Source: Gemmatimonadales bacterium
Lineage (GTDB): Bacteria > Gemmatimonadota > Gemmatimonadetes > Gemmatimonadales > GWC2-71-9
Assembly (NCBI GenBank): GCA_036279355.1
Contig: DASUJH010000013.1
Coordinates: 1 to 64,000 of the forward strand
Length of the DNA: 64,000 nucleotides
Direction: 5' to 3'
Both the position numbers and the translations under genes were made by a program. The first letter of the stretch is position 1, and each line of letters opens with the position of its first letter. This document shows positions 1 to 64,000 of the stretch, in pieces. The notes beneath the pieces were generated by a model. It was not told the DNA's origin and did not search any database. It saw nothing but the letters and a program-made list of their open reading frames with translations.

Positions 1-324
1 GACGATTTCCGGATGGAGCTGTTGCACGTTCGCGATCTCGCCCATGTGGTCGTCGATTCGGTTCGGAACTGTGCCAGCCGCGTTGCTCCACATCGACTTG
101 AGAGAAATCAGCAGGCGGTACTTTCCCGCAAACTCATACGCAACGTCCCAGTTTTTCTGGCGCGCGAGGCCGGGAACGCAAAGTTCACCGCCGGTGCCGC
201 CAGATGCGTTCGGCAGACCGTGTTCTGCGAGCTGAGCCTTTACATAATTCGCCAGGGCCAAGAGCCGATCGGGTGACTGCACGGGCCTGAGCATGACCGC
301 GTCCACTACGTCTTCGAGCGTCAC
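1..324 (-). CDS. Type II restriction endonuclease, N-terminal part (cut by window edge)
   Basis: This leftward frame runs open from a GTG at 324 to the window edge and gives 108 residues of the N-terminal part. The stretch around residues 59-95 contains WDVAYEF, then ISLKSMWSN, then GTVPNRIDDHMGE. That looks like the catalytic core of PD-(D/E)XK type II restriction enzymes, with Lys77 as the likely core lysine. It is divergent from the methyltransferase that starts at 385, the usual layout of a restriction-modification pair, so it most likely cuts the site that the methylase protects. No ATG lies in frame upstream, which favours the GTG; the ribosome site is weak. Base composition is clearly less GC-rich than in most of the window, which suggests transfer. 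The exact family and recognition site cannot be read from this fragment. Confidence 0.72.
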   Translation of the reverse strand, partial: MTLEDVVDAVMLRPVQSPDRLLALANYVKAQLAEHGLPNASGGTGGELCVPGLARQKNWDVAYEFAGKYRLLISLKSMWSNAAGTVPNRIDDHMGEIANVQQLHPEIV

Positions 325-369
325 TCGATCATCTCGCGTGAATTGGGTACTCGAGGTTTGGTGGAAAGC

Positions 370-377
370 ACTATATT
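370..377. promoter_or_regulatory. Overlapping face-to-face -10 boxes of the restriction-modification pair
   Basis: Two -10-like hexamers share the same bases: TATATT at 372-377 on the plus strand, 7 bases before the methyltransferase ATG, and TATAGT at 375-370 on the minus strand, about 45 bases before the endonuclease GTG. The spacing of the plus box would give a leaderless methylase message. Neither has a convincing -35 box. Shared -10 boxes would make the two promoters compete, a known way of balancing methylase and nuclease; that last point is inference. Confidence 0.35.
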
Positions 378-384
378 GTGGCGC

Positions 385-1305
385 ATGCGGAAGATAGTCG
401 GTAGCCGGGAGCCCACGGTGGCGCGCAAATTCGCGGAGCGGGACGCCGCGTTTGCGGCGCGCCCGGCCCTTCTTGGGACCCGCCATGAGCTCTACCTCGG
501 CGATGCGCGATCCATGCTTGAGTTGGATGCGGGTCGGAAGTTACATCTGGTTGTCACTTCTCCACCTTATTGGACTCTGAAGAACTACGAGGGAACGGCC
601 GGACCAGCTCAGCTCGGCGCTGTCCAAGATTACGAGCGGTTCCAACTTGAGCTGGCGAAGGTCTGGAGGCGCTGTTTCGACCTGCTCGTCCCGGGCGGCC
701 GGCTTTGCGTGGTCGTCGGCGATGTGTGTCTACCCCGCAAGTCGGGGGGGCGTCATCGTGTAGTTCCTCTCCATGCTGACATCGCCTCGCACTGCGGCAG
801 GATTGGGTTCGACTACTTGACCCCGATTCTATGGCATAAGATCGCGAACGCCGTCACCGAGGTCGAAGGGAACGGAGCGGCATTTCTCGGAAAGCCGTAT
901 GAACCCAACGCTATCATCAAGAATGACGTGGAATACGTCCTTCTTTTCCGAAAGCCCGGGGCGTACCGTAGTCCGACTGAAGAGCAGCGTCGCTTGAGCC
1001 TGATAGACAAGAACGACCATGCAGCGTGGTTCCGATCGATCTGGACCGACATTCCGGGCGCCAGCGGTCAGAAGGGCCACCCGGCACCTTTCCCGGTCAA
1101 ACTCGCTTACCGGCTGATCCGCATGTTCTCCTTCGTCGGCGATACCGTCCTCGACCCCTTTGTCGGGTCTGGCAGCACGACCCAGGGAGCAATTCAGGCC
1201 TATCGTTCGAGCGTCGGCTACGAAATCGAGCCTTACTATTTCGATCAGCTCAAGCAGAGGTTCAGCCAGTTCCAGGCCGGCATCGAGATCACATTCGGCG
1301 GTTGA
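385..1305 (+). CDS. DNA methyltransferase of a type II restriction-modification system
   Basis: This 306-residue protein transfers a methyl group from S-adenosylmethionine to DNA. Motif IV is TSPPYW at residues 58-63 and motif I is DPFVGSGST near residue 257. Motif IV before motif I is the beta-class order. The SPPYW form is commonest in N4-cytosine methylases, but N6-adenine cannot be excluded. I chose the ATG at 385 because a -10-like TATATT ends 7 bases before it; a TTG at 343 would add 14 residues. The divergent endonuclease fragment to the left is the partner. Like that gene, it is less GC-rich than the genes to the right and was probably acquired with it. The methylase itself looks complete. 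Confidence 0.88.
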   Translation: MRKIVGSREPTVARKFAERDAAFAARPALLGTRHELYLGDARSMLELDAGRKLHLVVTSPPYWTLKNYEGTAGPAQLGAVQDYERFQLELAKVWRRCFDLLVPGGRLCVVVGDVCLPRKSGGRHRVVPLHADIASHCGRIGFDYLTPILWHKIANAVTEVEGNGAAFLGKPYEPNAIIKNDVEYVLLFRKPGAYRSPTEEQRRLSLIDKNDHAAWFRSIWTDIPGASGQKGHPAPFPVKLAYRLIRMFSFVGDTVLDPFVGSGSTTQGAIQAYRSSVGYEIEPYYFDQLKQRFSQFQAGIEITFGG

Positions 1306-1383
1306 GACGGACTAGCCAAACGCCGCCGCCAGCCGTGGGTGCGTATCTAACTCCCTGCCGCTCAGCCTCATAGCTCACCCATC

Positions 1384-1401
1384 CCCGGCTGCCGAGCCGG
1401 G
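1384..1401. terminator. Small GC-rich hairpin downstream of the methyltransferase
   Basis: The gap 1306-1493 holds a perfect 7-bp stem (CCCGGCT / AGCCGGG) with a 4-base loop. There is no T-run after it, so it is at best a weak terminator. Nothing else stands out in this gap, which marks the step from the less GC-rich restriction-modification DNA to typical GC-rich sequence. Confidence 0.25.
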
Positions 1402-1493
1402 CCGAGTAGCGTAACTCCAAGTCCCCGAGTATCTTTGCGCCCGTTTAATCCCCGGCCATCGGTTTCGGGCCCCATCGTCGCCCCGGAGCGCCT

Positions 1494-2600
1494 CTGGAAC
1501 TGCCAAACCAGCACCGGATTCCGCTCGCGTGGCTCGTTGAGCACGGGGGCGCGTCGATCCGGTACCGGACTTACCGCGAGCTGGCGCCCGAAGGATACGC
1601 TCCGCCCGAAGCCCTCCAGGCTGCCGGGGCCGCCATCCTCACCTCCAAGGCCGCTCTCGCGGTCGTGAAGAAGCAGAAAGACACCGGCGTCTGGGGCGGG
1701 AATCTCCTGGGCCTCGCCCCTTCGGCGGCGCAGGGAATCAAGGACGTCGGCACCATTCCTCAGTACCGCCGGCTCCTCCAGCTCGCATGGCCCTTGGATG
1801 ATCGCCGGTTCAAGCTGGCGGACCGCATCCTTTTCCGCCTCCTGAGCCGAGACGAAAACCCGGCCCTGCTCTTCGAATCGCAGAAGCTCGTGGCCGCCGA
1901 GCCGGCCGCCGGCGAGTGGGTGCGCGAACAGATCCGCGAGGCCGCCTCCGCCGCCCTTGCGGAGGCGGGCCATGGCGAGGACCCGCGGCTCCGCGGCTCG
2001 GGCCATCGCATCGCGAACGGCATATCCCAGTTTCTCCGGAGCCCGCTGGCCGAGCGACCCTTCACCAAGTCGGGCGCCACAATGGTGCTCCACCCCGAGG
2101 CGCACCCGCCAAGCTGGTACTCGGTCGCAATGATCGCCGCGATGCCGAACTTGCAGCGCGAGCGGGCGGGCTTCACCGAGCGGCTCGGCCACTATCTCGC
2201 GCAGCCCGCGCCGAAGAAGGCGTTCGCCGTACAGCTCGGCCGCAAGCTGGTGAAGCCGGCCCACCTGCTCCTGGGCGACCCGATCGTGGCCGACTCCAAG
2301 GGCATGGCGGCCGACATTCCGCTCGCGCTCTACTACATCGAGCTGCTCGCGCGCATCGGTGCGCTGCACACCGCACCGGTGGCCACTCGCGTGCTCGCCC
2401 GCCTGCTCCGCGACTGCGACGAACGCGGCGTCTGGTCGCCCAAGGCGCTGCGCAGTCAGCCGAAAGCGCTCAATAAGATCACCTACCACTGGTATCCGCT
2501 GCTCGTCGACCCCAAGAGCCAGGACGAGCGCGAGGCGGACGTAACCTTCCGCCTGTCACTCATCGCCAAGCTGCTCGGCTGGTACATCGAATACGCGTGA
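1494..2600 (+). CDS. Unrecognised soluble protein with a possible CTG start
   Basis: The protein is about 368 residues long and I do not recognise its family. It opens with a protein-like segment (PNQHRIPLAWLVEHGG, then IRYRTYRELAPEG) and has further regions such as YSVAMIAAMPNLQRERAGF and LNKITYHWYPLLVDPK. No signal peptide or membrane segment is seen; it looks alpha-helical. The open frame begins after a stop at 1446-1448, and the first ATG/GTG/TTG codon in frame is the GTG at 1665. Starting there would discard 57 residues that look real. A CTG at 1494 sits 5 bases after GGAG (1485-1488), so I propose it as the start. A frameshift upstream is the other explanation. The coding strand is sure, the start and function are not. 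Confidence 0.6.
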   Translation: MELPNQHRIPLAWLVEHGGASIRYRTYRELAPEGYAPPEALQAAGAAILTSKAALAVVKKQKDTGVWGGNLLGLAPSAAQGIKDVGTIPQYRRLLQLAWPLDDRRFKLADRILFRLLSRDENPALLFESQKLVAAEPAAGEWVREQIREAASAALAEAGHGEDPRLRGSGHRIANGISQFLRSPLAERPFTKSGATMVLHPEAHPPSWYSVAMIAAMPNLQRERAGFTERLGHYLAQPAPKKAFAVQLGRKLVKPAHLLLGDPIVADSKGMAADIPLALYYIELLARIGALHTAPVATRVLARLLRDCDERGVWSPKALRSQPKALNKITYHWYPLLVDPKSQDEREADVTFRLSLIAKLLGWYIEYA

Positions 2601-2666
2601 TCAGCAGCAGGACGTGATCGGCCTCGGAGCTTGACCCACGCGGCGTAGCATCTCAAACTACGGGAC

Positions 2667-3377
2667 ATGCCGCGAATCGATCTCACCCCGTTCGGCTTTA
2701 CTCCCACTGAAAGCCTGGTCTACGAGGTGCTGCTCACGGGCGGCCCCGGCACCGGGTACGCCATTGCGCGTGCAGCGGGGCTCGCCCGCGCCAACGTGTA
2801 CAGCGCCCTCGAGGGGCTCGTGACCAAAGGCGCGGCGCGCGTAGAAGGCGGCCGCCCCAAGCGCTACCAGCCCGAGGATACGACGGCGCTCGTCGGGCGC
2901 ATCGCCAACGAGCACGGCCAGGCCCTCGACCGGCTGAGCGCCGATCTCGACGCGCTCGCGGTGCCGGCGCCCCCCACCGTGGTCGAGGTCTCCTCTCCCC
3001 GCGCGGTCCTTCAGCTCATTTCGCACGACGTTGCCCGGGCTACTCGGAGCGTGTGGCTGCTCGCGCCGCCGGAGGCGTATCCGCTGCTGGCACCTGTGCT
3101 CCGGCGCGCCGCGGGGGCCGGCGCCGCGATTGCGCTCCTCTCGACCGGGCCGGCAAGCCTTGATTTTGCTGCCGTCCGCGCCGTCGAGCCGCGCCCCGGC
3201 GGCCCCGCGGGAACAGCCTTTGACTGGCCAGGAACGCCGATCGTCTGTATCGTGGATGAACGGAGTGCGGTGCTCGCCTATCGGAAGGACTCGGACGTCC
3301 ATGGCCACTGGAGCACCGCGCCTGCCTTCGTGGCGTCGGCCCGGCTGACCTTCGAGCGCTGGCGAAGCTCCGTCTAG
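2667..3377 (+). CDS. TrmB-family transcriptional regulator
   Basis: The 236-residue protein has an N-terminal winged helix (FGFTPTESLVYEVLLTGG through ARANVYSALEGLVTKG to GGRPKRYQPE, about residues 9-70). A C-terminal domain follows, starting near TVVEVSSPRAVLQLI, of the kind that senses small ligands in TrmB proteins. These regulators often respond to sugars; the ligand here is unknown. It stands alone, with 66 bases before it and 46 bases to the next gene on the same strand. A short sensor domain and no membrane segment suggest a cytosolic repressor or activator. Family is fairly sure from the winged-helix pattern; target genes cannot be told. Confidence 0.75.
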   Translation: MPRIDLTPFGFTPTESLVYEVLLTGGPGTGYAIARAAGLARANVYSALEGLVTKGAARVEGGRPKRYQPEDTTALVGRIANEHGQALDRLSADLDALAVPAPPTVVEVSSPRAVLQLISHDVARATRSVWLLAPPEAYPLLAPVLRRAAGAGAAIALLSTGPASLDFAAVRAVEPRPGGPAGTAFDWPGTPIVCIVDERSAVLAYRKDSDVHGHWSTAPAFVASARLTFERWRSSV

Positions 3378-3423
3378 CACGGCTCCCGCCGGTTCGGAGC
3401 GCTCACTCCCCCGTGAGGTCCCT

Positions 3424-3753
3424 ATGATGAACGCCACGGCCAATCAGGCCAATTTGAGGCGCCAGTCGCATCTCGACTGCGTCGCCAAGGCGCCCGAGCA
3501 CCTCGCCGAGTTGCGCCGCGCTATCGCGAGCTTCGGCCGCGATGCCGCGGGCGCCGCTGGTTCGCTCAAGGAGCTGTTGCTTGGACTCGCGGCTTCGGCC
3601 GGCTCGTGCGGCCTTGCCGAGGTGAAGGCGATCGCCCGCGAGGCCGCGGTCTGGATCGGTTCAGGCCCCGCACCCGACGAGCCCGCGATGACCCGCCTCG
3701 AGCGGATGATCACGGCGCTCGAGGCGGCGTTCGCGCGGCGTCCGCTCAGCTAG
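3424..3753 (+). CDS. Small helical protein resembling a degenerate Hpt domain
   Basis: This 109-residue, all-helical protein starts at paired ATG codons (3424 and 3427) behind GAGG with a 5-base spacer. The stretch LKELLLGLAASAGSCGLAEV followed by a C-terminal helix LERMITALEAAF has the spacing of a histidine phosphotransfer (Hpt) domain. The position where the phosphorylated His should lie seems to hold Leu, so it would not relay phosphate. The likeness is from pattern alone and may be chance. It overlaps the tail of the convergent EthD-like gene by 8 bases. Function unknown. Confidence 0.5.
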   Translation: MMNATANQANLRRQSHLDCVAKAPEHLAELRRAIASFGRDAAGAAGSLKELLLGLAASAGSCGLAEVKAIAREAAVWIGSGPAPDEPAMTRLERMITALEAAFARRPLS

Positions 3754-4075
3754 GCGATTCCACCGAGATCGCGGCGAGCACGCCGCCCGTCGCAAAGTTG
3801 GCGAGGTCTCCGGCCACCGCCTGGAATCCCGGCGTGCCGATCCCCTTGCGCAGCGCGTCCTCCGAGGGAAACCAGAGCTCCGCCTTGCGGTAGTACGGCG
3901 CCGCGGACCCGTCCAATCCACCCGTGAACTTCACCAGCTCTGCCCTGGTAAAGCCGATCTCCTTCGCGTGTCGCTCGACCAGCGGGATGTGCGTGGCCGC
4001 ATAGTAGCGTTCGAAGGCCGCCGGATCGCGCGGCGCGTTGTAGAGGACGACGACGGCAGCTTGCGGGGTCGGCAT
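3746..4075 (-). CDS. EthD-like small dimeric alpha/beta-barrel protein
   Basis: The 109-residue product matches the EthD / REDY-type fold: an N-terminal strand AAVVVLYNAPRDPAAFERYY, the family signature THIPLVERHAKEIGF, and a late aromatic segment KAELWFPSEDALRKG. Such proteins act in degradation pathways or polyketide tailoring, often without a proven enzyme activity. The start is the ATG at 4075, with GGAGG 9 bases ahead; a longer frame upstream lacks a ribosome site. It is divergent from the metalloprotease gene and has no operon partner, so no pathway can be assigned. Confidence 0.8.
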   Translation of the reverse strand: MPTPQAAVVVLYNAPRDPAAFERYYAATHIPLVERHAKEIGFTRAELVKFTGGLDGSAAPYYRKAELWFPSEDALRKGIGTPGFQAVAGDLANFATGGVLAAISVESPS

Positions 4076-4216
4076 TGATGCGTTCCTCCGAGGGTGAAGG
4101 ACCAGCCCGGCCGCGGCCTTCCGCGGCGGGCCCCCAAGCGTAGGGCCGTCCGGCGGCACGCGCTACCCGCACGGCGCGCCGCAACCACTCACTCCCCACT
4201 CGAGGTGCTCGTCGCC

Positions 4217-6700
4217 ATGATGCTGGCCGCGCTCGCGCTCGCCGCCGCGGGACTCGCCGTGCAGCAGAATCCGGCCGCGCCGGCCGCACCCGCCCAGGCG
4301 CCGCCGGCTCCGCTCCCCACGATCGCGGCGCGCACCGCCGGCCTCGTGCGGCATGACGGCTTCGTGCCGTTCGTGCTCGACCCGAAAACCGGCCAGCTCC
4401 TGCTCGAGCTCCCGCGCGACGGCATCCGCCTCCTCGACTGCGTCACCCTCGCCGCCGGCCTCGGCTCGAATCCGGTGGGGCTAGACCGCGGCGCCACGGG
4501 CAACTGCAACGTCGCCCGCTTCGAGCCACACGGACGCAAGCAGGTGGTGATCTTCGAGAACTGGAACTACCGGAGCAGCTTCACCGATAACCCGGCGCAC
4601 GCGCGGTCGGTCGCCGAGGCGTTCGCGCCCAGCGCGGTGGCGGCGCTGCCGCTGGCGGCGGAAGAAGGCGGGCGGGTGCTGGTGGACGCCACCGATTTCC
4701 TGATCCACGACTGGATCGACGTGACCGGCGCGCTGGCCGATGCGAAGCAGGGCGCGTACGTCCTCTCGCGCGATCGCTCGTACATCTACGAGCCGGACAC
4801 GCGCGCGTTCCCCAGGAACACCGAGCTCGAGGCCGCGCTCACCTTCGAGGCGCGCGACCGCCCCGGGCATATCGCCTCCGCCATCGCGCCCGACGGCCGC
4901 TCGCTCACCCTGCGCCAGCACGTGACACTCACCGAGCTGCCCGACAGCGGCTACCGGCCGCGCGAGCTCGACCCGCGCATGAATTACTTCGGCATCACGT
5001 TCAAGGACTACGCCCAGCCCGTAGACCAGCCGCTCGTGCGCCGCTGGATCGCGCGCCATCGCCTGACGCGGGTGAACCCGGCCGATCCCTCGAGCCCGAT
5101 CAGGAACCCGATCGTGTACTACGTGGACCGCGGCATCCCCGAGCCGCTCCGCACTGCGGCGCTGGAGGGCGCGCGCTTCTGGACGCAGGCGTTCGACAAG
5201 GCTGGTCTCAAAGGCGCCTTCCGCGTGGAGCTGCTCCCGGACAGCGTGGACCCCATGGACATCCGCTACAACGTGGTGCAGTGGGAAAACCGGAACGAGA
5301 TCGGCTGGAGCATCGGCGGCGGGCTCATCGACCCGCGCACCGGCGAGATGATCAAGGGGATGGCGCGGCTCGATTCACACCGCGGGCGCACGTCGTACGG
5401 CATCGTAGCGGCACTCGCCGGCGCCGAGACCGCCGCCGATACGCACTTCGTGCTCGGCCGCGTGCGCCAGGTGACCGCCCACGAGATCGGCCATACGCTC
5501 GGCATGGCGCATAACTACATCGCGTCGACCTACGGCGCCGCGACTCCGGGGCGCGGCTCGGTGATGGACTATCCGGCGCCGCGCGTGACGCTCGACGAGA
5601 AGGGCGACATCGACGTGAGCGACCCCTACGCCACCGGGCCTGGCGACTACGACGTCCTCTCCGTCCGCTGGGGCTACGGCATCTTCCCGCCTGAGCACGA
5701 GGCCGATTCGCTCCGCGCCATCGTGGCCGAAGGGCTGCGCGAGGGACTGCTCTTCCTGAGCGACGACGACGCGCGGCCCGACTATGCCAGCGACCCGCGG
5801 GTGAGCCTCTGGGACGACGAGGCCACGCCCGAGCAGTTCCTCGCCCGCCAGATGGCGGTCCGCCGCGCCGCGATGCGCCGCTTCGGTCTTGCCAGCATCC
5901 ACCCGGGCGAGCCGGTGGCGACGCTGCAGGAGCGCTTCGCGCGGCTCTACTTCTTCCACCGCTTCGCCGCGTCGTCGGCCGCCAAGACGATCGGCGGGGT
6001 CGAGTACCAGAACGCCGTCGCGGGAGACGGCCAGCAGGCGACGCGGCCCGTGCCGGGCGCGCGGCAGCGGGCAGCGCTCGCGCAGCTCCTCGCCGCCGTT
6101 CAGCCGGCCGAGCTCGCGATCCCGGACACGATTCTCACACTGCTCGGGCCGCGCCCGTTCGGCTACGACACCTCGAGCGAGCTGCTCGCGTCGCGCACCA
6201 GGCCCGAGTTCGACGAGTTCGGTGCGGCGGCCACGCTCGCCGGGCTCATCCTCGACCCAATCCTCCAGCGCGAGCGGCTCGCGCGCCTTGTGCAGCAGTC
6301 CGCCCACGATCCCGCGGCGCTCGGCCTCCCGGAGCTGCTGGCCCAGGTGAAGCGGAGTGTGTGGGATACCCGGGCCGACCGCAATCCGCGCGACGCCGGG
6401 CTCCGCCGCGCCGTCCAACGCGTCCTGGTCGGCCGCCTCCTCGAGCTCGCCGCCGATACCGCCGCCGCGCCCGATGTCCGCGCCACGGTCGAGCTCACGC
6501 TCGGCACGCTCCACGGCGAGGCCGCGGCGCGAGGTCGCGCGACGGGAGGCGGGACCGCAGCTTCGGTGCTCGGCCGCGCCCACTGGCAGGCGATCGCCGC
6601 CGAGATCGCGGCTTGGCAGAAGGACCGGCGGCTGCCGTCGGCGGCGCCGCTTCCCGCACCGCCGGGCGATCCGTTCGGGGATGGCGCCCAATTTCCGTAA
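4217..6700 (+). CDS. Secreted zinc-dependent metalloprotease (DUF5117/DUF4953 type)
   Basis: The 827-residue protein carries a zinc-protease motif HEIGHTLGMAH at residues 422-432 (His422, His426 and His432 as ligands, Glu423 as catalytic base), followed by a Met-turn-like SVMDYP near residue 448. The N-terminal half has the conserved LASGLGSNPVGLDRG-like segment typical of the DUF5117 family (here LAAGLGSNPVGLDRG). I chose the paired ATG at 4217/4220 because a hydrophobic signal sequence (MMLAALALAAAGLAVQQ) and an Ala/Pro linker follow directly. A GTG at 4094 would put 41 Arg-rich residues before it. It should act outside the cytoplasm; the substrate is unknown. It ends 4 bases before the convergent PQQ dehydrogenase. 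Confidence 0.88.
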   Translation: MMLAALALAAAGLAVQQNPAAPAAPAQAPPAPLPTIAARTAGLVRHDGFVPFVLDPKTGQLLLELPRDGIRLLDCVTLAAGLGSNPVGLDRGATGNCNVARFEPHGRKQVVIFENWNYRSSFTDNPAHARSVAEAFAPSAVAALPLAAEEGGRVLVDATDFLIHDWIDVTGALADAKQGAYVLSRDRSYIYEPDTRAFPRNTELEAALTFEARDRPGHIASAIAPDGRSLTLRQHVTLTELPDSGYRPRELDPRMNYFGITFKDYAQPVDQPLVRRWIARHRLTRVNPADPSSPIRNPIVYYVDRGIPEPLRTAALEGARFWTQAFDKAGLKGAFRVELLPDSVDPMDIRYNVVQWENRNEIGWSIGGGLIDPRTGEMIKGMARLDSHRGRTSYGIVAALAGAETAADTHFVLGRVRQVTAHEIGHTLGMAHNYIASTYGAATPGRGSVMDYPAPRVTLDEKGDIDVSDPYATGPGDYDVLSVRWGYGIFPPEHEADSLRAIVAEGLREGLLFLSDDDARPDYASDPRVSLWDDEATPEQFLARQMAVRRAAMRRFGLASIHPGEPVATLQERFARLYFFHRFAASSAAKTIGGVEYQNAVAGDGQQATRPVPGARQRAALAQLLAAVQPAELAIPDTILTLLGPRPFGYDTSSELLASRTRPEFDEFGAAATLAGLILDPILQRERLARLVQQSAHDPAALGLPELLAQVKRSVWDTRADRNPRDAGLRRAVQRVLVGRLLELAADTAAAPDVRATVELTLGTLHGEAAARGRATGGGTAASVLGRAHWQAIAAEIAAWQKDRRLPSAAPLPAPPGDPFGDGAQFP

Positions 6701-6704
6701 CTCC

Positions 6705-8753
6705 CTACTCGGCGCCGACTCCCCTCGGGTCGGAACCCGCCGGCGGCAGCGCGAACGCGAGGACGTCATCCCCGCTCCCGAAGTATTCGCCGTCGCCGCC
6801 GGCCGCGATCACGACGTACTGTCGCCCGTCGCGTCCCTCGAATGTCATCGGCGTCGCCTTGCCGCCGGCCGGGAGCGACGCATGCCAGAGCTCGCGCCCG
6901 GTCTCGATGTCGAAGGCGCGTAGCTGGCGGTCGAGCGTCGCCGCGACGAACACGAGGCCGCCCGCCGTCGCGATCGCACCGCCCAGGTTGGGCGAGCCGA
7001 GCCCGGCGAGCGCAGCCGAATCCGCGGGTGCCGGGTGGAGGAATCCGTTCAGCGAGCCGAGCGGCACCTCCCACAGCTTCTTGCCCGTTGCGAGGCTGAC
7101 GGCGACCAGCGCGCCGAACGGCGGTGGCGTGCACGGAATCCCGGACGGCGCGAGCAGCAATCGCCGACGCATGATGTACGGCGTGCCCCGCATGCGCGTG
7201 GTTTCGTAGCCCAGCCGCTCGCCGGTGGCGCGCAGCGAGTCCTCCGGCACCGTCTCCGCACGAAAGAGCTGGACCACCGCGGCGATTCGATTGACCGGTG
7301 CCACCACGATTTGTCGCCCCGGATCGTACGCAACACCGCCCCAGTGCGCGCCTCCAACGTTCGCCGGCAGTGCCACCGTCCCATCGAAACTTGGCGGCGT
7401 GAAGATCCCCTCGTTCCGAAGCCCCGACACCATCGCGCGGCAGGCGGCGCGGTCAGCGCCGTTGAGGCCGAACACGCTGTCCGGATCGAGCCGCCCCGGG
7501 CTCAGCGCCGGGAGGGTGGAGAACGGCTGCGTGGGCCACGCGCGCTCGCCGGGCACGGTGCTCGGCGGGACCCGCCGTTCCTCCACGGGAAAGAGCGGCG
7601 CGCCGGTCTCCCGGTTCAGCACGTAGAGCATGCCCGTCTTCGTCGCCTCCACGACTGCCGGAACATCGCGGCCGCCGCGCCGCACCGTCACCAGCGCCGG
7701 CGGCGCCGCGTTGTCGTAGTCCCAGAGATCGTGATGTACGGTCTGAAATGCCCAGACCAGCGCGCCGGTCGACGCGCGGAGCGCCACGACCGAGTTGGCG
7801 TACCGGTTGCTGCCAAGCCGCTCGCCGCCGTAGTAGTCGGGGCTCGGCGAACTGGTCGGCACGAAGACGAGATCCCGGGCGGGATCGCCGGCGATGACGG
7901 ACCACGCATTCGCGGCACCGGTATGATGAGCGCCCGCGCCCTGCCAGGTAGCGTATGCCGGATCGTCGGGACGCTGGGGCACCGGATCCCAGGTCCAGCG
8001 CAGTGCGCCGGTGCGCGCATCGTATCCGCGCACCTCGCCGCTCGCCGCATGGGCGCGATTGTTGTCCGAGACGGCGGAGCCCACCACGACGACGCCGTTC
8101 ACCACGGCGGGCGGGGACGTGACCTCGTATTCCGCGGGCTCGTACGGCGCGTTGCGGAGCCCCCGGTGCAGGTCGACCGTCCCCCCCGTTCCGAATCCCG
8201 CGCATGGCTTGCCGCTGACCGCGTCGAGCGCGATGAGTCGCCCGTCAATCGGGGTGTCGTACACTCGACGCGCGCATGCGGCGCCCGGCCTCGCCTCCGG
8301 ATCCGTCCACGTGCTCACACCACGGTTGACGAAGTCCCCGAATCGTATCGAACGGTCCATGTGCGGATCGAACGTCCAGCGCGTGCGCCCGGTCTCCGGC
8401 TCGAGCGCCAGGACTCGGCCCGTCGGGGTCGTGACGTACATCGTGCCGTTCGCCACCACCGGCGTGGACTCGAACGACGTCCGATGTTTGGCTGCGTGCT
8501 CAGGATCCGACTCGCCGGTATGGATGTGCCATGCCGGCACGAGGCGCTGAACGTTCTCGCGATTGATCTGCGTGAGGCGCGACCACCGGCTGCCGAGCGC
8601 GTCGCGCCCGTATTCGGGCCAGTCACCGGCGGCCGCCGCTGAGCCGGCCGCGGGCGCCGCTGCCTCCGGGGGGTGTTGCTGGGCGAGCGCGAGGCCGGGC
8701 ACGGCCAGCATCGCGAGTGCGGCGAGCGCGGCGGCGATCGGCGAACGGATCAC
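6705..8753 (-). CDS. PQQ-dependent quinoprotein dehydrogenase (glucose-dehydrogenase-like)
   Basis: The 682-residue protein is a PQQ beta-propeller enzyme: after a signal peptide (IRSPIAAALAALAMLAVPG) comes the family opening DWPEYGRDALGSRWSRLTQI. Repeated propeller blades follow, such as GRVLALEPETGRTRW, LIALDAVSGKPCAGFG and GYDARTGALRWTWDP. It should oxidise an alcohol or sugar in the periplasm and pass electrons to quinone or cytochrome. No N-terminal five-helix membrane domain and no cytochrome CXXCH motif are seen, so it is a soluble propeller form. The start is the GTG at 8753, with GGAAGG 5 bases ahead; a longer frame adds a non-signal-like leader. The substrate cannot be told from the sequence. 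Confidence 0.88.
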   Translation of the reverse strand: MIRSPIAAALAALAMLAVPGLALAQQHPPEAAAPAAGSAAAAGDWPEYGRDALGSRWSRLTQINRENVQRLVPAWHIHTGESDPEHAAKHRTSFESTPVVANGTMYVTTPTGRVLALEPETGRTRWTFDPHMDRSIRFGDFVNRGVSTWTDPEARPGAACARRVYDTPIDGRLIALDAVSGKPCAGFGTGGTVDLHRGLRNAPYEPAEYEVTSPPAVVNGVVVVGSAVSDNNRAHAASGEVRGYDARTGALRWTWDPVPQRPDDPAYATWQGAGAHHTGAANAWSVIAGDPARDLVFVPTSSPSPDYYGGERLGSNRYANSVVALRASTGALVWAFQTVHHDLWDYDNAAPPALVTVRRGGRDVPAVVEATKTGMLYVLNRETGAPLFPVEERRVPPSTVPGERAWPTQPFSTLPALSPGRLDPDSVFGLNGADRAACRAMVSGLRNEGIFTPPSFDGTVALPANVGGAHWGGVAYDPGRQIVVAPVNRIAAVVQLFRAETVPEDSLRATGERLGYETTRMRGTPYIMRRRLLLAPSGIPCTPPPFGALVAVSLATGKKLWEVPLGSLNGFLHPAPADSAALAGLGSPNLGGAIATAGGLVFVAATLDRQLRAFDIETGRELWHASLPAGGKATPMTFEGRDGRQYVVIAAGGDGEYFGSGDDVLAFALPPAGSDPRGVGAE

Positions 8754-8872
8754 GGAAGCCTTCCGGTGAGTGCTGCCGCACACGATAGCGGCGGCCGGGT
8801 GGGGGGCCAAGCGATCCGGGACGACCGGGACCGGGGCGGGACCAGTCGCGCGGATGGCGCGGAAATCGGCCC

Positions 8873-8904
8873 TTGACTCTATACCACGGTACAAGGTCTA
8901 TGCT
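8873..8904 (+). promoter_or_regulatory. MerR-type promoter with a 20-bp spacer and an internal dyad
   Basis: TTGACT (8873-8878) and TATGCT (8899-8904) are separated by 20 bases, longer than the normal 17, which is the mark of promoters twisted open by MerR proteins. Inside the spacer lies the dyad TACC-AC-GGTA (8882-8891), and CCTTG/CAAGG flank it. The adjacent gene encodes a MerR protein, so self-control is very likely. Confidence 0.82.
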
Positions 8905-8926
8905 GAGGAACGAACGGAGAGGCACC

Positions 8927-9436
8927 ATGACGGAACCGGCAACCCGCAACCGGAACATGACCATCGGCGAGCTGGCGCGCCGCGCCGGCGTCGGCGTCCA
9001 GACGGTCCGCTACTACGAGCGCCGCCGCCTGCTGCCGGCCGCCGCCCGGCGGAGCTCGGGGTATCGCGAGTTCACGCCCGCGGCGCTTGACCGCCTCCGC
9101 TTCATCCGGCGCGCGCAGGAGCTGGGGTTCACGCTGGCCGAAATCGCCGAGCTGCTGGCGCTCCGGCTCGATCCGCACACCACGGCGGCCGACGTGAAGG
9201 CGCGCGCGTCGCGCAAGATCCACGAGATCGACGAGAAGATGCGCGACCTCGACCGGATCAGGCGCGCGCTTGCGCACCTGGCGGGCCGCTGCCGGGCCCA
9301 CGGCCCCACCGGCGACTGCCCGCTGATGGATGCGCTCGGGCCGCTGGACGAAACGGCGTTCGCCGACACGGCGCTGCGGGCGCCTGGTCCGGGCGCCCGC
9401 AACACCCCTGACACGCATGCGAGGAGCAAAGTATGA
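8927..9436 (+). CDS. MerR-family regulator, heavy-metal/redox subgroup
   Basis: The 169-residue protein has the MerR DNA-binding part (TIGELARRAGVGVQTVRYYE, then LLP...YREF), a dimer helix, and a C-terminal loop CRAHGPTGDC of the metal-binding subgroup. The cysteine that mercury-sensing MerR uses at the start of the dimer helix appears to be absent (the region reads LDPHTTAADVKARA). Hg(II) is therefore unlikely; another metal or a redox/NO signal fits better. The ATG at 8927 follows GGAGAGG with 4 bases. Its stop overlaps the next start (ATGA), so it leads the operon and should switch it on from the long-spacer promoter just upstream. Confidence 0.9.
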   Translation: MTEPATRNRNMTIGELARRAGVGVQTVRYYERRRLLPAAARRSSGYREFTPAALDRLRFIRRAQELGFTLAEIAELLALRLDPHTTAADVKARASRKIHEIDEKMRDLDRIRRALAHLAGRCRAHGPTGDCPLMDALGPLDETAFADTALRAPGPGARNTPDTHARSKV

Positions 9437-9639
9437 CGACAAACACGCGAGTTCTGGACTGCAGTGCAACGGTGCATGAGATCATCGAACGCTACCCCGC
9501 GACCCGCGCCGTCTTCCAGCGCTTCGGCGTGGACCCGTGCTGCGGCGGGTCCGTCAGCGTTGAGGCGGCCGCTCGCCGCGACGGGATCGACCCGGACGTG
9601 CTGTGTACGGCTGTCCGCGCGGCGGCCGAGGGGACATGA
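9433..9639 (+). CDS. DUF542 (ScdA N-terminal-like) small protein
   Basis: At 68 residues the protein is a stand-alone DUF542 domain: CSATVHEIIERYPATRAVFQ, then the signature FGVDPCCGG with its Cys-Cys pair, then helical AARRDGIDP. In ScdA/YtfE/RIC proteins this domain precedes the di-iron part that repairs nitrosylated Fe-S centres; here the di-iron part is missing. Free DUF542 proteins are known near denitrification and NO-response genes. It overlaps the merR stop and the next start (ATGA on both sides), so all three are translated together. Confidence 0.85.
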   Translation: MTTNTRVLDCSATVHEIIERYPATRAVFQRFGVDPCCGGSVSVEAAARRDGIDPDVLCTAVRAAAEGT

Positions 9640-9998
9640 CGCGCGAGTTCCGGTTGAAGCGCGCCTATGAGGCGCCGGACCGGGCGGACGGCCGCCGGTT
9701 TCTCGTGGAGCGTCTCTGGCCTCGCGGCGTTCGCAAGGCCGATCTGCGGCTGGACGCATGGCTCAAGGACGTGGCGCCGAGCCCGGCGCTCCGGCGGTGG
9801 TTCGGCCACGATCCGGCGAAGTGGGCGGAGTTCAAGCGTCGCTACTTCGCCGAGCTGCGCGCGCACGACGAGGCCCTCGCGCCGCTCCGGGAGGCGGCGC
9901 GCCACGGGCCCGTGACGCTGGTGTACGGCGCGCGGGACACCGAGCACAATGCGGCGCTCGCGCTTCGCGAATACCTGGCGCGGCGGGGGCCGTCGTGA
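9636..9998 (+). CDS. DUF488 family protein (YeaO-like)
   Basis: The 120-residue protein fits DUF488: KRAYEAPDRADGRRFLVERLWPRG as opening (residues about 7-30), then AWLKDVAPSPALRRWFGHDP with KWAEFKRRY, then a C-terminal strand VTLVYGARDTEHNAA. The family is widespread, cytosolic and without a proven biochemical role, although it turns up often with heme, nitrite and NO genes. The ATG at 9636 overlaps the preceding TGA; a longer frame from 9603 would run through the upstream gene. It is the third gene of the operon. Length is normal for the family. Confidence 0.85.
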   Translation: MTREFRLKRAYEAPDRADGRRFLVERLWPRGVRKADLRLDAWLKDVAPSPALRRWFGHDPAKWAEFKRRYFAELRAHDEALAPLREAARHGPVTLVYGARDTEHNAALALREYLARRGPS

Positions 9999-11122
9999 CG
10001 GAGCGGGACGCTGCTCGACCGGACGATCGCCAGCGCCCGGCGCCGGAGCCGGCGCTCACAAGCGAGCGCGTGCGCGATGCCTTGCGCCACGTGTGCTATC
10101 CGGGCCTGAGCCGCGATCTCGTCTCCTTCGGAATGGTGGAACACGTGAGCGTCTGCGACGGGCGCGCGAAGGTGCGGCTCGCGGTCCGCACCCACGACGC
10201 GGGCACGCCGCTGAAGCTCCGGGAGAGCATCACGGCGGCCCTGCAAGCGATCGGCGCGACCGCGGTGGCCGTTGAGATCGTGCCGCCGGGTGCCGAGCCG
10301 CCGCGCGGGGGCACCGGCGGCCGGGATCCGTGGGCGGACCAGGTGCGCCTGGCCGCGGTGAAGCACGTGGTCGCGGTCGGCGCCGGCAAGGGCGGCGTGG
10401 GCAAGAGCACCGTTGCGGCCAATCTGGCCGTGGTGCTCGCGCGCGAAGGGCTGCGCACCGGGCTGCTGGACGCGGACATCTACGGTCCGAGCCTTCCCAT
10501 GCTCCTCGGCATCGAGGACGGCGCTCGCCGCGTGCGCCTGAGCCCCGAGAAGCACATCGTGCCGCTCGAGGCGCACGGCCTGCCGCTCATCAGCTTCGGC
10601 TTTTTTCTCGGCGAGCGATCGCCCGCCATCTGGCGCGGGCCGATGGTGTCCAAGGCGGTGCGCCAGTTCGCGCGCGGGGTCGCGTGGCCCGAGCTCGACG
10701 TGCTCGTGATCGATCTGCCGCCGGGCACCGGCGACGTGCCGCTCAGTCTGGCGCAGACCATCGTGCTTTCCGGCGCGGTGATCGTCACCCAGCCGCCGCG
10801 CGTCGCCGCCGCCGAGGCGCGCAAAGCCGCCGAGATGTTCCGCGCGCTTGACGTGACGGTGCTCGGCGTGGTGGAGAACATGACCGGCGCGTTCGGGCGG
10901 GGCGCAGGCCCGACATTGGCGAATGAGCTCGCGGTGCCGCTGCTGGGCGAGGTGCCCTTTGATCCGGGCATGGTCGCCGAAGGCGATGCCGGCACGCCGA
11001 CGGTCATTGCGCGCCCCACGAGCGCAGCGGCCGGCGCGTTCGAAGCCGTCGCGCACGGCGTCGCGGCGGGGCTCGGGTGGCGCCACGTGCGCCCGGACGC
11101 CGCACCCGGGGGGCCGGCATGA
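9995..11122 (+). CDS. Mrp/NBP35-family P-loop ATPase lacking the usual Cys pair
   Basis: The 375-residue protein begins with a DUF59-like domain (about residues 22-95). A Mrp ATPase domain follows, with the deviant Walker A GAGKGGVGKST around residues 129-139, then DADIYGPSLPMLLG and DLPPGTGDVPLSL. Mrp proteins carry and insert Fe-S clusters. Typical members have a CPxC-type motif after the segment VVENMTG; here that place reads AFGRGAGPTLANEL and the pair is absent. It may therefore bind cluster differently or not at all. The GTG at 9995 overlaps the stop of DUF488 (GTGA), which decides the start. Fourth gene of the operon. Confidence 0.88.
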   Translation: MTERDAARPDDRQRPAPEPALTSERVRDALRHVCYPGLSRDLVSFGMVEHVSVCDGRAKVRLAVRTHDAGTPLKLRESITAALQAIGATAVAVEIVPPGAEPPRGGTGGRDPWADQVRLAAVKHVVAVGAGKGGVGKSTVAANLAVVLAREGLRTGLLDADIYGPSLPMLLGIEDGARRVRLSPEKHIVPLEAHGLPLISFGFFLGERSPAIWRGPMVSKAVRQFARGVAWPELDVLVIDLPPGTGDVPLSLAQTIVLSGAVIVTQPPRVAAAEARKAAEMFRALDVTVLGVVENMTGAFGRGAGPTLANELAVPLLGEVPFDPGMVAEGDAGTPTVIARPTSAAAGAFEAVAHGVAAGLGWRHVRPDAAPGGPA

Positions 11123-12453
11123 CGAGCGCCGCGAAATCGCCGGGCGTGCTCACCCCGGCTCCCGCCTCGATCCGACTCGCGGGCCAGCACTTCGCGGCGG
11201 CGACGCTTTACCTCCTGGCCGGGGCTGCCGGCGTCGTGTGGATCGCGCCCGCGCTCGCGGCGGGCGCGTACCTCAACCCGCGAGTCGCGGGCGTTACGCA
11301 CCTCTTCACGCTCGGCTGGCTCACGACGGCGATCTTCGGCGCGCTTTACCAGTTCCTGCCGGTGGCGCTCGGCGTTCCGGTGCGCTCCGTCGTGGTGGCG
11401 CAGGCCGGCTTCTGGACCTTCGTGCCGGGGGTGGCACTCTTCGCCGTGGGAATCGCGACGGGCGGGATGACGCTGCGACACGCCGGCATCACCCTCGTGG
11501 GCACCGGCGTCGTGCTCGCCGGAGCGAACTTCGCCGCGTCGTTGGCGCGTGCCCGGACCCGCGACGTGACCTGGGCCGCCGTTGCGCTGGCGCTCACATT
11601 CCTCGCCTCGACGCTCGGGCTCGGCATCCTGCTGCTCCACAACCTGCACACCGGGTTCATCGCGGCGACCCGCCTCCGCGTGCTCGCCACGCACCTGCAC
11701 GTCGCGATCGTGGGGTGGGTCCTCATCATGATCGTCGGCATCTCGCATCGCCTGCTGCCGATGTTCCTGCTGGCGCATGGCGCGGACACGCGCTGGACGC
11801 GGCGCGCGCTCGCGCTCCTCGCCGCCGGCGTCGCGGTCCTTGGCGCCGGCCTCGTGACCGGCCGGCGAATCCCGGTCTGGACCGGCGCCCTGCTGCTCGA
11901 GGGCGGGCTCGCGTGTTTCCTCCGGCAGGCCGGCGCGTTCTATCACGCACGCATGCGGCGGGACATCGATGTCGGGTTGCGCTTCGCCGCGGTCGCCCTG
12001 GCGTTTCTCGCCGTGAGCGCCGTCCTCGGGCCGGCCGCGCTTGCGGGGGCGGGCCCGCTCGCACGCGTGGCCACCGCGTACGTTGCGGTGGGACTCCTCG
12101 GAGGGGTCGTGCTCTATGTCGCCGGGATGTTCTACAAGATCGTGCCGCTGCTCGCGTGGACGGCTCGCTTCCGCGACCGCATGGGCAGGCAGCCTGTGCC
12201 GGCCGTAGCGCAGCTCTACTCGGCGCGCCTCGCGCTCGTGCAACTCGGGCTCATGACCGCCGCCATCGTTCTGCTGACCGGCGGAATCCTCGCCGGCTCG
12301 GTGCATGCGGCCCGATGCGGCGCGGTGCTGCTCCTCGCAGGTGTGCTCGTCTTCGCGCTGCAGCTCGCACGCGTGGTACTCGGCCGCCCCGCGTCCGCGC
12401 CCCTGGCACTCGGCGGCGTACCCACCAGGGCCGGCAGGGGAGCGCCAGCATGA
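11119..12453 (+). CDS. Multi-pass membrane protein, CcoN/NnrS-like, probable heme binder
   Basis: This 444-residue protein has about twelve membrane segments. Conserved-looking His sites lie at segment ends: THLFTLGWLTTAIFGALYQF, ATHLHVAIVGWV and GISHRLLPMF, plus LLHNLH. The first resembles the heme-binding helix of cbb3 oxidase subunit I, and the whole pattern recalls NnrS, a heme/copper membrane protein tied to NO tolerance. The full set of oxidase active-site His residues is not obvious, so it is more likely an NnrS-like relative than a working oxidase. The ATG at 11119 overlaps the Mrp stop. Fifth gene of the operon, in the inner membrane. Family assignment is by motif pattern only. Confidence 0.7.
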   Translation: MTSAAKSPGVLTPAPASIRLAGQHFAAATLYLLAGAAGVVWIAPALAAGAYLNPRVAGVTHLFTLGWLTTAIFGALYQFLPVALGVPVRSVVVAQAGFWTFVPGVALFAVGIATGGMTLRHAGITLVGTGVVLAGANFAASLARARTRDVTWAAVALALTFLASTLGLGILLLHNLHTGFIAATRLRVLATHLHVAIVGWVLIMIVGISHRLLPMFLLAHGADTRWTRRALALLAAGVAVLGAGLVTGRRIPVWTGALLLEGGLACFLRQAGAFYHARMRRDIDVGLRFAAVALAFLAVSAVLGPAALAGAGPLARVATAYVAVGLLGGVVLYVAGMFYKIVPLLAWTARFRDRMGRQPVPAVAQLYSARLALVQLGLMTAAIVLLTGGILAGSVHAARCGAVLLLAGVLVFALQLARVVLGRPASAPLALGGVPTRAGRGAPA

Positions 12454-13355
12454 AGACCCCCTCAGCCCCCCGCCCGATCGCTCCCACCGACCGCGTGAGC
12501 GACGTGCTCGCGCGCGACGACACGCTGGTCGAGGTGTTCGCCCGCCACTCACCCCATTTCGCCAAGCTCCGGATTCCCGCGATGCGGCGCGTCATGGCGC
12601 GCCTCGTCACGGTCGAGCAGGCGGCCCGGATGGCCCACGTGAGCGCCGCGGGACTGGCGGCGGAGCTGAACGCGGCGCTCGGGATCGGCTCGACGCCGGC
12701 CGGGCGGAATCCGGCCGCACCCCCAACTCCGCTCGACGGCTCGGACTCCGGGGCACGCGCAGCGAGCGCCGAGCCCCCGGAGCGTCGCCACCCGGGCGGG
12801 CGGCGCGTCGTCGTGGTCGACGTGCGGGAAGATCTTCGCGCCGGCCGCGAGCCGTTCGCGACGATCATGCGAGCGGTGCGCGCTCTGGGCCCGGAGGAGG
12901 TACTCCGGGTGCGCGCGATCTTCGAGCCGGTACCGCTTTACGCCGTACTCGCGAAGCACGGCCTCGTCCACGAGGCCGGCGCCGATGATGCTGGGGATTG
13001 GTCGGTCTGGTTCTGGCGCCCGGCAAAGAACAATGCGCGCCCGGGCGGCGCCGAGGCGGAGCCCGCGCCGGCAGCCGCTGTCGGCGAGCCGCCTCCGCGC
13101 GCTCCGACCACGCCAGGCCCGCAGGAGCTACCCGGCGACATGGTCTGGCTCGACGTCCGCAACCTCGAGCCGCCCCAACCGATGCTCCACACGCTCACCG
13201 CCCTCGAGACCCTTCCCGCAGGTCACACGCTCGTCCAGGTGAACGCGCGCGTGCCGCATTTCCTGCTTCCCATTCTGGTGGAGCGCGGGTTCGACTTCGA
13301 GGTGGATGAGACCCGGCAGGACCGCGTGCTCGTGCGGATCCGCCGCGCCACGTGA
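12450..13355 (+). CDS. DUF1858 plus two DUF2249 domains
   Basis: The 301-residue protein joins a DUF1858 domain (about residues 12-75, TDRVSDVLARDDTLVEVFAR and HFAKLRIPAMRRVMAR) to two DUF2249 domains. The first lies around VVVVDVREDLRAGREPFATI, the second at the C-terminus around VWLDVRNLEPPQPMLHTL and LVQVNARVPHFLLPIL. DUF2249 has a TusA-like fold; such proteins occur beside denitrification and Hcp-type genes, role unproven. The linkers are rich in Pro, Ala and Gly. The ATG at 12450 overlaps the stop of the membrane protein. Duplication of DUF2249 within one chain, with a third copy next door, is notable. Confidence 0.82.
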   Translation: MKTPSAPRPIAPTDRVSDVLARDDTLVEVFARHSPHFAKLRIPAMRRVMARLVTVEQAARMAHVSAAGLAAELNAALGIGSTPAGRNPAAPPTPLDGSDSGARAASAEPPERRHPGGRRVVVVDVREDLRAGREPFATIMRAVRALGPEEVLRVRAIFEPVPLYAVLAKHGLVHEAGADDAGDWSVWFWRPAKNNARPGGAEAEPAPAAAVGEPPPRAPTTPGPQELPGDMVWLDVRNLEPPQPMLHTLTALETLPAGHTLVQVNARVPHFLLPILVERGFDFEVDETRQDRVLVRIRRAT

Positions 13356-13399
13356 CCACGACACGACTCCACTTCTTTTCATTTGGGAGAACCATATCA

Positions 13400-13633
13400 A
13401 TGTCAGCTCAAACGCTCGAACTCGACGTTCGCCTGATTCCGCCTCGCGAAAAGCACCCGGCCATCTTCCGTGCCTTCGACGACCTCTCCGGCGGGCAATC
13501 GCTGGTGATCATCAACGACCACGACCCCCGTCCGCTTCGCTACCAGTTCGCGGCGGAGCGGCCGGAGAGTTTCGATTGGTTGTACGAGGCGGAGGGGCCG
13601 GAGGTCTGGCGCGTTCGGATCACGCGGCGATGA
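13400..13633 (+). CDS. Stand-alone DUF2249 protein
   Basis: This 77-residue protein is a single DUF2249 domain: LDVRLIPPREKHPAIFRAFD, then GQSLVIINDHDPRPLRYQFA, then a C-terminal EVWRVRITRR. It is the third such domain in a row and may pair with the two-domain protein before it. It is the only gene of the operon with a real gap (44 bases) before it. Its own GGGAG lies 10 bases ahead of the ATG at 13400, so it may be made in a different amount. It is coupled to the DUF59 gene by ATGA overlap. Confidence 0.85.
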   Translation: MSAQTLELDVRLIPPREKHPAIFRAFDDLSGGQSLVIINDHDPRPLRYQFAAERPESFDWLYEAEGPEVWRVRITRR

Positions 13634-13914
13634 CCCGACTCGACGACCTGCGCCGGGCGCTCGCCACGGTGATTGATCCCGAGGTCGGGCTCGATATCGT
13701 CACGATGGGGCTGGTGTACGAGATGGAAATCGACGGCGGGACCGCACGGATCGTCCATACGTTGACCGTGCCCGGGTGCCCCATGGAACGCATCATCACG
13801 GACGGCATTCGCCGGGCCGCCCTGACCGTGGAAGGCATCCAGACGGTGGAAACGCGGCTCGCGTGGGACCCGGCCTGGCATCCGGGAATGATCGACCGCA
13901 ACGCACGGGTGTAG
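13630..13914 (+). CDS. DUF59 / MIP18-type Fe-S assembly protein (SufT/PaaD-like)
   Basis: The 94-residue protein matches DUF59: LRRALATVIDPEVGLDIVTM, then GLVYEMEI, then TLTVPGCPM with the conserved Cys. Members such as SufT and PaaD help mature Fe-S proteins. With the DUF59-fused Mrp four genes upstream, this supports an Fe-S role for the operon. The ATG at 13630 overlaps the DUF2249 stop. It closes the operon; the response-regulator gene converges 6 bases later. Confidence 0.85.
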   Translation: MTRLDDLRRALATVIDPEVGLDIVTMGLVYEMEIDGGTARIVHTLTVPGCPMERIITDGIRRAALTVEGIQTVETRLAWDPAWHPGMIDRNARV

Positions 13915-13920
13915 GCGTCC

Positions 13921-14730
13921 TCAGCACCGCGCGCCGGGGCCGAACGCGTCGCCGCCACGGCTCCGGTACCGCCGGCTCCAGGTGAGCGTGGCGCCGCTCG
14001 CGAGCACGATGCGGTAGTCGCCGTGCGACCAGGGGTGCAGTTCCCGGATCGCGTCGAGCCGCACGATGTCGCCCTTGTTGATCCGCAGAAACTGCTGCGG
14101 GTCGAGCCGCCGCTCGAATTCACCGAGCGTGGCGCGGAGCATGTAGGCCACGGCGGCCCCGCCTGCCCCCGCGCCCGCGCCTGCGCCTGCGCCTGCGTGC
14201 AGCCGAACGTAGTTCCGATCCCCCTCGATTCGCTCGATCTGCTCGACGGGGAGCAGGAGCGCGCGGCGTCCATCCTGCACCATCACTCGCCGGAGATAGC
14301 CGCCCCGCCCCGCGCCAGCCAGCAGCTCCCGCAGTCGCTCGACGGTGGCGGCCGCATCGCTCGCCGAGCGCTGCGCCAGGTGCGCTCGCACGCGCGCCAG
14401 CGCGCTCCGGAATCGCTGCGGTGTGACCGGCTTCAGCAAGTAGTCGAGCGCATGGACCTCGAAGGCGCGCACCGCGTGCTCGTCGAATGCCGTCACGAAC
14501 ACCACCGGGGGCATCGCCTCGGGACCCACCTGCTCCACCACACCGAAGCCGTCCAGCAGCGGCATCTGCACGTCGAGGAACACGAGGTCCGCTTTGGTGG
14601 ACCGCACGAGCTCCACCGCCTCGGCGCCGTTCCTCGCCTCGCCCGCGATATCGACGTCCGCTTCCGCGCCGAGCAGTGCGCGCAATTTGAGGCGCGCCGG
14701 CGCTTCGTCGTCAACGATCAGCGTGCGCAT
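13921..14730 (-). CDS. LytTR-type response regulator
   Basis: The 269-residue protein has a receiver domain (MRTLIVDDEAPARLKLRALL, phosphorylated Asp in LVFLDVQMP near residue 54, TAFDEHAVRAFEVHALDYLLKP) and a C-terminal LytTR DNA-binding domain (VEQIERIEGDRNYVRLH, then LRINKGDIVRLDAI). Its start overlaps the 3' end of the LytS-type kinase by 20 bases, so the two form one system; LytTR regulators usually control exported products or envelope functions. A Gly-Ala run (HAGAGAGAGAG) from a hexanucleotide repeat is inserted inside the LytTR domain after RLH. The start at 14730 matches the family's exact N-terminus. Confidence 0.92.
   Translation of the reverse strand: MRTLIVDDEAPARLKLRALLGAEADVDIAGEARNGAEAVELVRSTKADLVFLDVQMPLLDGFGVVEQVGPEAMPPVVFVTAFDEHAVRAFEVHALDYLLKPVTPQRFRSALARVRAHLAQRSASDAAATVERLRELLAGAGRGGYLRRVMVQDGRRALLLPVEQIERIEGDRNYVRLHAGAGAGAGAGAGGAAVAYMLRATLGEFERRLDPQQFLRINKGDIVRLDAIRELHPWSHGDYRIVLASGATLTWSRRYRSRGGDAFGPGARC
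14165..14197. repeat. GCGCCT hexanucleotide repeat inside the LytTR gene
   Basis: Three perfect GCGCCT units (14177-14194) follow two decayed units, giving a Gly-Ala run in the regulator. Each gain or loss of a unit adds or removes two residues and keeps the frame, so it would tune the protein rather than switch it off. Confidence 0.8.
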
Positions 14731-15901
14731 GCGGTGCGAGCGGCCGGCGGTCCAGTGTGGCAGCAGGCGCCAGCCGGAACGGGAGGCGCATTTCCGCGAC
14801 AAAGCCCCGGCCGGGCACGGCCCCCACGCGGAATTCGTGATCGCTGCCGAAGAGCAGCGTGAGCCGCTCTGCGGTCGCGGTGAGCCCGACTCCAGGTGTC
14901 GTGCGCGCCGCTCCCGCCGCCGCGCCATCGGCGCCGTCGCGGGCTTCGCTCGCCGCGCCGTCGTCCTCGACTTCGAGCGCCAGCTGCCCGCCCTCGCGCC
15001 AGGCGCGCACGTCGATGCGGCCGCGACCCACGCGCGTGGCGTTCCCATGCCGCACCGCGTTCTCCACCAGCGGCTGCAGCAGGACCGAGGGTACCAGCGC
15101 CCCGAGCGTGTCGGCCGCCACGTCGATCACGATCGCGAGGTCGTCACCGAAGCGGGCCCGCATGATGGCCGCGTAGCACTCGAGCAGCTCCAGCTCCTCC
15201 GCGAGCGGTACCTCCTGCGTCTGCGTCGTGCGCAGCGATTGGCGCAGCAGCTCGGCCAGATGGCCGATCATCTCGTCGGCCGCCGAGGGGTCGTGATACA
15301 TGGTTTGCGAGATCGTATTGAGCGCGTTGAACAGGAAGTGCGGCTGGAGCTGGAGCCGGAGATTCCGGAGCTGGGCCTCCACCAGGTGGCGGCGCAGTTC
15401 CTCCTCCCGCCGCTCGCGCGCCCGGCGGCTCCGGTGCGCGTCGAGCAGCGCGAGCGCGCCGAGCACGAGGGCGTAGCAGATGACGTCGTTCTGCGCCTCC
15501 ATGAAGAAGCGGGTGGGGAACCGGCCGTAGTCGTATGGGCCGAGGCCGACGAGCGGCGCGAGCGCGCTGCGGCTGGCCCAGCGGAGCGTGGTGAACGCGA
15601 TCGTGAAGGCGACAAACCCCGCCGCGTGCACCGGCAGGGCCCTGTACCAGGTGGCGCGGGTGAGCGGGTGGCGGCGCGCCAGCCAGACCACTCCGACAAT
15701 CAGGACCACCCCGACGTACGCCGAGGTGAACTCCTCGAGCATCCGCATGCCGAGCGTGCCGGCGTGGTCCCGTGTCAGGTCGTCGAGATAGCGGTAGGAG
15801 AATGAGAGGGTGCCGAGCACCGTCCAGATCGCGAGCGCGCCAAGCCAGAAGGCCGGGCCCTCGCCGGCAAGACGGAACTGCTGCACGCGCGCGTGGGTCA
15901 C
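14711..15901 (-). CDS. LytS-type sensor histidine kinase
   Basis: The 396-residue kinase has four to five membrane segments (residues about 10-170), then the His_kinase motif LQPHFLFNALNTI with the phosphorylated His. It ends with an ATPase domain, whose N box is PLVENAVRHG and G box is GVGLTATAERL. It should sense an envelope or medium signal and phosphorylate the LytTR regulator whose gene overlaps its end. I chose the GTG at 15901 because the first membrane segment (FWLGALAIWTVLGTLSF) follows shortly. The longer frame to 16018 adds an Arg/Pro-rich leader that overlaps the hairpin at 15981. The signal is unknown. Confidence 0.85.
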   Translation of the reverse strand: MTHARVQQFRLAGEGPAFWLGALAIWTVLGTLSFSYRYLDDLTRDHAGTLGMRMLEEFTSAYVGVVLIVGVVWLARRHPLTRATWYRALPVHAAGFVAFTIAFTTLRWASRSALAPLVGLGPYDYGRFPTRFFMEAQNDVICYALVLGALALLDAHRSRRARERREEELRRHLVEAQLRNLRLQLQPHFLFNALNTISQTMYHDPSAADEMIGHLAELLRQSLRTTQTQEVPLAEELELLECYAAIMRARFGDDLAIVIDVAADTLGALVPSVLLQPLVENAVRHGNATRVGRGRIDVRAWREGGQLALEVEDDGAASEARDGADGAAAGAARTTPGVGLTATAERLTLLFGSDHEFRVGAVPGRGFVAEMRLPFRLAPAATLDRRPLAPHAHADR

Positions 15902-15980
15902 GCCGTCGACTCTACCGGCCGCGCGCGGCCCCGGCAATGGCCTCCGGGATGAGCGGGACGGCGGCGGGACGAGCGGGTAC

Positions 15981-16014
15981 GCAACGGGCTCCGCCTGGCG
16001 GCGGAGCCCGTTGC
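15981..16014. terminator. Perfect 15-bp hairpin between lon and the kinase gene
   Basis: GCAACGGGCTCCGCC, a TGGC loop and its exact complement form a very stable stem just downstream of the lon stop (16052) and upstream of the next leftward gene. No T-run follows on either strand. It probably ends lon transcription or protects its message from decay. Confidence 0.6.
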
Positions 16015-16051
16015 GCAATCGCGCCCTCGCGGCGGCGTTTCCCTGCGACGC

Positions 16052-18628
16052 CTAGTGCCGGAACCCCTGCGAGAGCGGCACCACGTCCCGCGGATTGACC
16101 TCGTCGCCAAAGAGCAGCCGTCCCTCGCGGAACGACGCTCCCCTGAGCGTGAGCGCCAGCACCTCGCCCAGCTCCTGCACCAGGAAGACGTCGAGCTTGT
16201 CGCGCACCTCCTGCGGCAGATCCTCGAGGTCAGGCTCGTTCTCCTTGGGGAGAATGACCCGGGTGATCCCCGCCCGCACGGCGCCCAGCACCTTCTCCTT
16301 GACGCCGCCGATCGGCAGCACCCGCCCCCGAAGCGTGATCTCGCCCGTCATCGCGATGTCGTGCCGCACCGCGCGGCCGCTCATCGCCGAGACGATGGCC
16401 GAAGCCATCGTGACGCCGGCCGAGGGACCGTCCTTCGGTATGGCGCCGGCGGGCACGTGGACGTGGATGTCGCGGTCGAACATCTCGTCCGGAATCTGAA
16501 GCGCGGCGGCGTGCGAGCGGGCGTACGTCCACGCCGCCCGGGCCGATTCCTTCATCACGTCGCCCAACTGGCCGGTGAGCACCAGCTCGCCCTTGCCGCG
16601 CATCGTGCTCGCCTCGACGAACATGATGTCACCGCCCGTCGGCGTGTAGTACATCCCGGTCGCGACTCCGACCTCGTCCTCCCGCGCCGCCTTCTCGGGG
16701 TGTACCCGCGGCCGCCCGAGCAGATCATCCACCATCGCCTTGTCGACGGTGAGCCGCTCGACGTCGCGCGCGGCGATCTTCCGCGCCACCTTCCGCGCGA
16801 GCCGCCCGATTTCGCGCTCGAGCTGCCGCACCCCGCTCTCGCGGGTGTAGCCGGTGATCACCTCCGCCAATGCCTCGTCGGTGATCTCGAGCTGATCCGG
16901 CGTGACACCGTTCTCCATGAACTGGCGCGGGATCAGATACTGCCGCGCGATCTGCTGCTTCTCCCGCTCGGTATAACCGGAGAACTCCACCGTCTCCATC
17001 CGGTCCAGCAGCGGACCCGGGATACTCTGGATGAAGTTGGCCGTGCAGATGAACAGCACTTCGCTCAGGTCGAACGGCACGCCGAGGTAGTGGTCCACGA
17101 ACGAATCGTTCTGGGCCGGGTCGAGCACCTCGAGGAGCGCGCTCGCCGGGTCGCCCTGGAACGAGATGCCAAGCTTGTCGACCTCGTCGAGCAGGAAGAC
17201 CGGATTCTTGGTGCCGGCCTGTTTCATTCCCTGCACGATGCGGCCGGGCATGGCGCCGACGTAGGTGCGCCGGTGGCCGCGGATGTCCGCCTCGTCCCGC
17301 GCGCCGCCGAGCGAGATGCGGACGTACTTCCGCCCCATCGCTCGCGCGATCGACTTGGCAATGGACGTCTTGCCGACGCCCGGGGGTCCGACGAAGAGCA
17401 GGATCGGGCCCTTGGAGACCTTGTCGTCCTCGTTGCCCGCGACCGGCCGGTTGGGCTCGGGCACCGTGGCGGTGGCCACCGGCGTGTCCGTGGATTCGCC
17501 CGCCGCGACTTCGGCATCGTGCTTCAAGGCCTTCTCGTCACCCTTGCCGTCGGTGGCGGGTTCGTCGCTTTCGGCGTGACTGGCGGAGCGCCGCGCCGCG
17601 CCCCTGAGCTGCCGCACCGCAAGGAACTCGAGCACCCGGTCCTTCACGTCGCTTAGCGCATAGTGGTCCTCATCGAGGATGCGCTGGGCCTCGCGCAGGT
17701 CCAGGTGGTCCTGGGTGCGCACGTTCCATGGCAGCTCCGCGATGTTCTCGAGGAAGGTCCGGATGACCTGCGACTCCATCGACTCACGACCGATCCGGCT
17801 GAGCCGCCCGAGCTCGCGGTCCACTTCCTTCCGGGCCTCGGCCGGGAGGTCGAGCCCCTCGAGCTTCTGCTTCAGCTCCTCGAACTCGCTGCTCCCCTCC
17901 TCGTCCTCCCCCAGCTCCTTGCGGATCTGCTTCAACTGCTCGCGCAGGAACATCTCCCGCTGCCGCTCGCCCAGCTCCTCCTGGACCTGCGACTTGATGT
18001 CCTCCTGCGCGTCGAGCAGGCTGATCTGCCGCTGCACGTGCACCAGCACGCGCCGGAGCCGCTCCTCGACCGAGAGAGTCTCGAGGAGCTGCTGCCGCTG
18101 CTGCGGGGTGATGTCGATGTAGCCGGCAACGAGGTCGGCAAAGCGCCCGGCCTCGTTGACGCCGGCCAGCACCTGCTGGACGACCTCCTCCGGCAACCCG
18201 GACTTCTGCCCGAGCTCCGCCGCCCGAAGCCGCGCCTCGCGATGGAGGGCCACGAACGCCGCATCATCTGCGTTGAGCGGCAATAGCTCCTCGGCATCGC
18301 GCACCACGGCCTGCAGGTAGCCGTCCTTCTCGCCGTAGTGCAGCGCGATCCCGCGCCGCTCGCCGTGGAGCAGCAACTGCATGCCCGAAAGCCCGCGCTG
18401 CATCTGCCCGATGCGCGCGATGGTGCCGATGGTGTACAACGCTTCAGGGGTGACGCTCTCCACGTTCTGGCGCTGCGACACGGCGAACACCAGCCGCTCG
18501 GGCGTGGTGAGTGCCGCTTCGATGGCGCGCAGCGTGGCGGGCCGACCGGCCCCGATGGGGGCGGTGACGCCAGGGAAGAGTACGACCTCCCTCAAGGGGA
18601 GGACCGGCAGGGTCAGCCGTTCAGCCAT
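16052..18628 (-). CDS. lon: ATP-dependent protease Lon
   Basis: The 858-residue protein has all Lon parts in order: N-terminal substrate domain ([17 protein letters not shown]), a long coiled-coil region, and AAA+ module with Walker A GPPGVGKT near residue 413 and Walker [12 protein letters not shown]. The protease domain has the Ser in [13 protein letters not shown] near residue 735 and the Lys in [15 protein letters not shown]. It degrades damaged and regulatory proteins in the cytoplasm. A low-complexity insert rich in Glu, Asp, Ala and Thr (about 55 residues, around [18 protein letters not shown]) sits just before Walker A. It is absent from most Lon proteins and probably forms a flexible loop. 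The start at 18628 matches the family; GAGGAG lies 11 bases ahead. Confidence 0.97.
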
Positions 18629-19016
18629 GTTGTCTATCGCTCCTCAATGCCCCTCGCAGGGCGGGATGACGCATGAAACGCGAGCCGGCCCCTCGAAGCA
18701 TCCAGCGTGCCATGCATGGGGGCCGACTCGCTGTTGCCCCTAAACAAGTTACGGAGCGGCTCGGTTCCCCTGCCTCGTGCTGCCGAAGGCCTGAGATACC
18801 TGAAATGTCGGGCCGCGAAGTACGCGCTGCCACATTGACACCGGATGCGGATCAGCGATGCCCGCGAGCGCCGGCTTGCGCGCCGGCATCCGCCCGCATG
18901 TTGCCGCGGGCCGGACATACGCGCAGATTCCTCGCGTCTATGGCGCTGCCCGCCCTGCTCGACCCCCGACCGATCTAGCGCACCGGCTCGGCTGAACCTG
19001 TGAGGCAACGCACGCG
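18629..19016. other. 388-base gap between divergent lon and the Ser/Thr kinase gene
   Basis: I see no convincing gene here; the open frames are short and unlike proteins. It must hold the promoters for lon (leftward) and the kinase (rightward). One candidate for the latter is listed at 18901-18929. A CTTG...CCCCAT pair reading towards lon recalls a heat-shock promoter but its spacing is about 20 bases, too long. Confidence 0.6.
18901..18929 (+). promoter_or_regulatory. Possible promoter of the Ser/Thr kinase gene
   Basis: TTGCCG (18901-18906) and CAGATT (18924-18929) are 17 bases apart and lie about 90 bases before the kinase ATG. The match to the sigma-70 pattern is moderate and other sites are possible. 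Confidence 0.3.
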
Positions 19017-20906
19017 ATGACCAACCCACCCGACCAGCCGCTGCCGGTACGCCTTGCCAAGGCGCTCGGGACGGCATACACCGTCGAGGGGGAAATCGGT
19101 CGCGGCGGCATGGGTGTTGTCTACCGCGCCCGCGACGAGCGCTTGCAGCGCCGGGTCGCGATCAAGGTCCTCCCGCCCGAGCTTGCCTTCCAGAGCGACA
19201 TCCGCGAGCGCTTCACCCGCGAGGCGCAGACGGCGGCGCGCCTCTCTCACCCGCACATCGTGCCGATCCACACCGTCGGCGACGGCGAGGGGCTGGTCTA
19301 CTTCGTCATGGGCTACGTCGACGGCGAGTCGGTGGCCGCACGCATCAAGCGGCGGGGCCGGCTCCCGGTGGAAGAGGTGCGCCGGATCATGCGCGAGACG
19401 GCAGACGCACTGAGCGCCGCCCACGCGCTGGGCGTGATCCATCGCGACATCAAGCCCGACAACATCCTGCTCGAGGGCACCCGCGGCCGGGTGATGGTGA
19501 CCGACTTCGGCATCGCGAAGGCGCTCTCCGGAAGCTCGGGCGCCACGCTCACCGGTGCGGGAGTCGCCATCGGCACGCCCTCGTTCATGAGCCCGGAGCA
19601 GGCGGCCGGTGAGCGTGAGATCGATGGCCGGAGCGATCTCTACAGCCTCGGCATCGTAGGCTACCAGATGCTCACGGGCGAGCTGCCGTTCCAGGCGCCC
19701 ACGGTTGCCGGCATCCTGATGAAGCAGATCACGGAGCCCGCGCCGGACGTGGCGATGCACCGCCCGGACGCACCCGAAGATCTTGCGCTCGCAGTGAGCC
19801 GATGCCTCGAGAAGGATCCCGAGAACCGCTGGCCCAGCGCCGACGCGCTCCGCCGCGCGCTCGAGAGCCGGAACGTCGGCGGCTACCGGCCGACCGGACT
19901 CGGCTGGCGCGCGGCGCCCGGGGGCAGGCCGCGCGACGGCACGGCCCGGCGCTCGCTCGCCGGCCCCGCGGCGGGCACGGGGCGCCCGGGTCTGCCGCGC
20001 CCCGGCACGCGCCCGGGCACCGCAAGACCGAGCCCGGGCAGAGCACCGATTCAACGGACCTCCCGCCCGCTCGCCACCGACGACCGCGCGGTTCCGGACA
20101 CCGGTGAGCCTCAGATCGTGCTCAGGGTGCGGGCGAAGTTTGCCCGGTGGGCGGCGGTCTCGGGCGGCCTCTTTTTCATCAACATCGCCACCGGCATCCA
20201 GGACCCCTGGTTCCTGATCCCCACCGCGGCCATCGGCATCGGTCTGCTCAAAGGGTACGGACTCCTCTGGCAGGCCGGCTATAGCTGGCGGGACGTGCTG
20301 ATGCGCCCTCCCGCGCCGGACGCGCTCGAATCCACCCAGGTGAAGGGCGGCAAACTCCCGCGCCAGCTCGCACCGCCCAAGGCGGACGAGTTCGGCGCGC
20401 AGCTCGCCGTCATCATGCAGGCCCACGGCGATCGGCAGGCGATCTACAAGCTGCTCGATCGCCTGCCGGCCTCGGAGCGCGAGCTGCTGCCGGAGATCGC
20501 AGCCACCGTAGACGGGCTCTACAACCGCGCCACCGACCTCGCGCGCACATTGCACGCGATGGACAGCAACCTGGACAGCGGCGGCCTCGCCCATCTCGAC
20601 GATCGTATCGCCGCCATCCAGCGGGAGCCGGAGGACGCGGAGCGCGCCCGCCGGCTGGCGCTGCTCGAAAAGCAGCGCGACACGGTCAGCGATCTTCGGA
20701 GCCGGCGCAGTCTCGTGGCGAGCCATCTCGAATCGTGCGTGCTCGCCATGCAGAACGTGCGATTCGATCTGCTCCGGCTCCGCTCGGCCGGCGTCGATGC
20801 GGTCCTGGGCGACCTCACCAACGCCACCCAGCAGGCCAAGGCGCTCTCGCGCGACGTGGACAACGTGATCGCAGCGGCGGGCGAAGTCAGAGAAGCGATG
20901 CGCTGA
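19017..20906 (+). CDS. Membrane-linked Ser/Thr protein kinase
   Basis: The 629-residue protein is a Hanks-type kinase: glycine loop GRGGMGVVYRARD near residue 28, catalytic HRDIKPDN from residue 142, DFGIAKAL near 163, SPEQAAGE as activation segment end. After a Pro/Arg/Gly-rich linker (about 280-350) come two close hydrophobic segments (WAAVSGGLFFINIATGIQ and WFLIPTAAIGIGLLKGYGLL). A long charged helical tail (about 445-629), likely a coiled coil, lies on the cytoplasmic side. No PASTA or other outside sensor domain is present, so it likely responds to an inner signal or partner. Its last 20 bases overlap the convergent small gene at 20887. Confidence 0.92.
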   Translation: MTNPPDQPLPVRLAKALGTAYTVEGEIGRGGMGVVYRARDERLQRRVAIKVLPPELAFQSDIRERFTREAQTAARLSHPHIVPIHTVGDGEGLVYFVMGYVDGESVAARIKRRGRLPVEEVRRIMRETADALSAAHALGVIHRDIKPDNILLEGTRGRVMVTDFGIAKALSGSSGATLTGAGVAIGTPSFMSPEQAAGEREIDGRSDLYSLGIVGYQMLTGELPFQAPTVAGILMKQITEPAPDVAMHRPDAPEDLALAVSRCLEKDPENRWPSADALRRALESRNVGGYRPTGLGWRAAPGGRPRDGTARRSLAGPAAGTGRPGLPRPGTRPGTARPSPGRAPIQRTSRPLATDDRAVPDTGEPQIVLRVRAKFARWAAVSGGLFFINIATGIQDPWFLIPTAAIGIGLLKGYGLLWQAGYSWRDVLMRPPAPDALESTQVKGGKLPRQLAPPKADEFGAQLAVIMQAHGDRQAIYKLLDRLPASERELLPEIAATVDGLYNRATDLARTLHAMDSNLDSGGLAHLDDRIAAIQREPEDAERARRLALLEKQRDTVSDLRSRRSLVASHLESCVLAMQNVRFDLLRLRSAGVDAVLGDLTNATQQAKALSRDVDNVIAAAGEVREAMR

Positions 20907-21051
20907 GCTCGGCTCCGATCCGCCTCACCTCCCGCACCGTTTCCAGCCAAGTCAGCATGTCGTCCACCATGCGGTGGCCCAGGGCGCGAAGGTCGGCCCA
21001 GCTCTCGGGATCGAACGACTCTTCGGCACGGCGGCCGTCGTGCGCCGTCAT
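20887..21051 (-). CDS. 54-residue ORF resembling the N-terminus of a PLP decarboxylase
   Basis: The frame starts with ATG overlapping the RES toxin stop (ATGA) and ends inside the 3' end of the convergent kinase gene. Its middle, DPESWADLRALGHRMVDDML followed by TWLETVRE, resembles the N-terminal helices of aromatic-amino-acid decarboxylases (group II PLP enzymes). All catalytic parts are missing, so it is either a truncated remnant or a small protein of the toxin-antitoxin operon. The coupled start suggests that it is translated. Function unknown. Confidence 0.5.
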   Translation of the reverse strand: MTAHDGRRAEESFDPESWADLRALGHRMVDDMLTWLETVREVRRIGAELSASLL

Positions 21052-21515
21052 GGAGTGGCGAGCCCGCCGGCGGCCAGACGGGCGTCGCACGGCACGGTGA
21101 TGCGCTGAATCTCAAGCACCCGCGCGAAGTCGGGGTGGAGAGGATTGACGAGAACGTTCAGCTCAAACGGACGGGCAACCATCGCGGGGACGAGAAGCGC
21201 CACGCTCCGGCGTTCCGCGAGCCAGCGATCACCGAACGCGCGCGCCGCGGCCGATGCCTCGGCATCCCACCCCGGGAGCGACTCGGATGCCAGCCGCTCG
21301 ACCCCGCCGTCCGGCACGTCGAGCTGCGCCACGTGGTGCGCACCGGGCAGGCGTATGCCGTCGCGGTGCACCAGGATCTCGAGCAGCGTGTTGGCGTAGC
21401 TAACGGCCGCGTATACGACGGGGCGCCCGCGCGAGTTCCAGCGGCCGCCCCGCTCCGCCGCGCCGGTGCCGTCGAGCGGCGCGTACTTGACCTTGCAGGT
21501 GCGATACGCGAGCAC
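21048..21515 (-). CDS. RES-domain toxin of a type II toxin-antitoxin module
   Basis: The 155-residue protein is a RES domain: YRTCKVKYAPLDG, then the signature GGRWNSRGRPVVYAA followed by SYANTLLEILVH, which supply the conserved Arg, Glu and Ser/Tyr positions. Studied RES toxins (MbcT, ParT and others) destroy NAD+ or modify PRPP synthetase. The Xre-type antitoxin gene ends 2 bases upstream, the usual order for this pair. Size is normal. A small gene overlaps its stop. The domain looks intact, so the toxin should be active unless bound by its antitoxin. Confidence 0.92.
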   Translation of the reverse strand: MLAYRTCKVKYAPLDGTGAAERGGRWNSRGRPVVYAAVSYANTLLEILVHRDGIRLPGAHHVAQLDVPDGGVERLASESLPGWDAEASAAARAFGDRWLAERRSVALLVPAMVARPFELNVLVNPLHPDFARVLEIQRITVPCDARLAAGGLATP

Positions 21516-21517
21516 GC

Positions 21518-21958
21518 TCAGACCGGCAGGCTGTACTCCAGTTTCCAGAGCACGTCTTCGACCTGGCGCGCGCCCAGGTCCGTGCGGGCGAGCTCGATGG
21601 GCGGCCGCCCGCCGAACAGCGCGTGCGGCGTCTGCAGGAAGGCGCGGGCTTCCTCGGCCGACTCGAGCACCCGCTCGGCCAGCGCCATGAGCCGCGCGAT
21701 GCGCTCGGCGCGCTCGCTCTCTTCCAGGGTGAGCGGCTGCCCATCCCGGAGGCGCCGCTCGAGTGTGGCCCGCGGCGCCACCACACGCTCGACCCGCCGT
21801 GCCTCGGCCGGCGAGCGGCCGACGTACCGCGCGACCCGGCGCGCGGTGCTTGCGGGGAGCCCCCGCTGCAACCGGCGAAGCAGCTCGGTGGGTGTGCGCA
21901 CCCGCTCGCGGAGGAGGTTGCCGCCCAGGATTTCGGCGACCTTGTGGATGTCGGTCAT
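21518..21958 (-). CDS. Xre/MbcA/ParS-type antitoxin (DUF2384)
   Basis: The 146-residue protein has an Xre-like helix-turn-helix part (ELLRRLQRGLPASTARRVAR, then LTLEESERAERIARLMALAE). The C-terminal toxin-binding domain of this family ends in ALFGGRPPIELARTDLGARQ and VEDVLWKLEYSLPV. It neutralises the RES toxin encoded just downstream and should repress the module. The inverted repeat right upstream (21975-22014) is the probable operator. The ATG at 21958 follows TGAGGG closely. Confidence 0.92.
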   Translation of the reverse strand: MTDIHKVAEILGGNLLRERVRTPTELLRRLQRGLPASTARRVARYVGRSPAEARRVERVVAPRATLERRLRDGQPLTLEESERAERIARLMALAERVLESAEEARAFLQTPHALFGGRPPIELARTDLGARQVEDVLWKLEYSLPV

Positions 21959-21974
21959 GGGCCCTCAGGCGCGG

Positions 21975-22021
21975 GTGGACCAGATGAGCACTAATCTATG
22001 CCCATCTGGTCCACTGGGAAA
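21975..22021 (-). promoter_or_regulatory. Toxin-antitoxin promoter inside a 16-bp inverted repeat (operator)
   Basis: The arms at 21975-21990 and 21999-22014 are inverted copies matching at 15 of 16 positions, with an 8-base centre. Reading leftward, TTTCCC (22021-22016) and TAGATT (21998-21993) are 17 bases apart and form a promoter whose spacer and -10 box are covered by the repeat. Binding of the Xre antitoxin here would block transcription. The same hairpin may also end the preceding E1 gene, whose stop is at 22031. Confidence 0.75.
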
Positions 22022-22030
22022 GCCCAGCGA

Positions 22031-24160
22031 TCAGAACTCCGCCAGCTCGCTCATCGCCTGCTTCAAGGTTCCGACCTGCGGCAGGATCACTTCTTCCAGC
22101 TCGGGCGCGTAAGCCACGAAGGTGTCCGTCGCGGCCAGGCGGCGCACCGGCGCGTCCAGCCATGCGAACGACTGGTCGGCAATGCGCGCGGCGATCTCCG
22201 CCCCGTACCCCCACGAGAGTGCATCCTCGTAGGCCACGAGCACGCGGTTGGTCTTCCGCACCGAGGCCTCGATCGCGGCCCAGTCGACCGGCGAGAGCGA
22301 GCGCAGATCGAGCACCTCGACCTTGAGCCCACGCTCGGCCTCCAGCTCTTTGGCCGCCACCAGCGCGCGCTGCACCACGGCGCCGTAGGTGATCACGCTG
22401 AGATCACTCCCCTCGCGCACCACCTTTGCCTTGCCGAACGGAATCATGAAGTTCGGGCCGGGATTCGGCGCCTTGTTGTAGGCCTGGCGATAGAGGTGTT
22501 TGTGCTCCAGGAAGAGCACCGGGTCCTCGCAACGGATGGCGGTGCGAAGCAGGCCGTTCGCATCGAGCGCAGTGGCGGGACAGATCACGCGGAGCCCGGG
22601 CACGCCGGTGAACACGGCGGCGCCGGTCTGCGAATGGTACGGACCGCCGCCCTTGAGGTATCCGCCGTAACTCACCCGCACTACGACCGGCGCGGACCAC
22701 GCGTTGTTCGAGCGCCACCGCATCGTGGCCAGCTCGTCGCGGAGCTGCATGTACGCCGGCCAGATGTAGTCGAAGAACTGCACCTCGACCACGGGCTTGA
22801 GCCCCCGCTGCGCGAGCCCGATGGCGCGCCCCACGATGTTGGCTTCCGCGAGCGGCGAATTGTAGACCCGGTCGCTGCCGAAGGCGCGCTGCAGGCCCCA
22901 GGTGACCTTGAAGACCCCGCCCTTCCCCTTCACCGAGCCGAGACTTTCCTCGCGGCTGCAGTCGGCCACGTCCTCGCCGAAGACGAGGATGCGGGGGTCG
23001 CGCGCCATCTCCTCGCGCAAGCAGACATTGAGCAGGTCGACCATGGTCGTCGGATCGCCCGTGAAGTGGGGGTCGTCCTCGGTGTCGAACTGCTCGGAGG
23101 TGGGGTCCACCTCCATCGAGTAGACGTGGTGAGAGACCGTGTCACGCGCGGGCTGCGGTGCGGCGAGCGCCGCCTCCGTGGCACTCCGCAGCTCGTCGTC
23201 GACCCGCTCCTTCACCGCGTCGATTTCTGCCTGAGTGGCAATGCCTTCCGCCAGCAGATAGGCGGGAAAGCGGCGGAGCGGGTCGCGCTCGGCATCGGCC
23301 TGGCGCTCGGCGGGGGTGCGGTACTGCACCTCGTCGTCCGAGAGCGAGTGACTGTAGGGCCGGATGACGTGCGCATGGACCAGCGCGGGGCCCTTTCGAG
23401 CGCGGCAGTACTCATGCGCCCGCGCCAGCGTCTCGTACGACGCGAGCAGGTCGCAGCCGTCGACCTCCTCGATGAACAGTCCGGGAAAGCCGGTCACGAG
23501 CTTGGAAATGGATCCGCCCGCCGTGTTCACTTCGACAGGCACCGAGATCGCGTAGCCGTTGTCTTCCACCAGGAACACGACCGGAAGCGCGAGGTTGCAG
23601 GCGGTGTTGAGCGCCTCCCAGAACTCGCCCTCGCTCGTGGTGCCGTCGCCGGTGGAGCAGAGCACCACCTCGTCGGCGTGATAGCGGTCATCGCGCTCGG
23701 CGAGCGCGGGCACGCCGGTGTATCGCAGCCACGCCTCGGCCGCGCCTACCGCCTGGAGGAACTGCGTGCCGGTAGGACTTGAGACGCTCACGATGTTGAG
23801 GTCCCGGTAGCCCCAGTGCGATGGCATCTGGCGCCCGCCCGAGTTCGGGTCGGCGGCGGCACCTACGGCCGAGAGGAGCTGCTCGGTGGCCGTCATGCCG
23901 AGGCCGAGACAGAGGGCGCGATCGCGATAGTAGAGATAGAACCAGTCGTATGCGGGCCGGAACACGCGGGAGGCAGCGGCGAGCACCGCTTCGTGTCCCG
24001 CGCCCGAGATCTGGAAGAAGATGCGGTTCTGGCGCTTGAGCTGGATCTCGCGGTCGTCGATGCGCCGCGAGAGCAGCATGATGCGGTAGAGCTCGAGCAG
24101 GTCAGCCTTGTCCAGAGGCTTCGCGGCGGCGCGGGCTCGGCTGGAAGCGCGTGTGGCCAT
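22031..24160 (-). CDS. 2-oxoacid dehydrogenase E1, fused alpha and beta subunits
   Basis: The 709-residue protein joins an E1 alpha part (thiamine site [19 protein letters not shown]) to an E1 beta part ([15 protein letters not shown], then [20 protein letters not shown] and [11 protein letters not shown]). The fusion is typical of branched-chain 2-oxoacid or pyruvate dehydrogenases in several phyla; which acid is used cannot be fixed. It decarboxylates the 2-oxoacid and passes the acyl group to the E2 lipoyl arm; E2 and E3 genes are not in the window. I chose the ATG at 24160, with GGAG 4 bases ahead. The small gene upstream is 11 bases away and likely cotranscribed. Confidence 0.9.
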
Positions 24161-24171
24161 GGAGCTCCGGT

Positions 24172-24414
24172 TCAGGGACGCGAGGTGAGGCGCCGCAGGG
24201 CCTGGAGCCGCTCGAGCGCGGAGCCGCCGCTCGCTGCGGGTGCCACGGAGAAGAGATCCCGGATGTCGAGCAGGATCTCGAGCATGAGTTGGTCGCGCAT
24301 GTAGGCGCTCTCCAGGTCCACCATGCGATTGGTCTCGCCCGAGGCCTTGGCGCGATCGTACGAATCTCGATAGATGCCATCGAGGTTGGCGAGAATCCGG
24401 TCGCGGGAGCGCAT
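24172..24414 (-). CDS. Small helical protein upstream of E1
   Basis: This 80-residue protein is highly helical and charged ([20 protein letters not shown], then [20 protein letters not shown], then [11 protein letters not shown]). I do not recognise the family. It lies 11 bases upstream of the dehydrogenase E1 gene on the same strand, which suggests cotranscription. It could be a regulatory or assembly partner, but nothing proves this. The longer frame up to 24621 would run antisense into the DJ-1 gene and is rejected. Confidence 0.65.
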
Positions 24415-24490
24415 GCACGGAAGATAGTGCGGCGGGGGCGGGCCGGTGAGGGTCGCCCTATATTCCGCCCACGCTAACAGGAGGCGCAAC

Positions 24491-25054
24491 ATGTCATTGC
24501 AGGGAATCACGGTGCTTTTCTTTGCCGGTCCGCTGTACGAGGACCTCGAGCTGTGGTATCCCAAGATCCGGCTCGAGGAAGAGGGCGCGAGGACGGTCGT
24601 GGCCGGCACCGGCGAGCGCACCTATCAGGGTAAGAAGGGCTATCCGATCACGGTCGATGCGCAGGTGGATGCGCTCTCCGGATCCGATTTCGACGGACTC
24701 GTCATTCCGGGCGGCTACGCGCCCGACATCATGCGGCGCTCGCCCAAGCTGCTCGCGCTCACCCGCGAGATCTTCGAGGCCGGAAAGCCGGTGGCTTTCA
24801 TCTGTCACGCCGGCTGGGTGCCGATCTCGGCGGGCATCGTGCGCGGCCGGCGCGGCACGAGCGTCGGGGCGATCAAGGACGATCTGGTCAATGCGGGGCT
24901 CCTCTGGGAGGACAGCCCGGTCGTGGTGGACCGCAATCTCATCTCATCGCGGACGCCGGCGGACCTCCCTCAGTTCATGCGCGCGTTGATCGAGGCGCTC
25001 GGGACGGGTGTGCCCACCGCAGCCAAGCGCTCGCCGGCGCAGGCACTCGCCTGA
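24491..25054 (+). CDS. DJ-1/PfpI family protein
   Basis: The 187-residue protein matches DJ-1/PfpI: opening ITVLFFAGPLYEDLELWYP, the Glu of LEEEGARTVVAG, the FDGLVIPGGYAPD loop and the nucleophile elbow AFICHAGWVPIS with its Cys-His pair. Members act as deglycases, chaperones or peptidases in stress; the exact reaction is unknown. GGAGG lies 6 bases ahead of the ATG at 24491, and TATATT (24459-24464) is a possible -10 box. The MazG-type gene follows with a TGATG overlap. Confidence 0.9.
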   Translation: MSLQGITVLFFAGPLYEDLELWYPKIRLEEEGARTVVAGTGERTYQGKKGYPITVDAQVDALSGSDFDGLVIPGGYAPDIMRRSPKLLALTREIFEAGKPVAFICHAGWVPISAGIVRGRRGTSVGAIKDDLVNAGLLWEDSPVVVDRNLISSRTPADLPQFMRALIEALGTGVPTAAKRSPAQALA

Positions 25055-25377
25055 TGTCGCTCGCCGAGGCGCAGCGGCGGGTCGACGCCTGGATCAGCCA
25101 GTTCGAAGAGGGCTACTTCCATCCGCTCACCAACGTCGCGCGGCTGGCCGAGGAAGTGGGCGAGCTGGCGCGCGAGGTGAACCACCGCTTCGGCCAGAAG
25201 ACCAAGAAGCGCGACGAGCCCGAAGGCGATCTCGGCATGGAGATGGCCGACGTCCTGTTCGTGCTCATCTGCATGGCCAACCGTGAAGGCATCGACCTCG
25301 ACGCCGCATTCGATCGGATGATGGAGAAGGTGGAGCGGCGGGACCGGAACCGTTGGACCAGAAAGCCGGCGGGCTGA
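25054..25377 (+). CDS. MazG-type nucleotide pyrophosphohydrolase
   Basis: The 107-residue protein has the MazG helices: LAEEVGELAREVNHRF supplies the ExxE metal site and EMADVLFVLICMAN the ExxD pair. It should hydrolyse nucleoside triphosphates to monophosphates, removing damaged or surplus nucleotides in the cytosol. Its ATG shares a base with the stop of the DJ-1 gene (TGATG). One-domain size is normal. The pairing of DJ-1 and MazG hints at a house-cleaning role. It converges on rsgA after 7 bases. Confidence 0.88.
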   Translation: MSLAEAQRRVDAWISQFEEGYFHPLTNVARLAEEVGELAREVNHRFGQKTKKRDEPEGDLGMEMADVLFVLICMANREGIDLDAAFDRMMEKVERRDRNRWTRKPAG

Positions 25378-25386
25378 CGGCCGGCT
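25364..25386. terminator. Hairpin shared by the convergent mazG-type gene and rsgA
   Basis: A 7-bp stem AGCCGGC / GCCGGCT with a 9-base loop spans both stop codons. No T-runs flank it, so termination is only suggested by position. Confidence 0.35.
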
Positions 25387-26329
25387 ACTCCCAGGCGCTC
25401 TGCTGGCTCACGGCCTCACCGAGCAGCGCGCGGTAGCTCTCGTAGCGGTCGGCGGCGACCTCGCCGCGGTCGACGGCGTCGCGCACGGCGCAGCCCGGCT
25501 CGGCCAGGTGACGGCAGTCGGCGTAGCGGCAGCGGCTGATCAGGGGCCGCATTTCGGGAAAGCAGCTCGCCAGCTCGCGCGGCACCACGTCCCACAGGCC
25601 GACCTCGCTGAAACCCGGCGTGTCGAGCAGGAACCCGCCTTGCGCGAGCGGAATCATCACCGCCGAGACGGTGGTCTGCTTGCCGCGCCGCAGCTTGGCG
25701 CTGATCTCGCCGGTGCGGAGCCTGAGCCCCGGCTCGATGGCGTTAAGCAGGCTCGACTTTCCCACGCCCGATGGCCCGGTCACGACGGATGTCCGCCGGT
25801 GCAGCCGGTCGGCCAGGGCATCGAGGCCCTCTCCCGTCCGTGCACTCGTGCCGAATACCTCATAGCCCGCGCGGCGCATGCGCTCGGCCAGCGCGGTGCC
25901 GGGGTCGAGATCGACCTTGTTCACGATCACGATCGCGGGGAGCGAGTCGGCCTCGGCCAGGACCAGCAGCCGATCGAAGAGCTGAGGCACCGGCGCGGGA
26001 TCGACGGTTGCCGCCACCACGACGACCTGATCCACGTTGGCCGCGACGGGCCGGGTGCCGCGGCCTTCGGGTGTGCGCCGCTCGAGCAGCGAGCGCCGGG
26101 GCTCGACGCCGGCAATGCGGAAGAGCTCGCCGCCCGGCTCGGGCTCGAGCCGGACGACGTCGCCCACCACCACCTTCGGCGCCTCGCGGTCGCGCGCGCC
26201 TTCGCGGCTTTCCTCATGCGCGCGCTTGAGCGCGCCGCTCACCACGGCGCGCACCTCGCCCTCCGGGGCCGCCACCCGATAGACCGCGCCGTCGCGCCCG
26301 AGCACGCGGCCGAGCAGCGCCGTCACCAC
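25385..26329 (-). CDS. rsgA: Ribosome small-subunit GTPase RsgA
   Basis: The 314-residue protein has the circularly permuted GTPase order of RsgA: an OB-fold start, then VIVNKVDL (G4), then GPSGVGKSSLLNAI (G1), then DTPGFSEVGLW (G3). The C-terminal zinc site is CRYADCRHLAEPGC. It checks late 30S ribosome maturation. The GTG at 26329 overlaps the stop of the gene upstream by 7 bases. All motifs are present. It is last in a leftward run that starts at proline dehydrogenase. Confidence 0.97.
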   Translation of the reverse strand: MVTALLGRVLGRDGAVYRVAAPEGEVRAVVSGALKRAHEESREGARDREAPKVVVGDVVRLEPEPGGELFRIAGVEPRRSLLERRTPEGRGTRPVAANVDQVVVVAATVDPAPVPQLFDRLLVLAEADSLPAIVIVNKVDLDPGTALAERMRRAGYEVFGTSARTGEGLDALADRLHRRTSVVTGPSGVGKSSLLNAIEPGLRLRTGEISAKLRRGKQTTVSAVMIPLAQGGFLLDTPGFSEVGLWDVVPRELASCFPEMRPLISRCRYADCRHLAEPGCAVRDAVDRGEVAADRYESYRALLGEAVSQQSAWE

Positions 26330-26637
26330 TCTCCCGGCGCGTGTGCGATGGCTTCGTCGAGCGCGGCCTTCACATCGTACAGTGAAAGCGCGCGGAGCCG
26401 CTCGTCGGCCTCCGCCGGCGTCTTGCCCCAGGCCAGCACCGGGGATTCGACGTGCCCCACCGGCCGATCACCGGCGGCCGACCAGCGCACGAAGAGCAGC
26501 GCCGCGCCGAACCGGCCGCGCGCGTCCGGCTCTTCGTCCACGTAGATGGCGGCGGAGTAGGCGTGGCCATCGGAGCCGCCGAAGGCGGCGGCCCGATCGT
26601 GCTTGGCCATATAACCGCCCAGGGTGAATTCGCTCAC
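26323..26637 (-). CDS. Conserved-looking protein of unknown function between rsgA and proline dehydrogenase
   Basis: The 104-residue protein reads GRFGAALLFVRWSAAGDRPV, then GHVESPVLAWGKTPAEADER and LYDVKAALDEAIAH. It looks like a small single-domain cytosolic protein with a Trp/Phe-rich centre; I do not recognise the family. The GTG at 26637 has GGAG 5 bases ahead, better than the ATG at 26610. It overlaps rsgA by 7 bases and starts 9 bases after the proline dehydrogenase stop, so the three are cotranscribed. Confidence 0.65.
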   Translation of the reverse strand: MSEFTLGGYMAKHDRAAAFGGSDGHAYSAAIYVDEEPDARGRFGAALLFVRWSAAGDRPVGHVESPVLAWGKTPAEADERLRALSLYDVKAALDEAIAHAPGEW

Positions 26638-26646
26638 ACGGGCTCC

Positions 26647-27576
26647 TTACCGCCCCGGCGCCGACTCCTTGACGAGATTGCCGAGCATGAAGGCGATATT
26701 GGCGGGCCGCTCGGCGAGCCGGCGCATGAGATAGGGATACCACTGCGTCCCGAACGGAATGTACACCCGCATGCGGTACCCGCCGCGGCGGAGCTGCTCC
26801 TGCAGGTCGCGCCGCACGCCGTAGAGCATTTGAAACTCGAACCGGTCGGCGGCGATGTCGTTCGCCGCGGTGAACCGCCGTGCGTCGATGAGCATCGCCT
26901 CGTCATGGGTGGCGATGGCGGGGTAGTTGCCCGCCGCCAGCAGCCGCTCCATGAGCTTGTGGTAGTTGCGATCTACGTCGGCCTTGTCGGGAAAGGCGAC
27001 GTCCGGCGGCTCGAGATAGGCGCCCTTGCAGAGGCGGACGCGCGCGCGCATCGCGATGAGGTCGTCGATGTCCGCGGCCGAGCGGCGCAGCATCGCCTGG
27101 ATGACGACGCCGCAATGGGCGCCGAAGCGGTCGTGCAGCCGCCGCTTGTAGAAGTCGAGCGTGCGCTGGGTGTAGTCCGAGCCCTCCATGTCGATCCGCA
27201 CGAATCCACCGGCGCGCTCCGCCCGTTCGAGGATGGCGGTGAGGTTGGCCGCGCAGAGCGCTTCGTCGATGTCGAGCCCCATCTGGGTGAGCTTGATGGA
27301 GACGTTGACCTCGACGCCACACGCGGCCTCCCGGTCGAGCAGGTGCAGGTACTGATCGCGCGCGGCGGTCGCCTGCTGCTCGGCGGTGACGCTTTCACCC
27401 AGGAGATCCAGCGATGCCCTGATGCCGCGCGCCGCGAGTGCCTGAGCGGCCGCGACGCCCTGCTCGACCGTTTCGCCGGCCACGAAGCGGGAGGCGAACC
27501 GGCGGGCCACCCCGTTCCGCCGCACGAAGTCGAAGACGCGCTGCTGCTCGGAGAGCCAGAGCAGTCCCTGACGCAT
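26647..27576 (-). CDS. Proline dehydrogenase
   Basis: The 309-residue enzyme is a short, monofunctional proline dehydrogenase. Barrel motifs include VNVSIKLTQMGLDID, VRIDMEGSDYTQRTLDFYK, RLCKGAYLEPPDVAFPDK and the flavin/proline segment YRMRVYIPFGTQWYPYLMRR. It oxidises proline to pyrroline-5-carboxylate with FAD, feeding electrons to quinone at the membrane. The partner P5C dehydrogenase is not in the window. The start is the ATG at 27576 (a GTG at 27582 is equally possible). No ribosome site is seen, and TAATAT (27600-27595) lies about 20 bases upstream, so a very short or absent leader is possible. Confidence 0.95.
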   Translation of the reverse strand: MRQGLLWLSEQQRVFDFVRRNGVARRFASRFVAGETVEQGVAAAQALAARGIRASLDLLGESVTAEQQATAARDQYLHLLDREAACGVEVNVSIKLTQMGLDIDEALCAANLTAILERAERAGGFVRIDMEGSDYTQRTLDFYKRRLHDRFGAHCGVVIQAMLRRSAADIDDLIAMRARVRLCKGAYLEPPDVAFPDKADVDRNYHKLMERLLAAGNYPAIATHDEAMLIDARRFTAANDIAADRFEFQMLYGVRRDLQEQLRRGGYRMRVYIPFGTQWYPYLMRRLAERPANIAFMLGNLVKESAPGR

Positions 27577-27678
27577 GATCACAAGCGGGCTCGTATATTA
27601 TTGCGGTTTCATCATTTACCACGCGGACCCAGCCGAACCGAAGCTAGGCGGCGGGCCGGTCGCGAACAAGCGGCGGGG

Positions 27679-28242
27679 CTACTCGACGCGGCGGCGTGGG
27701 GCCGGACGCGCGAGCCGGGTTTCCACGTCGACCTGGGCCACGGGACGACCGATGTGGTGCTCGACGGCCTGCTTGACGCGGGCCTGCAGGGCGCGGGCCA
27801 GCTCGGGCACGCTGACCGAAGGATCCACCGTCACGTGCTGCTCGATGCGGAAGCCGTCGGCGGCGCCGCTCACCCGGGCGCGCACGTCGCGCACGCCGGG
27901 TACGCGGCGGGCTTCGTGGATTGCGATCTCGCGGACGCTGTCGCGCGCGACGGTGACCTGACCGAGATCGTCGTCCTTGATGACGAGCCGCCGGCCGGAC
28001 CGCGGGCGCAGCTCGAACCAGGCGAACGCGAGGGCGAGCAGGAAGACGAGCGCGGCGATCACCGCGGTCCAGGCGCGCACGGCCGATGAAGCGCCATGGA
28101 GCGCCGCGACGCCGCTCGAAAGCCATGGCGTGTACCGGAACGACGGCGGCACGGCGCCGAGCGCCACCGCCGCGACCGAGCCGGCCACGAAGAGCAGCAC
28201 GACGTCGGCGATCAGCACCAGCACCCGATTGAGCCTGTCCAT
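27679..28242 (-). CDS. AmaP-like membrane anchor of an Asp23 module
   Basis: The 187-residue protein has two N-terminal membrane segments (VLVLIADVVLLFVAGSVAAV and WTAVIAALVFLLALAFAWF). A cytosolic part follows that resembles Asp23 (QVTVARDSVREIAIHEARRV, VRDVRARV). This is the layout of AmaP, which anchors Asp23 to the membrane in Firmicutes. Two Asp23-type genes lie directly upstream with gaps of 3 and 10 bases, so the three should form an envelope-stress complex. Such modules are less familiar outside Firmicutes and Actinobacteria. Confidence 0.82.
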   Translation of the reverse strand: MDRLNRVLVLIADVVLLFVAGSVAAVALGAVPPSFRYTPWLSSGVAALHGASSAVRAWTAVIAALVFLLALAFAWFELRPRSGRRLVIKDDDLGQVTVARDSVREIAIHEARRVPGVRDVRARVSGAADGFRIEQHVTVDPSVSVPELARALQARVKQAVEHHIGRPVAQVDVETRLARPAPRRRVE

Positions 28243-28245
28243 CCG

Positions 28246-28626
28246 CTAACCTCCGCTTGCGCTGAGGTCATCGATCGCGATGTCGATATCGGCCACGCGC
28301 GCGGCGCCGAGCGCCTCGACCGAGCGGCGCACGGCCGCGCGCACGCGCCGCGCCAGATCGAGCAGGTCGGGCACGGCGGCCTCGGCGATGAGGTGCAGGT
28401 CGAACGAAAGCGCGCCATCGCCACGGCGCACCCTCACGCCGCAGACCACGTCGCCCGGGCCGAACGTCGCGCTCTCGAGAAACCAGCCGCCGCTCAACCC
28501 CGCGACCCCGGGCACCGCACTCGCCGCGTGCGCCACCCAGCGGGCGAGTTGCACGTCTCCGGCGAGCGACGGGCTCGGCTCGGGCCGCACGCCCTGCCCT
28601 GCATCCGGCGGCGCGGTGCGGCTCAC
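28246..28626 (-). CDS. Asp23/Gls24-like protein, shorter copy
   Basis: The 126-residue protein has an Asp23-like domain (ARWVAHAASAVPGVAGLSGG, then CGVRVRRGDGALSFDLHLIA, then LLDLARRVRAAVRRSVEALG and VADIDIAIDDL). It lies between a full Asp23 gene and the AmaP-like gene in one operon. The GTG at 28626 is chosen because it follows the upstream stop by 10 bases; the longer frame overlaps the Asp23 gene. It is divergent in sequence from its neighbour, so it may be a distinct subunit of the same complex. Confidence 0.7.
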   Translation of the reverse strand: MSRTAPPDAGQGVRPEPSPSLAGDVQLARWVAHAASAVPGVAGLSGGWFLESATFGPGDVVCGVRVRRGDGALSFDLHLIAEAAVPDLLDLARRVRAAVRRSVEALGAARVADIDIAIDDLSASGG

Positions 28627-28636
28627 GCGTTGCGGC

Positions 28637-29071
28637 TCACGCCGCCCGCGACACCCCGGGCTGCCCGGGCGCCGGCTCCTCATCGGGGAAGTGCAGGTCG
28701 GTAACGTCGATATTCACCTCCCGCACTATGAGGCCGGTCATGCCGCCCACCCGATCGATGATGTTGCGGCGGACTGCCTCCGCCACCTGGGGAATGCTGA
28801 CCCCGTACTCGACGGTGACCCGCAGATCGACCGTGGCCTCGTGCTCGCCCACCTCGACCCGGACGCCGTGCGCCCGGGTGTCGCCGCCGGCCACGCGCTG
28901 CGCCAGCCCGGCGATGGTGCCGCTCACACCTTGCGTGAGCAGCTCGTGGACCCCGGGAATCTCGCGCGCGGCGAGGCCGGCGACTTTGGCGACGACGACA
29001 TCGGCGATGGTGGTTCGGCCGTGATCACCGGTGAGCTCGGTGGCTCGCGGCGCGGCTGTCTGGTCCGGCAC
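28637..29071 (-). CDS. Asp23/Gls24 family envelope stress protein
   Basis: The 144-residue protein is a clear Asp23: TIADVVVAKVAGLAAREIPG, then VGEHEATVDLRVTVEYGVSI, then PQVAEAVRRNIIDRVGGMTG and LIVREVNIDVTDLHF. Asp23 coats the inner face of the membrane through AmaP. The start is the GTG at 29071 with AAGGAGG 6 bases ahead, a strong site. It leads the module Asp23, short Asp23, AmaP. Confidence 0.92.
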   Translation of the reverse strand: MPDQTAAPRATELTGDHGRTTIADVVVAKVAGLAAREIPGVHELLTQGVSGTIAGLAQRVAGGDTRAHGVRVEVGEHEATVDLRVTVEYGVSIPQVAEAVRRNIIDRVGGMTGLIVREVNIDVTDLHFPDEEPAPGQPGVSRAA

Positions 29072-29166
29072 GATGTGCCTCCTTCGGGTGAGAGCATAGG
29101 GGTGCGCGGCGCGCGCGGACAATCCACGAGCATGTGGGCCGCGCGACATCGGCGCGGTGACGGCTC

Positions 29167-29748
29167 TCACGTCACCGGGTCCCGCTTGCCGCGACGGGTA
29201 AATCGCCGGGCGAGCGGACCGGCGGCCAGGTAAAGCAACAGCACCAGATCGAACGCCATCTCGGCGCGGGCGAACTCGCGGCCGTGGTGCGCCGGGTCCC
29301 AGTAGCTCACCGGGCTGTGCACCCGGAACGTCCAGTCGAACGGAAAGAAGACGAGAGGCCCGTCGTCGTAGTGGGTGAGCACGTCCACGACGCTGTGCAG
29401 CAGGCAGGCGGCAAAGAACCAGAAGAGCCAGTGCGCGGTACGCGGCGCCCTGGGGCGCAGGAGCCGGGTGGCGGCAAGCCCGGCGAGGAGCAGGATCGGC
29501 GCGTGCAGCAGGTTGTGCGCGGCGATCCACCACGGGTTGTGGAAGTAGAGCTGGCCGAACATCAGCCGGGCCGTCTGCTCGCCCGACCAGCCGAGCTTCC
29601 AGTGCATCCAGCCGAGGGTGCCGAACGTGAGCAGATAGAGTGGGATGTCGGGCGCCACCGAACCCCAGAGCACGGCGGACCATTCGCGCGGCACGCCCCA
29701 CGCCTTCTTGAGCGCGGCCGTCATGATGAGGTGCGACGGAGTGTTCAC
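29167..29748 (-). CDS. Membrane-bound metal-dependent hydrolase-like protein (DUF457/YdjM type)
   Basis: The 193-residue membrane protein opens with NTPSHLIMTAALKKAW and has several His/Asp sites near membrane segments (APDIPLYLLTFG, FHNPWWIAAHNLLHAPILLL, CLLHSVVDVLTHYDDGP). This is the pattern of DUF457/YdjM-type proteins, annotated as metal-dependent hydrolases with no proven substrate. The GTG at 29748 gives the usual family N-terminus. It sits 25 bases after the alpha/beta hydrolase gene on the same strand. Confidence 0.75.
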   Translation of the reverse strand: MNTPSHLIMTAALKKAWGVPREWSAVLWGSVAPDIPLYLLTFGTLGWMHWKLGWSGEQTARLMFGQLYFHNPWWIAAHNLLHAPILLLAGLAATRLLRPRAPRTAHWLFWFFAACLLHSVVDVLTHYDDGPLVFFPFDWTFRVHSPVSYWDPAHHGREFARAEMAFDLVLLLYLAAGPLARRFTRRGKRDPVT

Positions 29749-29773
29749 CCTGCCGTGCTCACCCCATGCGCGG

Positions 29774-30604
29774 TCACCGCAGGAAGCTCGCGATGGCGCC
29801 GAAGTACGCGGCCGAGTCCGCGTCGTAGGCGTCGGCATGGCCGCCGGCCAGCTCGATGAACGCCTTTGGCTCGGCCGCGGCATCGTAGAGCCGGCGACCC
29901 AGCGCGAGCGGGGTCATCCGGTCGACCGAAGCATGGAGGAAGAGCTTCGGCATCGCGACTCGGCCGATCTTGTCGATCGAGGAAAATCGGCTCCGCGCGA
30001 GCAGGCGCACTGGAAAGAACGGATAGATCCGCTGGGCCACCTCGGGAACCGACGTGAAGGAACCTTCGATCACGATGCCGCGAGCCGGCACCCGGCTCGC
30101 CAGATCGACCGCCACGGCGCTGCCGAGCGAGTGCCCGAAGATCAGGATGCGCTCGGGCGGGATGCCGAGCGAATCGCGCAGGTACGCGTAGGCGGCATCG
30201 GCATCGCGGTAGACGCCCGCCTCGCTCGGTCGGCCCTCGCTTTCGCCGTAACCGCGGTAGTCGAAGGTGAGCAGGTTGAGCCCAAGCGCGCGCAGCGCGC
30301 GGTAGTGCTGGGGGCGGCCCGCGCTGGAGAGGTTCTCGCCGTTGCCGTGAAAGATGAGCATCCACAACGCGGACGGGTCAGGGCTTGCGTCCCGCATCAG
30401 CCAGCCCACCAGGCGGACGCCATCGGCCGTCACGGTCTCGACGCGCTCAGGCTCGAGGCCCAATGCGGGATCGGGCGGCACGAGGGTGCGGGAGCGCGGA
30501 TCCACGGGAAAGATCAGCGCATCCTCGTGCCAACTGAGCCACGCCACGGCGCCGGCATAGCCGAAGGCGAGAATGCCGAGTGTCGAAATCACGGCGCGGC
30601 GCAC
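29774..30604 (-). CDS. Alpha/beta hydrolase with an N-terminal membrane anchor
   Basis: The 276-residue protein begins with one membrane segment (ISTLGILAFGYAGAVAWLSW). An alpha/beta hydrolase fold follows: oxyanion loop FHGNGENLSS, nucleophile elbow IFGHSLGSAVA (Ser), Asp in LHASVDRMTP and His in GGHADAYD. It resembles the ABHD13/BEM46 group, which acts on lipids or thioesters of unknown nature. It starts 23 bases after fadJ and may share its transcript. The GTG at 30604 is used; a GTG 12 bases later would also fit. Confidence 0.85.
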   Translation of the reverse strand: MRRAVISTLGILAFGYAGAVAWLSWHEDALIFPVDPRSRTLVPPDPALGLEPERVETVTADGVRLVGWLMRDASPDPSALWMLIFHGNGENLSSAGRPQHYRALRALGLNLLTFDYRGYGESEGRPSEAGVYRDADAAYAYLRDSLGIPPERILIFGHSLGSAVAVDLASRVPARGIVIEGSFTSVPEVAQRIYPFFPVRLLARSRFSSIDKIGRVAMPKLFLHASVDRMTPLALGRRLYDAAAEPKAFIELAGGHADAYDADSAAYFGAIASFLR

Positions 30605-30627
30605 GCGAGAGGAATGCCGGGAATCGT

Positions 30628-32802
30628 TCAGGAAGCGGAGCGGGCGTCGGGGTAGTAGCGGGCCCCGCGCGCCGCCATGTCGCGCAGCACCGGGGCCGGC
30701 GCGAAGCGTGCGCCCTGCGCGGCGGCGAGCCGGTCGAGGGTATCCACGACGCGCGCGGCGCCCAGATCATCGATGGTGCGGAACGGGCCGCCGCGAAACG
30801 CGGGGAAGCCGAAACCGAACACGGCACCGATGTCGCCATCGCGCGGGCAGCGGACGACGCCTTCCTCGAGTGCGAGCGCCGCCTCGTTGAGCATCGGATA
30901 GATCAAGCGGTCCTGCACCTCCTCGGCCGAGCTGCCTTCGACCGGCTTCACGCCCACCAGCCGATAGACGCGCGGGTCGGCGCCGGCCTTGTGTCCCTCG
31001 CGGTACGCGTAAAAGCCGCCGCCGCTCTTCCGGCCGAAGCGTCCCTCAGCCAGGAGCTTGGCGATCGCACCGGCGGGCGCGAGCCGATCGCCGAAGCTCG
31101 CGTGCATCACGCGGGCGGCCTTTTGCGCCACGTCGAGCCCGACCTCGTCCAGCAGCGCGATCGGGCCCACCGGAAAGCCGAACCGGGTCATCGCGCGGTC
31201 GATCTGCTCGATGGGCACGCCCGACTCGACCAGCACGCCCGCCTCGTTGAGGTACGGAGAGAGGATGCGGTTTACCCAGAACCCCGGATGGTCGCGCACG
31301 ACGATGATCGTCTTGCCGAGCTTGCGGCCGAAGCGCACCGTGGTGACGATGGTTGCGGCGTCGGTCGCGCCGTGCGGAATCACCTCGACCAGCGGCATCT
31401 TTTCGACCGGCGAGAAGAAGTGCATGCCGATCACCCGCTCCGGCCGCTCGGCGCGGGCCGCTATCTCGCGGATGGGAATGGTCGAGGTGTTGCTCGCGAA
31501 GACCGCCTCGGGCCCGATCTCCGCCTCGACCTCGGCGAGCACGGTGCGCTTCACCTCCAGATCCTCGAACACCGCCTCGATCACGAGATCGGCGCGGGTG
31601 AAGCCGCTATAGTCGGCGCTGCCGGAGAGGAGTGCCGCGAGCCGCTGGTGCTGCGGGCGGGCGAGCCGGCGCCGCCGGAGCCGCTCATCGAGGATGTTGG
31701 TGGCCGCCCTGATCCCGCGCCCCACTCGCTCGAGCTCGGCGTCCTTGAGCCGCACCTCGACCTCGGCGTTCAGCACCGCGGTGCCGGCGATGGCCGCGCC
31801 CATAAAGCCCGAGCCCACCACGCCGATGCGCCGCACCTTGCGCGGCATCGCATCGGTGCCCGGCGGCACGCCGTCGTCCTTCTTGAGCGCGGTCGTCGCA
31901 AAGAATATCTGCACCAGCTTGCGCGACACCGGGCTCACCGCAAGCTCGCCGAATCGCTGGTGCTCCGCGCGGAGGCCGGCGTCGGCGCCCTGCTCGAGCC
32001 CGATGCGCACCACTTCGAGCGCAGCGAGCGGCGCGGGATAGTGGCCGCCTGTGCGCTTGAGTACCTGCTGCCGCGCGGTTCGATAGACGAGGCGCCGTCC
32101 CACGGGTGTTCCGTCGAGCAGCGCCGCCGACGCACCGCTCTGCCGGGCACGCCGCGAGCGAACCGCTCCGGAGCCGCTGCGCGCGGGCGGCTCGCGGGTG
32201 AGCCGGTCGGCCGCGGCGAGCGCCACCTGGCGCAGGATGCTCCGCGGCACCACCTCATCCACCATGCCGAGGCGCAATGCCTTGTCCGCCCGCTCGGCCT
32301 TGCCGCCGAGAATAATGTCGAGTGCCGCGCGCGCGCCGATGAGCCGCGGGAGCCGAACGCAACCGCCCGCGCCCGGAATGAGGCCGAGCTTCACCTCGGG
32401 CAGGCCGATCTGGGACTTCGGGTGATCGGTGGCGACCCGCCAATGACAGGCGAGCGCCAGCTCGAAGCCGCCACCCAGGCAGGCGCCGTGAATCGCGGCG
32501 ACGATCGGCTTGGGGAACTGCTCCACCCGGTCCATCAGCGCCTGGCCGTTCCGGCTCAGCGCTTCCGCCTCGGCGCGGCCGTCGAGCCGGGTGAACTCCT
32601 CGATATCGGCGCCGGCGATGAAGCTGTCGGACTTGGCGGAGATGAGCACGATGCCGCGCACGGTGCCGTCGGTGCGGAGCCGCTCGAGCAGCTCCTCCCA
32701 CTCGCGGGTGACCGCGCTGCCCAGCGTATTGACCGGCGCGCCGGGCACGTCGATCGTGACGACGGCGATTCCGTTGTCGTTGACCGCATCGAGCGCGCTC
32801 AC
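30628..32802 (-). CDS. fadJ: Fatty acid oxidation complex alpha subunit (enoyl-CoA hydratase / 3-hydroxyacyl-CoA dehydrogenase)
   Basis: The 724-residue protein has a crotonase domain (GACLGGGFELALACHWR, then SQIGLPEVKLGLIPGAGGC, residues about 100-140). A 3-hydroxyacyl-CoA dehydrogenase domain follows, with VVGSGFMGAAIAG as NAD site, FASNTSTIPI, and GMHFFSPVEKMPLVEVI with the catalytic His. It carries out two middle steps of beta-oxidation and works with the thiolase encoded upstream, whose stop overlaps its GTG start (GTGA). Length and motifs are those of FadJ/FadB. The loss or gain of isomerase activity cannot be judged. Confidence 0.94.
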   Translation of the reverse strand: MSALDAVNDNGIAVVTIDVPGAPVNTLGSAVTREWEELLERLRTDGTVRGIVLISAKSDSFIAGADIEEFTRLDGRAEAEALSRNGQALMDRVEQFPKPIVAAIHGACLGGGFELALACHWRVATDHPKSQIGLPEVKLGLIPGAGGCVRLPRLIGARAALDIILGGKAERADKALRLGMVDEVVPRSILRQVALAAADRLTREPPARSGSGAVRSRRARQSGASAALLDGTPVGRRLVYRTARQQVLKRTGGHYPAPLAALEVVRIGLEQGADAGLRAEHQRFGELAVSPVSRKLVQIFFATTALKKDDGVPPGTDAMPRKVRRIGVVGSGFMGAAIAGTAVLNAEVEVRLKDAELERVGRGIRAATNILDERLRRRRLARPQHQRLAALLSGSADYSGFTRADLVIEAVFEDLEVKRTVLAEVEAEIGPEAVFASNTSTIPIREIAARAERPERVIGMHFFSPVEKMPLVEVIPHGATDAATIVTTVRFGRKLGKTIIVVRDHPGFWVNRILSPYLNEAGVLVESGVPIEQIDRAMTRFGFPVGPIALLDEVGLDVAQKAARVMHASFGDRLAPAGAIAKLLAEGRFGRKSGGGFYAYREGHKAGADPRVYRLVGVKPVEGSSAEEVQDRLIYPMLNEAALALEEGVVRCPRDGDIGAVFGFGFPAFRGGPFRTIDDLGAARVVDTLDRLAAAQGARFAPAPVLRDMAARGARYYPDARSAS

Positions 32803-34085
32803 GGCCGCTCCAGCACCATGGCGTAGCCCATACCGCCCTGTGCGCAGATCGAGATGAGGCCGTACTGCACGTCGCGCCGCCGCATTTCGTTCGCGAGCGT
32901 GGTGACGAGGCGGGCGCCGGTCGCGGCGAACGGGTGGCCGATGGCGATCGAGCCGCCCATCACGTTGGTGCGGCCCCAGTCGACCTCGCCTACCGGACCC
33001 GGAAGTCCCAGGCGGTCGGCCCACGCTTTCGAGCCCCACGCCTGGACGTTCGAGAGTACCTGCGACGCAAAGGCCTCGTGGATTTCGATGAGCCCGAGCG
33101 CGGACCAGGGCACGCCGGCGCGGGCCAGCGCCTTGGGGACCGCGAGCGCGGGCCCCATGAGGAGCTGCCAGCCCGGGTCGACGGCGGCCACCGCGTAGCT
33201 CTTGATGAAAGCGAGCGGCGGATAGCCCAGCGCGCGCGCCTTCGCCTCGCTCATGAGGAGCACGACCGCGGCGCCGTCGGTGAGCGGCGACGAATTGCCG
33301 GCGGTGACGGTGCCGTACTTCCGGTCGAACACCGGCGGCAGTGCGGCGAGCTGCTCGAGCGAGGTGTCGGTGCGGATGCCGTTATCGCTCGTCACCACCT
33401 GGTCCATGTCGGGGCCGCCGAACCAGGGCACGATCTCGGAGGTGAGCCGCCCGTCGGCCGTGCCGGCGGCGGCGAGCTGGTGACTTCTGAGCGCGTAGCC
33501 GTCCTGCGCGTCGCGGCTGATGCAATTCTCCTTGGCCATTTTCTCCGCGCTCTGACCCATGGTTTCGCCGGTGGAGGGCTCGGCGATGGCGGGGGTTACG
33601 GGCACGAGGTCCCGCGGGCGCGCACGGCCCATGGCTGCGACACGCGCGCTCACGGTTTTCGCGCGGCCCGCTGCCACCAGGATGCGGCTCATGCGCCGCG
33701 AGTGGAGCACGGGGATATCGGAGAGCGACTCGACGCCGCCCGCGAGCACCACGTCGGCGTTCCCGAGGGTAATCTGGTCGGCGGCGTTGTCGATCGCCTG
33801 GGCCGCGGAGGCGCACGCGCGGTTCAGCGTATAGGCCGGCACGCTCGGCGGGAGCTGTGGAAGGAGGCTCACCTCGCGTGCCACGTTGGGCGTGAGCACC
33901 GAGGGCACCACCTGGCTCAGGATGACCTCGTCGATCTCGCGGCTATCGATTTCGGTGCGGTAGAGCAGCTCGCGCGCGGCGTGGCGGGCGAGCGCCACGG
34001 CGGGCACGTCCTGGAAGATGGTGCCGCTCCGGGCGAACGGGGTGCGGACCCCGGCCACGACCGCGACCCGCCTCGGCGTTATCAT
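32799..34085 (-). CDS. fadI: Acetyl-CoA acyltransferase (thiolase), FadI type
   Basis: The 428-residue thiolase has the acyl-binding Cys in NRACASAAQAI, the His in GGSIAIGHPFAATGAR and the second Cys in ISICAQGGMGYAM. It splits 3-ketoacyl-CoA in the last step of beta-oxidation. The length (long family, FadI-like) and tight coupling to fadJ support the complex. Its ATG overlaps the stop of a small methyltransferase gene (ATGA). Confidence 0.94.
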   Translation of the reverse strand: MITPRRVAVVAGVRTPFARSGTIFQDVPAVALARHAARELLYRTEIDSREIDEVILSQVVPSVLTPNVAREVSLLPQLPPSVPAYTLNRACASAAQAIDNAADQITLGNADVVLAGGVESLSDIPVLHSRRMSRILVAAGRAKTVSARVAAMGRARPRDLVPVTPAIAEPSTGETMGQSAEKMAKENCISRDAQDGYALRSHQLAAAGTADGRLTSEIVPWFGGPDMDQVVTSDNGIRTDTSLEQLAALPPVFDRKYGTVTAGNSSPLTDGAAVVLLMSEAKARALGYPPLAFIKSYAVAAVDPGWQLLMGPALAVPKALARAGVPWSALGLIEIHEAFASQVLSNVQAWGSKAWADRLGLPGPVGEVDWGRTNVMGGSIAIGHPFAATGARLVTTLANEMRRRDVQYGLISICAQGGMGYAMVLERP

Positions 34086-34630
34086 TCAGGCCTTCTTGCG
34101 ATCACGCTCGCGACCGCCCGCCAGCGCTCGGCATCCACCGGCTCCATCACCTCGCGGCCGTGGAGCACCTCGAGCGGGTCGACCAGGCGCGCGAGCTCAC
34201 CCGGATGCACCAGGTGGTCGGCGCTCGTCGGGCCCCAGCCCTGCTCACGTTGCGCCACGAGATAGGTCTCCATGAACAGCACGCCGCCGGGTGCGATGCA
34301 CTCGACCAGTTGGGGCATCCGCGCCCGATCCAGATAATTAAAGTCGAGAATCGCGTCGAATGCGCCGAGTGGAGGCCAGGGGCCCTCGAGGTCCACGCAG
34401 CGGAACTCCGCCCGGAGCGAGAGGCGGGCCGCCGCGTCGCGCGCCGCGGCCAGCTTCTCGGAGTCGTTGTCGAGACCGATCACCTGGGCGCCGAGCGCGG
34501 CAGCGGCCAGCGCGTGGCGTCCCTCGCCGCAAGCGAGGTCGAGCACGCGCATGCCGGGGTGGATGAAATGAGCCTGCCAGAAGAACCAAGTGCTGGGACG
34601 GGGAAGGCGGGCAACGGGACTCAGCGGCAC
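34082..34630 (-). CDS. SAM-dependent class I methyltransferase
   Basis: The 182-residue protein has motif I VLDLACGEGRHALAAAALG, then VIGLDNDSEKL and the later FDAILDFNYLDR and PGGVLFMETYL. This is a small class I methyltransferase of the kind near TehB, substrate unknown. I prefer the GTG at 34630 because GAGGAG lies 8 bases ahead; the GTG at 34639 overlaps that site. Its stop overlaps the fadI start. Its 5' end overlaps the divergent glpD gene by 63 bases, which is unusual. Confidence 0.85.
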   Translation of the reverse strand: MPLSPVARLPRPSTWFFWQAHFIHPGMRVLDLACGEGRHALAAAALGAQVIGLDNDSEKLAAARDAAARLSLRAEFRCVDLEGPWPPLGAFDAILDFNYLDRARMPQLVECIAPGGVLFMETYLVAQREQGWGPTSADHLVHPGELARLVDPLEVLHGREVMEPVDAERWRAVASVIARRPE

Positions 34631-36301
34631 GCGGGCCACTCCTCACATCGGGCCGACCTGCGCGCGCTCGGCGCGCAGCCGGCGGATCTCTTGGTCATCG
34701 GCGGCGGCATTACCGGCGCGGGGATCGCGCGGGACGCCGCGATGCGGGGGCTGCGCACGATCCTCGTGGACCAGGATGATCTCGGCGCCGGCACCAGCTC
34801 GCGCTCGAGCCGGCTCATTCACGGCGGACTCCGGTACCTCGAACAGGGCCACTGGCGCCTGGTGCTGGAGGCGAATCGCGAGCGCCAGGTGCTGCTCGCC
34901 ACCGCGCCACATCTCGTGCGGCCGCTGCCGTTCGTCTTTCCGCTGCACCAGGGCGACCGGATTTCGCTCTGGCGCCTGGCAGCCGGCATGTGGCTGTACG
35001 ATCTGCTCGCGCTGTTCCGCAATGTCGCCCGGCACCGCATGCTCGGCAAGCGCGCCCTGCTCGAACGCGAGCCGATGCTTCGCGTGCGGGGACTGGTGGG
35101 CGGCGCGCGCTACTTCGACGCCCAGTGCGACGACGCCCGCCTCGTGCTGGCGACGGCGCGCGCGGCCATCGCTCACGGGGCGCGGATCGGGACCTATCTC
35201 GCCGTGCGCGGGCTCGTGCGCGACGGCCCGGACGTGGTGGGCGCGAGGGTCGAGGACCGGCTCACGGGGGAGACCGGGACGGTGCGCGCGGCTCTCGTGG
35301 TAAATGCGACCGGCCCCTGGGCCGACGCGCTTCGCCGGATGGAGGACCCGGCGGCGCGCCCCCTGCTCCGCCCCACCAAGGGCGTCCACATCGTCGTGCC
35401 GCGGAGCCGCATCGGGCACCGCGAAGCGATCACCTTCCTGAGCCCGATCGATGGGCGGGTACTCTTCGCGCTCCCCTGGGGCGAGCTGTCGTACGTGGGG
35501 ACGACCGACACCGACACCGGTGAATCGCCCGATGCCGTGGCACCGGCGCCGGAGGATGTGGTCTATCTCCTTCGTTCGGTCAACGCCCGCTTTCCCAACG
35601 CGCGGCTCGGCGTCGAGGATCTCCGCGCCACGTGGGCCGGGCTCCGCCCGCTCCTCGCGGCCGATGGCAAGCGCGGGCCGTCGAGCCGCTCGCGCGAGCA
35701 CGCGATCAGCGAGGGGCCGGGCGGCATGCTCACCGTGGCCGGCGGCAAGCTCACGACCTATCGCGTGATGGCACGTGAGGCGGTGGACCGGGCGGTGCGG
35801 CTGCTCGCCCGCCGCGGTGTGAAGCGCGAGCTGCACCCGGCGCCGACCGACGTGGAGCCGCTCCCGGGCGGCGAGACCCACGACTTTCGACTTTTCCGCG
35901 ATCGCGCGCTGGAACTCGGCCTCACGCCCGAAACCGCGGACCATCTGGTGGCGCACTATGGCACCGAGGCGGCGGGCATCCTGAACCTCGCATCGAGCTA
36001 TCGCGCGTTGCAGCGCCGGCTTCATCCCGAGCACCCGGCCATCGAGGCCGAAGTGGTGCACATGGCCCGACGCGAGCTGGCGCAGCGCGTGGCCGACGTG
36101 CTCGTCCGACGGGTGCACGTCTACTACGAGACCCGCGACCAGGGATTGCGCGCCGCACGGCGCGTGGCCGAGCTGATGGGGCAGGAGCTCGGATGGGACG
36201 CCGAGCGGATGGCGGAGGAAGTCCAGCGGTACGAGCAGATCGTGGCGGGGGCGGACTCCGGAACGGGCGAGTGTCCGCACACGCATCGGGGCATGGAATG
36301 A
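34568..36301 (+). CDS. glpD: Glycerol-3-phosphate dehydrogenase (FAD)
   Basis: The 577-residue flavoprotein matches aerobic GlpD: LLVIGGGITGAGIARDAAMR (FAD site), TSSRSSRLIHGGLRYLEQG, LLRPTKGVHIVVPRSRI, LFALPWGELSYVGTTDTDT and the C-terminal GGKLTTYRVMAREAV. It oxidises glycerol-3-phosphate to dihydroxyacetone phosphate at the membrane, feeding quinone. The family N-terminus (RADLRALGAQPADLLVIGGG) has no start of its own. The nearest is the ATG at 34568, which adds about 25 residues and overlaps the divergent methyltransferase. So the start is unsure. The MFS gene follows with ATGA overlap. Confidence 0.92.
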   Translation: MSLPEEPSAGTGKAGNGTQRHAGHSSHRADLRALGAQPADLLVIGGGITGAGIARDAAMRGLRTILVDQDDLGAGTSSRSSRLIHGGLRYLEQGHWRLVLEANRERQVLLATAPHLVRPLPFVFPLHQGDRISLWRLAAGMWLYDLLALFRNVARHRMLGKRALLEREPMLRVRGLVGGARYFDAQCDDARLVLATARAAIAHGARIGTYLAVRGLVRDGPDVVGARVEDRLTGETGTVRAALVVNATGPWADALRRMEDPAARPLLRPTKGVHIVVPRSRIGHREAITFLSPIDGRVLFALPWGELSYVGTTDTDTGESPDAVAPAPEDVVYLLRSVNARFPNARLGVEDLRATWAGLRPLLAADGKRGPSSRSREHAISEGPGGMLTVAGGKLTTYRVMAREAVDRAVRLLARRGVKRELHPAPTDVEPLPGGETHDFRLFRDRALELGLTPETADHLVAHYGTEAAGILNLASSYRALQRRLHPEHPAIEAEVVHMARRELAQRVADVLVRRVHVYYETRDQGLRAARRVAELMGQELGWDAERMAEEVQRYEQIVAGADSGTGECPHTHRGME

Positions 36302-37584
36302 CCGAGCGCCGCCCTCCGGTCTTCTACGGCTGGTGGATCGTCTGCGGCTCCGCGATCGGACTCTTTCTCTCGGGCGTGCCGATCACGGTGTACTCGTTCG
36401 GCGTCTTCCTCACGCCCCTGCGCGAGGAATTCCACGCCGGCCGCGCGGCCATCTCGTTGGCCTTCACGCTCCACAGCATCGTCGCCGCCTGCTGCGCACC
36501 GCTCGTCGGCCGGCTGGCCGACCGCTACGGCGCCCGCCCCGTCACGGTGGGCAGCATCCTGCTGCTCGGCGTGCTGCTGCTCTCGGCGCTGACGTTGGGC
36601 ACGCATCTCTCGCAGCTCTACCTCTTCTACGCGCTGCTGGGCCTGCTCGGCATCGCGACCGGGCCGATTACGTACAGCATCCTGATCTCGCGCTGGTTCG
36701 ATCGCCGGCGCGGGCTGGCGCTCGGGCTCATGATGTTCGGCCTGGGGCTCGGTGCCATCGTGATGCCGCCGCTGGTGCAGCGGCTCATCACGACGCTCGG
36801 CTGGCGGGCCGCGTTCGCAGCGGTGGGCGGGGCGGCCCTTGCGATCGCCCTGCCGGTCGCCGCCGGCGTCCTGGTGGAACAGCCCCGCCGGAAAGGGCTC
36901 CTCCCCGATGGAGCCCGCGCTCCCGCCGGGGCGGACGGCGTGCCCGCACGCGATCCGGGGTTGGAATGGCGCGAGACTTGGCGGTGCGGTGAGTTCTGGC
37001 TCATGGTCGCAGCGTTTTCGGTCGTGAGCGCGAGCACGCAAGCGACCGTCCTGCACATGCCGGCGCTGCTCCGCGACCGCGGGATGACCGCCGACGCGGC
37101 GGCGCTTGCGAGCTCGGTCGTGGGCATCGCGTTGCTGGCCGGCCGAACCGGCTCGGGCTATCTGCTGGATCGATTGTTCGCGCCGTACGTCTCCGCGATC
37201 ATCTTCTGCCTCGCAGCGGCCGGCATGGCCCTGCTCGCGGCCGGCGCCACCGGACAGACGGCACTGGCCGCGGGGTTCATGGCGGGGCTCGCGCTGGGCG
37301 CCGAAGTTGATATCATCGCGTTTCTCATGAGTCGCTACTTCGGCCTCCGGGCGCTCGGCACCGCGTTCGGGCTCGCGTTCGGGAGCTTCGTGCTCGCCGG
37401 AGGGTTGGGGGTGTTTCTCATGGGCGCGGGATTCGATCGCACCGGCTCGTATCGCGCGCCGCTCGTGGGGTACTTCGCCGTGACGCTCGCGGCGGCGCTG
37501 CTCATGACGCGGCTCGGGCCCTACCGGTACGCGGCGCCGCAGGCGAAACCGCTCCACCGGCCGCTCACACCCGAGGAGGCATAG
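36298..37584 (+). CDS. MFS transporter, oxalate/formate-antiporter-like group
   Basis: The 428-residue protein has twelve membrane segments and starts FYGWWIVCGSAIGLFLSGV, the opening of the MFS group that contains oxalate/formate and monocarboxylate carriers. The loop GRLADRYGARPVTV after segment 2 is the classic MFS motif, and SRWFDRRRGLALGLMMFG is group-specific. The substrate is probably a small organic anion. It overlaps glpD by ATGA, so both are made together, which could hint at a three-carbon acid or glycerol-linked substrate. Confidence 0.88.
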   Translation: MTERRPPVFYGWWIVCGSAIGLFLSGVPITVYSFGVFLTPLREEFHAGRAAISLAFTLHSIVAACCAPLVGRLADRYGARPVTVGSILLLGVLLLSALTLGTHLSQLYLFYALLGLLGIATGPITYSILISRWFDRRRGLALGLMMFGLGLGAIVMPPLVQRLITTLGWRAAFAAVGGAALAIALPVAAGVLVEQPRRKGLLPDGARAPAGADGVPARDPGLEWRETWRCGEFWLMVAAFSVVSASTQATVLHMPALLRDRGMTADAAALASSVVGIALLAGRTGSGYLLDRLFAPYVSAIIFCLAAAGMALLAAGATGQTALAAGFMAGLALGAEVDIIAFLMSRYFGLRALGTAFGLAFGSFVLAGGLGVFLMGAGFDRTGSYRAPLVGYFAVTLAAALLMTRLGPYRYAAPQAKPLHRPLTPEEA

Positions 37585-37593
37585 GAAACGGAA

Positions 37594-38616
37594 ATGCAAG
37601 CCACTGCCAACGCCGCGTCCGCCCAGCTCATGGGCATGGCCTTCAACGGCCTTGCGCTGCATCAGACCCTTCATGCCGCGGCCGTGCTCGGCGTCGCCGA
37701 CCTGCTGCACGGAGGGCCGCGCACGACCGGTGATCTTGCCCGCGCGCTCGAGGTGAACGAGCCTGCGCTCTACCGCGTCCTCCGATACCTGGCGAGCCAG
37801 GGCGTATTCGAGGAAACCGCGCCGCGCACCTTTGCGAACAGCCCGCGTTCCGAATGCCTCCGCACCGGCGTGCCGGGGTCGGTACGCGCCATCCTCGTCT
37901 TCCGGGGGAGCGACTACTGCTTCGCGCCATACGGCCAGATTCTTCACAGCATCCGGACCGGGCTTCCGGCCCGCACTGAGATCTACGGGACTGACAGCTT
38001 CGAGTACCTGCGCCAGCATCCCGACGCGGCGCGCGTCTTCGACGACGCAATGAGCGACCTGTCGGCGCTCACCGGCCCGGCCATTGCCGCGGCGTACGAC
38101 TTTGGCGCATGGGAGAGCGTGATGGACGTGGGCGGCGGCAACGGCATGCTGCTCGCCGCGATCCTGCGCGCCCACCCCGCGCTCCGTGGCGTGTTGGCCG
38201 ATCAGCCCGACGTGCTCGACCGGGCGCGCGAGCGCGGCATCCTCGGCGGCGACCTCGCCGAGCGCAGTGCATATGAGCCGTGCGACTTCTTCCGCCAGGT
38301 GCCCGCCGGCTGTCGGGCGTACGTGATGCGCAACGTGATCCACGACTGGAACGACGAGCGCGCCCACGCGATCCTCGCCAACTGCCGCCGTGCCGTACCG
38401 GCAAATGGGGCGCTGCTCCTCGTCGAGCATGCGGTGAGGGAGGGCAACGAGCCCTCGCCCGCCAAGGTGATCGACGTGCACATGCTGCTCCTCACCGGTG
38501 GAAAGGAGCGGACCATCGAGGAATACCGTGCCCTGCTCGGCGGCGCCGGGTTCCACCTTGCGCATGCCGTGCCGGCCACACCGGAGACGATGATTCTGGA
38601 GGCAACCCCCGCGTAG
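37594..38616 (+). CDS. O-methyltransferase (acetylserotonin / polyketide type)
   Basis: The 340-residue protein has a helical dimerisation part with winged helix (LHQTLHAAAVLGVADLLHGG, then LYRVLRYLASQGVFEET). A SAM domain follows: VMDVGGGNGMLLAAILRAHP, then AYVMRNVIHDWNDERA and LLVEHAV. This is the O-methyltransferase family 2 that acts on small aromatic or polyketide hydroxyls. It lies 9 bases after the MFS gene, with GAGGAGG further upstream. No secondary-metabolite genes are near, so its substrate is open. Confidence 0.88.
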   Translation: MQATANAASAQLMGMAFNGLALHQTLHAAAVLGVADLLHGGPRTTGDLARALEVNEPALYRVLRYLASQGVFEETAPRTFANSPRSECLRTGVPGSVRAILVFRGSDYCFAPYGQILHSIRTGLPARTEIYGTDSFEYLRQHPDAARVFDDAMSDLSALTGPAIAAAYDFGAWESVMDVGGGNGMLLAAILRAHPALRGVLADQPDVLDRARERGILGGDLAERSAYEPCDFFRQVPAGCRAYVMRNVIHDWNDERAHAILANCRRAVPANGALLLVEHAVREGNEPSPAKVIDVHMLLLTGGKERTIEEYRALLGGAGFHLAHAVPATPETMILEATPA

Positions 38617-38712
38617 CCTTCTCCGCGTCGTTATTTTTCCCTCACCCCTCAGGGAGCCTTGTCAGGCGAGCGGCCGCCGTGTCGCTCGCCTCTTCGTCGG
38701 CGGGAGCAGGCT

Positions 38713-41700
38713 GTGGATCCCAACATATTCGAGACGGCCAACGCGGGCTTCGCGCAAGCGATGTACGAGGAATTTCTGCGCGACCCCAACAGCGTGGGCG
38801 AGGATTGGCGCGCGCTGTTCGAGAGCGGGGTGGTGGGCGAGGCGGACGGGCGGCCGGAGGCGGACGGGCGGACGGGCGGGGAGGGGGTTGGGCGCGCCGG
38901 CGGCCACGCGAGCCCGGCAGCGGACGAGGCCGCGCCGGTAGCGGCACCGATCGACTCGGCGCCTGTCCGGCCGGCTGTCCCCGCCCCCGCCGACGTCCCG
39001 CACGGCGCCTCGGTCATCAAGGGCCCCGCCGCCCGTCTCGTCGCGAATATGAACGAGAGCCTGGGCGTCCCGACGGCGACCACCTTCCGCACGCTGCCGG
39101 TCGCCACACTCGAGGCGCGGCGCAAAGAGCTGAACGCGCGGCTCACGACGGCGGGACGGACCGAGAAGCTCTCGTTCACCCATCTCATCGCTTTCGCCCT
39201 GGTGCAGGCGGCCAAGCGGCACCCGGTGATGGGGCACTCGCTCCTCGTGCACGACGCCACGCCCTACCGGGTCCAGCCCGAAGGCATCGCCCTGGGCCTC
39301 GCGGTCGACGTGCAGCGGAAGGACGGGAGCCGCGGACTCGTGGTCCCCGTCATCAAGCGCGCGGAGACGATGGACTTCTCCGCCTTCTACACTGCCTACG
39401 AGGCGCTGGTCGACAAGGCGCGCACGAACAAGCTCCTGCCCGACGACTTCGCCGGCGCCACCATGTCGCTCACCAACCCCGGCGGACTCGGCACCGTCAT
39501 GTCGGTGCCGCGACTCATGGCGGGCCAGGGGAGCATCATCGCGGTCGGCGCCATCGGCTACCCGCCCGAATTCGCCGCGGCCGACGCCGAGCGGATGCGC
39601 GAGCTCGGCGTGAGCAAGGTGATGACGGTGAGCAGCACCTACGATCACCGCGTCATCCAGGGTGCGGAATCGGGTGCGTTCCTGGCCACGCTCGACCACC
39701 TGCTTCAGGGCGAAGACGGCTTCTACGAGCTGGTCGCCGAGAGCCTGCACCTGGCACCGGCCAGCTACCAGCTCGCCCCGGCGGCGACACAGCTTCCGAA
39801 GCAGCCCGAGACCGTCGCGCCGGACATGCTGTATCACGTCGCCGCGGCGATGGCGCTGGTGAAGGCGTTCCGCACCCACGGCCATCTTGCGGCGCGAGTC
39901 GATCCGCTGGGCACCGAGCCGCTCGGCGATCCGGCGCTCGACCCGTTGCCGCTCGGACTCACGCCCGAGGTGATGGCCGCGATTCCATCCAATGTGCTGC
40001 GGGTCTACGTGCCCGGCCGCACCCTGGCCGAGTCGTACCCGTACCTGCAGGCGACGTACTGCGGCACCATGGCGTACCAGGTCGAACACATCGCGAGCCA
40101 CGAGGAACGGGTGTGGCTGCGCGAGAAGATAGAAAGCGGCGCGTTTCGCACGCCGCTCACGCCCGAGCAGAAGCTCCGGCTCTTGACCCGGCTCACCCGG
40201 GTGGAGGCGCTCGAGCGCTTTCTCCACAAGGCGTACCTGGGCCAGAAGCGCTTCTCCATCGAGGGCGTGGACATGCTGGTGCCGATGCTCGACACGACGT
40301 TCGAGCTGGCGGCGGCGGACGGCGCGCGCGAGGTGGTGATCGGCATGGCGCATCGCGGGCGGCTCAACGTGCTGGCGCACACGATCGGGCGGCCCTACGA
40401 GACGATCTTCGCGGAGTTCGAGGGCGGGCGGCACGTCGAGAGCGGCCAGCTCACGCCCGAGGGCGGCACCGGCGACGTGAAGTATCACCACGGCGCGGAA
40501 GGCGTCTATGCGCTGGGCAACGGCAAGTCCGTCGCAGTGAAGCTCACGCCCAACCCGAGTCACCTGGAGTATGTGGACCCGGTGGTGAGCGGCCGGGCGC
40601 GCGCGCGCCAGACCACGCGCAAGGGCCGCCGCGCGCATCACGACTCGGCGGTGGCGCTGCCGGTGATGATCCACGGCGACGCCGCGTTCGCCGGACAGGG
40701 CGTGGTGGCCGAGACGTTCAACCTGAGTGCGCTCAGGGGCTATGGCACCGGCGGCGCGCTGCACATCATCACCAACAACCAGGTGGGCTTCACCACCGAT
40801 ATGCAGGACGCGCGCTCGACCCGTTACGCGAGCGATCTCGCCAAGGGCTTCGACGTGCCGATCATCCACGTCAACTCGGACGATGCCGAGGCCTGCCTCG
40901 CCGCGGTACGGCTCGCGATGGCGTACCGGGAGATGTTCCGGCGCGATGCGTTGATCGACCTGGTGGGCTACCGCCGCCACGGGCACAACGAGGGTGACGA
41001 GCCGGCCTACACCCAGCCCCCGATGTACGAGTTGATCAAGAACCTGCCGACGGTGCGGGCCCGGTACGCCGAGCAGCTCGAGGCCGAGGGCGTCACCACG
41101 GTCGCCGATGCGGAGAGGCAATACGAGGAAGCGTACCAGCGGCTGGTCGACGCGCAGCAGCACTTCCGCGCGAGCCTGGGCCCCGGCACGGTGCCCGAGC
41201 CCAAGAAACAGCAGAACCCGGGTCAGGAGGTATCGACCGCGGTGCCGGCCGAGACGCTGACGGCGCTCAACGAACAACTGCTCACCTGGCCGGAGGGGTT
41301 CACCGTAAATCCCAAGCTCAAGCGCCAGCTCGATCGGCGGCGCGCGGCGACGGGCCCCGAGGGCAGGATCGATTGGGCTCACGCGGAAGCGCTGGCCCTC
41401 GCATCACTCCTGGTGGAAGGCGTGCCGGTGCGGCTCACCGGCCAGGATACCGAGCGCGGCACGTTCAGCCAGCGGCACCTCGTGCTGCACGACGCGGAAA
41501 CCGGACAGACGTACGCCCCGATCCAGCGGCTCTCCGGCGCGCTCGCGCCGATCGAGCTGCACAACAGCCCGCTCTCGGAGCTCGCGACACTGGGCTTTGA
41601 ATACGGCTACAGCGCGTCGGCGCACGAGGCGCTGGTGCTCTGGGAAGCGCAGTTCGGCGACTTCATCAACGGCGGCCAAGTGATCGTGGACCAGTTCCTG

Positions 41701-42429
41701 GTGGCGGGGCTCTCGAAGTGGGGACTCACCACACGGCTCACGCTGCTCCTGCCGCACGGCTACGAGGGTCAAGGCCCGGAACATTCGAGCGCCCGCCTCG
41801 AGCGTTTCCTGCAGCTCGCGGCCGAAGGCAACATCCGCGTCGCCAACCCGAGCACGCCGGCGCAGTACTTCCACCTGCTCCGCCGCCAGGCCCGCCGCAC
41901 GCGCCAGCGCCCGCTCATCGTGATGACGCCGAAGAGTCTTCTGCGCCTGCCGGCGGCCGCCTCACGCCTGAGTGATCTGGCCGAGGGCGCCTGGCACCCG
42001 GTGCTGGATGATCCGTGGGCGGCGCCCAGGGCCGATCGGATCCGCCGTCTCGTCCTCTGCACCGGGAAGATCTACTACGACCTGCTGGCCGAGGCCGAGC
42101 AGCTCGACGAGGCAGATCGCCCGGCGATCGTGCGTGTCGAGCAACTGTACTCGTTCCCCTGGTCCGAGATGCGGGTGGTGCTGGCGCGCTACGCGAACGT
42201 GGACGAGATGGTCTGGGTGCAGGAAGAGCCGCGCAACATGGGCGCGTGGGCGTACCTCAAGTCGAAGCTCGCCGAGCTGATGCCGGCGCGCGCGGAGCTG
42301 GGGTACGTGGGCCGGCCGGAGCGGGCGAGTCCCGCCGAAGGGTATCCGGCGGCGCACGCCGCGGAGCAGAGCCGTATTGTGTCTGAGGGAGTGCGCGGCG
42401 CCGGACGCCCGGCGCCGCTCAGCGCGTGA
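38713..42429 (+). CDS. kgd: Multifunctional 2-oxoglutarate dehydrogenase (fused E2-like and E1 domains, Kgd type)
   Basis: The 1238-residue protein is a one-chain enzyme as in mycobacterial Kgd: E1-type N-terminus (QAMYEEFLRDPNSVGEDWRA), an Ala/Pro/Gly linker, an E2 succinyltransferase-like domain, then E1. The E2-like domain has AARLVANMNESLGVPTATT and the acyl-transfer His in STYDHRVIQGAESG. The E1 domain has MAHRGRLNVLAHTIG and GDAAFAGQGVVAETFNLSAL for thiamine. No lipoyl domain is present, so it must borrow a lipoylated E2, as Kgd does. It makes succinyl-CoA in the TCA cycle. The GTG at 38713, 6 bases after GGGAG, is chosen. Confidence 0.93.
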   Translation: MDPNIFETANAGFAQAMYEEFLRDPNSVGEDWRALFESGVVGEADGRPEADGRTGGEGVGRAGGHASPAADEAAPVAAPIDSAPVRPAVPAPADVPHGASVIKGPAARLVANMNESLGVPTATTFRTLPVATLEARRKELNARLTTAGRTEKLSFTHLIAFALVQAAKRHPVMGHSLLVHDATPYRVQPEGIALGLAVDVQRKDGSRGLVVPVIKRAETMDFSAFYTAYEALVDKARTNKLLPDDFAGATMSLTNPGGLGTVMSVPRLMAGQGSIIAVGAIGYPPEFAAADAERMRELGVSKVMTVSSTYDHRVIQGAESGAFLATLDHLLQGEDGFYELVAESLHLAPASYQLAPAATQLPKQPETVAPDMLYHVAAAMALVKAFRTHGHLAARVDPLGTEPLGDPALDPLPLGLTPEVMAAIPSNVLRVYVPGRTLAESYPYLQATYCGTMAYQVEHIASHEERVWLREKIESGAFRTPLTPEQKLRLLTRLTRVEALERFLHKAYLGQKRFSIEGVDMLVPMLDTTFELAAADGAREVVIGMAHRGRLNVLAHTIGRPYETIFAEFEGGRHVESGQLTPEGGTGDVKYHHGAEGVYALGNGKSVAVKLTPNPSHLEYVDPVVSGRARARQTTRKGRRAHHDSAVALPVMIHGDAAFAGQGVVAETFNLSALRGYGTGGALHIITNNQVGFTTDMQDARSTRYASDLAKGFDVPIIHVNSDDAEACLAAVRLAMAYREMFRRDALIDLVGYRRHGHNEGDEPAYTQPPMYELIKNLPTVRARYAEQLEAEGVTTVADAERQYEEAYQRLVDAQQHFRASLGPGTVPEPKKQQNPGQEVSTAVPAETLTALNEQLLTWPEGFTVNPKLKRQLDRRRAATGPEGRIDWAHAEALALASLLVEGVPVRLTGQDTERGTFSQRHLVLHDAETGQTYAPIQRLSGALAPIELHNSPLSELATLGFEYGYSASAHEALVLWEAQFGDFINGGQVIVDQFLVAGLSKWGLTTRLTLLLPHGYEGQGPEHSSARLERFLQLAAEGNIRVANPSTPAQYFHLLRRQARRTRQRPLIVMTPKSLLRLPAAASRLSDLAEGAWHPVLDDPWAAPRADRIRRLVLCTGKIYYDLLAEAEQLDEADRPAIVRVEQLYSFPWSEMRVVLARYANVDEMVWVQEEPRNMGAWAYLKSKLAELMPARAELGYVGRPERASPAEGYPAAHAAEQSRIVSEGVRGAGRPAPLSA

Positions 42430-42444
42430 TCGCTGCCTGCCTTG

Positions 42445-42765
42445 CTACTGCCCCACCGCCTGCATGGGCCGCTCGGACGCCGAGCGGATCATGTCCTTGA
42501 GCGGTTCCGAGAGGTGCTCGCCGTAGTGCAACAAAAAGACGCCGCGAGCGCGCTTCATCATCAGAAACGCGAGCAGCGGCGTGTCCGCCTTGGCCGCATT
42601 GCACGCGCGGCAAGCCAGGACGAGGTTGTCCGGGCGATCATAGGCGGTCTGCCCGCGGCGCGGGCGGACGTGGTCGAGCGTGATGGTGTCGGGGCTCGTG
42701 CTCGCTCCGCAATAGGCGCACACCGGTCCATGCTGCTCAAGCAGCCAGTCGCGGTGGGACTGCAT
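42445..42765 (-). CDS. HNH endonuclease
   Basis: The 106-residue protein is a small HNH nuclease: CAYCG near residue 16, then the core TITLDHVRPRRGQTAYDRPD with His in DHV, then NLVLACRACNAAK with the second CxxC. The zinc-bound HNH fold cuts DNA, but many such small proteins have no known role. The tail (MMKRARGVFLLHYGEHLSEP) is unique. The ATG at 42765 is used; the longer frame to 42936 runs into the divergent promoter region. It converges on kgd after 15 bases. Confidence 0.85.
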   Translation of the reverse strand: MQSHRDWLLEQHGPVCAYCGASTSPDTITLDHVRPRRGQTAYDRPDNLVLACRACNAAKADTPLLAFLMMKRARGVFLLHYGEHLSEPLKDMIRSASERPMQAVGQ

Positions 42766-42867
42766 GGAACGCCCAGGGGAGCGGCGGAACGAGGGTGGGG
42801 GAGCGGCTCGGGAGGAACGATTTCTGGATCTACGTGCCACAAAGGTTTCCGTAAGGGTTGAACATAG

Positions 42868-42884
42868 GGTCCGCGATGCGGACC
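42868..42884. promoter_or_regulatory. Perfect 7-bp dyad between divergent HNH and NTF2-like genes
   Basis: GGTCCGC-GAT-GCGGACC lies in the 162-base gap between the two divergent starts. Its size suits a repressor site. A TATATT box reading leftward (42909-42904) is close by. Role is inferred from position only. Confidence 0.35.
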
Positions 42885-42927
42885 GCTTCTCAAAACAACG
42901 CAGGAATATAGCAAGATCGGCGCCAAA

Positions 42928-43476
42928 ATGGCACACCGGCCCCTGCTCCCCCTTGCCGCCGCGCTCAGCCTGCTCGCCGCCGCACCGGCCTCATGCCCTG
43001 GACCCGAGCGCCCGGCTGACCCGCTCGCCCGCCGCCAGATCGAGGCGGTGATGGAGCGGTACGTCTCGGCCTACCGGCGGGACGATGCCGACGCGATGGC
43101 GGCGCTCTACGACGCGAACGGCATTCTGTTGCCGCCGGGGCGAGATCTGATCCGGGGCCGGGCGGCGATCCGGCGTTTCTGGAGCCAGGGCATGGAGCAG
43201 GGCATCGAGATGCAGAGCGTCGTCATCGGGGCGGGCGCGAGTACCGGGTATGTGGTGGGCCGATACTACATCCCCGCCGACGATGAGGACGAGGCCGAGT
43301 CGGGCAAGTACGTAATCACCCTCGATCGCCCGGTCGGCGGGAGCTGGGCGGTGGCGGCCGACATCTGGAACGACGACGGGGACGATTCGACCGCGGACGA
43401 ATCGGCGGACAGCACGGCGGCTGTGGCGGCGCGAGCGGTGTCGTACTCCTCGCGCCGGATGCGCCTTCCAAAGTGA
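42928..43476 (+). CDS. Secreted SnoaL/DUF4440-like (NTF2-fold) protein
   Basis: The 182-residue protein has a signal peptide (HRPLLPLAAALSLLAAAPAS) with a Cys just after it, so lipidation is possible. An NTF2-like fold follows (IEAVMERYVSAYRRDDADAM, AALYDANGILLPPG, GRAAIRRFWSQGMEQGIEMQ, GSWAVAADIWNDDG). This fold serves small-molecule binding or turnover; no catalytic set can be named. The tail is rich in Asp, Ala and Ser and ends basic. It is divergent from the HNH gene and stands alone. Confidence 0.82.
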   Translation: MAHRPLLPLAAALSLLAAAPASCPGPERPADPLARRQIEAVMERYVSAYRRDDADAMAALYDANGILLPPGRDLIRGRAAIRRFWSQGMEQGIEMQSVVIGAGASTGYVVGRYYIPADDEDEAESGKYVITLDRPVGGSWAVAADIWNDDGDDSTADESADSTAAVAARAVSYSSRRMRLPK

Positions 43477-43516
43477 TTGCTGCGGCCACCGCGTTGCCCG
43501 GCGCGCGCCGATCTGT

Positions 43517-43963
43517 TCATCGCCGGGTCACCATGGCCCACAATCCCGCGTAGAGAACCACCGTCGCCACCCATCCCACCGTGCTCCAGCGCAGGAAGAC
43601 CCGGCGGAGTGCGGCCTCGTCCGCCGGGTCCAGGCGCTCCATGCGCCACTGGTCGGGCAGCAGGACCAGGAGCCACGCCAGCGTGCTCACCACGAGCGCG
43701 CCGATGCCCTGCTCGAGCCACGGCGTGTCGAGCACCGAGTAGCCGCCGGCGCGCACCAGCAGGACGCCCGAAACGACGAGCAGCGTGCCGCCGCCCAACG
43801 TCAATACGAGATCGGCCCAGAGAATGGCGCGGGCCACGACCCGGAAAGGTACCGAGCGCCGCCAGCGATAGAGCAGCGCGGCCCAGAGGCCGGTCACGGT
43901 GACATTGCCCAGGAGCAAGACGGCGCCCGCGACGTGCAGCGCGCGGAGCACGCCCCTATCCAT
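43517..43963 (-). CDS. DUF2269-like integral membrane protein
   Basis: The 148-residue protein has four membrane segments (LRALHVAGAVLLLGNVTVTG, ILWADLVLTLGGGTLLVVSG, IGALVVSTLAWLLVLLP, WSTVGWVATVVLYAGLWAMV) and the DUF2269 opening HVAGAVLLLGN. The family is predicted membrane protein of unknown role. Its start at 43963 overlaps the acyltransferase stop by 8 bases, so it is the last gene of the carotenoid operon. Confidence 0.8.
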   Translation of the reverse strand: MDRGVLRALHVAGAVLLLGNVTVTGLWAALLYRWRRSVPFRVVARAILWADLVLTLGGGTLLVVSGVLLVRAGGYSVLDTPWLEQGIGALVVSTLAWLLVLLPDQWRMERLDPADEAALRRVFLRWSTVGWVATVVLYAGLWAMVTRR

Positions 43964-44744
43964 TCCGCGCCTCGAACGGCCCCCGCAGCAGGCCGACAGC
44001 ATGGCGGAAACGGTCCATGCGCTTGTTCACGGAAAGCCTGCCCTGCACCAGCAGGCGGAAGTCGCTCAACGATTCGGCGGCGAGCCGGGCGTCGAGCCGG
44101 TCGACCGCGCCGGCCACCGCGCGCTCCAGCTCCTCGGTGAGCGCGCGGCGGTCGGTGCCCTGCCCCGCCGCCACGATCCACGGCCGGCCCGTGAGCGCGA
44201 ACGCTTCGGGCAGTTGCTCGCCGAGATATCCATAGCGGAATGCAACCGGACAGATCCGGACCGGCGCGCCGTGCGCGAGCACCAGGTGCGCGGCGCCGCG
44301 CTCGAAACGCGCCGGCCGCTCGCGCTCGGGGCGGCGCGCACCGCTCGGGAAGATCCAGAGGACGCTCCCGGGGCGAAGCTCGGCATCGGCGGCACGGAGG
44401 TCGTCGTACGCGGCGCGCGGCGGGTCGCGGCGGATCCGGAGCACTCCCACGCGCCGAAACGGCGGGTAACGCGCGAGCTGCCCGGCGTCCATGAGAAGGC
44501 GCCCGTCCCACCCGGCGGCCCGCGAAAGGAGGAACGCGAAAAAGCCGTCCCACCAGTTCGTGTGATTCGCGACGCAGACCGTGGGGACCGCGCGATCCCA
44601 GCCGGCCGGGTTCTCGAGCGCGGCCCAGCGCACGGTGGTGAAGTAACGGGAAAACTGCCCGCGAACGTAGCGCGCAAATGCGCGGAGCGCGAGCGGCCTC
44701 GGCGGCCGATACGACGCGCGCGCCTCAACCTGGGCCCGATTCAG
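43956..44744 (-). CDS. PlsC-type acyltransferase, possible CTG start
   Basis: The protein has the acyltransferase motifs VCVANHTNWWDGFFAFLL (His and Asp as catalytic pair) and VLWIFPSGARRPERERP, with GGRLL-like and PVRICPVAF segments. It moves fatty acyl groups, perhaps to glycerol-phosphate or to a carotenoid glycoside. In frame there is no ATG, and the first GTG (44633) gives 225 residues. A CTG at 44744 overlaps the crtB stop (CTGA) with GGAG about 8 bases ahead and gives 262 residues, including the usual family N-terminal helix. The start is unsure; the reading frame is clear. It sits between crtB and the DUF2269 gene. Confidence 0.82.
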   Translation of the reverse strand: MNRAQVEARASYRPPRPLALRAFARYVRGQFSRYFTTVRWAALENPAGWDRAVPTVCVANHTNWWDGFFAFLLSRAAGWDGRLLMDAGQLARYPPFRRVGVLRIRRDPPRAAYDDLRAADAELRPGSVLWIFPSGARRPERERPARFERGAAHLVLAHGAPVRICPVAFRYGYLGEQLPEAFALTGRPWIVAAGQGTDRRALTEELERAVAGAVDRLDARLAAESLSDFRLLVQGRLSVNKRMDRFRHAVGLLRGPFEARNG

Positions 44745-45634
44745 GCGGTGCGCTCCAGGAACGCGGTGAGCGGCCGGCGCTCGCTCCAAACGGCGCGGCC
44801 CAGGAGAAGGAGCTTGCGGGGCGACGAAACGTACGCGCGGGTACGGAAGACGTCGTAGCCCAGGCGCTCGATCGCATCGAGAATGCCGGCATACGTGGTC
44901 TGCAAGAGCCGCACGGTGAGGCGGGAGCCATCGTTTGGAAAGAGCGGAATGACCCGGTCGCCCTCGGCAAACCAGCGGCGCGAGCGGGCGACCTGGAACC
45001 GCATGAATCGGCTGAACGCGGGTGTCACTCGCCGGGCCTCGAGCGCCGCGCGATCGATCCCGAACGCCGCCAGCTCGTCGGCCGGGAGGTAGAGGCGGCC
45101 GGAATCGAGATCCTCGCCCACGTCGCGCAGCACATTGGTGAGCTGCATCGCCACCCCGAGCTGTACGCCGGGCTGGCGAAAGCGGCGCGGCGCGCCGAGC
45201 ACCGGACCGAGCATGAGGCCGACGCCGCCGGCCACGAGGCGGCAGTAGCGGTGGAGCGCGGCAAAGTCGGGGAACGCGACCGGCTCCAGGTCGAGGGCGA
45301 CTCCCTGGAGCAGGTCGAGCATGGGCGCAAGCGGCACGCGGAATCGGCGCAGCGTATCGGCGAGTGCCAGCCAGCGCGGATTGGCGGGGGCGCGGCCGGC
45401 ATGCATCGCGCGCACCTGGCGGCCGAGGGCGTCGAGCGCCGCGCGCACCTCGGCGGCGGAGAGGTCGCCACGCTCGTCGACCAGGTTGTCGGCGTGGCGG
45501 CAGTAGTCGTAGAGCGCGAAGACGGCGCGGCGCTTGGGCGCGGGCAGGAACCGGCTCGCGAAGTAGAAGCTCTTCGCCCACTCGGCCGTGATCTGCTCGG
45601 CCTCCGCATAGCTCTCCACGAGCGCCACGCTCAC
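44741..45634 (-). CDS. crtB: Phytoene synthase CrtB (squalene/phytoene synthase family)
   Basis: The 297-residue enzyme joins two prenyl diphosphates. Both Asp-rich motifs are present: YCRHADNLVDE and NVLRDVGEDLDSGRLYLP. SFYFASRFLPAPKR and QTTYAGILDAIERLGYDVF are family segments. Coupling to a desaturase makes phytoene the likely product, though diapophytoene is possible. The GTG at 45634 overlaps the crtI stop (GTGA). Confidence 0.94.
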   Translation of the reverse strand: MSVALVESYAEAEQITAEWAKSFYFASRFLPAPKRRAVFALYDYCRHADNLVDERGDLSAAEVRAALDALGRQVRAMHAGRAPANPRWLALADTLRRFRVPLAPMLDLLQGVALDLEPVAFPDFAALHRYCRLVAGGVGLMLGPVLGAPRRFRQPGVQLGVAMQLTNVLRDVGEDLDSGRLYLPADELAAFGIDRAALEARRVTPAFSRFMRFQVARSRRWFAEGDRVIPLFPNDGSRLTVRLLQTTYAGILDAIERLGYDVFRTRAYVSSPRKLLLLGRAVWSERRPLTAFLERTA

Positions 45635-47118
45635 TGCCACACCGCCCGTTCCGCCATCACCCGATCCACCGTGCACCGCGCGGAGATGAGCACCATCGGC
45701 AGACCGCATCCCGGATGGGTGCTCTGGCCGACGAAGTAGAGGTTCTGAAGGTTGGGATGACGGTTGTGCGGGCGGAAATAGCCGATCTGCCTGAGCCCAT
45801 GCGCGAGGCCGAATGCCTCGCCGCGCAGATTGCCGAAGGCGGCCGTGAAATCGGCCGGCGTGAAGCGGCGACGGGTGACGATGTTCGCGCGCAGATCGGT
45901 GAGGCCAAACGCCTCGAGCCGTGCGAGGGTGCGCTCCTCGACCTTCGGACCCTCTGTCGTCCAATCGATCGGCCGCGCGGGAGATTGACTCGGTGCCACC
46001 ACCAGCACAAAGAGGATTTCGCAACCCGGCGGGGCCGCGCCGGGATCGGTGCGGGTCGGGGCGCAGACGTAGAGCGGCGGCTCCTCGGGCATGCGGTGCC
46101 GGTGGAAGATGTCCTCGCACGCTTCGCGCATGGCGGCCGGAACGATCAGGTTGTGATGAAGCAACGCCGGATAGGTGCGGCGCACGCCGAGGTTGAGCAG
46201 CACCACCGAGCAGCTGAATTCCTTCTTCGCGATGCCGGGATACGGCTCGCCCAGGAGCCGCTCGTAGACGTACGGCAGGTCGGCGTTCGCGACGACGAGG
46301 TCCGCGGCGAGCCGGGTGCCGTCGTCGAGCACTACGCCCGTGACCCGACGTCCGGATCGCTCGAGCCGCGCCACGCCCCGGCCGAACTCGAACCCGGCGC
46401 CGAGCTCGCGCCCGAGGCGCTCCAGCGCGCGGGGGAGCGCGTGCATGCCGCCCATCGGGTAATAGAGGCCGCCCGCGATTTCGGTGTAGGGCAGCAGGCT
46501 GTAGATGCCAAGCGATTCGTAGGGCGAGAGCCCGAGATAGAGGGACTGGAAGGTGAGCGCCTGCACCAGCCGCTCGTCACGCACGTAGCGGCCCACCAGG
46601 CGGCGCAGGTCGCCGAGCGCGCCGGTGCCGAGGAGCATGGCGCCGTGCTCCAGGGTGAACATGGCGCGCGCCGTGTGCATGTTGCGCGAAACGAAGGCGA
46701 GGCCGCTCCGGTACAGCTCGCCGCTCCTGGCGAGAAAGCGCCGGAGCCCCGCACCCGCGCCGGGCTCCAGGCGCTCCATGTTCTCGCCCAGCGTGTCGAG
46801 CGCGCTGGTCATCTCGAGCGTGGAACCGTCGGGATAGTGGATGCGATAGTTGGGGTCGAGCCTCACCAACGAGACGTAGTCCTCGAGCCGCCGGCCGGTG
46901 TCCTCGAAGAGCTGCTGCCAGTACTCCAGCATGAGCACGAACGAGGGACCGGTGTCAAAGCGGAAGCCGTGGGATTCCCAGAGGCCGGCGCGGCCGCCGG
47001 GCACGGCGTGGCGCTCCAGCACGGTGACCGAAAAGTCCTGGTGCGCGAGGCGCGCCGCGGCCGCGAGCCCGCCGATGCCGGCACCGATGACGATGGCGGT
47101 GGGTCGAGCGGCGGTCAC
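45631..47118 (-). CDS. crtI: Phytoene desaturase CrtI
   Basis: The 495-residue protein starts with the FAD site AIVIGAGIGGLAAAARLAHQ, continues with GGRAGLWESHGFRFDTGPS and ends with the CrtI signature YFVGQSTHPGCGLPMVLISA. It introduces double bases into phytoene to give coloured carotene; the number of steps cannot be told. The GTG at 47118 overlaps the carH stop (GTGA), so the pigment genes are translated right after their regulator. Confidence 0.95.
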   Translation of the reverse strand: MTAARPTAIVIGAGIGGLAAAARLAHQDFSVTVLERHAVPGGRAGLWESHGFRFDTGPSFVLMLEYWQQLFEDTGRRLEDYVSLVRLDPNYRIHYPDGSTLEMTSALDTLGENMERLEPGAGAGLRRFLARSGELYRSGLAFVSRNMHTARAMFTLEHGAMLLGTGALGDLRRLVGRYVRDERLVQALTFQSLYLGLSPYESLGIYSLLPYTEIAGGLYYPMGGMHALPRALERLGRELGAGFEFGRGVARLERSGRRVTGVVLDDGTRLAADLVVANADLPYVYERLLGEPYPGIAKKEFSCSVVLLNLGVRRTYPALLHHNLIVPAAMREACEDIFHRHRMPEEPPLYVCAPTRTDPGAAPPGCEILFVLVVAPSQSPARPIDWTTEGPKVEERTLARLEAFGLTDLRANIVTRRRFTPADFTAAFGNLRGEAFGLAHGLRQIGYFRPHNRHPNLQNLYFVGQSTHPGCGLPMVLISARCTVDRVMAERAVWQ

Positions 47119-48023
47119 CCCGAGGCGGGCTCCCGAGCGGCCGCAGCGGCGCGATCGCGCGCGCGGAACGAGGCGGAAAAGGCCGGAGGCCCGATGCGAT
47201 AGCCGTAGGTGCGGAGCAGCGCCGAGTGCGCATCGACGCCAGCGCCGCCGGCCACGGCCGCGGTGCCCGGCGGCAGTCGCGGTGGCAGAGCCACGAGCGC
47301 TTCGAGGCTGGCCTCGACGATGCCGCTCGTGCTCCCGCTCAGCGCCACCGCAGCCGGCCGGAGCTTCCACGCGGCCTCGACCATGTCGTCGAGCGGCAAG
47401 TCCGGCCCTAGGTACTGCACGCGCCAGCCCTCGGCCTGCACCAGCGTCAGCGCGCTCAGAAAGCCCCACTCGTGGCGCTCGCCGGGAAGGCCGGCCGCGA
47501 GCGCGAGCGGACCATCGGCGCGGCCGGCACGAAGCCCGGCCTTGAGCGCGTGGATCACTACCTCGCTCGCCAAGTGCTCGGCGGAAACCGGGAGCGTTCC
47601 CGCGGCCCAGCGGTCGCCGACGGCGCAGGCAAGCGGCGGCACGACCTCCTCGGCAAACGCGCGGAGGCCGCGGAGTGAGAGCTGCTGGGCGATGAGCGCC
47701 TCGAGCCGCTCGCGGTCGAGCGCCGCTACGGCGTCGAGCAGCGCGCCATGCGCCGAACCGTCGGGCTCGCGGCCGCCGGCGCGGGCGAGCACCTCGTCGC
47801 GCGGGCGCAAAGCCAGCTCGCCGATGCGGTCGCCCGCGGTGGTGAGGCGGGCAAAGGCGCGGAGCAGTGTGACCTGATCGCCGGTGTAGGCCCGGTAGCC
47901 GTTCGGCATCCGGTGCGGGCGGATGACCTGGTATCGGCGCTCCCAGGCGCGGAGCCGGGCCGGGGTGAGGCCGGTGAGCCGCGCGACCTCGTTGATCTCA
48001 TAGGTGCGTTCCGGCTGGATCAC
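47115..48023 (-). CDS. carH: CarH-like MerR regulator with B12 photoreceptor domain
   Basis: The 302-residue protein has an N-terminal MerR helix-turn-helix (YEINEVARLTGLTPARLRAW, ERRYQVIRPHRMPNGYRAY). A B12-binding C-terminal half follows. Trp139, then nine residues, then Glu149-His150 forms the Wx9EH motif of CarH adenosylcobalamin photoreceptors, and ERHEWG (182-187) supplies the lower-axial His184. CarH represses carotenoid genes in the dark and lets go when light breaks the cobalamin bond. It is directly upstream of crtI and crtB, which fits. The GTG at 48023 overlaps the pyrF stop, so it is read from the pyrF promoter. Confidence 0.93.
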   Translation of the reverse strand: MIQPERTYEINEVARLTGLTPARLRAWERRYQVIRPHRMPNGYRAYTGDQVTLLRAFARLTTAGDRIGELALRPRDEVLARAGGREPDGSAHGALLDAVAALDRERLEALIAQQLSLRGLRAFAEEVVPPLACAVGDRWAAGTLPVSAEHLASEVVIHALKAGLRAGRADGPLALAAGLPGERHEWGFLSALTLVQAEGWRVQYLGPDLPLDDMVEAAWKLRPAAVALSGSTSGIVEASLEALVALPPRLPPGTAAVAGGAGVDAHSALLRTYGYRIGPPAFSASFRARDRAAAAAREPASG

Positions 48024-48817
48024 GGCTGGGGTCGGGAGGCGGGGCGCTCGCCGGGGCCACGCGCGCCACGCTCGCGCGCGGCGAGCCCGCGCTCGATCGC
48101 GTCGACGTAGCGTTCGACCTGCGCGATCGGGTCCGCATTCCGGTAAATCGAGCGGCCGACGACGAGATAATCGGCGCCCGCCGCAATCGCGTCGTCTGGC
48201 GCGCCCACGCGGCGCTGGTCGTGGGTGGCCTCGCCGGCGAGCCGGATGCCGGGTGTGACGATGGTGGTGCGCGCAGGCACCGCGGCGCGGAGCCGGGCGA
48301 CCTCTTCGGCGGAGGCGATGACGCCGTCGGCGCCGAGCGCCACGAGCGAACGGGTGACGGAAACGACGTGATCGTCGAGCGTGGTGCCGTCCGGCAGGCC
48401 GTACATCTCGCGCGCGTCGTCGCCCGTAAGGCTCGTGAGGACGGTGACTGCGAGGATCTCGAGCGCGCTGCCGCCGCGTCCGGACACGGCGGCCTCGACG
48501 ATGGCGCGGTTGCCGTGGACGGTGACGAACCGCACGCCGAGCCGCGCCACCGCGGCGATCGACTGCCGCACGGTGTTGGGCACGTCGAAGATCTTGAGGT
48601 CGAGAAAGACCTGCTTGCCCTGCTCGATGAGTGCCGGAACCAGCGCGAAGCCGCCCGCGGCGAGCGAAATCCAGCCCACCTTGTAGAACGAGGCCGCGGC
48701 GCCGAGGTGCCGAACGAGCGCCTCGTTTTCGGACGGGGTGTCGAGGTCGAGGGCGACGATGAGCCGGTCTCGAGCGGCGACGGCGGCGGGAGCGGGCGGA
48801 AGGCGCGGCTCGGTCAC
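48020..48817 (-). CDS. pyrF: Orotidine-5'-phosphate decarboxylase
   Basis: The 265-residue enzyme makes UMP in pyrimidine synthesis. Motifs are LIVALDLDTPSE, then the catalytic VFLDLKIFDVPNTVRQS (Lys-Asp pair), VTVHGNRAIVEAA, then IVTPGIRLAGEATHDQRRV and DYLVVGRSIYRN. All are intact. It leads the operon that contains carH and the carotenoid genes, which is an odd partner. The GTG at 48817 is 7 bases after a TAGATT box, so its message may be leaderless. Confidence 0.95.
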   Translation of the reverse strand: MTEPRLPPAPAAVAARDRLIVALDLDTPSENEALVRHLGAAASFYKVGWISLAAGGFALVPALIEQGKQVFLDLKIFDVPNTVRQSIAAVARLGVRFVTVHGNRAIVEAAVSGRGGSALEILAVTVLTSLTGDDAREMYGLPDGTTLDDHVVSVTRSLVALGADGVIASAEEVARLRAAVPARTTIVTPGIRLAGEATHDQRRVGAPDDAIAAGADYLVVGRSIYRNADPIAQVERYVDAIERGLAARERGARGPGERPASRPQP

Positions 48818-48824
48818 GGACGGC

Positions 48825-48852
48825 AATCTATGTATCAGGAAGGGGCGTGCAA
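48825..48852 (-). promoter_or_regulatory. Promoter of the pyrF-carH-crtI-crtB operon, likely leaderless
   Basis: Reading leftward, TTGCAC (48852-48847) and TAGATT (48830-48825) are 16 bases apart. The GTG start of pyrF follows TAGATT by 7 bases, which puts the transcription start at or next to the start codon. Confidence 0.65.
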
Positions 48853-48923
48853 GCGATCGGCAGGTTAATTTGCAGCACATCGCGAGGGTACATGCCGCAC
48901 GGGGGCACATGCCGCAGGGGCGC

Positions 48924-49493
48924 ATGCCGGTGACGCTTGGACACGCGCTCGGATTGACCGCGCTCGGGATCGTTGCGGCGGGCGCGGCGTTCGCTGTGGC
49001 ACGTCCGCGGAGTGTCACGATCGTCGACGGCGACAAGCAAGCGCTCCTCTTCACGACGCCGGCGCTCGATTCGGCGGTGGCCGCGACGCGGGCCGAGGCG
49101 GATTCGCTCCGCGGGGTGTTGCGCGGGCTGAGCGACTCGCTGCGGCTGCTCGTCGAGCCGGTGGTGGTGCAGCGGCTCGTGGTGGTCGCGTTCGGTCCGG
49201 CCCACTCCGACGCGAGCCGCGCATTCGCATCGGGGCTGCCGGCCGCCCGCGGCGTCGCGCAGCGGGAAGGGTTCCAGTTTTTCTCTCGCGTGGGTGGCCG
49301 GGATCTGCTCTATGATCCGCAGACGCGGCTCCATTTCGAGCTGCCGGTGGCGGACCGCTCGATCGGCTACGTCATCGTTGGCCCGGGCCACCTGCCGCGC
49401 GTAATGCGAGGGCCGCCGACCACCGACGACCTCCGCGCGGCGCTCAGGGCGTATCGGCAAGAGTACACGGCGGGAACGCTCCGCCGCGCGTGA
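48924..49493 (+). CDS. Membrane-anchored protein of unknown function
   Basis: The 189-residue protein has one N-terminal hydrophobic segment (LGHALGLTALGIVAAGAAFA), a short helical coiled-coil part (VAATRAEADSLRGVLRGLSD) and a folded C-terminal part (VVVAFGPAHSDASRAFASGL, FQFFSRVGGRDLLYDPQ, YVIVGPGHLPRVMRG). I do not recognise the family. The ATG at 48924 follows AGGGG; an ATG at 48909 is also possible. It is divergent from pyrF and overlaps the next start, leading a small operon. Confidence 0.65.
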   Translation: MPVTLGHALGLTALGIVAAGAAFAVARPRSVTIVDGDKQALLFTTPALDSAVAATRAEADSLRGVLRGLSDSLRLLVEPVVVQRLVVVAFGPAHSDASRAFASGLPAARGVAQREGFQFFSRVGGRDLLYDPQTRLHFELPVADRSIGYVIVGPGHLPRVMRGPPTTDDLRAALRAYRQEYTAGTLRRA

Positions 49494-49504
49494 GGATGCG
49501 AAAC

Positions 49505-49753
49505 ATGTTGTGCCAGCGGTGCGGCCAACGCGAAGCCGAAGTATTCCTGGCCCAGCAGCAGGGGGACGGATTCTACACCGAGGACCTCTGCACCACCTGC
49601 GCCCGGCGCGATCAGGGGCTGGTGCTCGGCGCCCTGCTGCAGGCCGGACGGCCGGGCGCGGCGCCGCTCAGCGACGAGCAGGAGCAGGCGCTCCGCCGCG
49701 CCATCGATCGCGCGGCGCCGCCCGCCGATCCCGACTCCACCACGGAGGCTTGA
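49505..49753 (+). CDS. Small zinc-ribbon protein, McsA/UvrB-like N-terminus
   Basis: The 82-residue protein has two CxxC pairs (LCQRCGQREAEV and EDLCTTCARRDQ), spaced like the first zinc ribbon of McsA-type proteins. A helical tail follows (SDEQEQALRRAIDRA). It should bind one zinc; its partner is unknown. The ATG at 49505 has GAGG ahead; a GTG at 49490 overlapping the upstream stop is an alternative. Its stop overlaps the next ATG (TGATG). Confidence 0.7.
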   Translation: MLCQRCGQREAEVFLAQQQGDGFYTEDLCTTCARRDQGLVLGALLQAGRPGAAPLSDEQEQALRRAIDRAAPPADPDSTTEA

Positions 49754-49929
49754 TGTCGAAGCGTGAAGACCAGCGCATCGCCGCGCTGGCCCGGAAGAAC
49801 GCCAAGAAGATCGTTCCCCCCAAGCAGGACCATGCCGCGCAATTCGATTCCACGCTGCGGCAACGCCCCGCCGAGCAGGACGCGGAGACCACCCGGCTCT
49901 TCAAGGAAATGAAGCGGCGGGAATTCTGA
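49753..49929 (+). CDS. 58-residue basic protein of unknown function
   Basis: The short, charged protein (KREDQRIAALARKNAKKIVP, ETTRLFKEMKRREF) has no recognised domain and looks helical. It is coupled to the zinc-ribbon gene before it by a TGATG overlap, so it is probably real. The DUF1499 gene follows after 25 bases. Confidence 0.6.
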   Translation: MSKREDQRIAALARKNAKKIVPPKQDHAAQFDSTLRQRPAEQDAETTRLFKEMKRREF

Positions 49930-49954
49930 CACTCCGACCGAGGTCCGATTACCC

Positions 49955-50683
49955 ATGAGACTCCGCTGGCTCGTGGTACTGCTCGCGGCGCTCGCCGCGC
50001 TGCTGCTGCTCATCTCCGGTCCGGGGGCGCGGCTCGGCCTCTGGCGGTTCGGCACCGGCTTTTCGCTCATGCGCTGGGGCGCGTACGTCGGGATCGCCGC
50101 CGGCCTTCTTGCCGTGGCGCTGCTGCTCCTGCCGGCGCGCGGCGGGCCTCGGCTCACCGGGCCGCTTGTCGCCGCGGTCATCCTGGGCGGCATCGCCGCG
50201 TTCGTGCCATGGCGCTGGCTGCGCGTGGCCCGCAGCGTCCCTCCCATTCACGACATCACGACCGACACGGCGCAGCCGCCCGAGTTCGTGGCAGTGCTGC
50301 CGCTTCGCGCCAGTGCGCCGAACCCCGCCGCGTACGGGGGCGAGGAAATCGCCGCGCAACAGCACCAGGCCTATCCCGACATTCGCCCGCTCGAGTTGAG
50401 CGCGCCGCCCGGCGCAGCCTTCGATCGCGCGCTCGCCGCCGCGCGGGCGGCGGGCTGGGACGTCGTGGCCACGGACTCGGCTGCCGGCCGCATCGAGGCC
50501 ACCGCCACCACCGGCTGGTTCGGCTTCAAGGATGACGTCGTGGTGCGCGTGCGCCCCGACTCGGGCGGAAGTCGGGTGGACGTGCGGTCGGTGTCGCGCG
50601 TAGGCAAGAGCGACGTCGGCACCAACGCCCGCCGGATACGCCAGTATCTCGGGAGGCTCGCCGGCAGCAAATCCGCCGCGTGA
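49955..50683 (+). CDS. Membrane protein with a C-terminal DUF1499 domain
   Basis: The 242-residue protein has three membrane segments (LVVLLAALAALLLLISG, WGAYVGIAAGLLAVALLLLP, LTGPLVAAVILGGIAAFV). A DUF1499 domain follows (PPIHDITTDTAQPPEFVAVL, DRALAAARAAGWDVVATD, IEATATTGWFGFKDDVVVRV, VDVRSVSRVGKSDVGTNARR). The family is common and of unknown function, with the domain likely outside the cytosol. ATG at 49955. It ends 64 bases before transketolase, which appears to have its own promoter. Confidence 0.85.
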   Translation: MRLRWLVVLLAALAALLLLISGPGARLGLWRFGTGFSLMRWGAYVGIAAGLLAVALLLLPARGGPRLTGPLVAAVILGGIAAFVPWRWLRVARSVPPIHDITTDTAQPPEFVAVLPLRASAPNPAAYGGEEIAAQQHQAYPDIRPLELSAPPGAAFDRALAAARAAGWDVVATDSAAGRIEATATTGWFGFKDDVVVRVRPDSGGSRVDVRSVSRVGKSDVGTNARRIRQYLGRLAGSKSAA

Positions 50684-50747
50684 CGTGCGTCCACGGCGTT
50701 CTCCGCTGCCCGGACCGCGGGGTTAACTTGCGGACGAGCAGCGGGGC

Positions 50748-52883
50748 GTGAGTGTCCGCTGCCGCGTTTTCCCCGGCGGCGGAAAGGAGCCGGATCTGAA
50801 GACCGACGTTTCTCCTCCCGGCGTGGCCCGGGACGCGGCGCCCGGCGCCGCTCCCGATTCCGCCGTCAATCCCTGGGTTGGCATCGACGCCATCCGCGCG
50901 CTTGCGATGGACGCGGTCGAACAGGCGCAGTCCGGACATCCGGGGACGCCGATGGCGCTCGCGCCGCTGGCGTACACGCTCTGGACCCGGTTCCTCACCT
51001 ACAATCCGCAGGACCCCGCTTGGCCCGATCGCGACCGTTTCCTGCTCTCGGCGGGACACGCGTCGATGCTGCAGTACTCGCTGCTGCATCTCGCGGGGTA
51101 CGAGCTCACGTTGGACGACATCCGCGGCTTCCGCCAGTGGAGCTCGCGCACGCCGGGCCATCCCGAGCGTGGGCACACGCCGGGCGTCGAGACCACCACG
51201 GGACCGCTGGGCCAGGGCGTCGGCAACGCGGTCGGCATGGCAATGGCCGAGCGGCTTCTGGCCCAGCGGTTCAATCGGCCGGGGCACGAGGTCGTGAACC
51301 ACCGGGTGTGGGCCATCGCGAGCGACGGCGACATGATGGAGGGCGTGGCGAGTGAGTCCGCGTCCCTCGCCGGCCATCTCAAGCTCGCCAAGCTCACCAT
51401 CATTTACGACGACAACCACATCACGATCGACGGCGACACGGCGCTCGCCTTCTCCGAGGACGTGGGGCGCCGGTTCGAGGCGTATGACTGGCGCGTCCTG
51501 CGGGTGGACGATGCAAACGATCTCGCCGCCATTTCCCGCGCGTTCGAGGCGGCGCGCGCCGAGAGCCAGCGCCCCACCCTCATCATCCTGCGCAGCATCA
51601 TCGCCGATCCCGCACCGACCAAGCGGAACACCGCCGAGGCGCACGGCGCACCCCTCGGGGCGGAGGAGATCCGCCGCACCAAGGAGATCATGGGCTGGCC
51701 GGTCGAGCCGCCGTTCTCCGTGCCGCCAGAGGCGTACGAGGGATTCCGCGGCGCGCGAGCACGGGGTGAGCGGGCCGAGGCCGCATGGCGTGAGCGGCTG
51801 GCCGAGTACACCGCCGAGTTTCCGGACGACGCCGCGGAATTCAAGCGCCGCCTCGCTGGCGAGCTGCCGCCGGGCTGGGATCGAGAGCTGCCGACGTTCG
51901 GTGCGAACGAGCGCCCGATGGCCACACGCAAGGCGTCGGCGCTGGTGCTGCCGGTCGTCTCGCGCGCCCTGCCCGAGTTGGTGGGCGGCTCCGCCGATCT
52001 GGGCGGCAGCACCGGTGTCACACTGAAGGAAGGTGGAACGTTCGGTCCGTCGGGCCCCGGCCGCGTCGTGCACTGGGGCGTGCGCGAGCACGGCATGGGT
52101 GCCGTGATGAACGGGATGGCGGCGCACGGCGGTGTCAGGCCGTTCGGCAGCACGTTCCTCATCTTCACCGATTACATGAAGCCGGCCATCCGGCTCGCGT
52201 CGCTCATGCGGCTGCCGGTGATCTACATCGGCACCCACGACTCGATCGGCCTCGGCGAGGACGGACCGACCCACCAGCCCGTCGAGCAGCTCGCGATGCT
52301 GCGCGCCATTCCGGGCATGACGGTCGTCCGCCCCGCCGACGCGACCGAGACGGTCGAGGCGTGGCGCGTGGCCGTCGAGCACCGGAACGGGCCGGTGCTG
52401 CTGGTGCTCACGCGGCAGAACGTGCCGGTGCTCGACCGCACGAAGTACGCGCCGGCCGGGGGCGTGGGCCGCGGCGGGTACGTGCTCTGGGATCCGCCCG
52501 GCGGCAAGGCGGGTGCCGTGCCCGACGCAATTCTCATCGCAACCGGCTCCGAGGTGCACATCGCACTCGCGGCGTCGGACCGGCTGTTGGCCGGCGGCAT
52601 TCGCGCACGAGTCGTGTCGCTCCCCTCGTGGGAACTGTTCGACGGGCAGCCCGCGGAATACCGCGAGTCGGTGCTGCCGGCCGGGGTGCGCGCACGGGTC
52701 GGCATCGAGGCTGCGTCGCCGTTCGGCTGGCGCAAGTACCTCACTGACGCGGGCGTGATGCTCGCGATGCCCGGCTTCGGCGCCTCGGCGCCGGCCGAGC
52801 GCCTGTTCCAGGAATTCAAGCTGACGCCGGAGTACGCGGCGGCGACGGTGCGACAGCTTCTCGGACGGAGTGACGAGCGATGA
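50748..52883 (+). CDS. tkt: Transketolase
   Basis: The enzyme (about 711 residues from the GTG at 50748) has [19 protein letters not shown], the thiamine site [20 protein letters not shown] and the C-terminal [14 protein letters not shown] / [20 protein letters not shown]. It moves two-carbon units in the pentose phosphate pathway. The start is unsure: the GTG at 50748 has a poor ribosome site, while a CTG at 50796 lies 6 bases after a perfect AAAGGAG, and a GTG at 50823 is also in frame. The transaldolase gene follows with ATGA overlap. Confidence 0.95.
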
Positions 52884-53986
52884 GCGGCAACCCCCTGGTG
52901 CGGCTAGGCGCGCTCGGCCAGAGCCCCTGGTACGACTTCATCACCCGCGATCTCGTGACGTCGGGCGAGCTGGCCCGCCTCATCGCCGAGGACGGTCTCC
53001 TCGGCATGACGACCAACCCGACGATCTTCGAGAAGGCGATTCTCGGCAGCGATCACTACGATGACGACATCCGCCGCGGCGCCGCCGAGGGTAAATCGCC
53101 GGCCGAGATCTTCGAGGCGCTCGCGGTGGCGGACGTGCGCGCGGCGTGCGAGCTGTTCCGGCCGGCCTACCAGCGTGCGGACGGCCAGGACGGCCTCGTT
53201 TCGATCGAGGTCTCGCCCGGGATGGCCAGGGACACCGAAGGCACCGTGGCCGAGGCGCACCGGCTCTGGCAGTCGGTGGACCATCCCAACGTGATGATCA
53301 AGATCCCCGGTACGCGGGAGGGGCTGCCGGCCATCACGCGCTGCATCGCCGACGGCGTCAACATCAATATCACGCTGCTCTTCTCGGTGGAGCGCTACCG
53401 CGAGGTAATCGGCGCGTTCGAGGCGGGACTCGAGGTGAGGCGCAAGCTCGGCTTGAGCCTCGATCGCATCGCATCGGTGGCGAGCTTCTTCGTAAGCCGG
53501 GTGGACACCAAGGTCGACCCGATGCTGGACAAGGCGGGCGACCCCGCCGGCCTCCGCGGCACTATCGCCATCGCCAACGCGTGCGTGGCGTACCGCACCT
53601 TCGAGGGGGCGCTGGCCGACAAACGGTGGGAGCTGCTCGCGGCGCACGGCGCGCACGTGCAGCGGCCGCTCTGGGCTTCGACCAGCACCAAGGACCCGCG
53701 CTACGGCGACCTGCACTACATCGAGCCGCTGGTGGCACCACGCACCGTCGACACCATGCCGCCCGAGACGTTTGCCGCGTACAAGGACCATGGCAAACCG
53801 GAGGTGCGGATCCAGGCCGGCATTGCCGAGGCGGACGCGCGGCTCGAGGCGCTTGCCAGCCTCGGGATCGACATCGGCCAGGTGGCGGCGGAGCTCGAAG
53901 ACGAAGGCGTGCGGAAGTTCGCCGCGTCGTACGCGTCGCTGCTCGGGGCCATCGAAACCAAGCTCGAAGCGCTGGCGGTCCGCTGA
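52880..53986 (+). CDS. tal: Transaldolase
   Basis: The 368-residue enzyme is of the long actinobacterial-type transaldolase class: [49 protein letters not shown], the Schiff-base Lys in [15 protein letters not shown], and [13 protein letters not shown]. It moves three-carbon units between sugar phosphates. It overlaps tkt by ATGA, so the two non-oxidative pentose phosphate enzymes are made together. No glucose-6-phosphate isomerase is fused here. Confidence 0.95.
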
Positions 53987-54028
53987 GCCTGCTCCGCCGC
54001 ATTTCCCTGACCGGCCGGATCTTCCTCT

Positions 54029-54431
54029 TCGACGCTCTACCTCGGCGTGGCCGCGCTCTTCGCGGCGCAGGCGGCGGGCGTGGCGCTCACGGTTGGGCAG
54101 CAGCTCGCGGTGCTGCTCACGCTGCTCGTTACGAGCAAAGGGCGTGGCCGGTGTGCCGCGCTCCTCGCTCGTGGTGCTCTCGGGCGTGCTGCCGAGCTTC
54201 GGGCTGCCGATCGAGGCGGTGGCGATGATCCTTGGCGTCGATGCGCTGATGGACATGGCGCGCACCACGGTCAACGTGGTCGGCAACTGTCTCGCGAGCG
54301 CGGTGGCGGGGCGGTGGGAAGGCGAGCTGGGGGCGCCCGTGATGCAGCCGGCGCCGGCCTATGCGGGCGTCGGCGCGGCGTGCGACGTGGGCGCGGTGGG
54401 CGCGGTGGCGAGCGAGCGCAACGCGGGCTGA
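54029..54431 (+). pseudogene. Remnant of a dicarboxylate/amino acid:cation symporter (DAACS family)
   Basis: Only the C-terminal third remains. One frame reads STLYLGVAALFAAQAAGVAL, QQLAVLLTLLVTSKG. The next frame continues VAGVPRSSLVVLSGVLPSFG, LPIEAVAMILGVDALMDMAR and TTVNVVGNCLASAVAGRWEG, all hallmarks of GltP/DctA carriers. An extra base in the AAAGGG run at 54136-54141 splits the frames. No N-terminal part lies upstream, where transaldolase ends at 53986. It is a dead gene fragment, not a sequencing slip alone. Its end overlaps the convergent membrane-protein gene. Confidence 0.88.
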
Positions 54432-55894
54432 GCCGACGCGCACACCGGACCGGGGTCGAGTTCGCGGCGGCCGGGCAATGCGCGCACGGCGACCCACGCG
54501 GCGAGCGGCACCAGCCAGATGACCCGCGCCTCGTATCGGTCGTGCAACGCCGAGAGCGCGCCGAACACGAGCGCGTTGAGCACGACGGCGGCGGCGATCA
54601 CGCCGGCGAACAGCAAGACTCGATCGTCGCGGCGGCGCCGGAGGGCGGGGAGCGCCAGCAGGAGCGCCGCGAGACTCAGCCACACCACCGTCACCTGCAC
54701 TGCGCCCACGGCACGGAGCGGCAGGCCTCCTGTCACTTGCCGCGACCGCGCGTACGCGGCAGCCGTCGTCTCCCCGAACCGCACGATCACGGGGCGCACC
54801 AGCGAATCCGATCGGAGCAGGTCGAGATCGGCGCCGAACATGCCCAACTGATGCACGGTGTTTCGAGCGGCGGCGGCCAGCTCCTGCGCGCCGTGCGCCC
54901 GCAAAGTGCCGCGAATGATCTCCGGCGCCTCGGCGAGAAAGCGTGGGTCGTTCTGGTGCGCGCTCCAGGGGCCGGTGGGCGACCAGAGGAAGTAATCGGA
55001 ATCGGCGGGGAGATTCGCGCGATCGTCGCAGAGGAGGTAGCCGGCGGCGGGGCACGCCTCCGCGAGATAACGTTGGGCGGTGCCGTCGCCCACGAGGCGG
55101 GCGAGATAGAAGAGATCGCTGCTCTCCGAGAGCACGAGCTTCCCGCAGAAGAGATAGTTCGAGCCGGCGAGCGCTGACACGGCCAGCGCGAACGGGCCGG
55201 CGACAGATAGTGCCAGGCGCCGCGCGCAAGGCCAACGGCCGCGCAGCAACCGCACGCCCAGAGCCGCCGTTACGGCGAGCGCCGCGTAGAGCGGCACGTT
55301 GCTCAGGTGCGCGGCGATGGCGCCGGCGAGCAGTAGCCACGCGGCAATCCGCTCCCATCTGGCGAGACGATCCCAACCACTAAGCAGCGCGTAGAGCAGC
55401 AGCACCATCACGGCGCTGAAGAGGTCGGGCATGAGCTGGCCCGAGTACCATGGCAGACTCGTAAAGAGCGAAAGGCCGAGGAAGAGGAGCACCAGCTCGG
55501 TCGCGGAGGATGCGAGGCCGGCGGCGCGGAGCGCGAGCAACACCGAGAAGGCGACGATGAGGCCCTGCGCGAGCGGAACCGCGTAGAGCGTAGCGGGAAA
55601 GGAAAATGGAAGCAGGAAGAGCGTGTACGTGACCGGGCGGTAGAAGAACGGATTCCGGAAGGGACTCGTCGCCGGGAGCGGCGTGCGGACGTACTGTTCG
55701 ACATCGAGTCCGCGGGGCCCTTCGGCGTGGGTGAAGACGTGCGCCTTGCGGAGATAGCTCGCCGTGTCGTAATAGGTGAGCGGGAAGCGATTGTACGCCG
55801 CGGCGCCGCAGGTGAGCACGGCTGCGCCGAGCAGACCCAGGAGCATGCGGGACGCGGGCTCGCGCGCGGCACGGCCACCGCGGCTCCACGGCAT
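54359..55894 (-). CDS. Multi-pass membrane protein of the polysaccharide cluster
   Basis: The 511-residue protein has about ten to twelve membrane segments and looks like the GT-C / RgtA-D-type glycosyltransferases or related exopolysaccharide membrane proteins (long first outer loop after YNRFPLTYYDTASYLRKAHV). No catalytic residues can be named with confidence. It is last in the leftward polysaccharide operon, starting 2 bases after the methyltransferase stop. About 24 C-terminal codons lie antisense to the dead symporter gene, so its tail may be an extension into decayed DNA. Confidence 0.75.
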   Translation of the reverse strand: MPWSRGGRAAREPASRMLLGLLGAAVLTCGAAAYNRFPLTYYDTASYLRKAHVFTHAEGPRGLDVEQYVRTPLPATSPFRNPFFYRPVTYTLFLLPFSFPATLYAVPLAQGLIVAFSVLLALRAAGLASSATELVLLFLGLSLFTSLPWYSGQLMPDLFSAVMVLLLYALLSGWDRLARWERIAAWLLLAGAIAAHLSNVPLYAALAVTAALGVRLLRGRWPCARRLALSVAGPFALAVSALAGSNYLFCGKLVLSESSDLFYLARLVGDGTAQRYLAEACPAAGYLLCDDRANLPADSDYFLWSPTGPWSAHQNDPRFLAEAPEIIRGTLRAHGAQELAAAARNTVHQLGMFGADLDLLRSDSLVRPVIVRFGETTAAAYARSRQVTGGLPLRAVGAVQVTVVWLSLAALLLALPALRRRRDDRVLLFAGVIAAAVVLNALVFGALSALHDRYEARVIWLVPLAAWVAVRALPGRRELDPGPVCASAQPALRSLATAPTAPTSHAAPTPA

Positions 55895-55896
55895 GC

Positions 55897-56565
55897 TCAC
55901 GCCTCGGGATCGCCCAGGCGGTGGTAGATGAAGAAGTCCGCGAACGAGCCGGCCTCGTGATCTCCCGCGAAGGGGTAGCGGTTCGGCACGTGCTCCAGCA
56001 GCACCCAGTCGCGGATTCTCTCGCGTACCCAGCGCGTCACGGGCCGATGCCGCACGTGCGGCGACGTGGCCGGCCCGCCATCGCCGTCGCTCGAGTAGAT
56101 GATCACGAACCGCGTGGCGCACGCGAAGAGCTGCGCCATGTACCGCTCGAACACGGCATCCTCCACCAGGTGGTAGATCACATCGAGCGAGAGCGCGAGG
56201 TCGGCGGAGAGGGAGGCGCCGTCGAGGCTTGGCGCGGACGGCGGTTCCGCAACGACGAATCGCTTCGTCGGGTCTCCGGCGAACCGCTGCCCGCACCGCT
56301 CCACCGCCGTGGGAGACACATCGACGCCCACGTACGAGGGATACTCGGCCAGCGCGAGCTGGGCGCCGTCGCCGCAGCCGAGCTCGATCACCGAGCGTAC
56401 GCCGTGCCGGCGCACGAAGGCGTTGATCACTTCCGCCTTGAACTCGGCGAACTTGCCGAACGAGCCGGCGCCGGAGTTGCCGCCCCTGGCGTAGCGCGTC
56501 TCCCAGTAGTCGCGCGAGCCGGGAAAGCGCGCGGTCCTCACCATCTGCTTCAGGCCGTTGAGCAT
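55897..56565 (-). CDS. SAM-dependent methyltransferase of the polysaccharide cluster
   Basis: The 222-residue protein has motif I VIELGCGDGAQLALAEYP, an acidic loop GVDVSPTAVE, and LALSLDVIYHLVEDAVFERY, a class I methyltransferase. An N-terminal SRDYWETRYARGGNSG is typical of enzymes that modify sugars or lipids in surface-polysaccharide loci. The start at 56565 has GAGAGGAG 5 bases ahead. The xylanase gene lies 16 bases upstream. Confidence 0.85.
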   Translation of the reverse strand: MLNGLKQMVRTARFPGSRDYWETRYARGGNSGAGSFGKFAEFKAEVINAFVRRHGVRSVIELGCGDGAQLALAEYPSYVGVDVSPTAVERCGQRFAGDPTKRFVVAEPPSAPSLDGASLSADLALSLDVIYHLVEDAVFERYMAQLFACATRFVIIYSSDGDGGPATSPHVRHRPVTRWVRERIRDWVLLEHVPNRYPFAGDHEAGSFADFFIYHRLGDPEA

Positions 56566-56581
56566 CGCGTCTCCTCTCGTA

Positions 56582-57739
56582 TCAGGTTCGGCGCGGCGCG
56601 CCGTCGAACGCGCGCCCGATCGCCGCGTAGGCGGCGGTGGGCGCGAGCGCGGCGTCGAGCGGCAATGAGCGGGCACCGCCTCCCCGCGCGCGCGGCCGAG
56701 TGGTGTTGAGCCAGGTGTAGCGGTCGCTCAGGCCCCAGGTGACGACGCCGACCACGGCGCGCTCGTCCAGCACCACCGGCAGGTACTCGTCGATGGCGGC
56801 GGCAACGGCGCGGTCGCGCACCACCGCATCATCCGGCAGGTCGGCGTCGAAGACGTCCAGCTCGGAGACGATGATCTTGAGGCCGAGGCCCGCGACGCCT
56901 GCGAGAAAGTCACGGAAGGCCTTCGCATCGAAGCGCGTGTCGTGGAAGCGGAGGTGGGACTGGATGCCGAGCGCCTGGATCGGTGCGCCGCGCCCGATGT
57001 AGTGCTGGAGCAGTGTCAGCACCACGTCGCGGCGCGCAGCCTGCCACGCCACGTCGTACTCCAAGTTGTTGTCGTTCCAGCAGAGCAGCGCCGCAGGGTC
57101 GGCGGCTGCCGCAGCGTGAAAGGCGAGCGCGATGTAGTCGGGGCCCAGGCATTGGAGCAGCGGCACCGGCTTGAGTCCGTCGGGACGCTTCGCGTTGGGA
57201 TCGATGATCTCGTTCACCACGTCCCACGAGTGCATCCGGCCCGCATACCGCCCCGCCACGGTGCCGATGTGGCGCCGCACGGTATCCGCGACCGTGCTCT
57301 CGCTCGGTCCCTCCGCGACCCAGGCGGGCTGCGTCTCGTCGTAGAGCAGCGCGTGCCCGCGCAGCAGCAGGTGCCGGGCAGTGGCAAAGTCCGCGAGCCA
57401 GTCGGCCCAGCGGAAATCGTAGTGATCCGGCTCGGGATGACACCGGTTCCACTCGAGCTCGGTCTCCGGCACGAGCATGCCGCACTCCGCCGCGAACCTT
57501 GCCGCGAACGGCGCGTCCTTGCTGAGGTAGGCCCACGTGCTCGCGGCGCCGTAGACGAGGCCCCTCGCCCGCGCACGCTCGGCGAGCGTCGCTGAGGCGA
57601 GCGCGGCGTCTGCCGGCGCCGCGTTGGCTGAGGCCGCTGGCGCGAGCCTCGCGCGCGCATGTTCCGACAAAAACGGCCCCGCGCGATAGCCCGCCGCGAG
57701 CAGGCCGCCCAGCGCCGGAAGGAACTCCCGGCGCTTCAC
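56582..57739 (-). CDS. GH10 endo-beta-1,4-xylanase, Tat-type signal
   Basis: The 385-residue protein is a glycoside hydrolase family 10 enzyme: acid/base Glu177 in SWDVVNEIID and nucleophile Glu293 in IIVSELDVFDAD, plus WNRCHPEPDHYDFRWAD and LRGHALLYDETQPAW. The N-terminus KRREFLPALGG resembles a twin-arginine signal. It should cut beta-1,4-xylan or a related glycan outside the cytoplasm. The GTG at 57739 overlaps the stop of the polymerase/ligase gene, so it is part of the polysaccharide operon, which suggests trimming of the cell's own polymer. Confidence 0.9.
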   Translation of the reverse strand: MKRREFLPALGGLLAAGYRAGPFLSEHARARLAPAASANAAPADAALASATLAERARARGLVYGAASTWAYLSKDAPFAARFAAECGMLVPETELEWNRCHPEPDHYDFRWADWLADFATARHLLLRGHALLYDETQPAWVAEGPSESTVADTVRRHIGTVAGRYAGRMHSWDVVNEIIDPNAKRPDGLKPVPLLQCLGPDYIALAFHAAAAADPAALLCWNDNNLEYDVAWQAARRDVVLTLLQHYIGRGAPIQALGIQSHLRFHDTRFDAKAFRDFLAGVAGLGLKIIVSELDVFDADLPDDAVVRDRAVAAAIDEYLPVVLDERAVVGVVTWGLSDRYTWLNTTRPRARGGGARSLPLDAALAPTAAYAAIGRAFDGAPRRT

Positions 57740-59118
57740 CGGGCCTCCGCCCGCGCGCCGCCGGGCTCCTCCACGAAGCCGAGCCGCGCCAGCATGATCA
57801 TCCAGATGAAACTGCCGATCGTGGGATGCAGCACGATGCTTTCCGTCGTGATGTTGACGCAGAGCGTCACCAGGGCGGCCGCGACGAAGGCGGACTCCGC
57901 TAGCCCGCGCCGGGCGTACTCGCCGAGCGCCCGCACGACGCCGCTGAGCAGCACCACCGCGAAGATGCCGCCGCCCACGAGCCCCAGGCTCAGCGTCACC
58001 TCGAGCAGCCCCGAGTGCGCGCTGGGCGACGCGAAGCCCTGCGCGAGCGCCACATCCAGCAATCGGTTGGGCGACCAGAAGCTGTTGTAACCGTACCCGG
58101 TGAGCGGACGCTGCATCACGTAGCCCCAGAGCTGCGCCCAGATGTCGGACCGGCCGGTAAAGCTTCCGATGTCCGACGCGCCCGAATCGGTGCGGCCAAG
58201 CGCGAGCGCGCCGCTCAGCACCCAATACAGCTCGTGATCGAAAGCCAACACCGTCGTCACCGTCGCCAGGATGCCGAGCACGAGGAAGCCGCGCGTCCGC
58301 CGATCCGACAGCAGCACGGCGCCGCATGCGACGCCGGCGAGCCAGGCCAGGAGCGCCGTGCGCGACTTGGTGAGGACGAGGAGCACGACCGCAATTGCGG
58401 CGATGAGCACGTAGGCCAGCGGCTTTTCGGCACGCCGCCGGGCGTACACCAGCGATGCCAGCGAGAGGAGCGCGCAGTCGCCGCCCATCGCGTTCGGGTG
58501 CACCAGCCCCGCAAAGCGATAGCTCGGGTCCAGCGGATGGAACGAGCCGATCGCGAGCTCGGCTGCGATTCCGCTCACCGCGAACAGCCCCAGCGAGAAG
58601 ATCACGAACTGGAGCAATCCGTCGCCCTCGCACTGGCGCGCCATGGCGAGCGCGGCGAGGCAGAGAAAGACGAGGCCCACCACGCGGCGCCCGGTCGTGA
58701 GCGGGTCCTCGCCCCAGAGCGGGCTCGCCATCGCCCAGCAGAGGAAGCCGACGATGGCGAGGCCCATGAACCCGCGGATGCGGAGGCGGTTGGCGCTCGG
58801 CTGCATGAGGCTCACCATCGCCCAAATGCCGAGCGCCAGGATCACGAGATTGCGGACGGGGTTGGCCTCGGCGTAGCGATCGACCGCCTCGCGCACGTCG
58901 AGCGTGTGGCCGTTTTCGAGCGAGAGACTCTTCAGGATGTCGTACGGTGCGAGCACGTAGAAGAGCGCGAAGTAGAGCACCGAATGGAACCAATGCGAGC
59001 GCCACCAGCGACGGCGCCCGGCAGCGCCCTCCGCGGCCAACTGCGCGGCGGCCGGCGCCGCGTCGAGCGCCACGCCCGGCACATCGCCGAGGTAGCCTAT
59101 CGCGTCGTGGAAGACCAT
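57736..59118 (-). CDS. O-antigen ligase / polymerase-like membrane protein (Wzy/WaaL type)
   Basis: The 460-residue protein has about eleven membrane segments and the Wzy_C pattern: GLVHPNAMGGDCALLSLASL, VLLVLTKSRTALLAWLAG, and the outer loop GRSDIWAQLWGYVMQRPLTG with YGYNSFW. It joins or transfers oligosaccharide units on the outer side of the membrane. The start at 59118 overlaps the preceding glycosyltransferase by 22 bases. Ligase and polymerase cannot be told apart by sequence alone; in this gene setting polymerase is more likely. Confidence 0.87.
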   Translation of the reverse strand: MVFHDAIGYLGDVPGVALDAAPAAAQLAAEGAAGRRRWWRSHWFHSVLYFALFYVLAPYDILKSLSLENGHTLDVREAVDRYAEANPVRNLVILALGIWAMVSLMQPSANRLRIRGFMGLAIVGFLCWAMASPLWGEDPLTTGRRVVGLVFLCLAALAMARQCEGDGLLQFVIFSLGLFAVSGIAAELAIGSFHPLDPSYRFAGLVHPNAMGGDCALLSLASLVYARRRAEKPLAYVLIAAIAVVLLVLTKSRTALLAWLAGVACGAVLLSDRRTRGFLVLGILATVTTVLAFDHELYWVLSGALALGRTDSGASDIGSFTGRSDIWAQLWGYVMQRPLTGYGYNSFWSPNRLLDVALAQGFASPSAHSGLLEVTLSLGLVGGGIFAVVLLSGVVRALGEYARRGLAESAFVAAALVTLCVNITTESIVLHPTIGSFIWMIMLARLGFVEEPGGARAEAR

Positions 59119-60104
59119 CCGGCGGCCTCCGTCAGGTAGCGGGCCCAGAGGCGGGCGAAGAGCGGGCGGGGCGCGCAGGCCATCGCGGTCCATGCCGCGA
59201 GGAGCGGGAGGCGCCGCATGGGAGGCATGGCGACGTCGGCCAATGTGAGGCGCGCGAGGTGCGGATAGCGCGCGAGCCCGGCGGGCCAGCTTTCGGTGAG
59301 CTTGGCGAGCGCGAAGGCGTTCCGCGCGAAGGTAACGTTCCGCGCCATTGCGTCCTCGAGCCCCAGGTGCCCGGCGATCCGGCGCTGGATGGCGAGCCAG
59401 CGCTCGAGCCCGTCGGGCGCGCGGAGCGAGGCGAGATGCGCACCTGCATCGTGCATCCGGTAGCCCGCGAGCGGCTGGTCGATCACATGCACCGGCGCCA
59501 CGAGGCTTGCGGCGAGCGGCAGGTACGCGTCGGCCATCGTGCGGAATTCGCGCGTGGGCATCGGCAGGATGGCGCGGAGCACGTCGGCGCGGATCGTGAT
59601 GGCCGAGGTGCCGGGCACCGCGATCCGCGCGTCGCGCCGCACCTGCGCGCGCAGATCGCCATGGAGCATGCGCGCCCCGCGGGGACGCATTTCGCCGGTG
59701 CGGGTGCCCTGCTCGTCGAGGACGTCGAGGGGGTGAACCAGCATCCCCGCCGTGGGGTCGGTGAGGATGGCGGCGCGCAGGCGGCCCAGCTTCCAGGGGT
59801 GGAAGACGTCGTCGCCGTCGAGCAGCGCAACGTAGCGCCCGCACGCCCGGGCAAACCCATGCTCCAGCGCGGCGCTTTGCCCGCAGTTCGGGATCCGGAG
59901 GATCTCGAAGCGATTGCGCCGCGCGGCCGCCCAACGCTCGGCCGCGTGGCGCAGGCGCTCGGGCGTGCCGTCGGTCGAGCCGTCGTCCACCACGATCAGC
60001 TCATATGCGTCAAAACGCTGGTGCTCCACCGACACGACCATCGCATCGATGTACTTCGCCTGGTCGTGGACGGCGCACACAATGGAGAAGAGCGGCCCGT
60101 TCAT
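59097..60104 (-). CDS. GT2 glycosyltransferase
   Basis: The 335-residue protein is a GT-A glycosyltransferase: FSIVCAVHDQAKYIDAMVVS, ELIVVDDGSTDGTPERL and the DxD-type ALLDGDDVFHPWKLGRL. It adds a sugar from a nucleotide donor on the cytosolic face. The ATG at 60104 overlaps the flippase stop (ATGA). The acceptor and sugar are unknown. Confidence 0.9.
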   Translation of the reverse strand: MNGPLFSIVCAVHDQAKYIDAMVVSVEHQRFDAYELIVVDDGSTDGTPERLRHAAERWAAARRNRFEILRIPNCGQSAALEHGFARACGRYVALLDGDDVFHPWKLGRLRAAILTDPTAGMLVHPLDVLDEQGTRTGEMRPRGARMLHGDLRAQVRRDARIAVPGTSAITIRADVLRAILPMPTREFRTMADAYLPLAASLVAPVHVIDQPLAGYRMHDAGAHLASLRAPDGLERWLAIQRRIAGHLGLEDAMARNVTFARNAFALAKLTESWPAGLARYPHLARLTLADVAMPPMRRLPLLAAWTAMACAPRPLFARLWARYLTEAAGWSSTTR

Positions 60105-61480
60105 GCCACGGCCTCCGCGGGCATCGATGGCTCCGCTGATTCCGCGGGCGCCGTTCCCGCCACCGCCGCCGATGTGACCTCGCGGGCATCTTCACCCCGG
60201 ACCGCGCCCCAGACAATGCACCACATGAGGAGCGCGAGGAGCCCGTCCGAAAGGAGGCTCGCCCACGCGGCGCCGCGCCAGCCGTAACCCGGGATGAGCC
60301 ACAGATTGAACCCGATGTTGGCCGCCGCCACCGCGATCTGCGTCAGGGTGCGCCGGCCCTGATAGTTGGCGCCCGTCAGGATGTCGGACGCGAACTGGTG
60401 GGTGGCCCGGAGGGCCGGAATCAGCGCGAGCCACCGCGCCGCGTCCGCCGCCTCGCGGTACCCGGCGCCGGAGAGCATCGGGAGGATCGGCGCCACAAGC
60501 AGGATGAGCAGGCCGGCCGCCACGGCATAGCCCACGCCCACCGGCATGAGCCGGCGGCCGAAGCGGAGGGTGGCGCGCGCACCACCGGCGCCATGCTGAA
60601 AGAAGTCGGCGTACGCCGCGTAGAACAGCGAGCGCACCGGCACGTACGCGATCTCGATCAGGCGGTACGCGGCCGCGTAAATGCCGGTCGCGTCGAGCGT
60701 GGAGATCCGCGCGAGCATCGCTTTGTCGAGGTCGTTGTAGATGTTCTGGGCGGCGAGGCTGCTCGAGAAGTAGGAGCCTTCGCGCGGATCGAAGGCCGGC
60801 GCCGGCCCCTCACGTGCGGCGGCGCACACCTCCCGCCACGACCAGAGCATCGCGACGGTGGTGCCGAGCAGGTTGGCAGCCGCGTACAGCACGCCCCACG
60901 AGAGGGGCGTGGGTGATGGCACCAGCCACACGAGCGCCAGCGCGGCACCGAGCTTGAGTGCGCTCAGCGTGAAGTGGAGCTGCGCGACCCGGCGCATCCG
61001 GCGGTGCGCCTGGTACACCTTCCAGCTCACGTCGTAGAAACCGGCGACGAGGAGATCGCTCGCCGCGACGGCGGCGATGAGCCCGCGGGCGATGGTCGTC
61101 GGCAGGATGAGCGGTGCCAGCGCGAGCGCGGCAAGGAAGAGGACGGCGCCGGAGACGGCCGTCACCAGAAGCGCCGTGCGATAGGAGCGGGCGAACGCGT
61201 CCTCCGCGCGCGCCGTGTTGCGGATCATGATGCTGCCGGCGCCCACGCCAACGAACGGCACGGCAAGGCTCACCATCGCGAGCACACCGGCAAAGGCGCC
61301 GTAGCCCGCGGTGCCGAGGGCGCGGGTGATGGCGACGAACGTGGCGGCCTGCAGCAGGAGGCGCGACCCGTTGCCGGCGACCATCCACGCCGTGTTGCGC
61401 GCGAGCGCGCCGGCGGGGAGCGCGGCGCGTATGCGCTCGCGGAGGCGCTCCGGCAAGCCGGATCTTCGGGCCGCGCTCAA
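60101..61480 (-). CDS. Polysaccharide flippase (Wzx / MATE-like)
   Basis: The 459-residue protein has about twelve to fourteen membrane segments and the polysaccharide flippase opening ALARNTAWMVAGNGSRLLLQ. Later parts such as QNIYNDLDKAMLARISTLDA and FASDILTGANYQGRRTLTQI fit Wzx proteins, which move lipid-linked sugars across the inner membrane. The start is a TTG at 61480 overlapping the stop of the upstream glycosyltransferase (TTGA); a second TTG at 61456 is possible. It works with the polymerase at 57736. Confidence 0.88.
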   Translation of the reverse strand: MSAARRSGLPERLRERIRAALPAGALARNTAWMVAGNGSRLLLQAATFVAITRALGTAGYGAFAGVLAMVSLAVPFVGVGAGSIMIRNTARAEDAFARSYRTALLVTAVSGAVLFLAALALAPLILPTTIARGLIAAVAASDLLVAGFYDVSWKVYQAHRRMRRVAQLHFTLSALKLGAALALVWLVPSPTPLSWGVLYAAANLLGTTVAMLWSWREVCAAAREGPAPAFDPREGSYFSSSLAAQNIYNDLDKAMLARISTLDATGIYAAAYRLIEIAYVPVRSLFYAAYADFFQHGAGGARATLRFGRRLMPVGVGYAVAAGLLILLVAPILPMLSGAGYREAADAARWLALIPALRATHQFASDILTGANYQGRRTLTQIAVAAANIGFNLWLIPGYGWRGAAWASLLSDGLLALLMWCIVWGAVRGEDAREVTSAAVAGTAPAESAEPSMPAEAVA

Positions 61481-62427
61481 CGCGCCCCCCGCCGCGCGTA
61501 CTCGCGATACCTGATCCCGAAACTGCCCGCGATCATCCCCGCGCCGCGCGCGGCGAGCTTCACGCCCTCCACGGCGCTCGCCGTGAGCGTGGCCCCGAGC
61601 GGTGGCGAGACGGCGAGGCGCGCGACACCCTGCGCGATGCGCCCCCCGCCCCGGAGCACGCGGCCGGCGCGCGACAACACCGGCGCCGGCGGCGCCAGCT
61701 CGCGCTCCACCAGCGCCACGGTCCCGCCCTCGCGATATTCGCGGCGGGCGAGCCAGCCCACCGTCGCGCGCTCGCGCGGCACCCACTCGGTCACCACCGC
61801 CTCATCGCACCACACGACCCGCTCGCCCGCGGCACGCGCGCGCCAGAAGAAGTGCGTATCCTCACCGCCCGACTCGGCGTACGCCTCGTCGAAGCGGAGC
61901 CCGAGCTCGCGGAAGATCCGCGCGTCGATAAGGCAGTTGCAGGTGCCGCCGCGCCGCGTGGGCGCACCGCTCGGCGCAGGCCGCGAGTGGAAGAAACGTC
62001 CGCGCCCCACCCAGGCCGGCACCGGCTCGGGAAAGTGCGGCTCGACGCGGCCGGCCACGATCCCGGCCCCCGTTCGACGCCACAGGTCGAGCAGCTCGTC
62101 GAGCCACGACGGCGCCGGCACCTCGTCGTCGTCCACCAGCGCGAGTGCGGCGGCGCCGGCGGGCACGTGCGCGAGCAGGCGGTTGCGCACCGGGGCGAGG
62201 CCCGGCCGGGGCTCGACCACGTACCCGAGCCGCGCATTGCCACCCGGGATTCCCGCGCGACACACACTGGACGCGCTGCCCGCGGGGTCGTTGTCGGCGA
62301 CAATGACCGTGAGTTTCGGCCGTGGCACCTTCACGAACACGAGATTACCCAACCCGGCAAGCAACCGCGCCAGCCCCTCGGGCCGCCGCCACGTGGCGAT
62401 GCCGATGGCGATCTCGGTGCTGCTCAC
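61477..62427 (-). CDS. GT2 glycosyltransferase
   Basis: The 316-residue protein has the GT2 fold: IAIGIATWRRPEGLARLLAG, TVIVADNDPAGSASSV, the DDDEV metal-binding loop in ALALVDDDEVPAPSWLDELL, and GGEDTHFFWRARAAGERV as acceptor part. The GTG at 62427 overlaps the next gene upstream (GTGA). A basic helical tail suggests membrane contact. Sugar specificity is unknown. Confidence 0.9.
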   Translation of the reverse strand: MSSTEIAIGIATWRRPEGLARLLAGLGNLVFVKVPRPKLTVIVADNDPAGSASSVCRAGIPGGNARLGYVVEPRPGLAPVRNRLLAHVPAGAAALALVDDDEVPAPSWLDELLDLWRRTGAGIVAGRVEPHFPEPVPAWVGRGRFFHSRPAPSGAPTRRGGTCNCLIDARIFRELGLRFDEAYAESGGEDTHFFWRARAAGERVVWCDEAVVTEWVPRERATVGWLARREYREGGTVALVERELAPPAPVLSRAGRVLRGGGRIAQGVARLAVSPPLGATLTASAVEGVKLAARGAGMIAGSFGIRYREYARRGAR

Positions 62428-63368
62428 GCGGGCACCGATGCCGGAGCCGGCGCGTGACTTTTTGCGCTCGGCCGCTTGCCAGCTACGAACGTGATTGCCG
62501 AGAGCGCACCGATCCAGACAAGCGAAGGGCGGCGCGCCACGAGCAACAACGTGCGGGGGACCGCCGTCGCGAGCGGCGCGCCGGTCAGCGAGGCATGCAG
62601 AACTCGCCGGCCCAGCTCGAATCGTCCAAGGGCGCAATCGATCCGGTAGCGCCATCCGCTCTCCGCGTACGCGCGGTTCTTCCGCTGAAGGCGGGCCATT
62701 TCGGTGAGCATCCGCCCCGGATCGCTCGATACCGACCCCGGCAGCTTTCGGTAGAACGCCTCCGCCCTCGGCACGTACGCGATCCGGTAGCGTAGCGCCA
62801 CGCGGATCACGAAGTCCCAGTCCTGGCAGGAGCGGAGCAGCGGATCGAAGCCGCCGCACCGCTCGTACGCTTCGCGCCGGAACACCCAGCCCACCGGAGG
62901 TCCCCAGTTGCGCCGCACAGCCTGGCGGAACGGCGCGAGCGGGCCCAGTCGTCGAACTTCAGGAATCCGCGGGAGGAGCGCCCCGGCGGCGTCGATCTCG
63001 CGATAGTGGCCGGCGACGAGCCCGACCTCCGGCTCGGCCGCGAGCACCTCCGCCCGCGAGGCCGCGCAAGTGGGGCCGAGCACGTCGTCGGCATCGAGCA
63101 TGAGGATGTATTCCCCCCGCGCTCGCGCCACGCCCGCGTTCCTTGCCGCGTTGCCGCCGCGGTGCGGCTCGGCAAGCAGCGTGATCCGGTCGCCGAACGA
63201 CGCCGCCACCAGCCGGGATCCGTCGCTCGAGCCGTCGTCCACCACGATCACCTCGATCGCCGGGTGCGTCTGGTTCAACGCGGAGCGGATCGCAGCGGCG
63301 AGGTACGCTTCGGCGTTGTAGCAGGGAATCACGACGGAGACGAGGCCCGGCTCAGGTCTCGGACTCAT
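62424..63368 (-). CDS. GT2 glycosyltransferase
   Basis: The 314-residue protein is a typical GT2 enzyme: VSVVIPCYNAEAYLAAAIRS, IEVIVVDDGSSDGS, then YILMLDADDVLGP (DxD metal site) and SCQDWDFVIRVALRYRI. It starts with ATG at 63368, overlapping the WecG-type gene by 4 bases. It acts on the cytosolic face of the membrane on a lipid-linked acceptor; its sugar is unknown. Confidence 0.9.
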   Translation of the reverse strand: MSPRPEPGLVSVVIPCYNAEAYLAAAIRSALNQTHPAIEVIVVDDGSSDGSRLVAASFGDRITLLAEPHRGGNAARNAGVARARGEYILMLDADDVLGPTCAASRAEVLAAEPEVGLVAGHYREIDAAGALLPRIPEVRRLGPLAPFRQAVRRNWGPPVGWVFRREAYERCGGFDPLLRSCQDWDFVIRVALRYRIAYVPRAEAFYRKLPGSVSSDPGRMLTEMARLQRKNRAYAESGWRYRIDCALGRFELGRRVLHASLTGAPLATAVPRTLLLVARRPSLVWIGALSAITFVAGKRPSAKSHAPAPASVPA

Positions 63369-64000
63369 CCGGTGGGTCCTCCGGTGCGGGAGAGTGAGTC
63401 GTGTATCGCCGCGTCATGCCGCGTCCGCCGGTGGGCGTTCATCTCGTGCCAGAGCCGCGGTAGCAGCGTCCACGGCTCGACGAGGTAGCGGACGGCCGTG
63501 CGGTTAGGCGTCGCGACCAGCCGGAAGAGCCATTCGAGGCCGTAGCGGCCGAGCCAGCGCGGCGCGGTGGGGATCTCGCCGGCAATGCAGTCCATGAGGC
63601 CGCCGACGTTCAGCACCACGCTCGCGTCGAGCCGGTCATGGTTGTCGGCGATCCAGATCTCCTGCCGCGGCATTCCCATGCCGACGAGCAGGAGGTCGGG
63701 GCGGAAGCGGTTGATCCGCTCGAGCATCCAGGCGTTGTCGGAGCCGCCGGGCGAGGTGTCGAAGTAGCCAGAGGCGGTGTCGATGACGAGCCCCGGGTGC
63801 TCGCGCGCGAGCCGCTCCGCCGCCCTTCGCGCAATTCCCGGCGCGCCGCCCACGACGAACACGCGCCACCCCTCCGCGGCCGCGCGCGCCATCAACGGGT
63901 GGATCCAGTCGAGCACCGCGATGCGATGTACCCGGCGCGTGGGCAGCCCGAGCAACCGGCCCGCCGCGACGAGCGACATGCCTTCGATGAAGGTGAGGGT
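63365..64000 (-). CDS. WecG/TagA/CpsF-family glycosyltransferase, cut by the right edge
   Basis: The fragment covers at least 212 residues and the frame stays open to the window edge, so the N-terminus is missing. It shows MSLVAAGRLLGLPTRRVHRI, WRVFVVGGAPGIARRAAERL, RINRFRPDLLLVGMGMPRQE and the late NVGGLMDCIAGEIPTAPRWL, GLEWLFRLVATPNRT signature of WecG/TagA (GT26). These enzymes add ManNAc(A) or a related sugar as an early step in surface-polymer synthesis. It is first of the genes seen in this operon. Confidence 0.92.
   Translation of the reverse strand, partial: TLTFIEGMSLVAAGRLLGLPTRRVHRIAVLDWIHPLMARAAAEGWRVFVVGGAPGIARRAAERLAREHPGLVIDTASGYFDTSPGGSDNAWMLERINRFRPDLLLVGMGMPRQEIWIADNHDRLDASVVLNVGGLMDCIAGEIPTAPRWLGRYGLEWLFRLVATPNRTAVRYLVEPWTLLPRLWHEMNAHRRTRHDAAIHDSLSRTGGPTG

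Follow-up and report, generated by a model that had tools for sequence, protein, structure and literature searches.

A predicted class I LitR/CarH photoreceptor in the carotenoid gene run of a Gemmatimonadales bacterium

Introduction

The photoreceptors of the class I LitR/CarH family combine a MerR-type helix-turn-helix (HTH), a four-helix bundle and a Rossmann B12-binding domain, and operons that unite such a protein with carotenoid genes are already known from several phyla. In Thermus thermophilus the gene for CarH (LitR; TtCarH) is situated in the carotenoid region of pTT27, where it diverges from crtB and where a gene for a PlsC-type acyltransferase also lies nearby. TtCarH carries the adenosyl-pocket motif Wx9EH, an ExHxxG motif and an Arg176-Asp201 salt-bridge pair; in its light state His132 is the upper cobalt ligand, which makes the coordination bis-His. 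A CarH-like, light-responsive cobalamin domain is also present in CtMerR of Chloracidobacterium thermophilum (8jbs), which has an Arg at the His132 position but is still reported to monomerise in light. In the carB operon of the myxobacteria, carH is transcribed together with crt genes, and an intact Trp in Wx9EH separates CarH from the B12-independent CarA, which lacks it (PMC9304148). The known CarH operator consists of tandem 11-bp repeats with TnnACA; mapped operators vary and their design is plastic, although those of the myxobacteria still bear the TnnACA repeats (PMC9304148).

We found no study of CarH in the Gemmatimonadota in the open-access literature, although this does not show that there is none, and no relevant paper that links CarH to pyrF. 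Here, we analyze a stretch of 64,000 nucleotides (the window; positions 1 to 64,000 of contig DASUJH010000013.1, assembly GCA_036279355.1) from a Gemmatimonadales bacterium, for which an original prediction had proposed a light- and B12-sensing CarH inside an operon with pyrF, crtI, crtB, an acyltransferase gene and a DUF2269 gene. We compare this locus to the systems described above and to its counterparts in related genomes.

Results

Gene Content and Conservation of the Locus

The six predicted genes are all present on the minus strand, with the place and family that had been proposed for each of them (open reading frames, Pfam and NCBIfam). The first gene of the run is pyrF, encoding orotidine-5'-phosphate decarboxylase (48020..48817; PF00215 at 152.8 bits and NF001273 at 219.7 bits, both above cutoff). 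It is followed by carH (47115..48023; Pfam MerR, B12-binding_2 and B12-binding), crtI of the phytoene desaturase family (45631..47118; TIGR02734 at 483 bits, cutoff 238), the phytoene synthase-like crtB (44741..45634; SQS_PSY PF00494 at 231 bits, 37% identical to Thermus CrtB), a PlsC-type acyltransferase gene (43956..44744; PF01553 at 48 bits) and lastly a DUF2269 membrane protein gene (43517..43963; PF10027 at 53 bits). Direct reading of the junctions reveals that overlaps of 4-8 bases, stop to next start, join all six genes. The shared bases are GTGA at the pyrF/carH, carH/crtI and crtI/crtB junctions, so that the proposed coupling of carH to crtI by overlap is borne out; at the crtB/acyltransferase junction they are CTGA, which implies a probable CTG start for the acyltransferase. 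The acyltransferase/DUF2269 junction is ATGGATAG, and for DUF2269 a start at 43963 is more likely than the one at 44002 implied by the longest open reading frame. A gap of 106 bp (48818..48923) separates pyrF from a divergent gene to which no known family is assigned; this gap is the only clear intergenic promoter candidate for the run, which is presumably co-transcribed. Beyond the other end of the run lie an HNH endonuclease gene (42445-42936, minus strand), which also weakly matches part of the IscB model, and a single long gene of sucA type (38659-42429, plus strand), named by eye from its sequence as a 2-oxoglutarate dehydrogenase/decarboxylase whose N-terminal part is acyltransferase-like. 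In relatives, too, the HNH gene has sucA and the crt operon as its neighbors.

Among 102 genomes from the family of the window genome, 11 (the window genome included) have a carH orthologue at E 1e-40 or better, and the ten full-length orthologues form one clade (support 100/100). The order common to the relatives is a divergent tkt (transketolase), then carH-crtI-crtB-acyltransferase-DUF2269, then HNH and sucA, with some losses; carH directly adjoins crt genes in at least seven of the ten, and in one genome (G032) crtI has moved to another contig. The proposed association with crtI, crtB, the acyltransferase and DUF2269 is hence conserved, with identities to the window of 56-67% for carH and 65-74% for crtB. 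In contrast to the window, none of these loci has pyrF, their carH diverges from tkt, and two of them have lost the crt genes. One of these two genomes (G012, 98% complete) has no member of the squalene/phytoene synthase family and no CrtI orthologue genome-wide, and keeps carH beside tkt (L049:10218-11111), followed by a gene with a rhodanese domain (Pfam); the other (G031, 78% complete) presents the same picture, with carH beside tkt (L050:5049-5894) and neither phytoene synthase nor CrtI. The carH of G012 is either a decaying sensor or one with a target outside carotenoid synthesis.

In the relatives the acyltransferase keeps its place shortly after crtB, and DUF2269 remains next to it. In G090 and G011 one gene intervenes between crtB and the acyltransferase (L056:9997-11823 and L060:4505-6340, respectively), which in G090 encodes a dynamin-family GTPase (Pfam) and in G011 is similar. 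The NHx4D motif of the acyltransferase (NHTNWWD in the window) is invariant in all five sequences compared, and the window protein is 32% identical, over 172 columns, to the PlsC-type acyltransferase of the Thermus crt cluster. Since the Thermus carotenoid cluster also has such a gene, the proposed action of the enzyme on the pigment is plausible by analogy. There is nonetheless an appreciable, if lesser, chance that the role of the acyltransferase and DUF2269 is in membrane lipids instead, the enzyme being a member of the general PlsC family in a run that has no glycosyltransferase or hydroxylase to provide an acyl acceptor on the pigment; its persistence behind crtB and the PlsC-type gene in the carH-crtB region of Thermus argue for the pigment.

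The CarH Protein

The window CarH has 302 residues, of which residues 7-251 align with TtCarH (3whp and 5c8d, E 8e-24 and 9e-24) at about 35% identity, with the same order of domains. Its AlphaFold2 model, built with five sequences, has a pLDDT of 84.6 and a pTM of 0.64, and the best PDB matches of this model are all TtCarH structures. The modeled cobalamin domain alone superposes on that of TtCarH at about 3 Å; the superpositions of the full-length model are poor (rmsd above 12 Å), as a difference in the hinge to the DNA-binding domain would lead one to expect. In the alignment, the equivalents of TtCarH W131, E141, H142, E175, R176, H177, G180, G192 and D201 are all kept, among them the Arg176-Asp201 salt-bridge pair. 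The Wx9EH motif (W139, E149 and H150; 47574..47609, minus strand) is intact, including the Trp that distinguishes CarH from CarA, and the lower-axial His184 lies in E182-R-H184-E-W-G187 (47463..47480, minus strand), an ExHxxG motif as described earlier (PMC9304148). The published light signature of GxxW, EH, GxxH and GxxxP (PMC11796333) is represented by GDRW, EH, GERH and GPDLP, and the recognition helix, RAWERRY, conforms to RxWERRY. With regard to the longer pattern D/ExHx2G/P-x41-SxT/V-x22-27-GG, the window protein has ExHxxG, the 41-residue spacing, the S and the GG; the third residue of SxT/V is Ser. The original prediction had called the motifs exact, which is correct for Wx9EH and the lower-axial His, but it had missed this Ser and the Ala that follows the Trp.

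The best-scoring model for the protein is the NCBIfam CarH equivalog NF052513, at 121.9 bits against a cutoff of 400 bits, a difference which indicates that the window CarH is a divergent relative. A second CarH was sought in the same genome, where the sole other match was to an N-terminal MerR domain at 24 bits. The cofactor could be made by the bacterium itself; its genome has genes for making AdoCbl, with a PduO-type adenosyltransferase (208.9 bits), and also a cobalamin riboswitch (66.4 bits). Taken from its sequence and its model, the window protein is best read as a class I LitR/CarH photoreceptor, and sequence, predicted fold and cofactor supply all support the identity and the AdoCbl-dependent photosensing that had been proposed for it.

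The Missing Upper His

In the window CarH the Wx9EH Trp is followed by an Ala, where TtCarH has His132; in the alignment of the 11 orthologues (window included) this position is occupied by Ala in eight, Ser in two, Val in one and His in none. The switch of these proteins therefore cannot be the bis-His one of TtCarH. An upper His was not treated as defining for class I LitR/CarH proteins, because CtMerR, with its Arg, responds to light; CtMerR differs from the window protein in having Arg rather than Ala there, and it is more distant in sequence. We consider it likely that the window CarH senses light and ends in a ligand state other than bis-His.

One could argue that the window CarH is a B12 sensor and a poor light switch, in which AdoCbl sets DNA binding and light releases it poorly without the upper His. 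The substitutions in 11 of 11 orthologues suit such a protein, as does the behavior of the H132A mutant of TtCarH, most of which stayed tetrameric in light (PMC10442372); moreover, Gemmatimonadota in culture depend on cobalamin, which the phylum probably obtains by salvage (PMC10581226). However, the window CarH has kept every motif of the published light signature, its carotenoid context fits light, CtMerR monomerises without the upper His, and an earlier report, as cited in PMC10442372, has the full-length H132A mutant dissociating. On balance we regard the B12 sensor as unlikely and favor the photoreceptor.

The Gemmatimonadota commonly have another CarH-like type, which is divergent (identity about 31-44%; L013-L030). 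It has His at the 132 position in several cases, and mostly no crt genes in the short flanks covered.

Operator, Promoter and Regulatory Target

A CarH site had been suggested near 48820-48900, which the sequence does not support. There is no TnnACA repeat there, and a scan for pairs of TnnACA 11 bp apart found none upstream of pyrF, of the window carH or of its orthologues in nine relatives, whereas at the Thermus carH promoter it recovered the three tandem repeats. A genome-wide search of 11 genomes for three such repeats, with one mismatch, yielded 6 matches against 8 for the reversed control, hence no enrichment. The one perfect three-repeat match, in G012, falls in a gap with no carotenoid genes close by. 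A de novo search for shared upstream motifs (spaced words) gave nothing above shuffled sequences, and scans with simple consensus patterns found neither a sigma-70 promoter nor a terminator, which says little in DNA of 70% G+C. The wing of the DNA-binding domain reads PNGYRAY in the window CarH versus PGGHRLY in TtCarH. In G032 an inverted repeat (CTTGTTCAA, 17 bases, TTGAACAAG) lies close upstream of carH (L051, about 13010-13080); it is a possible operator and was not seen in the other genomes.

The lack of both the TnnACA tandem and any conserved upstream motif would be explained if the CarH of this clade acted on promoters elsewhere, for example on the adjacent tkt promoter in the relatives, rather than on its own operon; its adjacency to crt would then be partly historical, and the retention of carH beside tkt without phytoene synthase in G012 and G031 agrees with this. 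Against such a target stand the known plasticity of CarH operators (PMC9304148), the continued company of crt genes and carH in most relatives, the intrusion of pyrF and three other genes between carH and tkt in the window genome, and the control-level result of the genome-wide search. We judge such action elsewhere to be improbable. Since mapped operators vary, the TnnACA operator was not taken as defining for the CarH family. Regulation of its own operon remains our preferred reading.

The pyrF Gene

The original prediction had placed emphasis on the link to pyrF, an emphasis that comparison weakens. Nine relatives are covered on the upstream side of carH, and pyrF is there in none of them, nor is it beside carH in the other loci compared; the link is found in the window genome alone, and transketolase occupies the position in the relatives. 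Between carH and tkt the window has pyrF and three further genes (48924-50683), the last of which encodes a DUF1499 protein. As this arrangement is specific to the window genome, pyrF at the head of the run is a lineage-specific addition, an event of one lineage. An error of assembly in this draft genome, which the single occurrence might evoke, is most improbable, given that stop and start overlap in a perfect GTGA, within a contig of 75 kb, and that this pyrF is the only copy found in a 97.5%-complete genome. It is 36-42% identical to the pyrF genes of the family, which sit on other contigs or elsewhere. Recent horizontal transfer was considered and not retained: in the tree a long branch sets pyrF outside the clade formed by the family's own pyrF genes, but an AU test does not reject its placement within that clade (p 0.123), and its position in the tree is thus suggestive, not significant. 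Being first in the run is no demonstration that pyrF and the pigment share a function; pyrF is probably a passive co-transcribed passenger, which may now supply the promoter of the run.

Discussion

We think it probable, although well short of certain, that this locus encodes a class I LitR/CarH photoreceptor within its own carotenoid operon, where it would be a dark repressor released by light, and that pyrF was inserted at the head of this operon. In the dark, AdoCbl-loaded CarH would oligomerise and repress the transcription of carH-crtI-crtB-acyltransferase-DUF2269. Under green or blue light the Co-C bond would break, after which the oligomer or its complex with DNA would come apart and carotenoid would be made. 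Given the Ala at the His132 position, the light state would be a cobalamin that is not bis-His, perhaps in a water-coordinated state such as that described for CtMerR. When compared with the described systems, the window resembles Thermus in its domains, its cofactor motifs and its neighboring crtB and acyltransferase genes, but its carH is co-directional with crtI-crtB, and it lacks the His132 equivalent and the TnnACA tandem. The myxobacterial carB operon provides a precedent for carH being transcribed with crt genes, yet its operators bear the repeats that the window's upstream region lacks.

This CarH-carotenoid operon in a little-studied lineage is real and mostly ordinary. A bolder formulation would have the CarH of the clade be a photoswitch without upper His, with a different DNA code and a regulon that extends beyond carotenoids, including pyrimidine synthesis in one lineage and a sensor kept after carotenoid loss in others; we accord it rather little credence. 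The link to pyrF alone carries little weight, unless pyrF proves to be light-regulated. Three features merit the attention of specialists: His132 is absent throughout the clade, the canonical operator is missing, and carH occurs without carotenoid genes. Genomes of this last kind would reveal which other targets such a sensor may have, and the Gemmatimonadota clade, whose CarH proteins naturally lack the upper His, is useful for asking if release by light requires bis-His ligation.
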